Shown piece by piece: positions 1 to 64,000 of a DNA stretch of 64,000 nucleotides (position 1 is its first letter; every line of letters begins with the position of its first letter). The DNA is from Mortierella sp. BCC40632. Lineage: Eukaryota; Mortierellomycota; Mortierellomycetes; Mortierellales; Mortierellaceae. The position numbers and the translations under genes were made by a program. The stretch is from the NCBI GenBank assembly GCA_011634665.1, contig WAEK01000010.1, forward strand, positions 802,001 to 866,000, read 5' to 3'. The notes beneath the pieces are model-generated. The model saw only the letters and a program-made list of their open reading frames with translations. It was not told where the DNA came from and did no database searches.

Positions 1-2700
1 ACCCAGGGCGAAAGGACAAGGCAGCAGAAAGTTTCTATCTTGCCCATCGATTATGTCTTTCCCTCGAAGGAGAGAAAAAAAGAGGGGGGGAGTTAACAAA
101 CCACATCTGCTGGTCGTTCAGCGTGGATCTATTACGTCAAACAAAGAAAAACATACGCACACACACAACACACACGAAATAAAAAAAACTCCGCCAAAAG
201 CTTTTTTTTTTTTTTTTTTTCTTTTCGCAGGTTTGAGGAGAGAGAGGGGAGTCATTGAGCAAGGGAGGCGATTGCAAGGCAGCCCAGCTAAAGGACAGTA
301 GCAGTAGACAATAAAGAAAAAAAGACAGCTAGGGAGAAGGCACAAGCAGACTGTCAAAGAACCTGTTGCAACAGGTCTCGGTGTACTACAAAAAAGGAGG
401 CTCATTTTTTTTTTTTTGTTTTTTTTTGCAAAAGAGATGCGAAAGCAAGGATTATCAAGAATAAAGGGAACAGACGAGATCGACGCAGGTACTCTTCTCT
501 TTCTTTTTTGCTCTCACATAAACAGATAGACACAGACGCTCCACGGTCCTCCTCCTCCTCCTCCTCCTCCTCCCTTTTTTCTTTTTCTCTCTCGAGATTC
601 TGCGTAGAGATGGACAACGAGATAAGCGCCGACATTTCTGTTGGCAGTGTGGAAAAAAAAAAAAAGTCGTCTAGATTGGGCGCCAATGAATTTTCAGAAG
701 CCATCGACATTATCTTTTTTTTTCCCTCCTACTTCTACTCCTGTGTTTCTGTTCCTGTGGAGACCCCAACGGTCAAAAAGCTGGGCCTCGGTCTCCTTTT
801 TCTATGGCATGTGTGGCAAATGTTACTTGGAGATGGAGTCGGAAATCGGGGTAGTTAGTCTGGCATAAAAAAAAAAAAAGGCTCGCATACTTGCACGATA
901 CGCACACACACAGGAACGACTCACATGGTTAGCTTTTTTCTACCTCTCCCCCCAAAAAGAGAGAAAGAGTGGGAGAGAGATAGGGGTGCTGGTGGAAACC
1001 CAATACCTCGGAACCTTGCTCTTCCTTCCTTACCCCTCCCCCTTTTCCCCCCAAATCCTTTTTCTCCTTCTCTCTCTCTCCCTCTCTCTCTCCCTCTCTC
1101 TCTCTCTTTCTCTTTCTCCCTCTCCTTCTGGACCTCTTTTCCTCCACGTTCCTGCTTCGTTGAACGTGTTAAACCCTCTTTCTATTTGCATCTCCCACGT
1201 TTTTCTGTGTGTGTGTGTGTGTTTTTTTGCTGGACTTGCACGCCCTGTGCCCCTCCCTTCTCCCTTTCCCTCTCTCTGACGGGCTGCAGTGATCCCGCAG
1301 CAGGTACACATGTTACGACATATATGCACCACACAAAAGACAACAGGTGCAAGGGGAGAAAGGAAAGAAGGAAGGAAGGAAGGAAAAAGGGAGTCAAAAA
1401 GGTGTTACCACCAACTCTTTTTCTCCTGCACTAGCCTGCTGTACGCGGGAACGGACGGGATGGAAAGAGGCATTGGACCCGAACCTGACCGAGAGCGAGA
1501 GAAGAAGAGTCTCAAGCCCGCGTGGCCTTTCTCTCTCTAAACCTCTTCTCTCTTCTCTCCAAGTGCATCTACTCTACACTCAGCGCGCTCAATGCTCTCT
1601 TGCCTCTCTCACTCTCACTCACACACGATTTTTTTTACACTCTTTCTTTGTACGGATGTATCACAAAGAAAAAAGAAAAAAAGAACGTTGTTGGAGGGAG
1701 GGATAGTGGCATGCATGCAACCATGGTGCCATGCCATGCGTGGACAAGTAAGGTTTTGGGACGATTTTTTTTTGTTGTTGTTGTCGCTGTAAACTGTTCT
1801 CTCTCTCTCTCTCTCTCTTTTCTGTTTACATCAAAGACTCTCTCTTCCTCCTCGTTGCATGTTGCAGATGGGAGAGGAACCAACCCTTTTGTACAAACCT
1901 GGAACTCTCCATGTGTTTTGAGGTCAAAACATTAGGTATGACGATAGCCTTCCTCCCACCTCCTCCTTTTGAAGAAAAAAAAAATGGAAGTTGCTCAACA
2001 TTCCTGCGCGATCCAAAAGAACGGGTATCAACGATCTGAACCGGAAAGAAGGGGGGAAAGGAGGAAAGTGTACAAAGGAGTGAAAAGAGAGACATGCCGT
2101 CACCAAAGCAAATTGCACCATCGATGGCAAAGGAGAGGGGGTGAGGTGGGAGGGGGGTGGAGACATGTTTCGGCATCCCAAAGATGAGAAAGGAGATAGA
2201 GGATGAGTAAAAAAAAAGAAAAGAAAAGAAAAGAGAAGAAAAGAGGTCTCCCTCTGCTTGTTCGTCCTGAGATGCACTATCCTCTTCTCTACCACTCCCC
2301 CTTCTCCTTTCCAAAGAGTGTCAACCTTGAGAAAGTGCGTGCCCTCTGTAACTGAAAGTCTAAAAGGGCAATTGTTTTTTGCAGGTTTTTGTCCAAGCGA
2401 ACAGCTCTCTCTGCAACACGACACACACACAGATACACACACAAACATACACACATGAGCTTACAGACACGTTTTTTCAAACTTTAACTGAAAGAGCTAG
2501 AAAAATGCAAACTCTAAGCAGGGGAAGAGGAGGTGCTCTCTTGGGGGAAAGGGGGGTGGGGTGAGGTGGAATGTTCAATGAGGCATGTGGGTGACTAGGA
2601 GTGGAGTCTGATTTTGTTGGTATCCTGTTGGACCGTTTCTTACTATCTCTCTTGCATTGTTTTCTCTCCCTAAAAAAAAAAAAAAAAAAAAAAAGGCACC
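1..2700. other. Low-complexity gene-free stretch
   Basis: I see no supported gene here. The stretch is dominated by poly-A/poly-T runs, CT/GA-rich tracts (about 1065-1130 and 1798-1820), CA/GT runs (about 1206-1222 and 2421-2455) and GGAAG-type repeats near 1370-1385. Open frames in it are made of simple-sequence residues (runs of S, L, E, R, K) and exist on both strands at once, as expected for repeats. Such tracts are common in long 5' leader or promoter regions of fungal genes, so it could be the upstream region of a gene beyond the left edge, but nothing proves this. Confidence 0.6.
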
Positions 2701-2724
2701 TGGTTTCATTGATCCATATGACTC

Positions 2725-4112
2725 TCAAGTCATATCCTTGACATAAAGTTTTACTCCGACACTCCTTTCACTCGAGACTACTAGCCTTGCTGTTTTTCTT
2801 CTAGGTCCGGGATTGGGATCAAGGATTGCCTTCACATTGCTAGTCAAATCAACGATTCCCTTCTTCAATTCTAGATTCTCCGCCCTCATTTCGTTAAAGA
2901 CTTCCTGAGACTTGCTTAGAGCTACCTGAAGCTCCGTAATCTGCTGACTCTGTTGTGCCACGACCATAGATAGCTGCAGGTGATGCGCTTCAGACTGTTG
3001 GGCAATCTTGGACTGGACCTCCTTCATTTCTGACACAAGCCTCGATTGCCCATCAGAAACTGGGGTACTGTTATTGCCTCTTGGATCTGGGTGTTGTTTG
3101 GACTGCTCGTCTCCAAAGAGAACATCTTCATCCTTCCTGGCAATTCTTCGCTCGTACTGCATTACTTGGTAAGGAGTCGCTGTGTAGTAGATTATTCGAG
3201 GGAACCAGTCGAAAGTCTCGCGAAAGCCTTTTCTCAGGGCACACAAAGATCAAATTGGAGGCATTGAATGTCAGATCAATCATTAGCACACTCTAATTAC
3301 CTCCATCCCTAGGCAAACATACCAGTAATACCAATGAGATCTAGGCTACTTACCAGGGATGTGATATGTCATGTTCTCAGCACTCTCGACATATCGGAGT
3401 CTGTTCTCGAGCCATACCTGTCGCCAAGAGTCATCAGCCTTGACAAATGCACTGTTGATTAGAGCTATTGTAGGAAGAAAACACGGCCGTCGAAGCTATT
3501 CAGTTAAAATCGGCTAGGTGCAGGCACACATAGTCCGCTACTCACTAATGAATCTGTCAAGAGCTATCAAATACAGCCACAGAGAGTTTACTCCGCACTA
3601 TCATTCCAACTCACCAATCAGCACATTGAGCATCAGGATTGACGAGAATGTGAAATACACCATCACCATTGCCACAAGTGCTACATTCTTGTACACTCCT
3701 TGACCGTCTCCCTGGCCTTCCTCATACATGTCTTTGTTCAGAGGGTCAAACCGTCCCCCCTATCAGTCAAGCACATGAGCTGCAGTTAGAAACGTGCTAC
3801 TAGGCCAGCAACTGAATCCACCAATAGTCAATAAGTAACATTGTCATCTCAGTCACGAATAAGAGGATACCAAGACCTTACCATCATCAAGTAAACAGTG
3901 CTGATGGCTCCAAGAAAGTTCTTTGGCAGTTTGGCACTAGTTGATTCCTTTGTGGAAACCACAGTTCCATGGATGACATGGACAATAGCAATCGTAAAGA
4001 AGATGGTACTGGTTGCAAGTACTACAAAGAACACCTTGATCTCACGGAGGATTCCAAACACAATGGTGATGTACTTGCACACGGTCTCACTTACTCGGAG
4101 CTCAGCCAGCTA

Positions 4113-4206
<94 letters not shown>

Positions 4207-7200
4207 TGTGTGTGTGTGTTAGTGGAGCAATCTAAGTACATCCATAACGTGGCCCATGGTCGAAGTACTCGGATGTCGTTTTGCCATCATGACATTCTTG
4301 ATCCGCATACCAGGTGCAGAAACACAAACACAACACTGAAGCTGTAGTCGGAAGTTACGACTTGTGGATCCGCATTCAGAATGTTGACAATCTGGTGGAT
4401 ACTTGTGGCGAGAGGGTAGGAGTAAGTGACCAGATCTAGAAGGTTGTAAGGGGATCTATTCCAAAATATGAGAGGGATTGAATATCAGGAAAAATGATTA
4501 CACCTGCACAATGTTGCTTGATACAATCATGAAGCATAGCCACATCATCGGACATACCTGAAATATGGAGACCTGGATCTCTGGGTATCCAACTGGATTC
4601 TTCCTATCATCGATTGTATACTCGAGATCCATTGAGTGACATTTACACGGTAGTAGCCACCACTTTACTTCTTATTTTCTCCCCGTAATGTTCCTCGTCT
4701 TCATATTCTTGTTCCTCTTCATATTCCTCTTCCTCTTTTCGTATGCTCCCTCCATTTACCTTCATTCAAATCTGACTGGGTATAATACCGGCTCTCTCGC
4801 CATTGAAGGAGCTCGAGCCAGAGAAATACACATGAGAGGAAAATGATTGCCGAGAATACTCCAAGGAGAGGACCCTTCTCTTGGTAGTAGACCTGCATCA
4901 GAGCACCACTCAGAATGAGGAGAGTGTAGACACACTGTGATACAAAGCGAATCATCCAGATTGCATACACAAATGTGTTCCTAGAATAAAATAAAGTATC
5001 CACAATGTCAGTACAGCGGGGTATTCACTGAACATCGGGGTACATAGGATAGTAGGATCGTCATGAATACTCACCATTTGTACTGGATCACAGCCTCAAT
5101 GGCAGGATTGTCAAGGATCTCGAGACTGTAGAAGCGAGGTCGGATATACACATGGCTGAAAGGATTCATGTTGAACAGGGTGCTGTGGTAAAGAGCCTGA
5201 ATCCATGTTGTACGCTGATTTGATCCAAATGGGAACTCGTCGCACTGAGATTGGTGTTTTGAGACGAACGACCAGGGAAGATTAACAGGAGCAACAAAAA
5301 TCTCCTCTGTGAAGTTGTCGTTAAGTGGATCATTATTCTCACCAAAAAGGTGCAACTGAAGAATCGGATTCTGGTATTCGTAGATCTTGCGGTTATTCGG
5401 GGTCCAGAACCGATGGAGTGTTGGCGGATGTGCAATCTTGTGGTATTTGATAACGAAATCTCGATCATGGCATCGGATGTACGCAAAGCCTCTGGTGACT
5501 CGGAGTGCTAGATCGGGATGTCTGACGGTGAGTTGATCCACACACTCAAGTAAGTACAGGATAAAAGCTATGTCGTTTAGTGTCTTGGCTTTGTCAAGAC
5601 AGTAGTCGATCAAGATTCTTGCCATCTCTATTGCTGTTGGATCGGTCTTGGCCTTGTGAAGAATGCTCCCGACAGGATTTGACCCGGGTAAGTACGTTCT
5701 CAAAGGAATCCAGACATTGGTGAAGTTAGTGGGGTCATTTTGGAGCAGTCTCCACAAGACCATTTTGAATATGTTGTGAATATCTCTATCCCACTCATTG
5801 CAGACTCCCGATATCAAAGACATTGAGCAATTGGTAGGGAGAGGGAAGTAGTTGACAAAATATCGAAGATATTCGAGCTTTTCGTTCAACACTATATGGC
5901 ACTCGTGCTCGTAATCGATACCCATACGGTGTAACATCCTAACCAGCTTCGTAGCCTCCAGTAGTGTAAACCGATCAGGTTCGAATGATATGCCTCGAAA
6001 TATCCGACTTGAATATGCATCTCTGCTGAAGGTCAGGTTACCTCCGTGGGAGCATGCGCTCAGTTGAGGTACTTGGGTTTCGCCATTCACTTCCCAGCAA
6101 TAGAGTAGTTTGATTTTCTCTGGTGATGACTGTGGGAGTCTCCAGAGTAAGAACTTTAGTAAAAAGCCAATCCTTTTCACCATTATGAGTTGAGACGAGC
6201 CCTCATGGAGATAGCACTTGGATGCCACCCAACAGTACTGACGTGATTCGCCATCAGTAAAATGGATATCCATTGTCAGTCTCCTCCAGTTATGCCCATA
6301 ATCATTCGGAATACCTGTTGCATGGACCACAAATGACCCTCCAGGGTAGTACATCTTCGTATCGTATTCAATCGCAGGAATATCACTGAGGTTTGATTCG
6401 CATTCAGGATTGCACTGAGGCTCAGCTTGAGCGAGTGTTTGTAAATCCTCCAGACAGGTAAACTCAAAATTTGATCCGCTAGTGTGTACCACCATAGCTG
6501 ACTTGATGATGTCAATATCAAGCTTTTCTTTGACATCGAAACTATGTCTTGAGAGTTCCGAATATACCATAGGGAATGTTTCCTTCTTTGACTGAGCTAT
6601 ACCTCCTGGAAAGGCAATAAACCGGTCGGATGGCAATATATTGATATTAAAATCAGGGTTGTCCTTGATTCTTCTGAGGTATTCATTCCATACCTCAGAT
6701 GTTTTATGAAGCCTCTGAAAGAGAACCCCAGATACTGTCGAATACAAGAGCTGAGTCCCCTCCGTGGCAATTATCAAGGTCTTTCCCGTTGATGAAAGGA
6801 AGAGTCCTGTAATCACCCTCGTTGTGTCAATGATGTGTTTTGGCTTTCCAATGACTAGATCCCAGATTGAGACCTGGTAAGGTGACATCTGTAATACAAA
6901 TGTGTCTTCTGCAGCTGCAAATGTGATCCATGTTTTCTGTATCCAATGTCTATCTTGAATTTCGCTTGGAAGCCGCTGAGTGGTGACATGTAAGAGTATC
7001 TCCCATAGGCCCACGACCTTGTAAACACTAAATTCCTGCAGGTCACAAGCTACAAATCTCTCGGATGCATCGCTCCATCGAGGTGTAGAGATATTGGTAA
7101 ACATTGCTTTCCCACTGAACTTCTGCAGCTTGGAGCAGCGAATGTGGCGATTTGAGGGTCGAAGTGGTTGAGGTGTTTGCTGACCCTCAGACTTTTGTTG

Positions 7201-8935
7201 ACTAGTAAATCCAGAGAACTCGAAGACATGAAGCATCCCTGGATGCGATTGGACTGTCTTGTGGATGACAACCTGAGACCCATTCCACGACAACTGCAGA
7301 TCAAAGTCATCGAGAAACTTGAAGTCAATGTTGAGAGGGATGTGCGCAGTAGAAACTGTATGTTGGTATGGATAAATGACACTGGAAGTGGTTTCCTGTG
7401 GTTCTAGATCCCAGAGATCAAGGAATATAATATCTCCGACATACGAGAGGGTTGCAGCATGAGATCTTGAGGCTGAGATTGCGATCTTCTTAATTGTCGC
7501 TGGGATCTGTGCGTCATTCAAGTCGTTGCTGAGGCTGTGTCGGATGTGGAATGCTTTCGCTGGCGAAGGAATCTGAGGAAAGATACAATCTATCAACACA
7601 TCATCGAGTCAAGTTGTATCTGATTAGAGCCTCGTGGAAACGGTGTTCGGAAGCCGCCCTCTTTTTGAATCATACGACATACCATACGAATCATCACTTG
7701 GCGGACTCTGGCTCAGCTCTACATAGCAGACTAACAGGTATCCAGAGAGTGAGCGGCCCTTGTGATATATCTTCAAAACGAGATCCTCCAGTGTAACCTG
7801 ATATCGTAACAGCAATCTGACAAAACGGACTTCTTCTATCAGGAGCGGTCATAGTAGGTTAGAGTAGTTTGAACAGAGTACCGTCAGATTACAAGCAAAT
7901 GACATGGTGTTCTTTTTTTCTAGTTCTACTCACCTGGCTTGAAAAGGGGACCTAGATTGATCCTCTACTCTCAGAATACAACCATGTTAAACTGCAGAAG
8001 GAGACACAAGCATTGATCATTGACAAATTAGCTTTCTCATATACACCTTACCTGCTCGTTGAAATAAAAGTAGTCGATACTCTCAGCATTCTGATCGATC
8101 ATAAAGCAGAGTACTAAATAATGCGGTACTCGAAGCTGCACTGAATTATCCATTTCTTCAACTCTAAGCTGTCGTTGTGCATACCATAGTTCTTTAGTGT
8201 GTCGTCTCACAATACGAAGATCAGCTTATTTGAGATCAATTATAGCTTACCTCAAGGCGATCCCGCACAGGAATCGGAGGCGAATAGCTCCTATAAATCC
8301 CATTTTAGTAAAGGTTAGGCTGGAGTGAATGGTGATCCAATGCAATTCTGCTCAAACCATGCAAAATGCGATACTCACTTGCTCTGTCCTACAAAATAAG
8401 GACCACAATGGAAAAGTCGCACAGGACCATGGTCTTGAGATACGAGTCAGTGTCTGTGTTGAGAACAAAAGTCAATCATGTTACTGAAGATAGTCCGAGG
8501 AATCACTCCACATCACATACCAGGGGCAGGGGTCTTGAGGTCTTTTCGCATCTGAATCTCATACTCTTTGATTGTTGTGAATGGTGGTACCCTTGGTTTC
8601 ACGTTGGCACGTTGAGTCGACTGAGGATTGCTACCCTCGACCAAGTCTTTGTGGGCCTCATGTGACTCGATTCTCACTATTTCTGTGATGCCAGAATCCA
8701 GTCGAGTCTCCGTTGAGGTGCTGGATGTGTCCCCTTGACTAACAGTGGATGCCTCTCTCACATCCAAAACGGCTTGGCCGGCTGTCCCAGTGAGACTGTC
8801 GCCTGCAATGGCCAATTGGTATACTGTGCTGCTGCTGCTGGTCTCCAGACTTTCGGTTGACTCTGCTGAGGCGTGTTCGATAGTGACTACGGTTTCCTCA
8901 AACTTGAGAGGTGTCAAAAGAGGAATCGTAGCCAT
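2725..8935 (-). CDS. Channel copy A: WD40-like / six-TM ion-transport (TRP-like) protein, possibly damaged
   Basis: Predicted large cation-channel-like membrane protein; no close homologue can be named. Thirteen exons fit GT-AG introns in phase: 8935-8521, 8433-8379, 8290-8251, 8168-8052, 7964-7934, 7835-7683, 7589-5075, 4980-4558, 4455-4311, 4109-3882, 3759-3615, 3464-3354, 3227-2725. The start (MATIPLL) is shared in pattern with copies B, C, G and H. Exon 7 holds WD-like blades (motif SIWDL) and a helical region. Exons 8-11 hold hydrophobic segments S1-S5, a pore-loop region ending STVYLMM, and S6 ending MLNVLIG. The last two exons carry a TRP-box-like stretch and a coiled coil. In exon 8 the acidic linker has in-frame TGA, TGA and TAA codons (about 4655-4725), although a neighbouring frame reads Glu-rich; so A is either a recent pseudogene or needs an intron I did not find. 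Closest relative in the window is B. Confidence 0.75.
4112..4219. repeat. (TG)n(AG)n(TG)n microsatellite in intron 9 of copy A
   Basis: A block of about 80 nt of pure AG flanked by TG runs sits directly next to the exon 10 acceptor of copy A. The same intron in copy B is otherwise very similar but lacks the expansion, so it arose after the two copies separated. Confidence 0.95.
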
Positions 8936-9767
8936 TTTCCTTCTTGGAATGGGACAAGGGGAAGCAATGCAGGGTTGATGAAGAAGAGACAATGCAGGGA
9001 AGAAGAAGAAGAAGAAGGAGAAGCAACAATTGATGCCAAAAGGTGGACATCATTGCTCGCTTCTTTCTGTGTGCATTCTTCGCCCTTGAATCTTGGTTAG
9101 CTCCGCCCTTGTCCACCCTTCCAGAGAAAGTTGACTGATTGTTCCTGCAGGAATGTGGTTTGTACCTTTCCAGCCCAATTGGATCCAAACAACTCTTTTC
9201 CATGCTCCCAGGATTCACTCCAAAAAATGAGCTAATCAGATAGAGTGAAGCTTGGGCTATCCCCATTTCCATTCTCGAATCTTCACACTGCACTCATTTC
9301 TTGCTTTCAACCCTTGGCAACCACTAGAATCCACACTGGACAGGGCATTGATTGGGGGTGGCTCATGGACTGACCATTTCTTTCAAGAACGGAGATTGCA
9401 ATGGAAAAAAGAAAATGGGCAGCTGTGGAAATCAGCAAATGGCCTCAGGCTTGATTTAGGCTCCCTTCAAGTTGTTGCATCTGATCCAACTCTCTCCACC
9501 TTTGGAATGCTTGGGCATTGTCACGGATGGAGTATGGCTACTTCCTGAAGCATGGCACTTGTGTCCACCCAACTCGAAGGAGTGCTGTTTTGGGCAAGCT
9601 GTGTGTAGACTGTTATAGTTGGCAAGAGCTCAACTACCATGGGACTTGACAATGAAAGAATAAAAGAACTTTGTTGAAAGCAAGAGAGACACGAGATGGG
9701 ATCCAGTGATGTATCTCTGATTCCTATAGTTTGGCCCAAACTTCCATTCTTATGAGACACTAGCCAT
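8936..9767. promoter_or_regulatory. Intergenic region upstream of copy A, duplicated upstream of copy B
   Basis: No gene seen. This spacer lies between the start of copy A and the stop of copy B. Blocks of it recur in the same order at about 16440-17186 upstream of copy B (for example around 9371-9400 against 16765-16795, and the stretch 9090-9200 against 16510-16600). It therefore travelled with the gene in the duplication and probably contains the promoter. I could not point to a single TATA box. Confidence 0.5.
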
Positions 9768-12700
9768 CTATGTCCTATCGCTGCTACATGCCTCCCTAGT
9801 GTCTCCCTTCGCGGTAGACTTGACTACAGACACTCCCTTCCTCTTTGCTCCTCCTTTCCGTTTTTTGCGCGGTCTTCCTTGTGCAAGCAATTCCAACAGT
9901 GTTTGTATGTTCTGTCCCATTTTAGAAATGTCTTCCTGCGACTTGTCGACAGCTTTTCGGAGGTCAATCATGTCGGTCCGAGTTTTCTCGGTAATACCTC
10001 TCAGTTCAGCAATCTTGCCCTGCAGCTCTGTCACATGGTCATTTTGATCCTTATCCTTGGTGTGATCCTTGATGTCCTCCTGGTGTCGATCAAGTCTCTC
10101 TGCTAGTTTGTCCTCGACGCCGCTTAATTGTGCTGAAAGATGAGGGTCTTCTTTGACCCTGTCATTGGCTTTAACTTTCGACTCAGGTGCTTCCTTGGTA
10201 GAAGATTTTCCATCGTCATTGTTCCTGTCATTGTTCTCGAGTGGATCTTCAATGAGAATTTCCTCATCCTTCTTCTCGATCCGCCGCCAGTACTGCTTTA
10301 CTTGGTATGACGTCGCCGTGTAGTAGATCATCTTGGGGAACCAGTCGAATGTATCACGGAAGCCTTCAGCATGTGGATAGAACAACAATAGTACAGGTCG
10401 TTTTAGAGAATCGAGTATCAACCACGACTGGGACCTGAAAGGAATGTGGCCACTTACCAGGGATGTGATACGACATGTTCTCGGCACTCTCGACATATCG
10501 GAGTCTGTTCTCGAGCCACACCTGTCGCCAAGAGTCATCAGCCTTGACAAATGCACTGTTGATTAGAGCTATTGAAGGAAGAATACACGGTCGTCGAAGC
10601 CAGTTAGTTAAAATCGGCTAGGTGCTGGCACACATGGTCCACTACTCGCTAATGAAATTGCCAAGAGCTATCAAATACAGCCACAGAGAGTTTACTCCGC
10701 ACTATCATTCCAACTCACCAATCAACACATTGAGCATCAGGATTGACGAGAATGTGAAATACACCATCACCATTGCCACAAGTGCTACATTCTTGTACAC
10801 TCCTTGACCGTCTCTCTCGCCTTCCTCATACATGTCTTTGTTCAGAGGATCAAACCGTCCCCCCTATCAGTCAAGCACATGGGCTGCAGTTAGAAACGTG
10901 CTACTAGGCTAGCAACTGAATCCACCAATAGTCAATAAGTAACATTGTCATCTCAGTCACGAATAAGAGGATACCAAGACCTTACCATCATCAAGTAAAC
11001 AGTGCTGATGGCTCCAAGAAAGTTCTTTGGCAGTTTGGCACTAGTTGGATCATTTGTGGAAACTACAGCTCCATGGATGACATGGACAATGGCAATCGTA
11101 AAGAAGATCGTACTGGTTGCAAGTACCACAAAGAACACCTTGATCTCACGAAGGACACCAAACACAATGGTGATGTACTTGCATATAGTCTCGCTCACTC
11201 GGAGCTCAGCCAGCTATGAGAGTGAGTTAGGAGCGGGAGAGATTTTTAGTGGAACAACCAAAGTACATTCATAGTGTGGCTCATGGATAAAGTACTCGGA
11301 TGTCGCTTCGCCACCATGTCACTCTTGATCCGCATACCAGGTGCAGGAACACAAACACAACACTGAAGCTGTAGTCGGCAGTCACGACTTGTGGATCCGC
11401 ATTCAGAATGTTGACAATCTGGTGGATACTTGTGGCGAGAGGGTAGGAGTAAGTGACCAGATCTAGAAGGTTGTAAGGGGATCTATTCCAAAATATGAGA
11501 GGGGTTGGGTATCAGGAAAAGAAAGTGATTACACCTGCACAATGTTGCTTGATACAATCACGAAGCATGTCCACATCATTGGACATACCTGAAATATGGA
11601 GACCTAGATCTCTGAGCATCCAACTGGACCTTTCTAGGGATCCTTTCGCCCATTCTTGGTTTCATTGATTGCATTCTCGAGATCCACTGAGTGATTTTTG
11701 CCAAGTAGTAGCTACCATTTCCCTTTGCTACTTCCATTTCCTGACTATCCTCGTGATTATTTGGTTCCTTCAATTCTTTTTCGATTTCTTTCAGCCAGTC
11801 TAAGGAGCTGTCTTCAACTCCTGTCGGCTCTTTTAATACTCTCCCTCCTTCTCCACTTTCTCCATCTTCTCCATCTTCCCTCTCTTCTCCGTTTTCTTCA
11901 CCTTCACCGTCTTCCTCCTCTCCCTCATCTCTGCCTTCTTCCTCCCCCTCTCCATCATCTCTGTCTTCCTCTTCTTCATCACCATCTCTCCCTTCCCCCA
12001 CTTTCTCATCTAATTCCCAGGGTCCTCCTAATCCCAACATTGATTCCCTTTCATCTTCCAATTTTCTCAGTTCTTCTTCCTCTTTTTCTCTTCCTTCTTC
12101 CTCCTTTCTATCCTCATCCATTTCAAGCTGGATATAATACCGACTCTCTCGCCATTGAAGGAGCTCGAGCCAGAGAAATACACATGAGAGGAAAATGATT
12201 GCCGAGAATACTCCAAGGAGAGGACCCTTCTCTTGGCAGTAGACCTGCATCAGAGCACCACTCAGAATGAGAAGAGTGTAGACACACTGTGACGCAAAGC
12301 GAACCATCCAGATTGCATACACAAATGTGTTCCTAGAAGAGAAGAAAGTATCCACAATGTCAGCACAGCGGGGTATTCATTGAACATCGGGGTACATAGG
12401 ATAGTAGGATCGTCATGAATACTCACCATTTGTACTGGATCACAGCCTCAATGGCAGGGTTGTCAAGGATCTCAAGACTGTAGAAGCGAGGTCGGATATA
12501 CACATGGCTGAAAGGATTCATGTTGAACAGGGTGCTGTGGTAAAGAGCCTGAATCCATGTTGTGCGCTGACTTGATCCAAGTGGGAATTCATTGTACTGA
12601 GGTTGGTGTTTTGGGACGAACGACCAGAGGAGATTGACAGGAGCAACAAAAATCTCCTCTGTGAAGTTGCCGTTGAGTGGATCATACTCTTCATCGGTGG

Positions 12701-15700
12701 CAGGAAGGTGCAGTTGAAGGATCGGATTGCGGCATTCGTAGATCTTACGGCTATTCGAGGTCCAGAACCGACGGAATGTCGGTGGATGTGCAATCTTGTG
12801 GTTTTTGATAACGAAATCTCGATCGTGGCATCGGATGTACGCAAAACCTCTGGTGACTCTGAGTGCAAGATCGGGATATCTGGTGGTGAGTCGATCCACA
12901 CACTCGAGCAGGTATAGGATATAGGTGATGTCGTCTAATGTCTTTGCCTTGCTCAGACAGTAACCGATCAGGATTCGTGCCATCTCCATTGCTGTTGGAT
13001 CGGTCTTGGCCTTGTGAAGAATGATTGCTACAGGATTGGACCCTGGAAAGTAGGTTCTCAAAGGAACCCAGATGTTGGTAGAGTTGGTGGGCTCTTCTTG
13101 GATTAGTTTCATCAAGAGCGTTTTGAATCGGCTGTGACTATCTCTATTCCACTCCTGGCAAATGCCCGATATCAAAGACATAGAATGATTGGCGGGGAGA
13201 GGGAAGTAGTTGACAAAAGAGCGAAGATACTCGAGCTTTTCGTTCGATACTGTGGAACACTCTTGCTCGCTATCGATATCCGTCCAATATAACATCTCAA
13301 GCTGCGCCGTAGCCTCTAGTAATGTAAACCGATCTGGAGCGAATGATCTGCCTCGAAACATCCGGATTATGTACCCATAGTCACTGAGAGTCAGATTGCC
13401 TCCATGGGAGCATATTCTCAGTTGGGGTACTTGTCTCACTTCGTCTACTTTCCAACAATAGAGTAGTTTGGGCTTCACTTGTGGTAACTGTGGAAGTCTC
13501 CAAAGTGAGAACCATAGTGAAAAGTGGTCCTCTTTCACCATTATAAGCTGAGACGATCCCTCATGGAAATAGCATTTTGAAACCATCCAACAATACTGTC
13601 GTGACTCGCTATCAGTAAATTGGATGTCCATTGTCAGTCTCTTCCAGTCTATCGCATCTTCATCCGGAATATCTATTGCATCGAAAACGAATGATCCCCC
13701 AGGATAGTACACCCTCGTGTTAAATTCAATCTCAGGAATCTCAGTGAGATTTGATGCACATTCAGGATTGCATTGAGGCTTGGCTTCAGCTTCAGAGAGT
13801 GTTGGGAAATCCTTCACACAGGAAACCTCAAAGTTTGATCCGCTGTAGTGTACCACCATTGTTGACTTAATGGTGTCGATGTCCAGCTTTTCTTCGATAT
13901 CAAAACCGTGTCTTGAGAGCTCCGAGTAGGCTAGAGGGAGGATTTCCTTCTTTGATCGAGCTATACCTCCTGGAAAAGCGACAAACCGGTCAGATGGTAG
14001 GTTGTTGAGATTAAAGTCAGGAGTGTTTTTGTTTCTCTCGAAGAATCCGTCCCAAGCTTCTGATGTTTTATGAAGTCTCTGGAAGAGAATCCCAGATACT
14101 GTCGAATACAAGAGCTGAGTCCCCTCCGTGGCAACTATCAAAGTCTTTCCGGTCGATGAAAGGAAGAGACCCGTGATAGCACTCGTTGTCTCAATGACGT
14201 TTTTTGGCTTCCCAATGACTAGATCCCAGATTGAGACCTGGTAAGGTGACATCTGCAAAACAAATGTGCTTTCTGCAGCCTCAAACGTAACCCCTGTTGT
14301 CCGTATCCAATACTTATTTCGGATTTCGCTTGGAAGCCGCTGAGTGGGGATGTGTAAGAGCATTTCCCATTGACCCGTGGTCTTGTAAATACCAATTTTC
14401 TGTAGATCGCAAACTACGAGTCTCTCGGATGCATCACTCCACTGAGATGTGGAGATATTGGTAAAAATAGCTTTCCCACTGAACAGCTGCAGCTTGGAGC
14501 AATGGATGTGACGATTCGAGATTCGAAGTGGTTCAGATGTTTGCGGGCCTTGAGGCTGTTGTCGATTGGTATCTCTAGAGAACTCAAAGACATGGATCAT
14601 CCCTGGACGCGAGTAGACTGTCCTGTGAATGACGATCTGAGATCCATTCCACGACAACTGCAGATCAAAGTCATCGAGAAATTTGAAGTCAATATTGAGA
14701 GGGATGTGCGCAGTAGAAACTGTATGGCGGTACGGATAAGTAACCCTGGAGTTAATTTCTTGTAGTCCTAGATCCCAGAGATCCAGGAATATGTTATCTC
14801 CGACATACGAGAGGGTTGCAGCATGGGACCATGAAGCCGATATCGCGACCTTCATAATTGTCGCCGGGGTCTGTATGTCATTCAAGTCATTGCTGAGGCT
14901 GTGTCGGATGTGGAATGCTCTTGCTGGCGAAGGAATCTGAGGAAGGATACAATCTAATAGCACGTCGTCAATTCAGGTTGTGTCTGATTGGAGACTTGTG
15001 GAAACGGCTTCCGGATGTAACCCTATAGAATCAAACAACATACCGAACGAATCACTGCTTGGTAGACTTTGGCTCAGCTCTACATAGCAGAGGTAGAGCG
15101 ATCCTGAGTATGAATCATCTTTGTAATATATCTCCAAGGCGAGACCCTTCGGTGTAACTTGATATCGTCTTAGTAATCTGACAAATGTGGTTTCTACTAT
15201 CAAGAAAGGCCATGGTGGGACATATTAGTTTGGGCAGAACACAGTCAGGCTACAAGAAAGTGACCACATAGATTCTCTTCGTTAAATTACACTCACCTGG
15301 ATTGACAAGAGGGCCTAGATCAATCCTCTACACCGAGAGTACAACCATGTTAAACTGCAGTAAGAGACACTGACTTTGGTTATTGACAAAATAGCTTTCC
15401 TATCTAATCTTACCGCCCCTTGGATGATCAAAAAGTCGATGCCCTTAGCTTCCTGATCGATCTGAAAGCATAGTACCAAATAGTGCGGCACTTCAGACTG
15501 TACTGGAGTATCTAGATCTTCAGAAAATAGCTGTTGTTGTGCAGCACCATGGTCCTTTAGTTTATTGTTTCGCATAAGATGATCAGTTCATTTGAGATCA
15601 ACCATGGCTTACTTCAATGCCCTCCTGCACAGGAATTGGAGGCGAATAGTAGCTAGCAATCCCATTTCAGAAAAAGGTAAGATTGGAGTGAGCGATGATT

Positions 15701-16355
15701 CAATGTGATTCTGCTCTAACTATGCACCATGCGACACTTACTTGCTTTGTCCTACAAAACGAGAATAGCCATATTTGCTATATACTTGACTATAGAAAAG
15801 CCGTAGAGGGCCATGACCTTGAGATACAAGTCAGTATCTCTGTGGTGGTCTCTGGAAATGAAAGTCAACTGTGGTACTGGGCTTAGTCTCTGGGATCACT
15901 CCACATCACATACCAGAGGCAGGGGTGTAGAGGTCTTTTAGCATCTGGGCCTCATATTCTTCAATGGTTGTAAATGGCAATGTCCTTGGCTTTTCACTGA
16001 TACATTGAGTTGATTGAGGGTTGCTACTCTCGACTGAGTCTCCTTGAGACTCTTTGGACTCGACTAATACAGTCTCTGTGATGCCACATTCTTGGATGGC
16101 CTCCAGTCGAGTTTCCATTGAAGTGCTGGACGTGTCCCCTTGGCCAACAGTGGCTGCCCCTCTCACATCCAAAACGGCTTCACTATTGGCTTTGAACTCA
16201 TCTTGGTTAGTTTGGTCGGCTGTCTCGCTGAGGCTGTCGCTTGTGATGGCCAATTGGCTGGCCTCCAGACTCTCGGTTGACTCTACTGTAACATGTTCGA
16301 TAGTGACTACAGTTTCCTCTGGCTTGGAGAGTGTCGAGAGAGGACTAACAGTCAT
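9768..16355 (-). CDS. Channel copy B: WD40-like / six-TM ion-transport (TRP-like) protein
   Basis: Full-length paralogue of copy A, with no lesion found. The start (MTVSPLS) is at 16355, exon 1 runs to 15914, the WD40-like exon is 14953-12427, the S1-S2 exon is 12332-11589 and the last exon is 10363-9768. S1 (FVYAIWMVRF) and S2 (SAIIFLSCVFLWLELLQW) are followed by an unusually long Asp/Glu-rich cytoplasmic linker of over 100 residues (11760-12120), then the S3-S5 exons, the pore loop, S6 (SSILMLNVLIGAL) and a TRP-box-like segment with VWLENRLRYVESAENM. The C-terminus is a heptad-rich coiled coil with a Lys/Arg-rich tail (GRPRKKRKGG), which could be a nuclear-localisation-like or lipid-binding patch. 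Coiled coils at channel C-termini usually drive tetramer assembly (family knowledge). Ion selectivity and gating stimulus cannot be read from the sequence. Confidence 0.85.
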
Positions 16356-17186
16356 TGCCCTTTTTGGAATGGGCCAAGAAGATGCGATGTAGGGGTTGAT
16401 GGAGAGAGAGAGGATGCAAGGCTGAAGAAAAAGAAGCAGTAACAATGGGCGTGGATTGAGTCATTTAATTTTGCATCATTTCTCGGCGAGCTTTCTTCGT
16501 CCTTGCATTTTGGTAAGCTCCGCCCTTGTCCTACCCTTCCAGTGGAGTCGACTGACTAAAAACCTTTCCAACTCATCATTGGATCCAATCAAATCTTTTC
16601 ATGCTCCACAAGCTATTTTTCAAGAATGAGCTACTCCGAGGAGATGGGACACGAGTCCTCCTCCTCGTCATCGTTCATAGGTCTTCACATTCCATCTATT
16701 CTCGTTTCCAACCCTTGGCAACCTCTAGAGTCTACACAGGATAGGCACAGAGATGACTCAAGGACTGACCATTTCTTTCAGGAACTGGGATTACAATGGA
16801 GGAAAAGAAAATGAAAAAGTATTTGTAGCCATCAGCAAAGGACCTTAGACTTGATTTAGCTTTTTCAGTTGCTGCCTCTGATCCAACTCTCTCTGCATTG
16901 GAAAATCTTGGACAGGAATGGAATTTGGCTAGCTCTTGAAGCATGACGCTCGAGTCCACTCAGTTTGAAGATGCGCAAGAGCCAAACCACCAATGAACGG
17001 TTTCAGATAGGATCCAGCGACACTTCTTTTCTGCCCGCGAATGCCCAAAACTCCCTTCCACTTCCATTCCTGTGAGGCACTGGCCAACCACAGTCCTGTC
17101 GCTGCAGTGTGTATCCCTAGTGCGATAGAATTGTCTACAGACTCCCTTCCTCTTTGCTCCTCATTTTCCTTTTTACGCGACTTCCC
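16356..17186. repeat. Copy of the A-B spacer, upstream of copy B
   Basis: No gene seen. The stretch is a diverged duplicate of 8936-9767. Together with the adjoining last-exon remnant (17187-17599) it repeats the whole arrangement of spacer followed by the C-terminal exon of the next gene, which marks the edge of an old tandem duplication. Confidence 0.6.
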
Positions 17187-17599
17187 TTATGCAAGCAACT
17201 TCAACAGCGTTTGAGACTCATCGACAGCTTTTCGGAGGTCGACCATGTCGGTTTGAGTTTTCTCAATTGTACTCTTCAGCTCAGCTGTCTCACTCTGTGA
17301 ATGTTTCGCCACACTATGCAACTCTACCACTTGGTCTTCTAGTTTGTGCTCGATGCCGCTTAGTTGTGATGAAAGTTGTAATCCCTCTTTGATCCTGTTG
17401 TTGACTTCAAGTGGCGACCCAGGTGCCTCCTTAGTAGGATATTTCCTATCGTCTTTGTTCCTGTCATTGTTCTCGAGTGGATCTTCAATGAGAATTTCCT
17501 CATCCTTCTTCTCGATCCGCCGCCAGTACTGCTTCACTTGGTACGACGTTGTCGTGTAGTAGATCATCTTGGGGCGCCAATCAAATGTATCACGGAAGC
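17187..17599 (-). pseudogene. Solo last exon of a lost channel copy
   Basis: This is an isolated C-terminal exon closely related to the last exon of copy B. It begins after an AAG acceptor with a residue pattern like GFRDTFDW and shares the acidic stretch LIEDPLENNDRN, then degenerates into a shorter coiled coil ending LLKLLA. No exon 12 or membrane exons follow upstream; copy C's stop codon lies about 200 nt further on. It is best read as the remnant of a gene between B and C that was deleted by unequal recombination. Confidence 0.8.
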
Positions 17600-17801
17600 C
17601 TTCGACATGTGAATAGAACAACAGCAATACAGGTCGTGTTAGAGAATCGAACGTCAGGATATGAGGAACTAGCGCTCGAGAGAGTTTTCTTTCATACCCG
17701 GTTTTACTCACTCACACCACAAGGAATACTCTACCAATCTTTACCTTTCTTCGTTTAGTACTAGCGTTTATCACTACATCAATCTAGCTTAGGAATAGTA
17801 A

Positions 17802-20800
17802 TTATTGTCTCTGAGCTATTGTCTCTGGATCTGAAACTCTCGTAGTGCATTGAGGATGACATGGAACCGCTTGGCTAGAACAAAAGCATCGGTTGTTGTT
17901 GAGACTTTGACCTTGCTGCATTTGCTGCAAGGTTGCAAGGATGGTCTGCGTGTCTTGCTTCAAATCCAACATCTTAGACTCGAGACTGGCGGCTTTATCT
18001 TGTGTCTTCTCAGTATCTACGCCTTGATCCGGAATATCTCTTTCCTGATTCTGGTCTATTCTCTGTGTCTGGTTGTCGCCCTCTTGTTCTCGATTCTCGT
18101 GCTCACGTTGCTTTTGATCGTCATCAAAGATAATCTCTTCGTCCTTCTTGGAGATCCTTCGCCAGTACTGCTTCACTTGGTAAGGACTTGCTGAGTAATA
18201 GATCGTCTGAGGGAACCAGTCGAAGGTCTCGCGGAATCCTTTTTTTTTTTTTTTTTTTTTTTTTTCCAAATTTCATTAGGATTGTTGAATGTTAGACCAC
18301 TCTTCTCGACTCTACTCTTCTCTCTCAGCCAACAAGACTCGAGATGTCAATGGGACTTGAATCACTTACCAGGGATATGATACGACATATTCTCAGCACT
18401 CTCGACATACCGGAGTCTGTTCTCGAGCCATACTTGACGCCAAGAGTCGTCAGCCTTGACAAAGGCACTGTTGATCAGGGCTGTCATAGAGCAATGTCGT
18501 CGTCAAAGCCTGTTAGTCAACTGCCTCAGAGCATACCCCACTTGAAAGTAATCAGGAACCACTAGACACAACAACATTGAGTTTGCTCCGCACACCCACA
18601 TTAACTTACCTATCAACACATTGAGCATCAGGATGGACGAGAATGTAAAGAAGACCGCCATCATCAACAGGAGTGGGCCGTTGTTGTACGATCCTCTGGC
18701 TTCTCCTTCGCCATCCACATACATATCACTGTTCAGAGGGTCATACCGGCCTCCCTATACTCAGGAACACGAGCCATGGTTAGAAGAGAGAGCAATGGTG
18801 GAACTCGATTTGATCCGCCAACAGCAAATAGAGAGTACTGTTACTCCAATCTATTAGACAGGATACTGGGATCCTACCATCATCAAGTACACAGTGCTGA
18901 GGGCCCCAAGAAAGTCTCTTGAGAACTTGGCGCCTGTTGGCTCCACTGAGTCATCCACAGCTCCATGGATGACATGGACAATGGCTATGGTGAAGAAGAG
19001 CGCACTAGCTGCGAGTACCAGAAAGAACACCTTGATCTCGCGGAGGATTCCAAACACTATGGTGATGTACTTGCACACGACATCGCTCACTCGGAGCTCG
19101 GCCAGCTATGCGAGTGGATTGAGGCAACAAGCTGTCAGTGGTATGTCCAAAGCACATCCATCATACCATTTGAATAATCCAACTATCTCTAGTTCACTCT
19201 ATTGTACTCTGATTCGCATACCAAGTGGAGGAACACAAACACAACACTGAAACTGAAATCCGCTGTCAGAGCACCCGACTTTCCATATCCAATGTTGATG
19301 ATCTGATGGATGCCTGTTGCGAGAGGATAGGAGTAAGTGACCAGATCCAGTATGTTGTAAGGAGATCTAAGAAAGTAGAATGGGTGTCGTTGAGATATGA
19401 GCAACCACAGGTCACAACATTCAGTTTTTCTTTGCTACTATCCACAAAGACTCCATTATCAGACTTGCCTGAAATACACAGACCGAGATCTCTGAACACT
19501 CAATGGCCTCTTTCTGGGAGCTTTCTGTTTCCTTTTTGCAACCATCAACCGAACTCTTGAGATCCACGGAATAGTCCTTGTATGAATTGAGAACCTCTTA
19601 TCATCATCATCCTCCTCCTCCTCCTCCTCCTCTTCATCTTCTTTCTCATTGGCTTCATGGCGGATGTAATGCCGACCTTCTCGCCATTGAAGAAACTCGA
19701 GCCAGAGGAACACACATGAGAGAACAATGATTGCCGAGAATACCCCTAAGAGTGGGCCTTTGTCTCTTTGATAGACCTGCATTATGGCACCACTCACAAT
19801 GAGGAGTGAGTAGACACACTGAGCTGCGAATCGAACCGCCCAGATCGCATACACAAATGAGTTCCTATTCACGAGTGAATCTCACCAATGTCAGGACAGA
19901 TGGATCTCTTTAACACCACGACTATATTCTCAACACATGGACAGACATCGGACACCAACACATACCATTTGTACTGGATCATGGCTTCAATGGCAGGATT
20001 ATCCAGGATATTGAGACTGTAGAAACGAGGTCGGATATACACATGGCTGAAAGGATTCATGTTGAACAGGATTGCGTGGTAGAGAGCCTGCTTCCAAGTA
20101 GTCTTTTGATGTGGATCGCCAAGCGGGAACTCATCACACGAAGAGTGGGTGTTTGGGACAAACGACCAGAGGAGATTGACGTGAGCGACAAACACATCCT
20201 CTGTGAAGTTCTGATTGAGTGGATCGGGTTCTTCATTGGAGCCGTGCAATTGGAGGATTGGATTCCGACACTCATAGATCTTGCGATAGTCAGTAGTCCA
20301 GAACCAATGGAGTGTCGGAGGGTATGCAATCTTGTGGTTTCTCACAATGAACCCTCGGTCTCGGCACCGGATGTAAGCGAAGCCTCTTGTTATGCGGAGT
20401 GCCAGATCTGGGTGTCTAGCCGTGAGTTCATCCATGCATTCGAGCAAGTACAAAATGTAGATGATATCGCTGTACTCTTTCGCCTTGTCGAGGCAGTACA
20501 TGATGAGAATCCGAGCAGTGTCCATTACTGTTGGTTTGGTCCTTGCCCTTTCAAGAATAATTCCGACAGGGTTTGACCTTCTCGAGTAGGCTCTCAAAGG
20601 GATCCACTTGTTTGGATTACTGCGGTTGTCATCCTGGAGTATTTTCTTAAAGATATACCCTATCCGGTCTTTGCCACCTCCCATCAAGTGCCTGCAGAGT
20701 GTCCAAACCAAGGAATCTGAGAGATCACTCGGAGAATTATAGTAATTGGGGAAAGAGCAAAGATATTTGATCACTGCATCAGATACCTCATCACTTCGAC

Positions 20801-23800
20801 TTTCTTGATCAGATGCAAGATGATACAGTTCCTCAAACTGTACTCTCCCATTTAGTGGTGTCCATGTTGTCCGCTGACAAAGCCGAACCTCTCTCTCATT
20901 GGAACTGAGGGTTGGATACCCTCCATGAGAGCAGGTACTCAGTCTGGCTTTTACTCCTATTTTAGGTATCAATTGGAGAAAGAGAAGCTCGACCTCCTCT
21001 TGCGACGATTGTGGAAGTTTCCAAGTCGAAAAGAAAACATAATTGGTACTATCTCTCACCACCACGATCTGAGAATCCTTCTTCAGGATGTAGCATCTGG
21101 ATGCTAGCCACCAATATTGTCGTGATTTGCCATCTGTAAATCGGATACACACTATCATCCTTTTCGGATTGAAGTATCCAGTTGCTTGAACCTCGATTAT
21201 TCCTCCAGGATAAGATACCTCTGCTCCATAGGTGACTTCAGGGACCTCCGAAAGATCCGAAGTACAGTGTGAGGTGCATTGAGACTCGAGGCTGGCATCT
21301 GTTGGTAAATCCTCTAAGAAAGATACTTCCAGGATTGAACCATTATAGTGAGCCACCACAGTTGACTCGACATTGGCTCCCTCCCATTCTTTTTTTGGCT
21401 TGATGTCGCGTATTGTGAATTCTGAATAAAACCGTGGCATGACACGTCGCCCAGTTTGAGATAAACCTTTCATGTCTGTGACAAACCAGTTGGATGACAG
21501 CTTCCCATGAGTCTTGCCAAAGATATTGCTGTCCCCCTCGAGAAATCCTCGCCACTTCTCAGGTCCTCTATACGACTGCAGGAGAGTTCCAGTTTCTGTC
21601 GAATACAAGAATAGAGTATCATATGTGACAATAGCCAAAGTCTCTCCGGATGATGAGAGGAAAAGGTCTTCGACACTGCTTGATATATCAATGTGAAGGC
21701 CCGGGGTCCCAGAAGCTAGATCCCAGATTGAGACTTGGTAGTCCGAAATCCTCAATGCAAGGATCCCTCCTACTGCTGAGAATCTGGTCAATGGAAATAT
21801 TGAAGATGAGCCGTAATGTGGCAGAGGGATGTGATAGAGCATCTCCCATTGATCTGTGGTCTTGTACACACTGAACCCTTGTTGATCACGAGCGACAAGT
21901 CTTTCAGAATCGTCATCCCATTTCTCAATAGCAATATTGGTGAACATAGCCTCCCCATCGAGCAAGAGTAGTTCAGGGCATTGCCTGAGACGATCTGAAA
22001 TTTGGAGATGTTGAGACACTTGTTGACCCGGATGTTGTTGTTGACAGATATTTTTAAAGTGCTCGTATACGAGTATCCCCCGTAAAGGTGACTTTTTTGT
22101 CCTATAAACGACAATTTGAGAGCTATTCCACGACAGTGATAGATGAATACCATTAATATGCTCAGAGGTAATGTCGATCATAGTGTATGCGCTGGCTTTC
22201 GTAAAAGAAGATGGATAGGTGACTCTGGAGATGGTTTCCGATAGTTTTAGCTCCCAGAGATCTAGGAACACCTTATCTTCAATACACGAGAGTGTGGCAG
22301 CATGAGATCCTGATGCTGAGATTGCAACTCTATCAATTTTTGCTGGTTTTTGTGGATGATTTGAATCCCCACCGATGCTGTGCTGGATGTTGAATGCTCT
22401 TCTTGGCGACGGGATTCGTGGGAGGATACAGTCTATCATCGTAATGGTGCAACTCGAGTATGCTCAGAGATTTGCACAGACCTTTTTTTTTTTTCATAAA
22501 CAAGCTTACATACCGTACGAGTTTACGTTTGGCGGATCCCTACTCAACTCTGCATAACAGACAAGTAGAGATCCGATATTTGATTCATCCTTTTGGCGTA
22601 CTCGGATATCGAACTGCTGCTCAGATTGACATCGCAGCAGTACCCTAGTAAATAGGATTCCTCCTACCAAAAACGCGAATTCGTATGAAAGGGCAGTAAG
22701 AAGCAGAGCCCAGACAGGCTACGGCTGAGTGCAATGGGTATCATTTCAAATGGTCCACTTTACTCACCTGTTTCTTGAAGACAGCCTAGTTCTATCTTCT
22801 ACTCCGAGAACACAGTCAAGTTAATAAACAGAAAGAACGCAACAGCACCCACAACCAAACTATCTTCTCATGGACACCTTACCATCTCGTTGAAGCACAG
22901 GTGGTCAATACCCTCAGCCTCTTTGTCGAGCATGAAGCATAGTACCAAATAGTAAGGCTTTCCTCTGTGTAACCAGGCCTCCCCATCCTTGATCCGAAGC
23001 TATCGATGAACAGTTACCTGAACCTTTAGTTTCACGTGGAAAGTAGAATGGGGATACGCAGCTCATATTTGAGGTCATCTTTTTATGTACCCGAGATCTT
23101 TTCGGCCCAAGTCGTATAGGTTCTGAATAACTCCTACACCATGTTTGGATGGTTAAAGTTATGAAAAGTGCGAGTAGTAAACCAATACAGATCAGACTCA
23201 CTTCATCAATGGAGTGACAACTCACCCGATTGATCCTTCATAAAAAGGCAGTCCATTGCTAGGTGAATAGAACAGTCGTTTCACGTCGCCGTCTTGAGAT
23301 GTCGGTCAGTACTTCCGTCTTGGTTCTTGGAGAATGAGAACCGAACATGGGAGAGAAAACGTCATAATACATACCAGAGGTGCCATTCTCAAGATCCCTC
23401 TTCATTTGGGTCTCGTATTCCTCAATGGATGTGAATGGTGCTGTCCTAAAGCTTTCATCGATGCATTGTCCTGGTTGTGGGTTGCTACCTGATATCGAAT
23501 TGCTGGGAGGCTCGATGTCTTCGTTCACCAAGTCTTCTGTGCTGCTTTCATTTTTGATGCCAAGTAGGGTGGACGTGGAAGAGTTGGAAGGGGGCTTGTG
23601 TTGAGTGTCCGTGTTGGAAGTGTTACCTACACTGACAGTGGTTGACTCATGGACATCCAGACTCTCAACTTCTATATCTCTACTTTCGCCAACTTGTCTG
23701 ACAGCTTCACCGCTCGTCTTATCTCTACTTTGGCCGACTAGACTGGTTGGCTGGCTGGGGTAGTCGCCTGTTTTGTGTACCAGTTGGGTACTGCTGTCAC

Positions 23801-23894
23801 TGGCCTCCAGAATCTCAGCCGACTCTTGCGGGTGTTCAACAGTAACCACAGTTGCTTCTCGTTTGAGAAGTGCAGAGAGAGGAATCGAAGTCAT
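17802..23894 (-). CDS. Channel copy C: WD40-like / six-TM ion-transport (TRP-like) protein
   Basis: Full-length paralogue without an obvious lesion. The start (MTSIPLS) is at 23894, exon 1 runs to 23375, the WD40-like exon is 22432-19966 and the last exon is 18238-17802. Membrane exons encode S1 (SFVYAIWAVRFAAQC), S2, an acidic linker (DEEEEEEEEDDDDK), S3 (SPYNILDLVTYSYPLATG), S4-S5, a pore loop (FLGALSTVYLMM), S6 and a coiled coil. The last intron ends in a run of 26 A residues directly before the AG acceptor, an odd 3' splice site. Compared with short copy D, a TGA has become CGA at the C-terminus, so C reads about 30 residues further. The 3' third is nearly identical to copy D, introns included. 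Confidence 0.82.
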
Positions 23895-24635
23895 GATGCT
23901 TCTTAATGACGGTCAAGAAGAAGTAATGTTGGGATGAAGAAGCAAATGTGAGGATGGAGGAAGAGCCCTTGGTCCATTCTCACTAGCCTTTACTTTGGGC
24001 TCTGAAACATTGAACTTCGCCATGCCTTTTGCCTTCGCCCTTGTGCCACCCTACTCCCTACCTTGCCTCTCTCCACTCCTGCCCGATCACAAATCGACCA
24101 CCAAAATGTCCTCTTCCACCAGAGAGCAGTGATCACGTCGGCTACTCTTGACCCAGGGAAAGCAATCGGTTCAGCCCATTGCTCCCAGGTTCATTCTCAA
24201 GAAGGAAGCAAGGAATCAACAATCATCAACCAGCCTATGTCCTCCCAATTCGCTTCTCATTGTGTGCACATGCTCCTGCACCTCTGCTAGACAACAATTC
24301 TCTGCTCATTGGCCATAGACTCTGATTCAACATCCCCATGGACCTCAAACAGACAAAAGGAGAGCCAATAGTTCAGGCAGGAGGATCCAACCATTTTAGG
24401 ACTCGATGAAGAACAAATGAATGACCAAGAGATCGTTCGACTCTACACAGCATCTCAGGCCTAATTCTAGAAGTTCGAGAGTCTTCCTCGGAGACTCTCA
24501 GCGGCCTGATGGCACAAGATGCGAGTACCCAACACTTGAAAGAGCTCACTCTCTTGATTCTTACATACCCACATCACAAAGTCCATTCAATCAGCCTTTG
24601 CTATTCTTCATTCAATGCTGAAATTTACCTCTACA
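23895..24635. other. Spacer between copies C and D
   Basis: No gene is supported. It holds the presumed promoter of copy C on the minus strand (right after 23894) and the 3' flank of copy D. Short open frames here lack any recognisable domain. Confidence 0.5.
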
Positions 24636-25650
24636 TCAATCTAGCTCAGGAATGGTAATGATTTGAGGCTCTCGTAGTGCATTGAAGATGACATGGAACC
24701 GCTTGGCTAGCACAAAGGCATCAGTTGTTGTTGAGACTTTGACCTTGCTGCATTTGCTGCAAGGCTGCAAGGATGGTCTGCGTGTCTTGCTTCAAATCCA
24801 ACATCTTAGACTCGAGTCTGGCAGTTTCATCTTGTGTCTTCTCAGCATCAACGCCTTGATCCGGAATATCTCTCTCCTGATTCTGGTCTATTCTCTGTGT
24901 CTGGTTGTCGCCCTCTTGTTCTCGACTCTCGTGCTCACGTTGCTTTTGATCGTCATCAAAGATAATCTCTTCGTCCTTCTTGGAGATCCTTCGCCAGTAC
25001 TGCTTCACTTGGTAAGGACTTGCTGAGTAATAGATCGTCTGAGGGAACCAGTCGAAGGTCTCGCGGAATCTTTTTTTTTTTTTTTTCCAAATTTCATTAG
25101 GATTGTTGAATGTTAGACCACTCTTCTCGACTCTACTCTTCTCTCTCAGCCAACAAGACTCGAGATGTCAATGGGACTTGAATCACTTACCAGGGATATG
25201 ATACGACATATTCTCAGCACTCTCGACATACCGGAGTCTGTTCTCGAGCCATACTTGACGCCAAGAGTCGTCAGCCTTGACAAAGGCACTGTTGATCAGG
25301 GCTGTCATAGAGCAATGTCGTCGTCAAAGCCTGTTAGTCAACTGCCTCAGAGCATACCCCACTTGAAAGTAATCAGGAACCACTAGACACAACAACATTG
25401 AGTTTGCTCCGCACACCCACATTAACTTACCTATCAACACATTGAGCATCAGGATGGACGAGAATGTAAAGAAGACCGCCATCATCAACAGGAGTGGGCC
25501 GTTGTTGTACGATCCTCTGGCCTCTCCTTCGCCATCCACATACATATCACTGTTCAGAGGGTCATACCGGCCTCCCTATACTCAGGAACACGAGCCATGG
25601 TTAGAAGAGAGAGCAATGGTGGAACTCGATTTGATCCGCCAACAGAGAAT
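24636..25650. repeat. About 1-kb tract nearly identical to 17775-18825
   Basis: The pore-to-C-terminus part of copies C and D matches almost base for base across exons and introns, with differences mainly in poly-T length. Similarity drops sharply at about 25650/18825 and near 24636/17775. Sharp edges with intron conservation point to very recent duplication or gene conversion of the pore and coiled-coil module. Confidence 0.85.
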
Positions 25651-25821
25651 AGAGAGTATTGTCATTTCAATCTATTTGACAGGATACTGGAGTCTTACCA
25701 TCATCAGGTACACAGTACTGACATCTCCAAGGAAGTTATCCATGGACCTGGCACCGGCTGGTCCCTCTGAGTCATCCACACTACCGGTCTCGAGATTGTT
25801 GAGAGGGGGGTTCAAAGCCAT
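24721..25821 (-). pseudogene. Short channel copy D (pore, S6 and C-terminus only)
   Basis: A mini version of the channel. It opens with its own ATG at 25821 (MALNPPLNN), runs for 41 codons into the pore-loop end STVYLMM (exon end 25699), then has the GGRYDPLN/S6 exon (to about 25432), the TRP-box-like exon and the coiled-coil exon. N-terminus, WD40-like region and S1-S4 are absent. Short copy F has the same gene plan and a similar upstream flank, so this form is older than one duplication. At the last acceptor a run of 16 A is followed by a single G, then ATTCCG, one base fewer than in copy C. Normal splicing would therefore shift the frame and stop soon after. It may be a pseudogene, encode a truncated protein, or reflect a homopolymer sequencing error. 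Confidence 0.6.
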
Positions 25822-26397
25822 GATACTTCCTGGAGAGGAGATGGTGAAACTAAAGGAAGGGTGTAGAATGAAGCTCCTTTATCTAAATATACTCTAGCAG
25901 ATCCCTCCCCGAGAAATACAGCATCGCCTTTTCTCGGAGCTTTTTTTTTTTTTTTTTTTTTTTTAATTTCTTCACGAGCATTTACTAAGAGGAATGCAGG
26001 AAATCCTGGTGTTCCAAGGATTACAGACTCTTCCTTCCTCATATCTCGCTGCTCATACTGTGCCCCTTGCAAAGATTATGACCCCGCTTGCTTCTTGATT
26101 AAAAGCAACATCCATCAATTTAATGGATCACCAATATGCAGGGAGTGCTTTAGACCAGAACAACTCATTCTCTTCATGAATTGATCAAGAACAAAACGCC
26201 CGATCTATCTCCATTCGGTTCCATATGAGTCAGTTCCTTTGCCGAACCCAAGTCTCTTTCTAAGAGACTCTTATCAACTTGGCAATGCAAAATATGAAAT
26301 GACACCTCATGGCAGAGAACTCTTTTTGTTTAGACACATCTTTTGTCATTTCAGCACTCATGGGCCTTTTTATTATTTTTATTAATTATTATTTTTT
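25822..26397. promoter_or_regulatory. Upstream flank of short copy D
   Basis: No gene. It contains a poly-T run (about 25941-25964). Several blocks match the flank of short copy F at 50057-50615 in order (for example around 26205-26370 against 50425-50600). The shared flank suggests that both mini-genes inherited the same promoter region. Confidence 0.55.
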
Positions 26398-26650
26398 TTG
26401 ACTCTGATCCTGGAGCTCCAATAGTGCTTTGCGGATGATATGAACATCAAGCCTTTTCAGTGCTAGGAACTCTGGCCTTGGGGCTACCGCAAAGCTACAA
26501 GAATAGTATGTATATCTCGTTTGACATTCAAGATCTCACTCTTGAGCAATATCTTTGCAATTTTTCAAAGTCGACATTCAAATTGGATGTTTCTCTGTTT
26601 TTCTGCTGGTCTGTAATCTACAACTTTCTTCTCGATCTTATTGCAGCATG
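26398..26650 (-). pseudogene. Decayed last-exon remnant of another channel copy
   Basis: The sequence aligns with the 3' end of copy G (50618-50860): the antisense stretch with GTGCTTTGCGGATG and the following text matches copy G in order, with many changes and no open reading frame. Its position after short copy D equals the position of copy G after short copy F. Upstream the similarity ends abruptly near 26650, where unrelated sequence begins. Confidence 0.65.
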
Positions 26651-26747
26651 CCTCTTTCAGAACATTGCGTTAATGGTCTTTACTTGTCAAGTTCATTGCG
26701 AGATCGTACGACGCAAAAGGGATCCGAGAACCCAAAATGCTCATAAA

Positions 26748-27143
26748 ATGAGGCGCGGAAGGATAATATTAACGCAGCCAGGGACTGGAGCTGGATATTT
26801 TCTGACGCTCAAACGAAGGCTTGAATTCAACCCTTTAGGCTACGTATCATTCCGTGGACTGGTGAGGTCTGAAACGCAATGCCTTCCAAGCGAGTGGATC
26901 GAATGGATGCAAGCTATGAAGGCCAGTACTTTCGAGCAAGTCCGAAGAAGAGCTTTAGCGGCCCCAGTCATGACTTTTCACGATGCCTACAATTTCTACA
27001 AGGTCAGGACTATTGATCATCCCGAGCTGGGAATTTCTGGAGTTTCACAACAGGACGTGCACGGTGAACATCAACCAGTATCGCTTTTTTCAAGAGCAAG
27101 AGAGTATGTAGGTATGTTTTCTACTGTATTGTTTGCTGTTTGA
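26748..27143 (+). CDS. Unidentified ORF, possibly an exon
   Basis: An open frame of about 130 codons (MRRGRIIL at its start) with balanced amino-acid use, for example WIEWMQAMKAS and FHDAYNFYKVR, looks like real or formerly real protein. I do not recognise the family. A GTATGT next to position 27113 could be a splice donor, so it may continue into the region to the right. It begins just past the break in the channel remnant, so it probably belongs to inserted DNA. It could be part of a transposon gene. Confidence 0.35.
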   Translation: MRRGRIILTQPGTGAGYFLTLKRRLEFNPLGYVSFRGLVRSETQCLPSEWIEWMQAMKASTFEQVRRRALAAPVMTFHDAYNFYKVRTIDHPELGISGVSQQDVHGEHQPVSLFSRAREYVGMFSTVLFAV

Positions 27144-27379
27144 TGTCGTACTTACATTTTTTTTTTTTTTTTTTTGGTTTGTTGCATCTTCTATGACACC
27201 CCAAGCACATTACAACAAAGACGTCTGCGTTGACTTCATCTCTTCAAGATGCCTTGCTCGCAAAAAAAAAAAAAAACGTCGGCTGGATAAAATTTCAAGT
27301 TTTTTATCGGTAGGCGAACAACTCACTAATGGTTCGTTAGCACTTTACCTTACTACTATGCTTAGTCACAGCGCCAAAT

Positions 27380-27713
27380 GCAACAGGGGCTGACCTTGCT
27401 AGTGGACCCCATGGACGGCTTGAAGCGAACCAAACAACAGATGCATTGAGTGGTTCGTGCTCAGATTGCGAAAGCTATGGACTTCTGCTCCAATAGTGGG
27501 GACCCACCCCCCGACACCCAGGCACCCCTCCCCCATTTGTAGAACTGAAGGTCGTCTACCATAAGCGTCATGCCACAGATTCAGAGGCGAAACGCAAGAA
27601 GAGAAATCGAAGGAAGGCACCTAGTGGAGAGTCGAAAGCCGCCATGCACAAGGCCAACACAGAGAGCCGAATACACCGATACAAGTTGCTGGACAAAAAG
27701 TATTTCTAGTAGC
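27380..27713 (+). pseudogene. Possible decayed coding stretch
   Basis: One frame reads as a plausible protein segment with a Lys/Arg-rich block (SEAKRKKRNRRKAPSG) and ends at a stop near 27709, but an in-frame TAG interrupts it near 27495. It may be a broken exon connected with the ORF at 26748-27143. No domain is recognised. Confidence 0.25.
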
Positions 27714-28659
27714 TGAAATCGGGTCGGGCGGTGGAGACTGTAGTCCGTGAAGCAAGTCTGCGACCTGCAGTCACCATCAGGCACCTACCCAAGCCTATTC
27801 TGGCGTGTTCGACTTACTTGAAGTTAATGAACTATTTACCATTGGCTCTAACAGCATCTGCTCATATGTGATCGACGTATCTTGTAGAACTAAAAAAGCT
27901 CCCTTTGAAGTTGACGAGTGGAATGAGGTGTAGTGTAGCAAACACGACTGGCTGATCTTCCTTTTCTCCCCCTTGGGCCTCTTCAAAAAAGGGTGTCCCT
28001 CTGATCCTCCAATAAAGGACATATTTTTTCCTCTCTTTTTTCTTGATCTGCTAGTGAATACTCGCTGTCTGGCTCCTCGGGAGCGATCCTGTGGCTAGAT
28101 ACCTGCCAGTATTCCTGTCTTATTTTGAGAAATATAGGATGGCAGTTCAACCCGAGGAACCAGCTCGCAGACGATGTGGCAGGAAGCTCGATCTAATCTG
28201 CCGAGATGAGCAACTCTTCACGACTGGATCGTGATTGAGAGAATGCGACACTGGGATCCCCAATCGACCAAACTTTCGAAAGAGATTGGTGCGATGTGCT
28301 ACGTGAAATGGTAACGATCGCGCATAATAGGATGTTTGAGCTCTCGACTGTCATTCGACGGTCATTTGTTTTTCTTCGGAGGTTACACCGGTGGTAAGAG
28401 AGAATTCTCTCGGATGCCGTGAACGTGCTTGTTGAGTGTTACTTATCGAACGGAAATGAACTCTGATCTCATTTTGTAGCCCTACTAGAACCCTGTAACT
28501 GTCTTAAAGAAACGAGTTATCGAACGAGCATCCCGTTCGTTGAGAAACATTATCTAAAAAACCTGCTCTGTCTTCAGACCTATACCGATGTAACCGCTGT
28601 ACCGTCTATTAGACACGGATTTCGGTTTCTTTCAGCTTCTTCCAGCGACAGAGAGTTCT
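27714..28659. other. Gene-free stretch
   Basis: I see no supported gene. A small hairpin (CGAACG ... CGTTCG near 28520-28540) is present. The right part directly precedes the gag-like region of the DIRS-like element and may be its leader or terminal repeat. Confidence 0.4.
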
Positions 28660-29521
28660 TTGTGCATCAGAATGCGCGTGCTCGCCTCCACAACACAGAA
28701 CAAGACTATTTGTGAACTGTTTGTCCCACTTTTCCTTCAGTGGCACAATTCTCGAGCGGCTTCAAAAATCCCGACGCTCAACTTGCCAAGATCCAGTGCG
28801 ATATCGCCCACCTCACGCGCCCTCTCGACCACCTTTTACACACGGTCGCAACCGCAAAAGACATCCCAACAGAGATTGAGAGATTACTGGTTCACCGGTA
28901 GCATGCGAGGACGGTTGTCGGCATTATCAAAGAAAGTCATGGCAACTCTCATGGAGAACATGCATAAAGAGAAGGGCATCGCTAGCAACGATACCAACAA
29001 CTACATTGTCGACCCACACAAACTGGATGAAGAGATTAAAACAGCCAGAGCACTCGCTGCCCCTTTCGCCCCACCCAAGCAGGATCAACGTAACGCTTAC
29101 CCGAACAAGAATAAAACGGGAAAGCAGAACAACTTCCGTTCCCGTGGCAATCAGTACAAGAACAACAACTCCGAAAAACGTGAGTTCAACAACCGCAAGT
29201 ACAACCGCGAGGACAGTGAGGACGACAGCGATCGCGGTAAGCAGTATTTTCACCGCAACAAAGGAAAAGAACCCTGGGGGGACAGCCGACGACGAGGACG
29301 CAGCAACAGCAGGAAACCGACCAATCGACAGTAGGAGGTCGCATTCATCGACATGCGTCCGCCTGGCGGCAACTTTCGCTAGATCACCATTATCGGGAAT
29401 GTGTCGCGTTTCACAGTCATTGTGGGATTGGATGAACCTGCGATAGCAGGTGACACCTAATCCCATGTAAGAAGCATACAAAAGTATGCTGAGCAAAGGT
29501 GTCCGTCCACCCAACCTCCGC

Positions 29522-29552
<31 letters not shown>

Positions 29553-29726
29553 TCCAAACGACCAAAGAGGAAAGAGGCCACGAAGACGATGAAAGAAGTC
29601 TTACGTCCATTATCCGAACAAGCGACCCCCTTTCGTGTCCCACCCACGCCACCCTATTTCTCTCTCTCGTAGAAGAAAGATGAAGTAGGCAGGGCACCCA
29701 GGCAAGAGCAGTATTTATTTAGTCTT

Positions 29727-29783
29727 GGGGAACCAAGACGACAAAGGAAGTCTTGGCTTCATTATCCGAGACTGCGACCCTAT
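29727..29783 (+). repeat. 57-bp perfect inverted repeat, left arm
   Basis: The 57 bases are the exact reverse complement of 29937-29993, with about 150 bp between. The arm lies within the terminal-repeat-like part of the DIRS-like fragment. Confidence 0.95.
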
Positions 29784-29936
29784 ACTGTCCCACCCTCTCC
29801 ACCCTTTTGCCTTAGTATTTATGGAGTCGCGAAAGAAAGATGAAGAGTCCAGAGATAGCCAAGTGAGGTATTTCTAGCTAGATTTTCTCTATTTTATTTG
29901 TATCTCGAGTGGAATTAAAGAAAGAAGGATTACACA

Positions 29937-29993
29937 ATAGGGTCGCAGTCTCGGATAATGAAGCCAAGACTTCCTTTGTCGTCTTGGTTCCCC
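29937..29993 (-). repeat. 57-bp perfect inverted repeat, right arm
   Basis: Exact reverse complement of 29727-29783. Directly after it, 29992-30050 repeats in direct orientation the sequence at about 29608-29660 (CATTATCCGAACAAGCGACC and onward), so direct and inverted copies are interleaved. Confidence 0.95.
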
Positions 29994-30080
29994 ATTATCC
30001 GAACAAGCGACCCCTTTCCTGTCCCACCCACACCACCCTACTTCACTTATCAAAAAAGAAAGATGAGGTAGAGAGGTACC

Positions 30081-31620
30081 AGGGACAGGGAATTTATTTA
30101 GTGTTAGTTCTGGAGACTCGCGAAGTAAAGAAGAAAGGTTACACAGGAAAGGGGTCGCTGTTCAGTGAAGGATAGTATACTATCGGGTACCCGCTACAGC
30201 AGGCTGCCGTTTTATTTGGCGAAGCCAAGATATCAATAAAAACAACTTCTATGTAGTTTCGTTATCTTTAGGTATCTTCACACTAGGTTTTCGTCGAAAG
30301 AGTAGCATTGCATTAAAGCCCTGAGCTCCCTTTGAGTATATTTCCTCTCAGTTTTTGCTTTTGTCGAGAAGCCTCCGTGGACTTTGCTTGGCTGCAGATG
30401 CATATCTTCCAATAGCTTCGACGTCTTTGCAGTCTTGCTGGCACTTCCACTTTATATCATTATTGCAGTCTTTACCAACGCAATACCCAACGTTGCCTTC
30501 TCATCGCACCCTTCCATGTTCAATTGGCTGTTCAACCAAGATCGTCGCAGGTCGTGCTCTTTGCTTTCCTCGTACTCTGCCAGCTGCGACCGACAACACC
30601 ACGCCTTCAGCTGACTCGAGGCGTGTAGAGTATCATTACACCGTTATGCACTCTCCAGCGCTGACACCTCACGCCTCCAAGGAAACATGGCCCACCTCTT
30701 GTTGCTCTAAAACCAAGAGGAGGAATAGCCTCAGATAGGTAGCCTCTCTGCAAGTCGAGTTCAAGTCGTCAGCTAGTACATACTTTGAAGGGTTGAAGAA
30801 AGGTGCGACCGCCTCCATCAACGTCTTCTATAACGAATGAACTTGGATCTACATGAGAGACTTCAGTAGGTAAAGCTAAGCAAACGAAAGACAGGAGGAG
30901 TAGAGCCATTTCTACAGTAGCGATGGGTATTGACAAATAGGGAAAAGTGACAAGTACGCCGTTCCTCATCCCCACCGCCGATGGTGTACAAATGCCTCAC
31001 GTTTTCTGTTCTCTCAGCCCTGCAAACCACTATGCAACTCCCAGATGGTCGTGTCCTCCATTTGCTCAACGTAGCACAGATTGCATCAAGGCAGGTTGAA
31101 CGACGTCTGTTAACCACGCTACAGCTAAAGGAGTCCGTCCCAGCTAACATGACTTGACACACGCACCAAATGAGATTTGCAGTTCATCACTCTAGTGCAG
31201 ACAAGTCGCGACCTGAACCCAGAGTAACTATCCGTCATGCACTCTTCTCCTCGCTTGACGTGGCACGACAGCATTACGGTAGATTGAATGCAGATGGCAT
31301 TGTGACAGATTGAATGGCATCCGTTGACCACGCTACAGCTAAAAGAGGCCCATCGTAGCTAACATGACAAGACATGTTCTGGCACTCAAGATCACGTACT
31401 TGTCGCCTTTGAGTGTGATGGTAATAGGGACCAGACATGAAAGAGCAAACAGTATGGATGATTGAGAGTGACAGGGAGGGATGAGAGGGACCAAAGAAGT
31501 GGTGTGGCAGAGAGTGAGGGGGCGGGGATGGGGCAAACACGACACAATGAAAGATTAGAGTAATGGGGGGAACGTTTTTTTCTCTGATGGGGATACACTT
31601 GTGGATGGGGAGAAAAGAAA
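30081..31620. other. Gene-poor stretch with a direct repeat
   Basis: No gene can be supported. An open frame at 30355-30738 has no recognisable domain. A direct repeat of about 47 bp (31107-31154 and 31322-31368; shared core ACCACGCTACAGCTAAA) brackets about 215 bp. From about 31500 on, the sequence becomes simple. Confidence 0.45.
31107..31368. repeat. Pair of imperfect direct repeats
   Basis: Two copies of about 47 bp at 31107-31154 and 31322-31368 share the cores CCACGCTACAGCTAAA and AGCTAACATGAC. The spacing is too short for a solo retroelement of usual size, so this could be a decayed terminal-repeat pair or a local duplication. Confidence 0.7.
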
Positions 31621-31626
31621 GAGTAG

Positions 31627-31766
31627 ATGGGATGGGGATGGGGATGGATGGGATGGGATGGGATGGGATGAGATGGGATGGAAAGAAAGAGAGGAGGAGG
31701 AAATGGGAGGTGCTGGAGGTGCTGGGGATGAGGAACACGCTGGAAGAGAGGTGTGTTGTGTGTGTG

Positions 31767-31816
<50 letters not shown>
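31627..31816. repeat. GGGAT-type minisatellite followed by (GT)n
   Basis: About 55 bp of GGGAT/GGATG repeats (31627-31681) are followed by a long GT run (31751-31816). A poly-A run of about 19 follows near 31848. Confidence 0.95.
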
Positions 31817-31817
<1 letters not shown>

Positions 31818-32479
31818 ATGAGAGTGGACTGAGGACGATGACCAAATTAAAAAAAAAAAAAAAAATTTTCACGCACCCCACACCACACCAAATCAGCATG
31901 GTCCCTTCTTCTCTCTACTCCCCACTGCAATACCTCTGTCTATGTAATCCAAAGAATATACATGTTAAACTATGCTGCAGTCGACCTGCCCTGCATGTTT
32001 TCAGGGACAGGGACAGGAAAAATTAACAAAAACGCGTCCATCCTCCTGCTCAACCCTCCTCCTCATCCTAGCACCACTCGAGTCTTGGCAGCAGCCCTTT
32101 GATTCACATTCAAAGAGTATGGCCACAGCGCACGCAGCAGCCAAACAACAGACACATCAACATGTTCTGGACAGCATGCCTACACAGAGAAGCACCCTCT
32201 CCGTTTGCCTCATACTGACAGCCAACCTCTCTCTCCCTCTCCTCTCCCATAGTGAAAGACACAAGGAACTGTTTCCAATACATGCGAGGACAGCTTTGCC
32301 TTAGAGCTAGTCATCGTACACTCTTTTGCAACCAAAACCTCTTCAACACTCTGAATCTTTTTTTCGACACTCAGCAACACCATCCTGTCAAAGGTTCCTT
32401 CGCCACACTGTTAGCGCTTCTGCCTTCAAAATACTTGGGGCAAAAGAAACTTTGTCAAATCTGGCAAATCGTCAAACAT

Positions 32480-32770
32480 AACCTGAACCAAGCGGACTAG
32501 CCTGATGTCCATTTACTCATTATGTTCTTCCCAACATCAACAAGGAGCCTGCTTCTGATTTCCATGACGCCTCTGGCTGGCATAAAATCAAGCTGTTCGT
32601 TGATTCAGAGGAAGATATCAAAACACCTCCCGCTAGTACTCTCCGACTCCACTTCAATGCTATTATGCTTGCCTGCAAAACCCATACACCAAAGTACTAC
32701 ACAGCAGCTGTCATTCAAGGACCTTGGAGATCTATGACATCCATTTTGACCGACAGGCTATGAGTTTTCG
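32480..32770 (+). repeat. Dispersed repeat with a coding remnant (copy 1)
   Basis: This stretch matches 48365-48605 over about 240 bp. One frame at about 32552-32762 reads a plausible protein tail with FHDASGWHKIKLFVD and KTHTPKYYTAAVIQGPW. The spacing of W-x-x-IKLF and the following helix resembles the C-terminal half of fungal Crypton-type tyrosine recombinases, but this is a weak guess. It is interrupted by the Fanzor element 10-20 bp after the frame ends. Confidence 0.5.
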
Positions 32771-32781
32771 GAGAACTCCTA

Positions 32782-32803
32782 TCCCTTAAACCGTAAGGTT
32801 TAA
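32782..32803 (+). repeat. Left terminal inverted repeat of the Fanzor element
   Basis: TCCCTTAAACCGT opens the element after a flanking TA; a perfect 12-bp palindrome (GGCAAATTTGCC) follows at about 32806-32817. Confidence 0.75.
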
Positions 32804-32990
32804 TAGGCAAATTTGCCAGTCAAAAAATGGGAGTGAAAGAGTGAAAGAGAGGGTTAGCATCCACTTTGGTTATGTTTGAGTTGGCCTGGCTTGCTTCTCC
32901 GTGGATTGCTCATGAATTGCTCATGAATTGCTTACCAATACGGGATAATTATTGTCGAGCTCCACACTCGACTTGGGAAGCAGAGCGCTC
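32782..32990 (-). ncRNA. Candidate Fanzor guide-RNA (fRNA) region
   Basis: This is the stretch between the Fanzor stop codon and the nearest element end. In characterised Fanzor and TnpB systems the guide-RNA scaffold is transcribed from this place, the element end 3' of the nuclease gene, with the guide reading into flanking DNA. The position is the only support. The stretch has a short direct repeat (TTGCTCATGAA twice near 32908-32930) and the palindromic TIR block, but I did not fold it. Confidence 0.35.
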
Positions 32991-34818
32991 CTAGTTGGTT
33001 ATCCGGCGCAAGAACCATGGCCATTCCATCTTGGACAACCAGTGGTGTACCGCCATTGCCATGTTGTGAGCCCCATTGACATCACGATCACGGCTTGTAT
33101 CATGCTGGACCCCTCCTCCTGCCTTGCATACAAGGTTTCTTTTCATCTCCTCTGTTTTCAAACCACAGAGGCAGCATCGTTGCGAAGTCTTGAACTCGTC
33201 AACCAGGCAGACTATGATTCCCATCCCTTGTGCCTGTCATCCACAAATAAAACGATTAAATCGTTAGCTACTCTCCTCACTTTGGTCTACACAATTGCTC
33301 ATATTAATATTCATTACCATCTGGCACAGCCTCTCCAACACAACGTATGTCCCACTCGTTCCACCGTTCAATGGTTTGAATACTCCATCCCCAATCGCGA
33401 GGATAACCTGTCGCTTCGATGGTAAACTGGGCTTAGGCAGAGGCTCTTTCATATCTTCTGCAGGTTCGAGATTGGCAATGCTGACTGCTGTCCGCAAAAT
33501 ATGCGAGAGTCGCTGGTCGATCTCTGCAGCATGTTCTTGTTGTTTTCGAAACTTGAGCGTCTTGTACGCCATCGATCCATAGAAAGATCCAAGCGATCTG
33601 TCCGCATTGAGCTTCGACAGGACATGATCTTCCGTGCTCTTGGAGAGCTGTTTCAGTCGAGTCTCCTCAGTAGCCTCACCTCCAGGGTCGCCAATCGTTA
33701 CTGGGACTATCGTTTGCTCTACTGCATTGATCCCGTCTGTCTTCTTGGCGAGTTGCATTAGGTGTCTCATCCCCTGTGTGTGCCAGTTGTATGTCCCTCT
33801 GGAAAGGTGGTGGTTGGAAGCTTGGTTGGGTCGTGCACTGTCAACGATCACTGCTGTGACAAGCTCCGCTATCCCTGGGTCAACCCCAATCACCACGTAG
33901 CTATCGCCAACAAGCTGTAAAACAGTCTCTTTGTTCGCAAAGAGCTCTGTCGCATACCGGATAGTGGTTCGACCTACGTTCAGAGGATGAGCACTCGCGT
34001 TGGCTGCCTCGGCTTTGATCTTGGGCCTTTGAAACTTTTCAGTCTTTGGATCTAGAGGACGGTACGCAAGCAGCCGCAACTGATATCCGTCCGTTACCAT
34101 CGTCCCTCGCAAGCAGTATTTCTGCTGTGGAGAAATCGCTGCTGGCATGCTTTCTTTCTCGATCTGGCAACTTTTGGTTTTCTTCAGAATTGCAATCCTC
34201 TCCTTTGTCATCTCGACAAATTGAGTCTTTAGTTGACCATATCGTCTCTTGGCTTCACTCTCGTCGCCCTGAGCTACTGCCGTCGAGCTTTCTGCTCTTT
34301 TTCGCCCTGGCAATCTCTGGGCTGCCTCCTCGAGCTCCTCTTCCGCCATTGCAAAAGAGTCGAAAAGACTCGGAACTTGAGACGATGAGGGCCTCCCAAC
34401 ACAGGTAGTCTTGTCGTAATTGCTTCTTTGTCTCCCACCGACAAAAAGCCTGTAGTAGATCTCGCCTGGATGATTGGATGCCTTCGAAGATCCCTCTCTC
34501 TGGGAGCTGACTCCTAACAGGTCCTTGATTATTCCTTGTTCCACTTTGTGCTCCAAATCCTGTCGAAAAATAGCGCGGACAAAATACTGTTCAGAAATGG
34601 TGAGAAATGACGTTGACTCTTTTGCAGTAGGAGCTAGTTCTAGTCGGTCCTTGATGGGCAGCTGGAAGTTGAGGACTGTGAAGACCTCGGCCTGGCTGAA
34701 CGCCTCTGATATTCCTTTTTCCTCTACTGCTGCCAGCATGGCTGCTCCCTCTGTCGATTGTGCCCATCCTGGGTTCAGCCGACGCACCTAGAATATTATG
34801 TTGAGTTAACAACTATTT

Positions 34819-34861
<43 letters not shown>

Positions 34862-36059
34862 ATGAACAACTTACTCGTTTGATCAACTCGGGGACAAACT
34901 CGACAAACGTTTTGCACAACATACTGTACAGATTCCGGCCAGAACTCTCAAAAAAACACTGTGGTACTTGTCCTTGTAGGTGCGACTGGAGCCGATCTCG
35001 TTGTTGTTTGAAATTGGGGCCTGCACTCTTTGCAAAGTCGTCTACTACCTCCCTGGCTAGACTCATGCCAACAGTCCCTCGCTTTGTTCTGTCTTCATAG
35101 TATAGCAGCATTAAGAGCTGGCGGCAAAAATCCTCCGTATCTAGGATCTGTAACTTTTTTCTGCCATCCTCTTGACTCCCATTCACAGAGTACATGGCTG
35201 CAACAGTCTTGGCAGCAAACCACCGTACGATGTACAGTCCAATTTTTGTCGCCTCCGAGTGGCATTTGGCGAGTGCTAGCACCGTGTCGGCAATATACTT
35301 GGCAGCTCCACTGCGCTCCTCTTTGGTTTTTGAAGGCAACCTCTCCTCCAAAACTGACGCTACTCGCCACAGAATCAGCTCGCGCTTCTGGGTAATACAG
35401 TCAGAAGTTGAGTCCAATGCTTGGTCAATTAGATTGCCAGGCGATACTCTGTTGGATGATCCTGTTCCCATTACGCTTCCTGTTCCTAGAGCCGTTTGAA
35501 CTGCAAGCCTTGATGCCTTTGCTCTCGCCAGCTTTTTGCATTGTCGTTTCGGTGGAGGATCTGGTGGTGCGTTTGCCTTTTTTGCTTCACTTGCTGATGC
35601 TCCTCTCTTGATACCTTGCCTACATTTGGATCAATCGAAAAAATATCAGTTCTCGCATCCTTTATTTTTTAATTACATCAATCCAACCTGCAAAGTCGCA
35701 TACACCTTGCCTTTTGAGAATCTGCTTGTCAGAGTCGAGTCGTTCGCCCACAGGGCACTCTTGTTGTTGTATTTTCAACCCCTTGGCCTTGTCTTTTGTG
35801 TGCTCGATGTTCCCTTGGGCCGTCTCGCCAGCAACACTTGGGTCGGAAACCTCCTCATCCTCTTCCTCATCGTGAGATCTTGGGAAATTTTCGATTAACC
35901 CCATACCTCGAGGTTGAACAAGCTTCAAACTCGGCTTTGTTTGTCCCTTGACCAGTCGTTTCGTAGATCCAGGTCCACGCCATGTCGGCCCAGCGTCTTC
36001 ATTTCGCTGTTCATCAGCAAGCAAAAATGAAAAGGGCGCTCTAGGCAATGGTTCTAAAC
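32991..36059 (-). CDS. Fanzor: eukaryotic TnpB-like RNA-guided DNA endonuclease
   Basis: Four exons fit in frame: 36059-35688, 35614-34875, 34787-33318 and 33233-32991, with introns of 73-87 nt. The N-terminal part is acidic, then basic. The RuvC-like core begins with VVIGVDPGIAELV, with the RuvC-I Asp at 33879-33881. Region II reads ILAIGDGVFKP. The last exon has VDEFKTSQRCCLCG (zinc-finger half, with the Glu of VDEF at 33195-33197) and RDRDVNGAHNM, the RuvC-III Asp motif. Order and spacing are those of TnpB/Fanzor. The core is uninterrupted, so the nuclease may be active. The first exon lacks an ATG at its left edge; the first in-frame ATG is at 35904, so the 5' end is unresolved. The long intron 34788-34874 contains the poly-T/poly-A tract. 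It lies inside a TIR element next to a FEN1-like gene on the same strand. Confidence 0.85.
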
Positions 36060-36172
36060 CTAGATGACATTTTTAAAAGAAAAAAAAAATATTTTACAAG
36101 TACCATTAGATATAAATCCCTGCAGCGTCGTAGGACTAAGGAGTCAAGTATCGAAAAAAAAAAAACTCAGTC

Positions 36173-37279
36173 TTACTTCGTGCTTTTAGACTTTTCTTGC
36201 CTAATCTGAAAGTTGAGTCTGGAAAGCTCCTCGGGGAATCTCTTTGCGGCAGCCAAGACTAGGTCCAACAGGCTGCTTGTCTCGGAAGGCGTGGCTGGGA
36301 GCTTGAGAGGCGTCTCTTCCGCGTCGAGAAAGATCTTGGCCGCGGCATCAAATTTATGCGGATCTGCATCGTGGCTAGTCGTGTATCCCGCCAGCAGCGC
36401 ACGTGCAGTCCTTTGGCCTGCTGGTGAGCGGTTCCACAGCTTCACAGGAATATTCTGGTTCTTATTGATACCAAATCCTTTGAGGTTGTTACAGTAATCA
36501 TTCCCTGAGGTAATGGCCATCGTCTGCCATACCCCAAAGTCAGGAACCCCTAGTTTCTCTAGGGCGTGGTCGTCGATTGTATAAAGATAGAATGTAGACC
36601 TGTTGTTGTAGCCTTGCCTGAGTACATGGACGTTAGGGATGAACAGCATGTCACTATCAGTGGTCGCGACATAGATCCGTTGGCTGCTCTCCATTGCTTC
36701 GTGTCTAATACAGTTGTCGGCCTCGCCAGAGCAGACGTGAGCATGACGACCAAGAGCAACAAGGTCTTTGGCAAGCCTGTGCCGTGTGTCCATGCTGATC
36801 TCCATTGCACCTCTCCAGGACACCATCATCCTCTTGAACGCCCGGAGTAGGCGTCGGCGCAAGTTGCGCGCCGAGCGAAGGCCGCCTTCCGGGTACTCTT
36901 GTCCAGGCTGGATTGCCGCATTGAATGCGGACAGTGAGCTGGAGCACTGGTGACGGCTATCCTCCTCTCTCTTGGAGCGATATTTCCGGGCGACGGCCTT
37001 TTCGCTGGTGGGGAGTCCGTCGATGTGAATAATCGCATCCTTTGAAAAAACGATATCCAGCTTCTTATTGAGCGCCTTGGCGACCCAACCTGGTTCTTTG
37101 TCTGGCTTCTTGCCTCTTGAAGACGAGCGTGGTGTGTGGAACCAAAATAGAATGGCAAGGATGTAGTGAAAAAACAAGGAGAAGAGGTCGATATGAACAG
37201 ACGGGAACTCTTTCGGATCTACAGAAGATCGTGGGACGCCTGCGTCCGTAACTTTTTTCCAGGCCTGTTTAACTCCCAT
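36173..37279 (-). CDS. FEN1/XPG-like structure-specific nuclease
   Basis: 368 residues from the ATG at 37279 (MGVKQAWKKV, close to the MGxxxLW start of FEN1/XPG proteins). Acidic residues expected for a two-metal FEN site are present in order: D31 (VHIDLFS), D87 (IIHIDG, followed by an EKA-type basic stretch), E186 and D188 (SGEADNC), D208 and D210 (TTDSDMLF), and D261 (SGNDY, followed by NLKGFGI). Such enzymes cut 5' flaps or branched DNA in repair and replication. An upstream extension in the same frame (to 37462) is Phe/Tyr-rich and unlikely to be translated. The stop TAA overlaps a GTAAGA that looks like a splice donor, so fusion with the downstream Fanzor exon was considered, but the phases do not match. 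Its presence within the TIRs suggests it is an element gene rather than host FEN1. Confidence 0.8.
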   Translation of the reverse strand: MGVKQAWKKVTDAGVPRSSVDPKEFPSVHIDLFSLFFHYILAILFWFHTPRSSSRGKKPDKEPGWVAKALNKKLDIVFSKDAIIHIDGLPTSEKAVARKYRSKREEDSRHQCSSSLSAFNAAIQPGQEYPEGGLRSARNLRRRLLRAFKRMMVSWRGAMEISMDTRHRLAKDLVALGRHAHVCSGEADNCIRHEAMESSQRIYVATTDSDMLFIPNVHVLRQGYNNRSTFYLYTIDDHALEKLGVPDFGVWQTMAITSGNDYCNNLKGFGINKNQNIPVKLWNRSPAGQRTARALLAGYTTSHDADPHKFDAAAKIFLDAEETPLKLPATPSETSSLLDLVLAAAKRFPEELSRLNFQIRQEKSKSTK

Positions 37280-37556
37280 GGTCAGAAGTGAATAAAAGTG
37301 AACTTTCGAATGTGTGAGGAAAAGTGCCAGAGAAGTGGATAGAAAGTCGATTACCCTGTAACGAAAAAAACGAAAAAAGAAAAAAGATAAAAGATAAATA
37401 AAAAGATAAAAAAAAGGACGTCGGGAGCTCGAAGTATCAAAGCCAAATTCCGCCCCATCCACTCTCTTGCACTCTCTTACGCATCAGTGTCTATCCCGTG
37501 CTTTAGCGATTCATCAGATACCTCCATCAAAAAAAGTCGTTTGTCCTCTCTCTTTA

Positions 37557-37814
37557 TTAACGGCGACTCTTCAGCCATAGCAAGCAAAGCGAGCGACGGC
37601 TGTTAGCACGGACCACAGGTGTGATCTCAGATGGATGAGTAGACCCATTGGTTCCATGATGGTGCATTCTACCTAATGCCGGCTCGATTCTGATGGTAGA
37701 TGTCAGCACATAGTTTGATCTGCTAGTTTCTGACCAAAGAGAAGGGGGGTTGTGGTTTAAAAGACTTTCGAGAAAAAGGCTGGAAACCTCCAAAATTTCT
37801 AAGCTAGATGGCAT
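37557..37814 (-). CDS. Small hypothetical ORF at the right end of the Fanzor element
   Basis: 85 codons starting inside the right TIR block (MPSSLEILEV). The stop codon TAA overlaps an AATAAA, a possible polyadenylation signal. No domain is recognised. It could be a first exon of the FEN1-like transcript, a short accessory gene, or chance. Confidence 0.3.
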   Translation of the reverse strand: MPSSLEILEVSSLFLESLLNHNPPSLWSETSRSNYVLTSTIRIEPALGRMHHHGTNGSTHPSEITPVVRANSRRSLCLLWLKSRR

Positions 37815-37840
37815 TTTTGCCTGTCTAACGGTTTAAGGGA
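37811..37840 (-). repeat. Right terminal inverted repeat of the Fanzor element
   Basis: The end ACGGTTTAAGGGA is the exact complement of the left end and is followed by TA (37841-37842). The inner block GGCATTTTTGCC at 37810-37821 corresponds to the left palindrome. Confidence 0.75.
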
Positions 37841-37842
37841 TA

Positions 37843-38244
37843 CAACATCTCTAGCAACTATAGTAAGACAGTAGCAGGACTAACAACAGTACCAGGTAAT
37901 CTCATCATCAAAACCACTTGCCATTGTGACGAGTTCTAAGGATACCAAATTCTACATGATACAGTGAAAGAGGGGGGAGGGGGGATTATCTGCCAAGTTT
38001 GATACGAGTTCTAAGGATTGATTACTCAAGTCAAAGAACAAGACGGGAGATGGCTACATACCTCGGCGCACAGGAAGGCTCTAGATCGCTGGCGGCAATC
38101 TATCGAGTTGGTGTCTGAGGGGGCATTGGCAGGAGGTTTGTCGACGTCGGATTCGGCATTCCACCTCCTAGGACACCTTGCAATACGGGTACCAAGACAT
38201 GAACATAAACCAGGCTCGTGAGACGCTCAAAGCGAAAATAAGGA

Positions 38245-38323
<79 letters not shown>

Positions 38324-38589
38324 AAGATGATAGAGATTGGTGACGACTACCGTTGCCATTATCATGATCGTATTAATTTTTCTCATTGGAATCTTCTATA
38401 GATGTTCGCAGTAATGGCGCTTCATTTCTCTTTCGGAATGAGTACGCGGTTCACTAAGGATGATAGAATTATATGCGAGTGCTCACCGGTGCGTGAGGAA
38501 GACTACAAAAACTAGCTAGAGCTAACGTGTTGGTTTTGTAATGTATTTTCTTCATTACTCGGCTCGAGAAGTCTTGCAGTATTGTTGGT
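37843..38589. other. Short spacer with (GA)n
   Basis: No gene seen. It contains a pure GA tract at 38253-38320. The sequence right of the Fanzor element does not obviously continue the repeat at its left side. Confidence 0.5.
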
Positions 38590-38834
38590 GTGATATGACC
38601 GACTCAGCTCAGAAGCTAGGCTCTGACCCAGGTTGTTGCAAGGCTGCATAAATGATTTGCATATTTCGCTTGAAATCTAATCAGGGGTTTCAAACCTGAG
38701 GTTTTTTCATGTTATTTTCAAATGCGCAGTTCTCAAATAACCGTTTATTTGGCCTCACAAAAGTGTATTTGCGAATGCGCCATCCCTGGAGGTCGTTTTT
38801 GGCAAATAAATTTCCCATTTGTCAACTCTCCCTC

Positions 38835-38873
<39 letters not shown>

Positions 38874-38918
38874 GTACACCTCCTTCTCTTTCTCACACAT
38901 ACACATCGTCAAATCACA

Positions 38919-40202
38919 ATGCCCTTCAAGTCTAGTCGCCAGGAAACTCTCGCTGATATGGATCTCCTTGTAACTCTTTGTTGGCTGAATGATGATGACG
39001 AGCTTGCTCTAGAGGCGGCCGAGGTGTCACATTTGATATCGTCCTACCGATACATTCACCGAGGCCCAAAGCGATGTCGGGTCTCATATTACTTTTCTAC
39101 AGAGTTTTCTGAGCAGTCTGATAAAGACTTTCGTGCAATGTTCAGGACAACGAAGGAGGGCTTTCGGGGTGTCTTGGATCTCATCAAAGCCAATCCGATT
39201 TTTTTTAACAATTCGACATGTCCTCAAGCCGACCCTGCTATTCAACTTGCGGTTACTCTGGCAAGACTTGGAGGCTATGGAAATGCCGGAAGTGTTTCCA
39301 AAATCCAATCTCATTTTCAACTTGGGGCTGGGTCTGTTAATGTCTTCACCAAACGTGTGATCACGGCGCTCCTTGATGTACATGCGGATTGGATTTCGTG
39401 GCCGAACCGTAGTCGTCGAACAGAGATAGGACACGTCATGCGTGAAGAAGGCTTCCCTGGATGTGTCGGTTTCATCGACGGGACAACAATCAGTTTATCC
39501 CAAAAACCAGCTCGCGATGGCGAGGTATACTACGATAGAAAAAAACGGTAAGCGCATGTAACAGGCTTCGAAACAACACTTTGGTGATTGACAACTTACC
39601 TACTCGAGTAAATCAGATATTCTGTTACCATGCAGGTTGTCTGTGATGTTGACAAACGGATAATAGGCTACCATGTTGGCTACCCTGGATCATGCGCTGA
39701 CTCCACAGTGTTCAAGAAGATGGCGCTTTACAAAAATCCGAAATCTTACTTCTCACCAGGAGAGTATCTCCTTGCTGATTCTGCGTACGCTGTGTCCCAT
39801 GCATGCATCCCACCGTACAAAGCACCTGCCGCGAACTTGCCAGAGAATGCCAACTTCAATTACTGCCATTCCAAGTCTCGGGTCCGAGTCGAGCATTGTA
39901 TTGGCATCCTCAAGTCTCGCTGGTTCTCATTAAGGGAGATAAGGCAACAGCTGCGATCAAAGAAAGAGATGAACATTGCCACAAGTTGGGTTGCGGCATG
40001 TTGTATTCTTCACAACATGCTGGCAAACCTCGGTGACGCTTGGTCAGACATGTATTTGTCCGAAGGGGATGAAGTCGAACAGATGCCTCCAGACAGCACG
40101 TCTATTGCAGCAGCTGTGACCTTTCGAGAGACTTTGAAAAAGGTTACCATTGAAACAAATTTAAATCGAGGAGTTCTACCCATTGGCCAGAAATCCTTTT
40201 AG
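38919..40202 (+). CDS. PIF/Harbinger transposase (HARBI1-like, DDE_4)
   Basis: Two exons, 38919-39547 and 39617-40202, with a 69-nt intron joining in phase. The catalytic triad is visible: Asp in VGFIDGTTI, Asp in GSCADSTVFK, and Glu in VRVEHCIGILKSRW, the usual E-x-x-x-G-x-x-K-x-R context. The N-terminus has the acidic and helical region of the family. The frame is intact, so the transposase may be functional. It needs a Myb-like partner for nuclear import and binding (family knowledge), which is damaged in this copy. The 3' end overlaps the convergent partner gene by 27 nt. The ATG at 38919 was chosen over an upstream one because the sequence before it is a poly-T/Phe stretch. Confidence 0.9.
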
Positions 40203-41742
40203 ATAATCTATCAGCTCTTTGGTTTTCTCAATATCTTGCCCTTGTTTCAAAACCTGTCCCACGAGCTCGTATTTGAGCTTCTTTTCCTCCAATGCAAGTC
40301 TCTTCTCTTCTAATTCAAACTTCTTATCCTCGTTCTTCGTTTGATGTTCATACTTTTTCTCTTCCAATGCAATCTTTCTCTCCTCGCCTTCCGCATCTCG
40401 TTCATGCTTCTTTTCTTCCAGCGCCAATCTCTTTTCCTCGATCTCCGCTTGTTGTTTGGTAACCGAGTGAATCTTTTCGGCCCTGTCATACTCAAACTTA
40501 AGCTTTGCCTTTTCAGTCTCGCTCCTCATCTTCTCTGAAGATTCCATCGCCTCTAGTTTCTTGACTTCTAGTGCTTCTAGCTCTATTGTAAGCTTTGTCA
40601 GTGAAAGGTTGAATGTGCGTGAATATCCAATACCACAAAAGATCTAGAGCAACTTACTCTCTGACCTAAGCGCATTCGACTCGAGAATAGCTGAGGCAAC
40701 GGTAGATCTCTGAGACAGGGAATTGGACGAGCCAAGACTTGGAGGTTTCTTTCGTCCATTATTGCTTTTCTTTTGCTTCTTAGTAGCCCTTTGACTGGCA
40801 ATTTGATTCTGCAACTGAGATGGTGGAGGATCATCAAGAACCTCTAAGTCGATATCCGGATTGAGATCTAGCGCTGCAGGCTCTTCCACATCATTGGCAG
40901 GTAGTGCATTGGCCGTGTGCTCTTCTACATCAAGGTTCTCCACATGTGCCGTCCACTCCTCCACAAAACTATATTCATCCTCCTCATCTGCATCCTGAAT
41001 GAGACGTCGCTCCTTGTAGCGGACAATAGAACGGCTCGAGCCTTGGTTTTCTAGATCTTGGGGTTCGTTCTCATCGTCGCGATCGCTGTTCTCAGCAGCA
41101 CTAGTCTCTGAAACGTGACTCGAAATATCTTCATCGGACAGATGGTAGTGGGAGCTGGTGTCATCCAGCCGGGGCACTTGGGTAAAGGAGTCAACCTCGT
41201 CCAAAGGCGTAACATCAGCTCGCATTCCGAATGACTTGTCCATTCTCTCGAAGCATAGGCAGTTTTTTTCGAGCTTACTAAAGATTCCTCTCAATTCCTC
41301 TCAATTGATCTTCAGTTGTGACTCCAAATCCTGTTGTCTTGGACAGTTCCTTCCATTTTTTGTACACCCTTCGGTGTCGCTCAAATCGTTCCTTGAGGGA
41401 TCTTCCATTGAGGTTTAGTCGTCCTTTATTCTTTTTGTTGATGACCGTGGCCAAGGTGTCGTAAGCCTTATTAGAAGTCCGAAGTGGCAGGCCGATGGTG
41501 GTCTGTTGTGCTCCATAGACAGAAATAAAATTAGGCTTGTGCTCGAGCCAGTTAAGGATAGCCTCCAGCTCATCTCTATTCAACCGTGCTTTGCTCTTTG
41601 AAGCCTGTCTATCCACCTTTCGCTTGGTGTTGCTGTTAGAAGGGAGTGGGGAAGTTGCTGAAGGAGACTCATTGGCTTCGCTGGATGGTAGTGTTGCAGT
41701 GTTAGTCGATGCAGTGTTAGTCGATGCAGTGGTCTCATTCAT
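40176..41742 (-). pseudogene. PIF/Harbinger accessory protein (Myb/SANT-like), frameshifted
   Basis: The N-terminal part (from 41742) has a Myb/SANT-like helical domain (EAILNWLEHKPNFISVYG ... RFERHRRVYKKWKEL). The middle is acidic and the C-terminus is a long Lys/Glu coiled coil (LALEEKKHERDAEGEE and similar). An intron from about 40659 to 40590 fits in phase. Near 41285-41305 a 10-bp unit (AATTGAGAGG) is tandemly duplicated, which shifts the frame and stops translation after LRGIERNL. Removing one unit would rejoin the two frames. So this copy is probably inactive, although the transposase is intact. Confidence 0.8.
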
Positions 41743-44660
41743 TGCAGATTAGCTGAGGAGAGGAAATGAGGATGGAGTGTGAGCAAGAAAGCGAATAGGG
41801 GTGGGAAAACGAGAGGGAGAGTGAAATAACCCACTGGTCATTTCAAATACGCAGGTTTGAAACGTCGCATTTCGAAATAAACTTTGTGCATTTGCATCTG
41901 ACGAAATCTACAAACGGATGTTATTTGAAAAATTCAAGGACCAGGTTTGAAACCCCCTAATGTCCTCCTTGAACGCACTGATCTGGAGCTCTTGTCGATC
42001 GAGCTGTTCTAAAAGAGCCAGCTGACTTCCATCTTTGACGGGGCTCATAGTTTTACCCGTAGTCTTTACTTTTGAAGCCAGCGGTTCAGGTGAGCCATGT
42101 CGGTCGCCTTGGAGGAAAGAGTGTCTTGACCATTGTTAAGTAAGACTTCTTCTTCCCTTTCAGCGACTCTTCTCCAGTACAGCCTCATTTCGTAAGGAGT
42201 TGCTGTGAAATATATCATCTCGGGGAGCTAGTCAAATGTCTCACGAGAGCCTTTTTTTTTTTTTTTTTTTTTTTTTTTCAGGTTTGGTTGGGGCCGCTGA
42301 AGGTTTTCTCACTCTTCTCGGTTCTACTCATCCCCTCCTCCAATAGGACTCTGGGTATCACTTACCAGGGATGTGGTATGACATGTTCTCGAGCCACACC
42401 TGTCGTCAAGAGTCGTCAGCCTTGACAAAGGCACTGTTGATCAGAGCTATCGTAAGACAAAAGACACAGCCATCAGGGTCTATTAGTCACCTATCCCGGC
42501 CTGATGCATAGTCTGCTAAGTCACCACTTAGAACCAAAGACCGCAACAACAAAGAGTTTACTCTACACATCCACATGGACTCACCAATCAACAGATTGAG
42601 CGTCAGGATCGACAAGAATGTAAATAAGCAACAAGAGCGGTCCCTTCTTGTATGATCCTTTAGCACCTCCTATGCCATCTTCGAACATGTCGCTGGTCAG
42701 GGGATCGTACCGCCCTCCCTACAATCAGTAATGACAGTTGTGGTTAGAGACTAAGAGAGTTGCTAGTAAATGAATTTGATCCGACTACGAAAAGTAAACA
42801 GCATTGTCACTTCAGCCCTATGCACAGGTGTCAAGATCTCACCTTCATCAGGTACTCATTACTGATGGCTCCAATAAAGTTCTCCAGGAGATTAATGCCA
42901 TCTGGTCCACCTTTAACACTCACACCGCCATGCACAATATGAACAATGGCGATGGTGGAGAAGAGCATGCTGGCTGCAAGCACCATGAAGAACACCTTGA
43001 TCTCTTGAAGGATTCCAAACACAATCGTGATGTAATTGCACACCGTCTAGCTCACTCAGAGCTCAGCCGGCTATGAGGATGTGTTGTGAGACTGTTTAGC
43101 GACCATAACATATTCATGATGTTTGCCGATTTGCCGCTCAGCTACCTTTTGTTACCTTGCCGTTCTCCGATACACTTACCAGGTGGAGGAACACAAACAC
43201 AAAACTTTAAGTAAAGTCAGATGTCACGGGGCTTGCGGATCTTGGTTCACATTGTTGAAACCCTGATGGATACTCGTGGCGAGAGGGTAGGAGTAAGTGA
43301 CTAGATCGAGTATGTTGTAAGGAGATCTAACACATTGAAGTGAACTGAGCCTTCAGGTTAGGCTATCTCAGTTCGCAATGCACAACATGCAACTGCCGTC
43401 GCACAAGGAATACAGTGGCAAACATACCGGAACTACAGAGATCAGAACCTCTGGACAACCAATGGCTTCTGTCTGAGACATTTTGTCCCTTTCCTGAGAT
43501 CAACAGCTTCGTTCTTGAGATCCACCGACTCATCCTTTTTGTATCCCTTCCATAAGCGCCGCTCTTCTCTTTCACCTCCTCTCTCTCCTTCTTTCCTTCT
43601 TCTTTTCCTCTTCATTTTCTTCCTTTCCTCCTCCTTGGTCTCTGTGTAAAGATGATATCAACATTCTCGCCATTGAAGAAACTCGAGTCAAAGGAATGCG
43701 CACGAGAGGAAAGCGATTGCTGAGAATACTCCAAGGAATGGGCCACCCTCTTTCTTAGCGTAGACCTACATTAGAGTATCACTTAAAATGGGGAGAGAGT
43801 ACACGCACTGTGCCGCAAATCGAACCATCCACACAGCATACACGGATGAGCTCCCAGAAGTAGAAGAATCCCAACAAATGTTAGAACAGTTGGGCCTCTC
43901 TAACGTTCCAACTGTGCTCTCAACTCATGAGACATGAGCTGACATCCGACTTCAACACATATCACTTGTACTGGATCGCAGCTTCCATGACTGGATTTTC
44001 AAGGATATCAAGGCCGTAGAAACGAGGTCGAATATAACCATGACTGAAAGGGTTCATGGTGAACGGGGTGCTGTGGTAGAGAGCCTGTATCTATGTTGTC
44101 TTCTGGGGTGAGTAGTGAAATGGAAATTCGTTACATGAAGCATGTGCCAATGGAGCAAAGGACCAGAGGAGATTGATATGGGCAACAAACACATCATCTC
44201 TAAAGTCGTCGTTGATTGGATCAGGCTCTTTATTGGAGCTCCGTAGTTAGGGATTGGATTCTGGCACTCGTAAATCTGCCGATCATCCGAAGTCTAGAAC
44301 CAACAGAGCGCTGGAGGGTGCACAATCTTGTGATTGTCGGGAATGAAATCTCGCTTATAGTTTAGGAGTAGGCAAACCCTCTTGTGATCCGGAGTGCTAG
44401 ATCAGGGTGCCTAGACGTGAGGTCATCCATGTATTCGAGCAAGCGCACAATGCAAGGTGATTTTTCTGGGCAGTCTCACCCTGTTGAAACAGTACTTGGT
44501 GAGGATGTGAGCAATCCTGAGTGCTTCCGGATTAGTCTTGACCCTGTCAAGAATGATCCCCACAAGGTTGGACCCTTTTGGGTGGGCTCTCAAAGAGATC
44601 TGACAGTTTAAGTTTTGTTTGAGCTTTCTAGAAATGGTTTCTCTAGGATCTGCTCAAATC

Positions 44661-45755
44661 TGTAGCTCTGGGTGTTACTTTGCTGTATGGTCGCAAGTAG
44701 TTGACGAGCTTTGGATAAAGTGAGGATTGAAGTGACACACCTGCAGCAAATGCAGACAGTCGATAGTGCAGCAAACTGCAGTCAATTCAGTGACGAAAAC
44801 AAGGACGCAGTGAGATAAGTTGACCAGTGTATTTGGAGCTAGCTCGACGGGCCAATGTTGTTGGTAACGATGAAGGATGGGGATTGTGACTTCATACAGA
44901 TAGCGAAAGAACATGAGTGAATTGAGAATTTTTTTAACTTCTGAGATGCCCTCCTACTTCGCCATTTCGTTTTCTGTGTTTATCGGTTACCAATTAAAAG
45001 TACACTTTTGGTTTGTCAATTTCGATATTCTGACCGTGGTCCCACAAAGGATTCGGGATACCTGACGTCTAATTAGTCGAACGTACCTTGACACTGTCCC
45101 TTTGTCTCACTGATTTCCTAAATGCCACCTTGCTATGTTGCCTCACTAGTGTGGTTCTATCGTGCTGATAGCTTTGATGTCGAGTTAATGGCATCAAAGG
45201 CGGAATGTGAGGGTGAGGGCAGAGGCGAAGGTGAAGGCGACTTCCATTTGTGCGTACAAATATTTAATTGATCTGTCTCCCACTCTCACCCAAAGGGTTG
45301 TAACGAGTCTCCATCTCTTCTGTCCTTGAAACTACAAGATCAAATCTCCATCTCCACCTTCCTTGGAATCACAAGGATGAATCTTAATCCCCCATTTCTC
45401 GACTCCACGTCTCAATCATGAATATTAATCGAGCCATTTTTTGTTAACAAAAGGACATGTCAACCTTCCTCTCTTTCCTTGTAAACATAAGGACAGCCTC
45501 TTTCACTTCGTGATCATAGACATAGCAATGCACCACAACATAGTACAACACAGCATGGCACAAAACACGTCTATCATCCGATTTGCCTGACCGCGGACAC
45601 ATCCTTGCTTGCGATTGGTTCACTTCAAGGAAAGAAAAAGCTGTTTTAGATTTGTCAACATTGTGTGTTGATTACACCGAGCCTGCATGTTGCATGTCAT
45701 GACTTCCTGTATCTCTACTCTTGGCCTTAGGCCTGTTTATCTGCGATAAAAACCC
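44661..45755. other. Gene-free upstream region of the GTPase gene
   Basis: No gene is supported. The stretch begins where the channel pseudogene similarity ends and leads into the promoter of the plus-strand GTPase gene. Short antisense open frames lack recognisable features. Confidence 0.5.
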
Positions 45756-45762
45756 TTATATA
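45756..45762 (+). promoter_or_regulatory. TATA box of the GTPase gene
   Basis: TTATATA sits about 140 nt upstream of the ATG and is followed by a CT-rich stretch (near 45800-45830), a typical fungal core-promoter layout. Confidence 0.5.
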
Positions 45763-45900
45763 GCTCAGTCGAGGCATTTCACGAACATTAATTCTCAGCG
45801 CCACTTTCCTTTCATCCTTTGGAGCATTTTACATCTATTCACCTGTGCCCCAGTCCTACACAATTCTCTTATATCAGCCCTATTAATATAGCAGGTTACA

Positions 45901-46893
45901 ATGACCAAGTAGGTGTACTCTACCCTGGGTTCCTGGTGGCCACCAATATCAAAGCGCCGATTAAAAATACCTAGAAGCAGCAGCATAACACTTGACCTCA
46001 CCAATGTAAAATACATTAATAGAAAACCAAGCCCAGATCTCCCTCCTGCCTACACCTGCAATGCACAGAGCAACAAAGTCGCATTGATGTTCATTGGCAA
46101 TTCGGGAGCGGGCAAGAGCACACTGCTTTCTCAACTTGGCGGAGACTTCGAAGCAGGTGTGGCCTTTATGGAGGGACTCACCACGGAAGTTCAAGAGCAG
46201 GTGGTCACTCTGGATGGGAGAGAGGTGATATTGATTGACGTACCTGGGTTATTTGAGTTTGATGACGAGCGGACAAAGATGAATGCCTCGAAGCTTACGG
46301 AGGCCCTAAAGAAAGGCTACAACTATAAGTTGTATTTCATTTTGTCAGCCTCGAACCGCGGTCCCAGTAATCCGGAGTTGCTGATGATGTCCATTGTCAA
46401 CGATTGCGTCCGACAAGCAGGCGATGCCAAGATCACCTTCCGAGTGATTGTAAACCAAATCCAGGACCAAAAAACTTATAACCTGTACGATCAACACATT
46501 GCACAGGACAATTTCCAAAGCCTATTTGGAAAGTTGAACATAAAGGGGTATTCTTTCGACATCGCCATTTCCTCTGTCCTTTTATTGCGATTTGATGAGG
46601 AAGCAATCAAACGCAAGAAACTGAAGCATACGATCATATCTGACATCAGACAGCATGAGGAGGCGAAAGTGACACTCGTCAAAGACATCACCGTTACCAA
46701 TAGTGATCTGACGGCGTTTGATGCAGCTGTGCTCGCACTGATGTCTCCACTTATCCTGGCTGGAGGAGTGGTAGGGGTGGCAGTCGGCTTGGTCGGCACC
46801 GTGGTCGGTGGAGCGGGATACGGAATATACCATGGAACAAAGTACGCTACAAAGGGCATCAAAAAGCTCATCAAACCAAAGAAAGGGAAATAG
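45901..46893 (+). CDS. AIG1-like GTPase with C-terminal hydrophobic segment
   Basis: Two exons: 45901-45908 and 46023-46893, with a 114-nt intron that removes an in-frame TAG right at the donor. The mature start reads MTKKPSPDLPPAYTC. The G domain has G1 GNSGAGKST (P-loop), a plausible G2 Thr in GLTTE, G3 DVPG and a G4-like stretch near RVIVNQ, in which the canonical NKxD is replaced by NQIQD. About 60 residues before the end is a Gly/Val-rich hydrophobic segment (LILAGGVVGVAVGLVG and onward), then a Lys-rich tail (KLIKPKKGK), suggesting membrane association. AIG1/GIMAP-type GTPases act in membrane and defence responses in other organisms; the role here is unknown. The gene is intact and sits inside the gap of pseudogene E, opposite in strand. 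Confidence 0.85.
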
Positions 46894-47159
46894 TATTTCG
46901 CACGAGATTTTCATATCGACGGACTTGATTAAATGTATGGGACAAAAGGAGAGTTTTACCTAATTCAAATCTTTCAATTCAAAAAAGTCCTTTTGTTGGC
47001 AGGTATCTTGTTTTGAATACCTTGCTTTGGATGAAATGTACAAAGTGGTAGATCTGTTGTTGCTGCCTTTTATTATATTTTTTATTTTTTTTTACGAAAG
47101 ACAGTCTAGGCAAGTCCTGCTCCCCTGTTAGATTATTGGTGGAGTCATAGGTACTGACA
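46894..47159. other. 3' flank of the GTPase gene
   Basis: No gene. It is AT-rich with poly-T runs near 47080-47092, a plausible 3' untranslated and terminator region. Confidence 0.4.
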
Positions 47160-47430
47160 ATAGACAAACTATCTTCTCATGAACTTCTTACCATCTTGTT
47201 GACGTTCAAGTGGTCCATCCTCTCAATCTCTCTATCAGGCAAAAAGCTTATCACTATAGTAGAGCTTTACGGGCAGTAACAAAGTCTCCTTTCTTTTTGC
47301 TTCAAGCTATTGATGTATGATTCTGTGATCTTTAGTTCTGTGCGGATAAAAATATGAAGACATGCAGTGCATATTCGAGATCATCTCTGACATTCCTCAG
47401 GTATCGTCCTCCCAAGTCGACCAACATATC
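47160..47430 (-). pseudogene. Channel copy E, pseudogene, detached 5' part (exon 4 region)
   Basis: The region aligns with 55845-56100 of copy G. It retains an exon 4 acceptor-like AATAG, then LEAKRKETLLLP-like coding sequence that soon hits a stop, and the exon end CAAGATG before GTAAG. It is the same decayed gene as 38590-44660, now separated from it by the GTPase-bearing segment. Similarity ends near 47430, so exons 1-3 are missing. Confidence 0.8.
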
Positions 47431-47778
47431 GAGAAACTTGAAACCAAAGTCAAGCTGATGCGAAAAGAGCTCGCCTAAAAGGAAGTGATTTGGTCCTCAG
47501 CGGAACTACAATATGGGTTACTATCGAAACCCAAGCGCAAGCATGATTCTTAGGGTCACCAATAAGTAGAAGGCACGGATGAGAACAAGATGGTGTCTTT
47601 GGAGAGAACAGCGCTGCGAAAAGATGCATATCGTGCTCTTCAGCAGGCAAGGGTCGAAGTGTGAGTTTCAGAAAAAGGCAGACACTCCACGAGATCAAAG
47701 TCTATGTCAAGCCCTCTATCATAAGTGGAGTTGGCTCATTGTGTACGTGGTGCAAAGGACAGGAGGAGAATGCTTCCT

Positions 47779-47811
<33 letters not shown>

Positions 47812-48364
47812 GGGTGGATCAGCGGCAGGGCCCTGGAGTTGGTAATCGGATCAAAGGATGGGCAAGGAGAGGAGGAGGATGGATGGATGGATGGAAGGAA
47901 TGACTAAGGGAGTGAAGGAGTGGGATGGAGAGTGTCTAAACAGGCGCAGTGAATCCCTTTGCTTTGCTTGGCTGGAAGAAGACACCGCACAATACTCTCT
48001 CTCTCACTCCTTCTTGTCACCCCACGCACTAAGCAGGAAGAGACGATGCACAGCATTGCATCTTCTCCTTTCCCTCTCTTTTTCTCACGATCCCTCATTC
48101 ATCCTTCTCTTTTCTTTCTTTCTTTCTTCCTTCCTTCCTTCCTTCCTTTCCTTCCTTTCCTTCTCCTCTTCACTCTCGTCTCTTCCTCAACCACCTCTTC
48201 TAATACCTCTGCCATCTTTTCACCTTTGCTCACCATGCAACAGGTGACTCTCAAAGTAGATTCCTTTTCAGCATCCATCCATCCATCCATCCATCCATCC
48301 ATCCATCCATCCATCCATCCATCCATCCATCCATCCATCCATCAAACAGAACCAGAACCAAGCA
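47431..48364. other. Gene-free stretch with simple repeats
   Basis: No gene is supported. It holds a poly-T run of about 26 (47785-47810), GGAT repeats (47878-47894), CTTT/CCTT repeats (48110-48165) and the CCAT array at 48272-48344. Confidence 0.6.
48272..48344. repeat. (CCAT)n microsatellite
   Basis: About 18 uninterrupted CCAT units. Confidence 0.97.
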
Positions 48365-48605
48365 GACTAACTTGATGTTCACAACAAGGGGCCTGCCTGA
48401 TTTCCATGACGCCTCTAGCCGGCATAGAGTCAAGCTGCTCGTAGGATCAGGGAAATGTACTAAAACATTTTCTGCCTTTTCTCTCTGACTCCATGCAACG
48501 ATCATACTTTTTTGCAAAGTATATTACACCATAGCACTACACAGCGGTTGTCATTCATAGGCCTTGGAGACCTATGACATTCACCTTGATCGACAGGTTA
48601 TGAGT
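48365..48605 (+). repeat. Dispersed repeat with coding remnant (copy 2)
   Basis: Matches 32480-32770. The frame corresponding to the other copy is more decayed here. Both copies lie at borders of inserted DNA within the channel array, so the repeat is likely part of a larger mobile element. Confidence 0.55.
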
Positions 48606-48917
48606 CAATGGAGAGCCTGGATAGATCCAAGGCCCCCATCCGCCATGCATTTTTATATGGCTCGCCCCATTAATTACAAGGATGGGCCGAACATGGTCGA
48701 CTGTGACCTTGCCACACCATCCAGCAAAGACACAGCAGTGGCACAATATGTGTCGACAGGTGAAGGGGTTCGGCCTCAGTGGCACGAGTCAGCAAGATCC
48801 CTTTTACTACTGAAATAGTGCTGTCAACCAAACTCTACAGTAGTTCGTCATAGTTGGGGTCGTGCTTCTCAAGCTGTTTGTACGAGTGGGAAGAAGGATG
48901 ATCCTGTAGATCGGACT

Positions 48918-50056
48918 AGCTCAGCTCCTCAGAAGTTAGGACCCTGACCCTGGAGCTGCTGCAAGGCTGCAAGAATGGTTTGTATATTTCCGCTTGATAT
49001 CTGACATATCCTTCTTGAGTACAACGATCTAGAGCTCTTGTCGGGCGAGCTGCTCTACAAGAACCTGTTAACCTTCACCCTGTAAGAGACTCGTCGCAAC
49101 AGCTGTAGCCCCGGGCTCATGAAGCTAGTGGTTCAGGTAAGGCCACTTTTGGAGAGTTGTCGGTTGACTCGGAGGAACGAGTGTCTTGGTCATCGTCAAA
49201 GAGGACCTCTTCATCCTTCTTGGTGACTCCTCGGTTGTGCTGCTTCACTTGGTATGGAGTTGCTGTGTAATAGATTGTTAGAATGAACCGGTTGAAGATC
49301 TCGCGAATGCCTTTTTCAGGATATACAGGGACCATATTGGAGATATTGGATGACTAGTCATTAGCACTCTTGAAGGATCGCCGTCTCTCTACAATTAAAG
49401 CAGCGATACCAATGGGATACGAACTACTTTCCAGGGATATGATGCAACATGTTCTTGACACTCTCAACATATCAAAGTCTGCTCTCGAGCCACACCTGAC
49501 GCTAAGAGTCGTCAGCCTTGACTAAGGCGCTGTTGAGAGCTATCGTGGGACTAAGCCATAGTCATTGGGTTTTATTAGTCAGTTCGACTGGTGGTTTGTT
49601 AGGATACCATCCAGGGCTACTGAACAAAGCAACGCTGAGATTGATTCACATTGCTCTATCGACTCACCAATCAACGCGTTGAGTATTAGGACCGACGAGA
49701 ATGTAAAGAAGACCACCATCACCGACAAAAGAGACCCATTCTTGGACGATCCCTCAGTATCTCCTACATCATTCTCGTACATGTCGTTGTTCAGGGAATC
49801 GTGCCGCCCTCCCTACATTCAGGAATGCAAGTTGTATTAAGCAGATGAGGGTGTTGCTAGCCAATGGGTTTGATCCGCCTACAGGAGACGAGCAGTATTA
49901 TCACATCAGTCCTGAGCACAGGTGTCAGGGTCATGCCATAGTCAGGAATACCGTGCTGATAGCTCCAAGAAAGTCATCCAGGAATTTAGCACCGGCTAGC
50001 CCTTCTACGCCATTCACACTGTTGGCATCGAAATTGCCGAGGTGATTCAAAGCCAT
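48918..50056 (-). pseudogene. Short channel copy F (pore, S6 and C-terminus only)
   Basis: Same plan as short copy D: its own ATG at 50056 (MALNHLGNFD), about 40 codons to the pore-loop end, then a GGRHDSLN/S6 exon (about 49815-49668), the TRP-box-like exon and the last exon (to about 48918). Lesions: a TAG at 49502-49504 replaces the conserved Trp codon, the donor after the TRP-box-like exon is GAAAG instead of GTAAG, and the first donor is GC instead of GT. The coiled-coil part is degraded. It is clearly inactive, but the retained start and upstream flank show that the short form was once a stable gene plan. Confidence 0.8.
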
Positions 50057-50658
50057 GATACCTACTGAGGAGGAAAATATGAAGCAAAAATAAGGATGGA
50101 GAATGAAGCTTCTTTAAATACACTCTTGAAAGTCTCTCCTCGTACAAATCCGCGCCTCCTACTTCTTTCCAAGTTTTTTGTTTTCAAAGCTCTTTATCAA
50201 GAAGGATGTAGACTCTTTATTTTCCATGAACTACAGATTCCTCCCTCCTCATCTCCCACTGCTCATGCTCAACCCTAAGCAAGGGCATTGCCTCCCCTCC
50301 CCCGCTTCTTGATTACAGCGGGCAATCTATCAATCTATTTGGATCATGAGTATGCAGGGAATGCTATAGACCAGAACGACTCATCCTCTTTAGAACTCGA
50401 CCGAGAACAACAAAACACCTAATAGATCACCATTCAGTTCCATACAAGTCAACTCCTTTGCTGAGCCCAAACTATCTTCCCAGAGAGCTCCTCCCAACTT
50501 GACAATGCAAGATATGAAATGACATCGCTTGGCAGGACACTCTCTTTATTTTAAAACATCTTTTGTTATTCAACATGAAGGTTGCTGTCACAGCGCTCAT
50601 GGGTTATTTTAGTCTCTAGTTCTGAGGCTCCTGCAGCGCTTTGTGGATGGTATGAGCA
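50057..50658. promoter_or_regulatory. Spacer between F and G
   Basis: No gene. The left two thirds match the flank of short copy D (25822-26397). The right end is the 3' flank of copy G. Confidence 0.5.
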
Positions 50659-53600
50659 TCAAGCCTCTCGGATGCTAGACTTCTGACTTTGGGACTGTTG
50701 CAAAACTGCAAGTATAGCACGGACATCCTGTTTGACATCCGAGATCTCGTCTTTGATATCCAAGATCTCAGCCTTAAGTTCGACATACCGTGCATGTGAC
50801 TTTTCAATATCATCGTTCAAATCGGATGTTGTTTTCCTTTGCTGCTGGTCTGTTATATGCATCTTATTGCTACCGTCATCCCGCTCTCCACTTTTGCCCT
50901 CGTACTGACTCCTGACGAACAATAAATCTTCCTTGAGGGTATTAATCTGAAGCTCTTGTCGAGCAAGCTGCTGTTCTTGTCGGGTGAGCTGGTCCACAAG
51001 AGTCTGCTGGCCCCAGTCCTGCAAAGAGCTTTTAGCCACACCTGTCGTCTCAGTGTCTGGAGTCAACGGTGCTGACGAGGTATCTTTTGGTATGGTGTTG
51101 ACCGACTCTGAGGAAAGAGAATTCTGATCATCATCAAAGAGAACCTCCTCGTCCTTCTTGGTAATTCTTCGCTCGTACTGCTTCACTTGGTATGGAGTAG
51201 CTGTGTAGTAGATCATCTGGGGAAACCAGTCGAAAGTGTCGCGGAAGCCTTTTTTTCAAAGCCGCAAGGGTGGCAATGGAGATATTGGATAGCAGACTAG
51301 GCATTAGCACTCTAGAATTTTTTTTTTTAGCAAATAAACCAGCGATGCCAGTGAGTTTGGGAGCATTTACCAGGGATGTGGTACGACATGTTCTCGGCAT
51401 TCTCGACATATCGGAGTCTGTTCTCGAGCCACACCTGTCGCCAAGAATCGTCAGCCTTGACAAAGGCACTGTTGATCAAAGCTGTCGTAGGACAGTGTTG
51501 TCACCAAATTCTGTTAGTCAACACCCTCAGAGTAAAGTCCACATAAACACAATCAGGAACTACTAGACACAACAACGGTGAGTTTGCTCCGCACATTCAC
51601 GTAGACTCACCAATCAACACATTGAGCATCAGGATCGACGAGAATGTAAAGAATACCATCACCATCAACAGGAGTGACTTGTTCTTGTATGATCCACTTT
51701 TATCCCCAATGCCAACCTCTGACATGTCGTCGTTCAGAGGATCGTATCGCCCTCCCTTCATCCAGGAATGCGAGTTGTGGTTAGAAATAGAAAGTGTTGC
51801 TAGACAGTGAGTTTGATCCGCCTACAGAATTCGAACAGTATTATCACCTCAGTCCCGAGTACACATATCAGGATCTTACCATCATCAGATACACAGTGCT
51901 GATCGCTCCAAGAAAGTCTTCCGGGAGGTGAACACCATCTAATCCTTCTTTACCATCCACACCGCCATGCACAATATGAACAATGGCAATGGTGAAGAAG
52001 AGCATGCTGGCTGCAAGTACCATGAAGAATACCTTGATCTCTTGAAGGATCCCAAACACAATCGTGATGTACTTGCACACCGTCTCGCTTACTCGGAGCT
52101 CAGCTAGCTATGAGAGCGTGTTGAGTAAGCCTGATTAATGGTTTTGGTCAAAGCATTTTCATGACACTGACTAAATCACTGCTCAGTTGCCTCTTGTCGA
52201 CCCTGCTGTTCTCTGATACACGTACCAAGTGGAGGAACACAAACACAACACTGAAACTAAAGTCTGATGTCACAGCTTCTGGATCTTGATTCACAATGTT
52301 GACAATCTGATGGATACTCGTGGCGAGAGGGTAGGAGTAGGTGACCAGATCCAGTATGTTGTAAGGAGATCTAACACATCAAAGCAAATTGAGCTCTCAG
52401 ATTAGGCTATCACAGTCCACAATGCACGGTAAATGGCTACGATCCACAAGTATTTCAATGTCAAACATACCGAAAATACAGAGACCGAGACCTCTGATCA
52501 TCCAATGGGTTCTTCCTGATTCTCTCCTGTCTCTTTCCTGAAATCAACAGCTTCACTCCTGAGATCCACCGACCTATCCTTCTTGCAATCCCCTCATTAC
52601 CGCTATCCTCCTCCTCGTCTTCCTCCTCCTCCTTGGTCTCTGAAGAGAGATAATACCGACATTCTCGCCATTGAAGGAACTCAAGCCAGAGGAATACACA
52701 TGAGAGGAAAGCGATTGCTGAGAACATTCCGAGAAGAAGACCGGTCTCCTCCTTGGAGTAGACTTGCATTAGAGCTCCACTCACAATGAGGAGAGAATAC
52801 ACACACTGTGTCCCAAATCGAACCATCCACACGGCATACACAAATGAGTTCCTGAAAGTGAGTAGATCACAGCAAATGTCATTAAAACTGAACATCCCGA
52901 CTTAGTCCTCAATCTTTAGGCTTGCATCTAGTTTCAATACATACCACTTGTACTGGATCACGGCTTCCATGGCTGGATTGTCAAGGATATCGAGATTGTA
53001 GAAGCGAGGTCGAATGTAAACATGGCTGAAAGGGTTCACGGTGAACAGGATGCTGTGGTAGAGAGCCTGAATCCATGTTGTCTTCTGAGGTGAGTAGTGA
53101 AGGGGAAATTCGTTACATGAAGCATGTACCAATGGAACGAACGACCAGAGAAGATTGACAGGAGCAACAAATACATCCTCTATGAATGTACTGTTGAGTG
53201 GATCAGGCTCTTCATTGGAGCCGTGTAGTTGAAGGATCAGATTCTTGCACTCATAGATCTTTCTGTCATCTGAAGTCCAGAACCAACGGAGCGTTGGAGG
53301 GTGCACAATCTTGTGATTGTCGATAATAAACTTTCGATCATGGCTTCGAATATACGCAAATCCTCTTGTGATCCGGAGTGCTAGATCAGGGTGTCTGGCT
53401 GTGAGGTCATCCATGCATTCAAGCAAGTACAGGATGTAGGTGATATCGTTAGACACTTTTGCCTTGTTGAGACAGTATTTGATTAGGGTGTGAGTGGTCC
53501 TGAGTACTGCTGGATCTGTCTTGGCAGTGTTGAGAATGATTCCCACAGGGTTGGACCCTTTTGAGTAGGCTCTCAAAGGGATCCACCTGTTTCGATTCTT

Positions 53601-56600
53601 GTTGGAGCTTTCTTGTAATAACTTCTCCAGGATGTGCTCTATTCTGTCCCTATTGTACCTTTTCAAGAGGCTACAGAGTGTTGACATCAAGGACCCTGAG
53701 TCACCACTAGGAGTATGATAGTAATTAACAAAAGAGCCAAGATACTTGACCACAGCAACTGACTTTTCATCAATCTCCGTTTTTTGTAAAGGTATAAGAT
53801 CGATCAGGTCCTCAAAAACTACTCTTCCATCCAATGACGCCCATGATTTTCCCTCACAGAGTTGGACTACTCTCTTATCTTTAGTGAGAGTAGGATAACC
53901 TCCGTGGGGGCAGGTATTCAATTCGGCTCTTCGCATGATAGGTGTTCTCTGGTGAAACAGAAGCTCGAGTTCTTCTTGTGACGACTGTGGAAGTCTCCAG
54001 GCCGAGAATCGTACAGAACTGTAGTCGTCTTCCACCATTATGATCTGAGAACCCCGCTCCAACAAATACGATTTAGATGATTCCCACAAATACTCTCGCG
54101 ATTTGCCGTCTGTGAATCGGATTAACACTGACATCTTCATATATGGCAAGTTCTCAATCGCCTGGACCTCAACTGTTCCTCCAGGATAGGATATCTCTGT
54201 TCCATACTTGATCTCAGGAACCTTAGAAAGATCCGATGCACAGTGTGGAGTACACTGCGTCTTGAACTTGACATCCGATATCACATCCTCCAGGAAAGAT
54301 ACCTCGATGGTTGGACCGTTGTGATGAGCCACCACAGTCGACTTGACATTGGTTCCATCCCACGTTGATCCAGTCTTGATATCTCGCATAACGATACTTG
54401 AAGGTATCTGTGGCACGATAAAATGCTTGAGTTGAGCTAGATTTCTCAAATCACCGACAAACCAGTTGATCGACGACCCATTGGAACCGGTGCACACCAT
54501 TCTCCTGTCTCCCTCGAGAAACCCCTCCCACCTCTCAGACCCCTTATGTGACAACAGAAGAGCTCCAGATGTTGTCGAATACAATAGCTGAGTCTTCTCA
54601 GTGATAACTGCCAAAGTGTTTCCAGTTGATGAGAGGTGGAGATTCCTGATCTCACTAGTGACGGTGATATCAGTCTGGTACTTTGGAATACTAGTATCCA
54701 GGCTCCAGATTGAGACTTGGTAAGGTGACACTATCAATGCGAGAATCCCTCCTGCTAATGCGAATGTAAATTGCTCAAGAACGCCAATATAAAAGTATCG
54801 CATGAGAGGAACACGGTAGAGCATCTCCCATTGGTTTGTTGTCTTGTACACACCAACTTCCTGTAGATCACCAGCAACGAGTCTCTCGGAGTCGTCATCC
54901 CATTGGGAGGTGGAGATATAGGTGAACATAGCTTTCCCATTGAACGACTGTAGCTTGGAGCATTGGCTGTGGCGATTTGATATTTGGAGTGGCCGTGACA
55001 TCTCTTGATCCTGAGGCTGTTGTAGATTTGTATTCCTGGAGTGTTCAAATACAAAGATCCTTCTCGCCATTAAATCGATCGCATTGTAAACAACAATCTG
55101 AGATCCATCCCATGACAGCAATAGATCGCAACTCCATAAGCCGGAGACACTATCAAACTCAGTGTACGCCCTGGATACCGCGTTTGGAAACGGATAGGTG
55201 ACTCTAGAGATAGTCTCTGATAGTCCTAGCTCCCATAGGTCGAGGAACCACCTGTATCGAGCTTGTGAGAGGGTTGCAGCATGTGAGCCTGACGCTGAAA
55301 TCGCTAATTTCATAATCGACACTGGTTTCTGTACGTCACTAGAGTTGTCATTGATGTTGTACTGAATGTTGAATGCCCTCCTTGGGGACGGTATCTGAGG
55401 AAGGATACAGTCTATCATCGTATTATTGAATCAATCCATTTCTGTTTAGAGACCTGTGTAATTTATCTAGATTTGACCTTCTCATAGTACCAACAAACGT
55501 ACCAAACGAGCTCACACTTGGCAGACTCTCGCTGAACTCTGCATAACAGACCAACGGAGATCCTGTGTTTGATCCATCCTTTCGATGTACTTTAATACCG
55601 AAATCCGGCTCGGATTGACATCGGAGCAGCACTCTAACAAACGAGGTCTCTCCTATCAACAGCGAGCATCGCAGGACAAAACAGTGAGGAGCAGAATATA
55701 GTTAGGCCACAAATAAGTGTTACGAGTATCATCCCAGAGACTCTACACTACTCACCTGCTTCTTGAGGGTGGTCTAGATTGATCTCCTACTCAGAGAACA
55801 CAATCTTGTTAGATGGTTGGTGAAAATATGGTATTGACCAAAGACAGACTACCTTATCATGAACACCTTACCATCTTATCAATGTACAGGCAGTCAATCC
55901 CCTCAGCCTCTCTGTCGATCATGAAGCATACTATTAGATAGTAAAGCTCCCAGCGCTGTAGCTGAGTCTCCTCCTTTTTGGCTATAAGCTATTAATGAAT
56001 GATTTGTGATCCATTAGTTCTGTGTGGACAAAAAAAAAGAGATAAAGTGCATTTTCGAGGTCATCTCTGAAATACCCTAGAGAATGTCTTCACAAGTCGT
56101 ATCGGCTCTGAGTAGCTCCTACAGTATCCGGATTAAGAGAAGTATGTCTGGTGTGAGTAGTAGCCTAATTCAAATAAGGATAAATCCATCAATGAAGCGA
56201 TACTCACTTGCTTGATCCTTCAAAAAAGGATCCATCAACGTTCTGCGGTAGTGAGAAAAATAGCCGCGTAGTCTTGTAGTCTTGAGAGATTGGTCAGTAT
56301 ACCTATCATGGCTCCTGGAGAGTGGAGATCGGATATGAGGGCTCAATTGCAGAGGAGACGTCGTCACATACCAGGAATGCCATTCTCAAGATCACTCTTC
56401 ATCTGAGTCTCATATTCCTCGATGGATGTGAACGGTGCTGTCCTTGTGCTTTCGTCAGTGGTTTGACCTGGTTGTGGACTGCTGGTTGATGTTGAATCAC
56501 TACGAGATTCATAGTCCTCGGCCTCTGAGTTTTCTGCACCGTTTCCTTCTTGGGTGTCCAACTGAGTGGTTGTGGAAAAGTCATCAAAAGGCCCTTGCAC

Positions 56601-56891
56601 AGGGTGTGTGTTTGAAGTGTCACCCGTGTCGATCGTGGCTGGTGTATTGACATCTAGACCCTCAACCCCGACATCTCTACTACTGCCACTCTGTTCGAGA
56701 GCTCCACCATTTGGCTTAAATCCACTTTGCTGGTTGGTCGACTGGTCGAGGTAGCCACTGGTGCTTGGATCATAGTGAGAACTGCTGTCACAGGTCTCCA
56801 AACTCTCGGTCGACTCCAGGGGCTGTTCGGAAGTGACAGTGACGGCGGTGTATTCTGGCTTGGAGAGTGTTGAGAGAGGAATTGCACTCAT
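50659..56891 (-). CDS. Channel copy G: WD40-like / six-TM ion-transport (TRP-like) protein
   Basis: Full-length paralogue without a visible lesion. The start (MSAIPLS) is at 56891, exon 1 runs to 56372, the WD40-like exon is 55411-52945 and the last exon is 51248-50659. Blades show VSIWSLDTS-like and LDLWELGLS-like repeats. S1 (FVYAVWMVRFGTQC), S2 (AIAFLSCVFLWLEFLQW), a short acidic linker (EEEEDEEED), S3-S5, the pore region and S6 (FSSILMLNVLIG) are intact. The C-terminal coiled coil has repeated Leu/Arg heptads (LTRQEQQLARQEL). The last intron ends with only 7 A before the acceptor, against 40 in copy H. The 3' end is very similar to H, including introns. Confidence 0.85.
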
Positions 56892-57621
56892 GGTACTTCC
56901 GTCGGGAGGTCAAGAAGAAGTAATGTAGAAAGGAGGAAGCCAAAGATGAAGATGATGGTGGAGGAGCAAATTTTGTTTCTGCCCTTTGTCAGGTACCACG
57001 ACCACTTGGTAAAGCTGTACCTTCGCCCTTTCAACCAAACAATCCCCCTCCCCCCCCCTTTTTTTTTCTGATCACAGGAATCAGCTGCAGGAGTGTCCAG
57101 GACAAGGACCAATGTTGAGGGTCCTCCTCCACCGCCGAAACCACAGTTGTTCTGTCCAATCTCCAGCTTCATTCCCTGAGAAATGCTTCAAGGACGACCA
57201 ACAGAATGAGTTTTCTAGCTCCTGTGTCCCTCTCTCTCCCCACTTGCATTTGCTCTTCCTCACTCTTTGCTCGAAACCAACGTGCTCCCTACTCAAACCT
57301 CCAACCCATCACTCTGGCTCCTGGAAGAAGAGGAGATCTAAAAGCCAAAAAGAACTCGCAAACCATTCAGCTCGTCAGGTGACTCGACACGACTTGATTT
57401 CCTAGTTGACCCTGACCCTCCAACAAGGACTCTCTCTCTCTTCTCTCTCTCCAACTTGGCGACACAGAGTACAGTTTACTGGCACTTGCTGGATGAACCC
57501 ATTCATCAAATAGACACACACACAAGCGTTTAATGAGCATGGTGCCTCTTCACATAACATGGAGGGCCTCAGCTGTACCATCAACTCAACTCAACTCGAT
57601 GTTCTCACAACAGTCTATGGA
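56892..57621. promoter_or_regulatory. Spacer between G and H
   Basis: No gene is supported. It is the presumed promoter of copy G on the minus strand, with a C8/T9 run near 57050-57068 and CT repeats near 57427-57450. Confidence 0.45.
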
Positions 57622-58167
57622 TTAGTTTTTCTGACTCTGGAGGTCTTTCAGGATCTCAAGAAGGGCACGGATGTCTTCATGCTTGAGTTCGACATCTCCT
57701 GTCTGTGGCCTTTCAGCACCGACACTCATATTGGATCTTTCTCCGCATGAATGTGAATGCAGCTCCTCGTCTCTCTCGCTCTTCTCAGTCAAATTGTTTC
57801 CTGGCAAACGAAGCAGAGCACTAATTTGACTTTCTTGCCGAGCAAGCTGACTTTCTTGTCGAGCAAGCTGACTTTCTAGTCGAGCAAGTTGCTGCTCTTG
57901 TCGGGTGAGCTGGTCCACAAAAGTCTGTTGGACTTCGTTCTGCATAGCACTCTTTGTCACTGCTGTGGCCTCGGTGTTTGGAGTCAAAGACGCTGACGAG
58001 GTGTCTTTTGATGTGGTGTTGGCTGACTCTGAGGAAAGAGAATTCTGATCATCGTCAAAGAGAACCTCCTCGTCCTTCTTGGTAATTCTTCGCTCGTACT
58101 GCTTCACTTGGTATGGAGTAGCTGTGTAGTAGATCATCTGAGGAAACCAATCGAATGTGTCGCGGAA

Positions 58168-58217
<50 letters not shown>

Positions 58218-61200
58218 CCGCAAGGGTGGTAATGGAGATATTGGATGACAGACTAGGCGTTAGCACTCGAGAGAACTTTTTTTTTTTTTTTTTTTTTTTT
58301 TTTAGCAAATATACCAGCGATGCCAATGAGTTTATGAGCATTTACCAGGTATGTGGTACGACATGTTCTCGGCACTCTCAACATACCGAAGTCTGTTCTC
58401 GAGCCACACCTGTCGCCAAGAGTCGTCAGCCTTGACAAAGGCACTGTTGATCAGAGCTATCATAGGACAGTATTGTCACCAAAGCGTGTTAGTCAACAGC
58501 CTCAGCATAGTCCACATGAACACAATCAGGAACTACTAGACACAACAACGGTGAGTTTGCTCCGCACATTCACACCAACTCACCAATCAACACATTGAGC
58601 ATCAGGATCGACGAGAATGTAAAGAATACCATCACCATCAACAGGAGTGACTTGTTCTTGTATGATCCACTTTTATCCCCAATGCCAACCTCTGACATGT
58701 CGTCGTTCAGAGGATCGTATCGCCCTCCCTACATCCAGGAATACAATTAGTGGATAGAGGTTGAGAGCGCTGTTATACAATAGGTTTGGTCCGCATACAG
58801 AAATCGAACATCATTATCACTTTAGTACTATGCACAAATGTCAGGATTTTACCATCATCAGGTACACAGTGCTGATCGCTCCAAGAAAGTCTTCCGGGAG
58901 GTGAACACCATCTAATCCTCCTTTACCTCCTACACCGCCATGCACAATATGAACAATGGCAATAGTGAAGAAGAGCATGCTGGCTGCAAGTACCATGAAG
59001 AACACCTTGATCTCTTGAAGGATCCCAAACACAATCGTGATGTACTTGCACACCGTCTCGCTTACTCGGAGCTCAGCTAGCTATGAGAGTGCGTTGAACG
59101 GAGCTGTTTAGTAGTTTGGTAAAAGCACATCGATGGTTCTGATTGAATTACTGCTCAGCTGCCTCTTGTCGACCCTGCTGTTCTCTGATACACGTACCAA
59201 GTGGAGGAACACAAACACAACACTGAAACTAAAGTCTGATGTCACAGCTTCTGGATCTTGATTCACAATGTTGACAATCTGATGGATACTCGTGGCGAGA
59301 GGGTAGGAGTAGGTGACCAGATCCAGTATGTTGTAAGGAGATCTAACACATTAAAGCGAGTTGGGCTCTCAGGTTAGGCTACTGCAGTTCACAATACACA
59401 TGCAGGTACCACCTCACAGGGATTTCAGTGTCAAACATACCGAAAATACATAGACCGAGACCTCCGGAGACCCCCCTGTCCCTTTCCTAATATCAACAAC
59501 TTCGCTCCTGAGATCCGCTGACCTATCCTTGCAATCATTCCATAACCAATGCTCTTCTCCTTCTTTCCTCCTTCATTTTTCTTCTTCTCCTCATTGGCCC
59601 CTGAGTATATAAAATACCGACATTCTCGCCATTGAAGGAACTCGAGCCAGAGGAATACACATGAGAGGAAAGCGATTGCTGAGAACACTCCGAGGAGAAG
59701 GCCGGTCTCCTTGGAGTAGACTTGCATTAGAGCTCCACTCACAATGAGGAGAGAATACACACACTGTGTCGCAAATCGAACCATCCACACGGCATACACA
59801 AATGAGTTCCTAGAAGTGAATGAATCTCCACAATTATCAGTACAACTGGTTTCCTCTGACATTCCAACTGTGCTCTCAAATCATGCGATAAGGGATGGCA
59901 TCCGATATCAACACATACCACTTGTATTGGATCACAGCTTCGATGGATGGATTGTCAAGGATATCGAGACTGTAGAAATGAGGCCGAATGTAAACATGGC
60001 TGAAAGGGTTCATGCTAAACAGGATGCTGTGGTAGAAAGCCTGTTTCCACGTTGTCTTCTGGGGTGAGTATGGAATTGGAAATTCGTTACATAGAGTTTG
60101 CGATGATGGAGCAAATGACCAGAGGAGATTGACAGGAGCAACAAACACATCTTCTATGAATGTACTGTTGAGTGGATCGGGCTTTTCATTGTTGGCATGC
60201 ATTTGAAGGATCGGATTCTTGCACTCATAGATCTTCCGGCCAATCGAAGTCCAGAACCGACGAAGTGTTGGAGAGTGTACAATCTTGTGATTGTCGATAA
60301 TGAAATTTCGGTCATAGCATTGAAAATAGGCAAATTCTCTTGTGATCCGGAGTGCTAAATCATAGTGTCTAGCCTTGAGGTCATCCATGCATTCAAGCAA
60401 GTACAGAACGTAGGTGATATTGTTAGACACCTTCGCCTGTTCGAAACTGTACTTGATTAGGATATGAGCGATTCTGAGTGCCGTTGGATAAGTCTTTGCT
60501 TTGTCAAGAATGATTCCCACAGGATTAGACCCTTTTGAGTAGGCTCTCAATGGGACCCAACGGTTTCGATCCTTGTTGGAGTTTTCTTGTAATAGTTTTT
60601 CCAGAATATTCTCAACTTCGTCAACATTGAATATCTTTAAGTACCTACAGAGTGTTGACATCAAGGACTCTGAGTGGTCACTAGGCGATTCATAGTAATT
60701 GACAAAAGTGTCCAGATACTTGAGCGTCGCAACTGACACTTCATTACTCCTAATCTTTTCATTAGATAAAAGATAGAACAAGTCCTCAAAAGGTACTCTT
60801 CCATCCAATGATTCCCATGATTTCTCCTGACAGAGCTGGACCACTTTCTCATTGGTAGTAAAGGTAGGGTAACCTCCATGAGAACAGATACTCAGCTTGG
60901 CTCCTTGTCCTAAGCCAGGGGTCTTCTGGGAAACAAGAAGTTTGAGTTTCTCTCTTGATGACTGTGGAAGTCTCCAGGTCGAGAAGCTCTCAGAGCCAGG
61001 ATAGTCTATCACCACCATGAGCTGAGAATCCCTCTCCAAGAAGTAGAGTCTAGAAGATATCCACCAATATTCTCGTGATTTGCCATCAATGAATCGGACT
61101 CGCACTGCAATCTTCTTAAATTGGTAGATTCCAGCAACCTGGATCTCGATTGTTCCTCTAATTCCTGTCGCATGGGCCTCGATTGTTCCTCCAGGGTATG

Positions 61201-63916
61201 ATATCTCTGTTCCATACGTGATCTGAGGAACCTCAGAGAGATCTGACGCACAGCGTGGAGTGCATTGGGTTTTGAGCTTGAAATCTGCCATCAGATCCTC
61301 TATGAACGATACTTCGAAGCTTGAACCGTGGGAGCTAGCCACCAGAGTTGACTTGACATTTGCTCCGTCCCACTATACTCCGGTCTTGATGTCTTGTATT
61401 GTCATTTTTGAATTTAACCGTGGCCCGACATACCGTTTGGGTTGGGAAGGATTCCTCGTATCAGAAATAAACAAACTAAAAGACAACCCATCGTAAATAG
61501 CGCACAAGATTCCCCTATCCCCTTCGAGAAACCATTGCCACCGTTCAGACCATCCAAGGAACAGCAGAAGAGTCCCAGATGTCGTCGAATACAGGAGTTG
61601 AGTCTTCTGAGTGACAATAGCCAAGGTACTTCCCGTTGATGAGAGGAAGAGACTCGTGATCTTACTAATGCTAGATAGATCAATTTGGTATTTCGGAGCC
61701 CCAGTGGCAAGATCCCAGATTGAAACGTGGTAGTCTGACACCATCAATGCGAAAATCCCTCCTGATGCCGCGAATGTAGTCCATTCAGGAGTGATAAAAG
61801 AGTAGTATCGCAATACAGGAATGTGGTAGAGCATTTCCCACGGATCTGTGGTCTTGTACACACTGAACCCTTGTCGATCACAGGCTACAAATCTCTCAGA
61901 GTCGTCGTCCCATTGAGGACTCGAAAGATAGGTGAACATGGCATCTCCAATGAACGACTGTAACTTGGAGCATTGACCGATACGACTTGATGTTTGGAGC
62001 GGCTGAGACATCTCCTGATCCTGCAGTTGTTGTAGATAGGCATTCGTAGAGTATTCGAAAATAAAGGTCCCTTTCAGACGTGGCAGCTTTCTCCTGTATA
62101 CAACAATCTGAGATCCATTCCATGACAACGATAGATCGTAATTCAAAAATTGTTCGGGGTCATCATCGCACTCATTGTATGCTCTGGATACCGTATTTGG
62201 GAATGGGTATGTGACTCTGGAGGTGGTCTCTGATAGTCCTAGCTCCCAGAGATCGAGGAACCACCTGTTTCGAATCCGTGAGAGGGTTGCAGCATAAGAT
62301 CCTGATGCTGAAATCGCTAATCTCTCAATTGTTGCTGGTTTTTGAATATCGCTCGAATTGTCACAGGTTTTGTGCTGAATGTTGAATGCTCTCCTTGGTG
62401 ATGGCATCTGAGGAAGGATGCAGTCTATAATCGTATTATTGGTTCAACTCATTTTTGTTAAGAGAAATGTGCAAACTCTATCTGGATTTTACCTTCTCAC
62501 AGTGCCAAGGGGCTTACCAAATGAGTCCGCACTTGGTGGACTCTCGCTGAACTCTGCATAACAGACCAGCAGAGATCCGATGTTTGAACTGCCATTTCGA
62601 TCAACTTGAATGTTGAAATCTGGCCCAGATTGGAATCGCAGTAGCACCCTAATAAACAAGCCCTCTCCTATAAACAACGAGTATTGTAGGACAATGCAGA
62701 GAGGAGCAAAATGTAGTTAGGCTACAGTTGAGTGTGTGAGCATCATCTCAGAGACTCCACTCTATTTACCTGCTTCTGAAAGACGGTCTAGATTGATCTC
62801 CTACTCAGAGGACAACATCCCTGTTAGATGGTTGGTGGAAACATAGGCTTCGGCCACAAACAGACTACATTCTCGCAAATACCTTACCATCCAATTGATA
62901 CACAAGTGGTCAATCCCTTCAACCTTTCTGTCAAGCATGAAACATATTACTAGAAAGTGTGACCTCCCAGACAGTAACAAAAGCTCCCCATCTTTACCTC
63001 GAAACTATCAATGTACGGTTCCGTGATCCTTTAGTTCTGTGAGGATAGAAATGTGAAGTAGTGCAGTGCATACTCGAGATCAGCTCTGACGTACCCAAGA
63101 TCTTGTCTCCAAAATTCGTATCGGCTCTGAGTAGCTCCTACAATGTCGGATTGAGGGAGTTATGGTTAGTGTAAGTGGTGGTCCAAAAGATAAGGACCAC
63201 TCCATTAATGAAGCGATACTCACTTGCTTGTTCCTTCAAATAAAGATCCATCACTGTTCTGCGGTAGCGAAAAAAATAGTCGTGTGGTCTTGTAGTCTTG
63301 AGAGATTGGTCAGTATATCTATCATGGCTCCTGGGGAGTGGAGCTCGGACATGAGGGCTCAATTGCAGAGGAGACGTCGTCACATACCAGGAATGCCATT
63401 CTCAAGATCTCTCTTCATCTGAGTCTCGTATTCCTCCATGGATGTGAACGGTGCCATCCTTGTCCTTTCGTCAGTGGTTTGACTTGGTTGTGGACCGCTG
63501 GTTGATTTTGAATCACTACGAGATTCATGGTCCTCAGTCTCCAAGTTTTCCACACCGCTTCCCTCTTGGAAGTCCAACTGAGTGGTTGTGGAAAAGTCGA
63601 GAGAAGGCCCTTGCACAGGGTCTGCGTTTGAAGTGTCTTCTGTGTCTCCCGTGTCGGCCATAGCTGGTTTACTGACATCTAGACCTTCGATTTCAATGTC
63701 TCCACTATTGCCACTCTGTGTGGAAGTTCCGTCGTTCGCTATATTCTCACTTTGTTGTTTGGTCGACAGGTCGAGGTAACCTCTGGTGCTTGGAGCATGA
63801 CGAGTACTGCTGTCACAGGCCTCCAGAATCTCGGCTGGATCCAGAGGGTGTTCGGAGGGGACAGTGACCACGGTAGCTTCTGGCCTGGAGAGTGTCAAAA
63901 GAGGATTTTCAGTCAT
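57622..63916 (-). CDS. Channel copy H: WD40-like / six-TM ion-transport protein with one premature stop
   Basis: Full-length paralogue of G. The start (MTENPLL) is at 63916, exon 1 runs to 63388, the WD40-like exon is 62424-59919 and the last exon is 58169-57622. One in-frame TAG at 61373-61375 interrupts the WD40-like exon where copy G has ACG (Thr); reading is open on both sides. All membrane exons and splice sites look intact. So H is either a very young pseudogene, a sequencing error, or read through. The last intron ends in 40 A followed by G, and a second A tract of 27 (58277-58303) lies further upstream in the same intron. The coiled coil has a tandem repeat of LARQESQ units (about 57840-57895). 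Confidence 0.75.
58171..58303. repeat. Two long poly-T tracts in the last intron of copy H
   Basis: 40 T at 58171-58210 directly against the exon border and 27 T at 58277-58303. Copy G has 7 and 11 T at the same places. Confidence 0.95.
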
Positions 63917-64000
63917 GGTACTTTCTGATGGAGGTCAACAAGAAGTAATGTAGAAAGGATGAAGCCAAAGGTCAAGATGGAGCTTGAGCGAATTCAATTC

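Follow-up and report, generated by a model that had tools for sequence, protein, structure and literature searches.

Among DNA transposons, the Academ group is reported to carry an XPG-family nuclease; it has a different transposase and is not known to carry a Fanzor. PiggyBac transposons usually use TTAA. The closest described systems are Fanzor1 elements such as Spu-1 of Spizellomyces punctatus, in which a Fanzor lies between TA-flanked TIRs and the element encodes no transposase (Bao & Jurka 2013, PMC3627910; Saito et al. 2023, PMC10432273). Saito et al. report that they found no transposase flanked by Spu-1 ends, and that the role of Fanzor in eukaryotes is an open question (PMC10432273). 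A second nuclease accompanies Fanzor1 in PGv-1, a Mariner element described as carrying a GIY-YIG nuclease (PMC3627910). Published Fanzor hallmarks are the pattern D-X(125,275)-[TS][TS]-xx-[C4 zinc finger]-X(5,50)-RD (PMC3627910) and a rearranged glutamate six residues ahead of the zinc finger (PMC10711439).

The window analyzed here, a stretch of 64,000 nucleotides from Mortierella sp. BCC40632, holds a 5,063-bp element at 32780-37842 (window positions, one TA counted in at each end). Its borders are given by a TIR pair and by six further copies in the genome, 92-98% identical across long aligned pieces, that together with it form family A; both ends are present in three of these copies (L033, L035, L040) and one end in the others (L043, L045, L047). 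The TIRs, each 15 bp with the TA included, lie at 32780-32794 on the plus strand (TATCCCTTAAACCGT, the gene's 3' end) and at 37828-37842 on the minus strand (ACGGTTTAAGGGATA, the gene's 5' end). The letters after the 3'-end TIR, AAGGTTTAA, form an AAACC-GTAA-GGTTT hairpin. Subterminal palindromes occur at 32806-32817 (GGCAAATTTGCC, kept in families A and B) and at 37810-37821 (GGCATTTTTGCC, with a similar block in the piggyBac-type element L055). The TIR 15-mer is far from chance, because it has 40 genome sites at no more than one mismatch (30 exact) and the reversed pattern, used as a control, has two. The 5.06-kb unit with inverted ends, a second palindromic block and flanking TA proposed in the initial annotation was thus borne out. 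The ends are asymmetric, with 19/36 positions alike between the element's own 5' and 3' ends. Only TA is common to the insertions listed; TTAA is not common at the ends, and inspection by eye of the 5' flank gave no longer motif next to the TA as a TAM candidate.

Family A resembles Fanzor1 elements in that its TIRs are flanked by TA, it encodes no transposase, and copies without the gene occur whose ends are identical or alike. The RuvC DPG motif with a shifted glutamate is also common to both (PMC10711439). Family A differs in adding an N-terminal XPG/FEN1-like domain and a linker, and its protein has about 1,300 aa versus the 633 aa stated for SPu-1-1p (PMC3627910). A second nuclease beside a Fanzor in one DNA transposon is shared with PGv-1, whereas the PGv-1 proteins are separate, the nuclease is GIY-YIG rather than XPG, the transposase is the element's own Mariner enzyme, and the element is single-copy. 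Unlike what Saito et al. found for Spu-1 (PMC10432273), the genome that holds family A also contains a transposase gene of piggyBac type, with stops, between ends like those of family A.

No transposase was seen inside the family-A element, and the five frames scanned with Pfam contained no DDE_Tnp_1_7. An element with its own transposase was rejected, since none was seen inside; family B is longer by 2 kb, and this additional stretch contains a 306-aa frame (L041, 6301-7218, minus strand) for which no relatives were found in Pfam or PDB. DDE_Tnp_1_7 is present in two piggyBac-type elements of the genome, L042 and L055. The ends of families A, B and C match both; family-A ends agree with L055 at 31/36 positions (5' end) and 27/36 (3' end), and with L042 at 27/36 and 25/36. 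Family A differs from the piggyBac superfamily in having no transposase inside and in ending in TA, not TTAA. Each piggyBac-type copy has one in-frame stop (between the two frames of L042, and just upstream of the 553-aa frame of L055), so no intact helper was found. Because these two elements share the asymmetric family-A ends, a piggyBac-type transposase may act on those ends in trans. The TIR also occurs without the fusion gene described below, in two 88-bp MITEs and in the same two piggyBac-type elements, an outcome that the initial annotation had listed as one refuting its reading; the TIR therefore belongs to a family of piggyBac type, on which the fusion gene is carried. The ends of family D gave eight matches in the genome, all from its own four copies and none from a helper.

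Both halves of the element are coded on the minus strand, and six predicted exons, once spliced, read as an uninterrupted frame of 1,313 aa that joins the FEN1-like and Fanzor parts (1,314 aa at a second A locus). Exon 1 (36177-37279, ATG at 37279) encodes the XPG/FEN1-like nuclease domain, modeled with a FEN1/EXO1 fold at pLDDT 82. Exon 2 (36104-36135) is a predicted 32-nt mini-exon with in-frame GT-AG junctions, and exon 3 (35706-36059) is a 354-nt linker with a PRGMGLIENFP motif; both lengths are constant in six of the seven A copies. The spliced model places the N-terminal part of the Fanzor in exon 4 (34875-35614) and its main part in exon 5 (33318-34787), where the motif GVDPG supplies the RuvC-I aspartate D1046. 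The zinc ribbon/RuvC-III region, matching PF07282 and with the shifted glutamate in DEFKTSQRC, forms exon 6 (32991-33233). The fusion reading of family A requires the 32-nt mini-exon.

Three annotated Mortierella alpina proteins contain both halves in a single chain, and the exons of family D are phase-0. Given the open spliced frames and the M. alpina annotations, the two parts most likely form one spliced gene encoding one fusion protein rather than two packaged genes. The initial annotation had correctly recognized a Fanzor and a FEN1-like nuclease on the same strand with no transposase, but had counted two genes where we find a single spliced frame. Purifying selection is equal on both halves (dN/dS about 0.15), and the linker is likewise under selection. 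Frames are broken in 5/7 A copies, 4/4 D copies and 5/6 B copies (for B, the XPG stretch alone), and no B copy open throughout was found. As far as our search terms reach, the open-access literature yielded no description of an XPG-Fanzor fusion.

When the structure model of the N-terminal half was compared with known structures, its predicted fold was that of FEN1/EXO1/Rad2, and in both fold and profile its best scores were to these DNA nucleases, at 13-19% identity among the matches listed. Seven active-site acids are present (D31, D87, E186, D188, D208, D210 and D261). D31 was assigned by motif; the last six columns are invariant in 8/8 sequences and align with DG, EAE, DMD and SDY of FEN1. 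These acids fit nuclease activity. An H2TH-like NDYxxNxKGxG stretch is a further likeness to the FEN1/EXO1/Rad2-XPG nucleases, from which this half differs in being fused to a Fanzor and carried by transposons. Pfam XPG_N and XPG_I gave no match in the family-A copy at 32780-37842, even at E 1; XPG_I_2 matched family D, P0003, P0005 and P0012 without reaching its cut-off, and XPG_I was above cut-off only in a 263-aa relative, P0013. A pattern search for viral relatives of this half matched 76 viral-contig stretches, none of which was confirmed.

In the Fanzor half, the TNB domain PF07282 was matched at 32991-33236 (E 9.9e-9, 35.7 bits against a cut-off of 26.3). DPG occurs in P0002, P0003 and P0005 as it does in GVDPG of the family-A copy, and family E has GIDLG in its place. 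The rearranged glutamate is found in EFKTSQRC of the family-A copy and in EYFTSAKC of P0002, P0003 and P0005. With respect to the published Fanzor pattern, the family-A copy has a fitting spacing of 203 and the RD, and three of the four cysteines. The fourth is absent here and in every other A copy whose frame can be read through the finger (four copies), which modifies the earlier description of the Fanzor as apparently complete in this one detail. By eye, families B and D and the M. alpina proteins have all four cysteines. The whole model of P0003 has a pLDDT of 58, and the fold matches listed all fall on the FEN1 domain; profile A5 found no Fanzor among PDB sequences at E<=10. Directly after the stop codon, at 32954-32972 on the minus strand, lies a perfect hairpin, GTCGAG-TGTGGAG-CTCGAC, kept between families A and B, which is a candidate piece of a guide-RNA scaffold. 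A structured guide RNA received no significant support from the fold of the 3' region when compared with shuffles (z -1.3).

An XPG-like frame lies just upstream at 40 of 66 Fanzor loci genome-wide, where about 0.2 would be expected. The linked pairs include families whose identity falls to about 30%, and their ends are of two kinds or more: in family D the ends differ (TACAGT...), and the pair is also kept in family E. That a Fanzor and a nuclease of the FEN1 family share a TIR element holds beyond this copy, although the co-occurrence is partial: no XPG was found at the other 26 loci, and gene-less TIR copies exist.

We consider the locus to be, with fair probability, a non-autonomous piggyBac-type element in which one spliced XPG-Fanzor fusion gene replaced the transposase gene and would support cut-and-resect homing. 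A piggyBac-type transposase would act, or would have acted, in trans on the ends. The Fanzor half would bind an RNA derived from the 3' end of the gene, with flanking DNA supplying the guide, and would cut the empty target site, either where excision has left one or on the other chromosome. The N-terminal half, nearest to EXO1/FEN1/Rad2, would then resect or trim 5' ends or flaps at the cut, and resection would favor homologous recombination with the element-bearing chromatid, so that the element is restored or copied. More tentatively, the protein could be an RNA-guided enzyme that unites cutting and resection in one natural polypeptide: the Fanzor would make a programmed break, and the covalently attached EXO1/FEN1-like nuclease would process the ends so that repair copies the element in. 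This module would have persisted during a large radiation in Mortierellomycota, carried by transposon ends of two or more kinds.

Alternatively, the element could hold two separate genes, co-expressed and unfused, that serve the same helper roles. Retention of the first intron would bring the XPG exon to an in-frame stop at 36173-36175, and the annotation of Actinomortierella ambigua P0001 comprises the XPG part and the linker but no Fanzor, an exon-3-like stretch being joined to the XPG there (by eye). The in-frame splicing of the joint at two A loci, the phase-0 exons of D, the single-chain M. alpina annotations and the selection on the linker make this arrangement unlikely. We also give little credence to the XPG half being a 5' exonuclease that trims RNA, maturing the Fanzor guide from the messenger's 3' end with no DNA resection, as its scores are highest for DNA nucleases and the 3' region folds no clearly better than shuffles.

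The piggyBac-type ends of families A and B would suit an XPG half that only assists a transposase, trimming flaps where the element is excised or integrated, while the Fanzor half is a passenger or regulator. Constraint on the Fanzor half is nevertheless equal, and the pair persists in D with other ends and in E and is therefore not tied to a single transposase; this role is improbable as the sole one. Decayed debris, in which a captured host FEN1 exon came to lie next to a Fanzor by chance, would account for the broken frames of many copies; it is contradicted by the whole frame open at two loci, the equal purifying selection on both halves and the 40 linked loci, and we regard it as highly implausible.

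Under the favored reading of a fusion gene carried by a piggyBac-type element, a Fanzor that recurrently travels fused to a FEN1/EXO1-type nuclease points to a job in end processing and repair choice, and such a role becomes directly testable. The fusion would also offer a design from nature for programmable nucleases that resect the ends they create. Ends, transposase relatives, MITEs and the fusion gene occur together in a single genome, open to joint study. No empty site of the insertion at 32780-37842 and no uninterrupted copy of the L031/L034 neighbor was found in this genome; diverged relatives of one MITE site are present without the insert.

A TIR-bounded element with a Fanzor and a separate FEN1-like gene on one strand was described in the initial annotation. 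The element itself is present, with TIRs at 32780-32794 and 37828-37842 whose outermost letters are TA and a second palindromic block of the GGCAAA..TTTGCC type inside each TIR. Both coding parts also stand, but most likely not as separate genes, as six exons join into one open frame. On the minus strand, these exons (37279-36177, 36135-36104, 36059-35706, 35614-34875, 34787-33318 and 33233-32991) are divided by GT...AG introns of 41-91 nt and encode 1,313 aa. The XPG-like and Fanzor parts are thus predicted, with high confidence, to be one fusion gene. When the model was projected onto the six other family A copies, the exons of L040 were open throughout (1,314 aa); frames are broken in five of the seven A copies. 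The 32-nt mini-exon and the 354-nt linker exon keep their lengths in 6/7 A copies (L045 is interrupted there), and intron lengths vary. In family D, an XPG exon, a small exon and a Fanzor exon are joined in phase 0; the small exon measures 69 or 81 nt depending on the copy, the extra 12 nt being in frame, and all four copies contain one or more frame breaks. L041, one of six family B copies, has no stop for 1,141 nt from the XPG start, up to a GT whose phase fits the linker exon; the other five have stops within that stretch, and no B copy is shown open throughout.

Independent evidence for a single-chain fusion comes from annotated Mortierella alpina proteins, P0002 (1,186 aa), P0003 (1,121 aa) and P0005 (1,502 aa), which are others' gene predictions rather than transcripts and combine an XPG-like N-terminus with a C-terminal PF07282 domain. 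Among 12 listed annotated relatives, judged by eye and Pfam (for P0010 and P0011, by eye alone), these three are the complete fusions; eight are partial, and P0006 stands apart, with both parts shortened and PF07282 absent. The closest protein relatives come from Actinomortierella ambigua (52% identity) and Mortierella. The C-terminus of the A. ambigua protein P0001 has a knuckle-like stretch, CSTCKEPGHDKRYH, after the linker, which the finding's copy lacks. The Fanzor half of the finding contains GVDPG, TS 203 residues past the RuvC aspartate, a glutamate six residues ahead of the first cysteine of the zinc finger, and RD, in line with Fanzor criteria given in PMC10711439 and PMC3627910. The Fanzor had been called apparently complete, which holds for the frame, with a reservation on the zinc finger: the fourth cysteine is missing in the finding and in A copies with a readable frame, although families B and D and the M. 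alpina proteins have it. In those parts of the open-access literature that were searched, no description of an XPG or FEN1 domain together with a Fanzor was found.

The 49.9-Mb assembly (62 contigs; window at G000:C10:802001-866000) was searched for further copies. The TIR 15-mer has 30 exact sites and 40 at no more than one mismatch, and the backwards-read control pattern gave 2. The finding and eleven further elements, each with a TIR pair, account for 24 of the 40 sites; eight are single, one on C8 belongs to the piggyBac-type element L055, and seven are known as matches alone (C32, C1:3471800, C2, C4, C19:113348 and two on C22). Family A (~5 kb; L036, the finding, with L033, L035, L040, L043, L045 and L047) shows 92-98% identity among members over long aligned pieces. 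Family B (~7.1 kb; L031, L032, L034, L038, L041 and L046) shows 97-99% among members and 66-72% to A in gene parts, and family C (L048-L050) is 82-90% identical to B in most pieces. By alignment or protein search, both parts occur in 16/16 copies of these families; one end only was seen for L043, L045, L046, L047 and L048-L050. Between its 5' end and the fusion gene, family B also has a frame of 306 aa (L041 6301-7218, minus strand), with a hydrophobic C-terminus and no relative in Pfam or PDB; the same region occurs in L032, where the frame is broken. L031 and L034 (C1:558958 and C7:2774957) have both flanks in common and a fragment of another Fanzor family 300-400 bp away, and are on these grounds a segmental duplication or nested insertion. 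L038 and L041 share the XPG-side flank and not the Fanzor-side flank, which could be recombination between copies; the other flank of L041 is a repeat whose matches end at the TIR. L044 (4743) has a single TIR and ~500 bp at 70% to the family B Fanzor-side end, with no further match in the alignment listing, and is possibly a remnant or gene-less derivative.

In five A-B pairs, NG86 dN/dS was 0.15-0.16 in both the XPG exon and the Fanzor exons and 0.33-0.37 in the mini-exon and linker, at a dS of 1.1-1.6, near saturation. Within families, few changes separate the copies, and ratios spread from 0.14 to >2. Both halves were, by these comparisons, maintained as protein. Between the finding and L040, L033, L035 and L047, dS is ~0.10 for the XPG exon and ~0.03 for the Fanzor exons, a difference that points to gene conversion or to mosaic copies.

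Co-occurrence of the two parts, proposed earlier as a check, was seen at many Fanzor loci of the genome. Merging gave 48 XPG-like and 66 Fanzor loci. Of the latter, 40 are preceded on their own strand, at a distance of up to 6 kb, by an XPG-like locus, and the pairs take in 40/48 XPG-like loci (~0.2 pairs expected at random placement); searches were exon-wise and give lower bounds. Four neighbour pairs face the wrong way, and 26 Fanzor and 8 XPG-like loci are unpaired. The counts drew on 40/66 matches of the first Fanzor search (the 26 left out being more pieces of loci already entered), 19/43 of the second XPG search (the remaining 24 fall in the Fanzor part), and all those of the first and third XPG searches and the second Fanzor search (TNB domain places). 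Matches no more than 2.5 kb apart were merged; on C1 and C7, this rule pooled the B copies with a Fanzor fragment nearby. Fanzor TNB domains occupy 57 places, 42 above the Pfam cut-off and four more above it with their neighbours; many belong to families other than those studied. Family D is 32-34% identical to A in best-matched stretches and has TACAGT ends (TIR ~48 bp, 85%), which we take to be of Tc1/mariner look; no other elements with such ends were found in the genome. Family E (L060/L061) has an XPG part 29-30% identical to P0003, and its borders were not found. Because the pairs include D, with its other ends, and E, the XPG-Fanzor module persists through changes of vehicle.

Two piggyBac-type elements have related ends. 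L042 (2,059 bp) has the TIR of the finding, each end differing at one position. Its DDE_Tnp_1_7 transposase is divided by one stop into two frames (E 4.4e-37 and 1.3e-18) and has a below-cut-off zinc finger in its tail. L055 (C8, ~2.15 kb) has two mismatches in the left TIR, one of them inside TA, and one in the right; its DDE_Tnp_1_7 frame is 553 aa (E 4.4e-48), with one in-frame stop directly upstream. Given the stop in each, neither transposase is shown intact. Four weaker relatives (C6, two on C7, C1) are known as matches alone. The 5' end of the finding's gene is alike to the L055 5' end at 31/36 positions (33 for L040) and to that of L042 at 27/36; its 3' end is alike at 27/36 and 25/36, respectively, and its own two ends at just 19/36. 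This asymmetric, orientation-matched likeness argues that the fusion gene occupies the transposase's place in a piggyBac-type backbone. A piggyBac-type transposase is a probable helper, which would act in trans on the fusion element's ends. Two gene-less 88-bp MITEs, L037 and L039, have ends as in the finding. Three ~74%-identity relatives of the L037 site lack the 88 bp: at the joint, L057 has a single TA and, next to it, two additional letters, and this position has diverged in L058 and L059. No empty site for the finding's own insertion was found in the genome.

The nuclease activities of FEN1 and EXO1 are established. Based on these and on Fanzor biochemistry, the likeliest role, proposed tentatively, is that the Fanzor half would cut the unoccupied site and the XPG-like half would process the 5' ends, steering repair towards copying the element. 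On balance, we favour the whole explanation of a piggyBac-type element, an XPG-Fanzor fusion gene and a cut-and-resect role. Saito et al. (PMC10432273) describe Fanzor cutting as RNA-guided, with a guide adjoining the element's 3' end; they report finding no transposase between Spu-1 ends and call the roles of Fanzors unknown.

Directly past the stop codon lies a perfect GTCGAG/CTCGAC hairpin, conserved with its flanks between A and B, the position of which fits a candidate Fanzor RNA scaffold. Between A and B, 49/68 aligned positions are alike in the first 80 nt after the stop, compared with 36/67 in the next stretch and 43/91, 32/66 and 36/68 in introns 3-5; the values are 16/27 and 27/40 for the two short introns and 36/40 for the 40-nt end. 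The fold of the 3' region is not unusual (z -1.3). The terminal AAACC...GGTTT hairpin has counterparts in L042 and L055 and is accordingly a transposon-end feature, not proof of a guide RNA. A GTAAG donor-like stretch past the stop codon (32930-32945, minus strand) is also conserved between A and B; it may mark a 3' UTR intron or serve in regulation.
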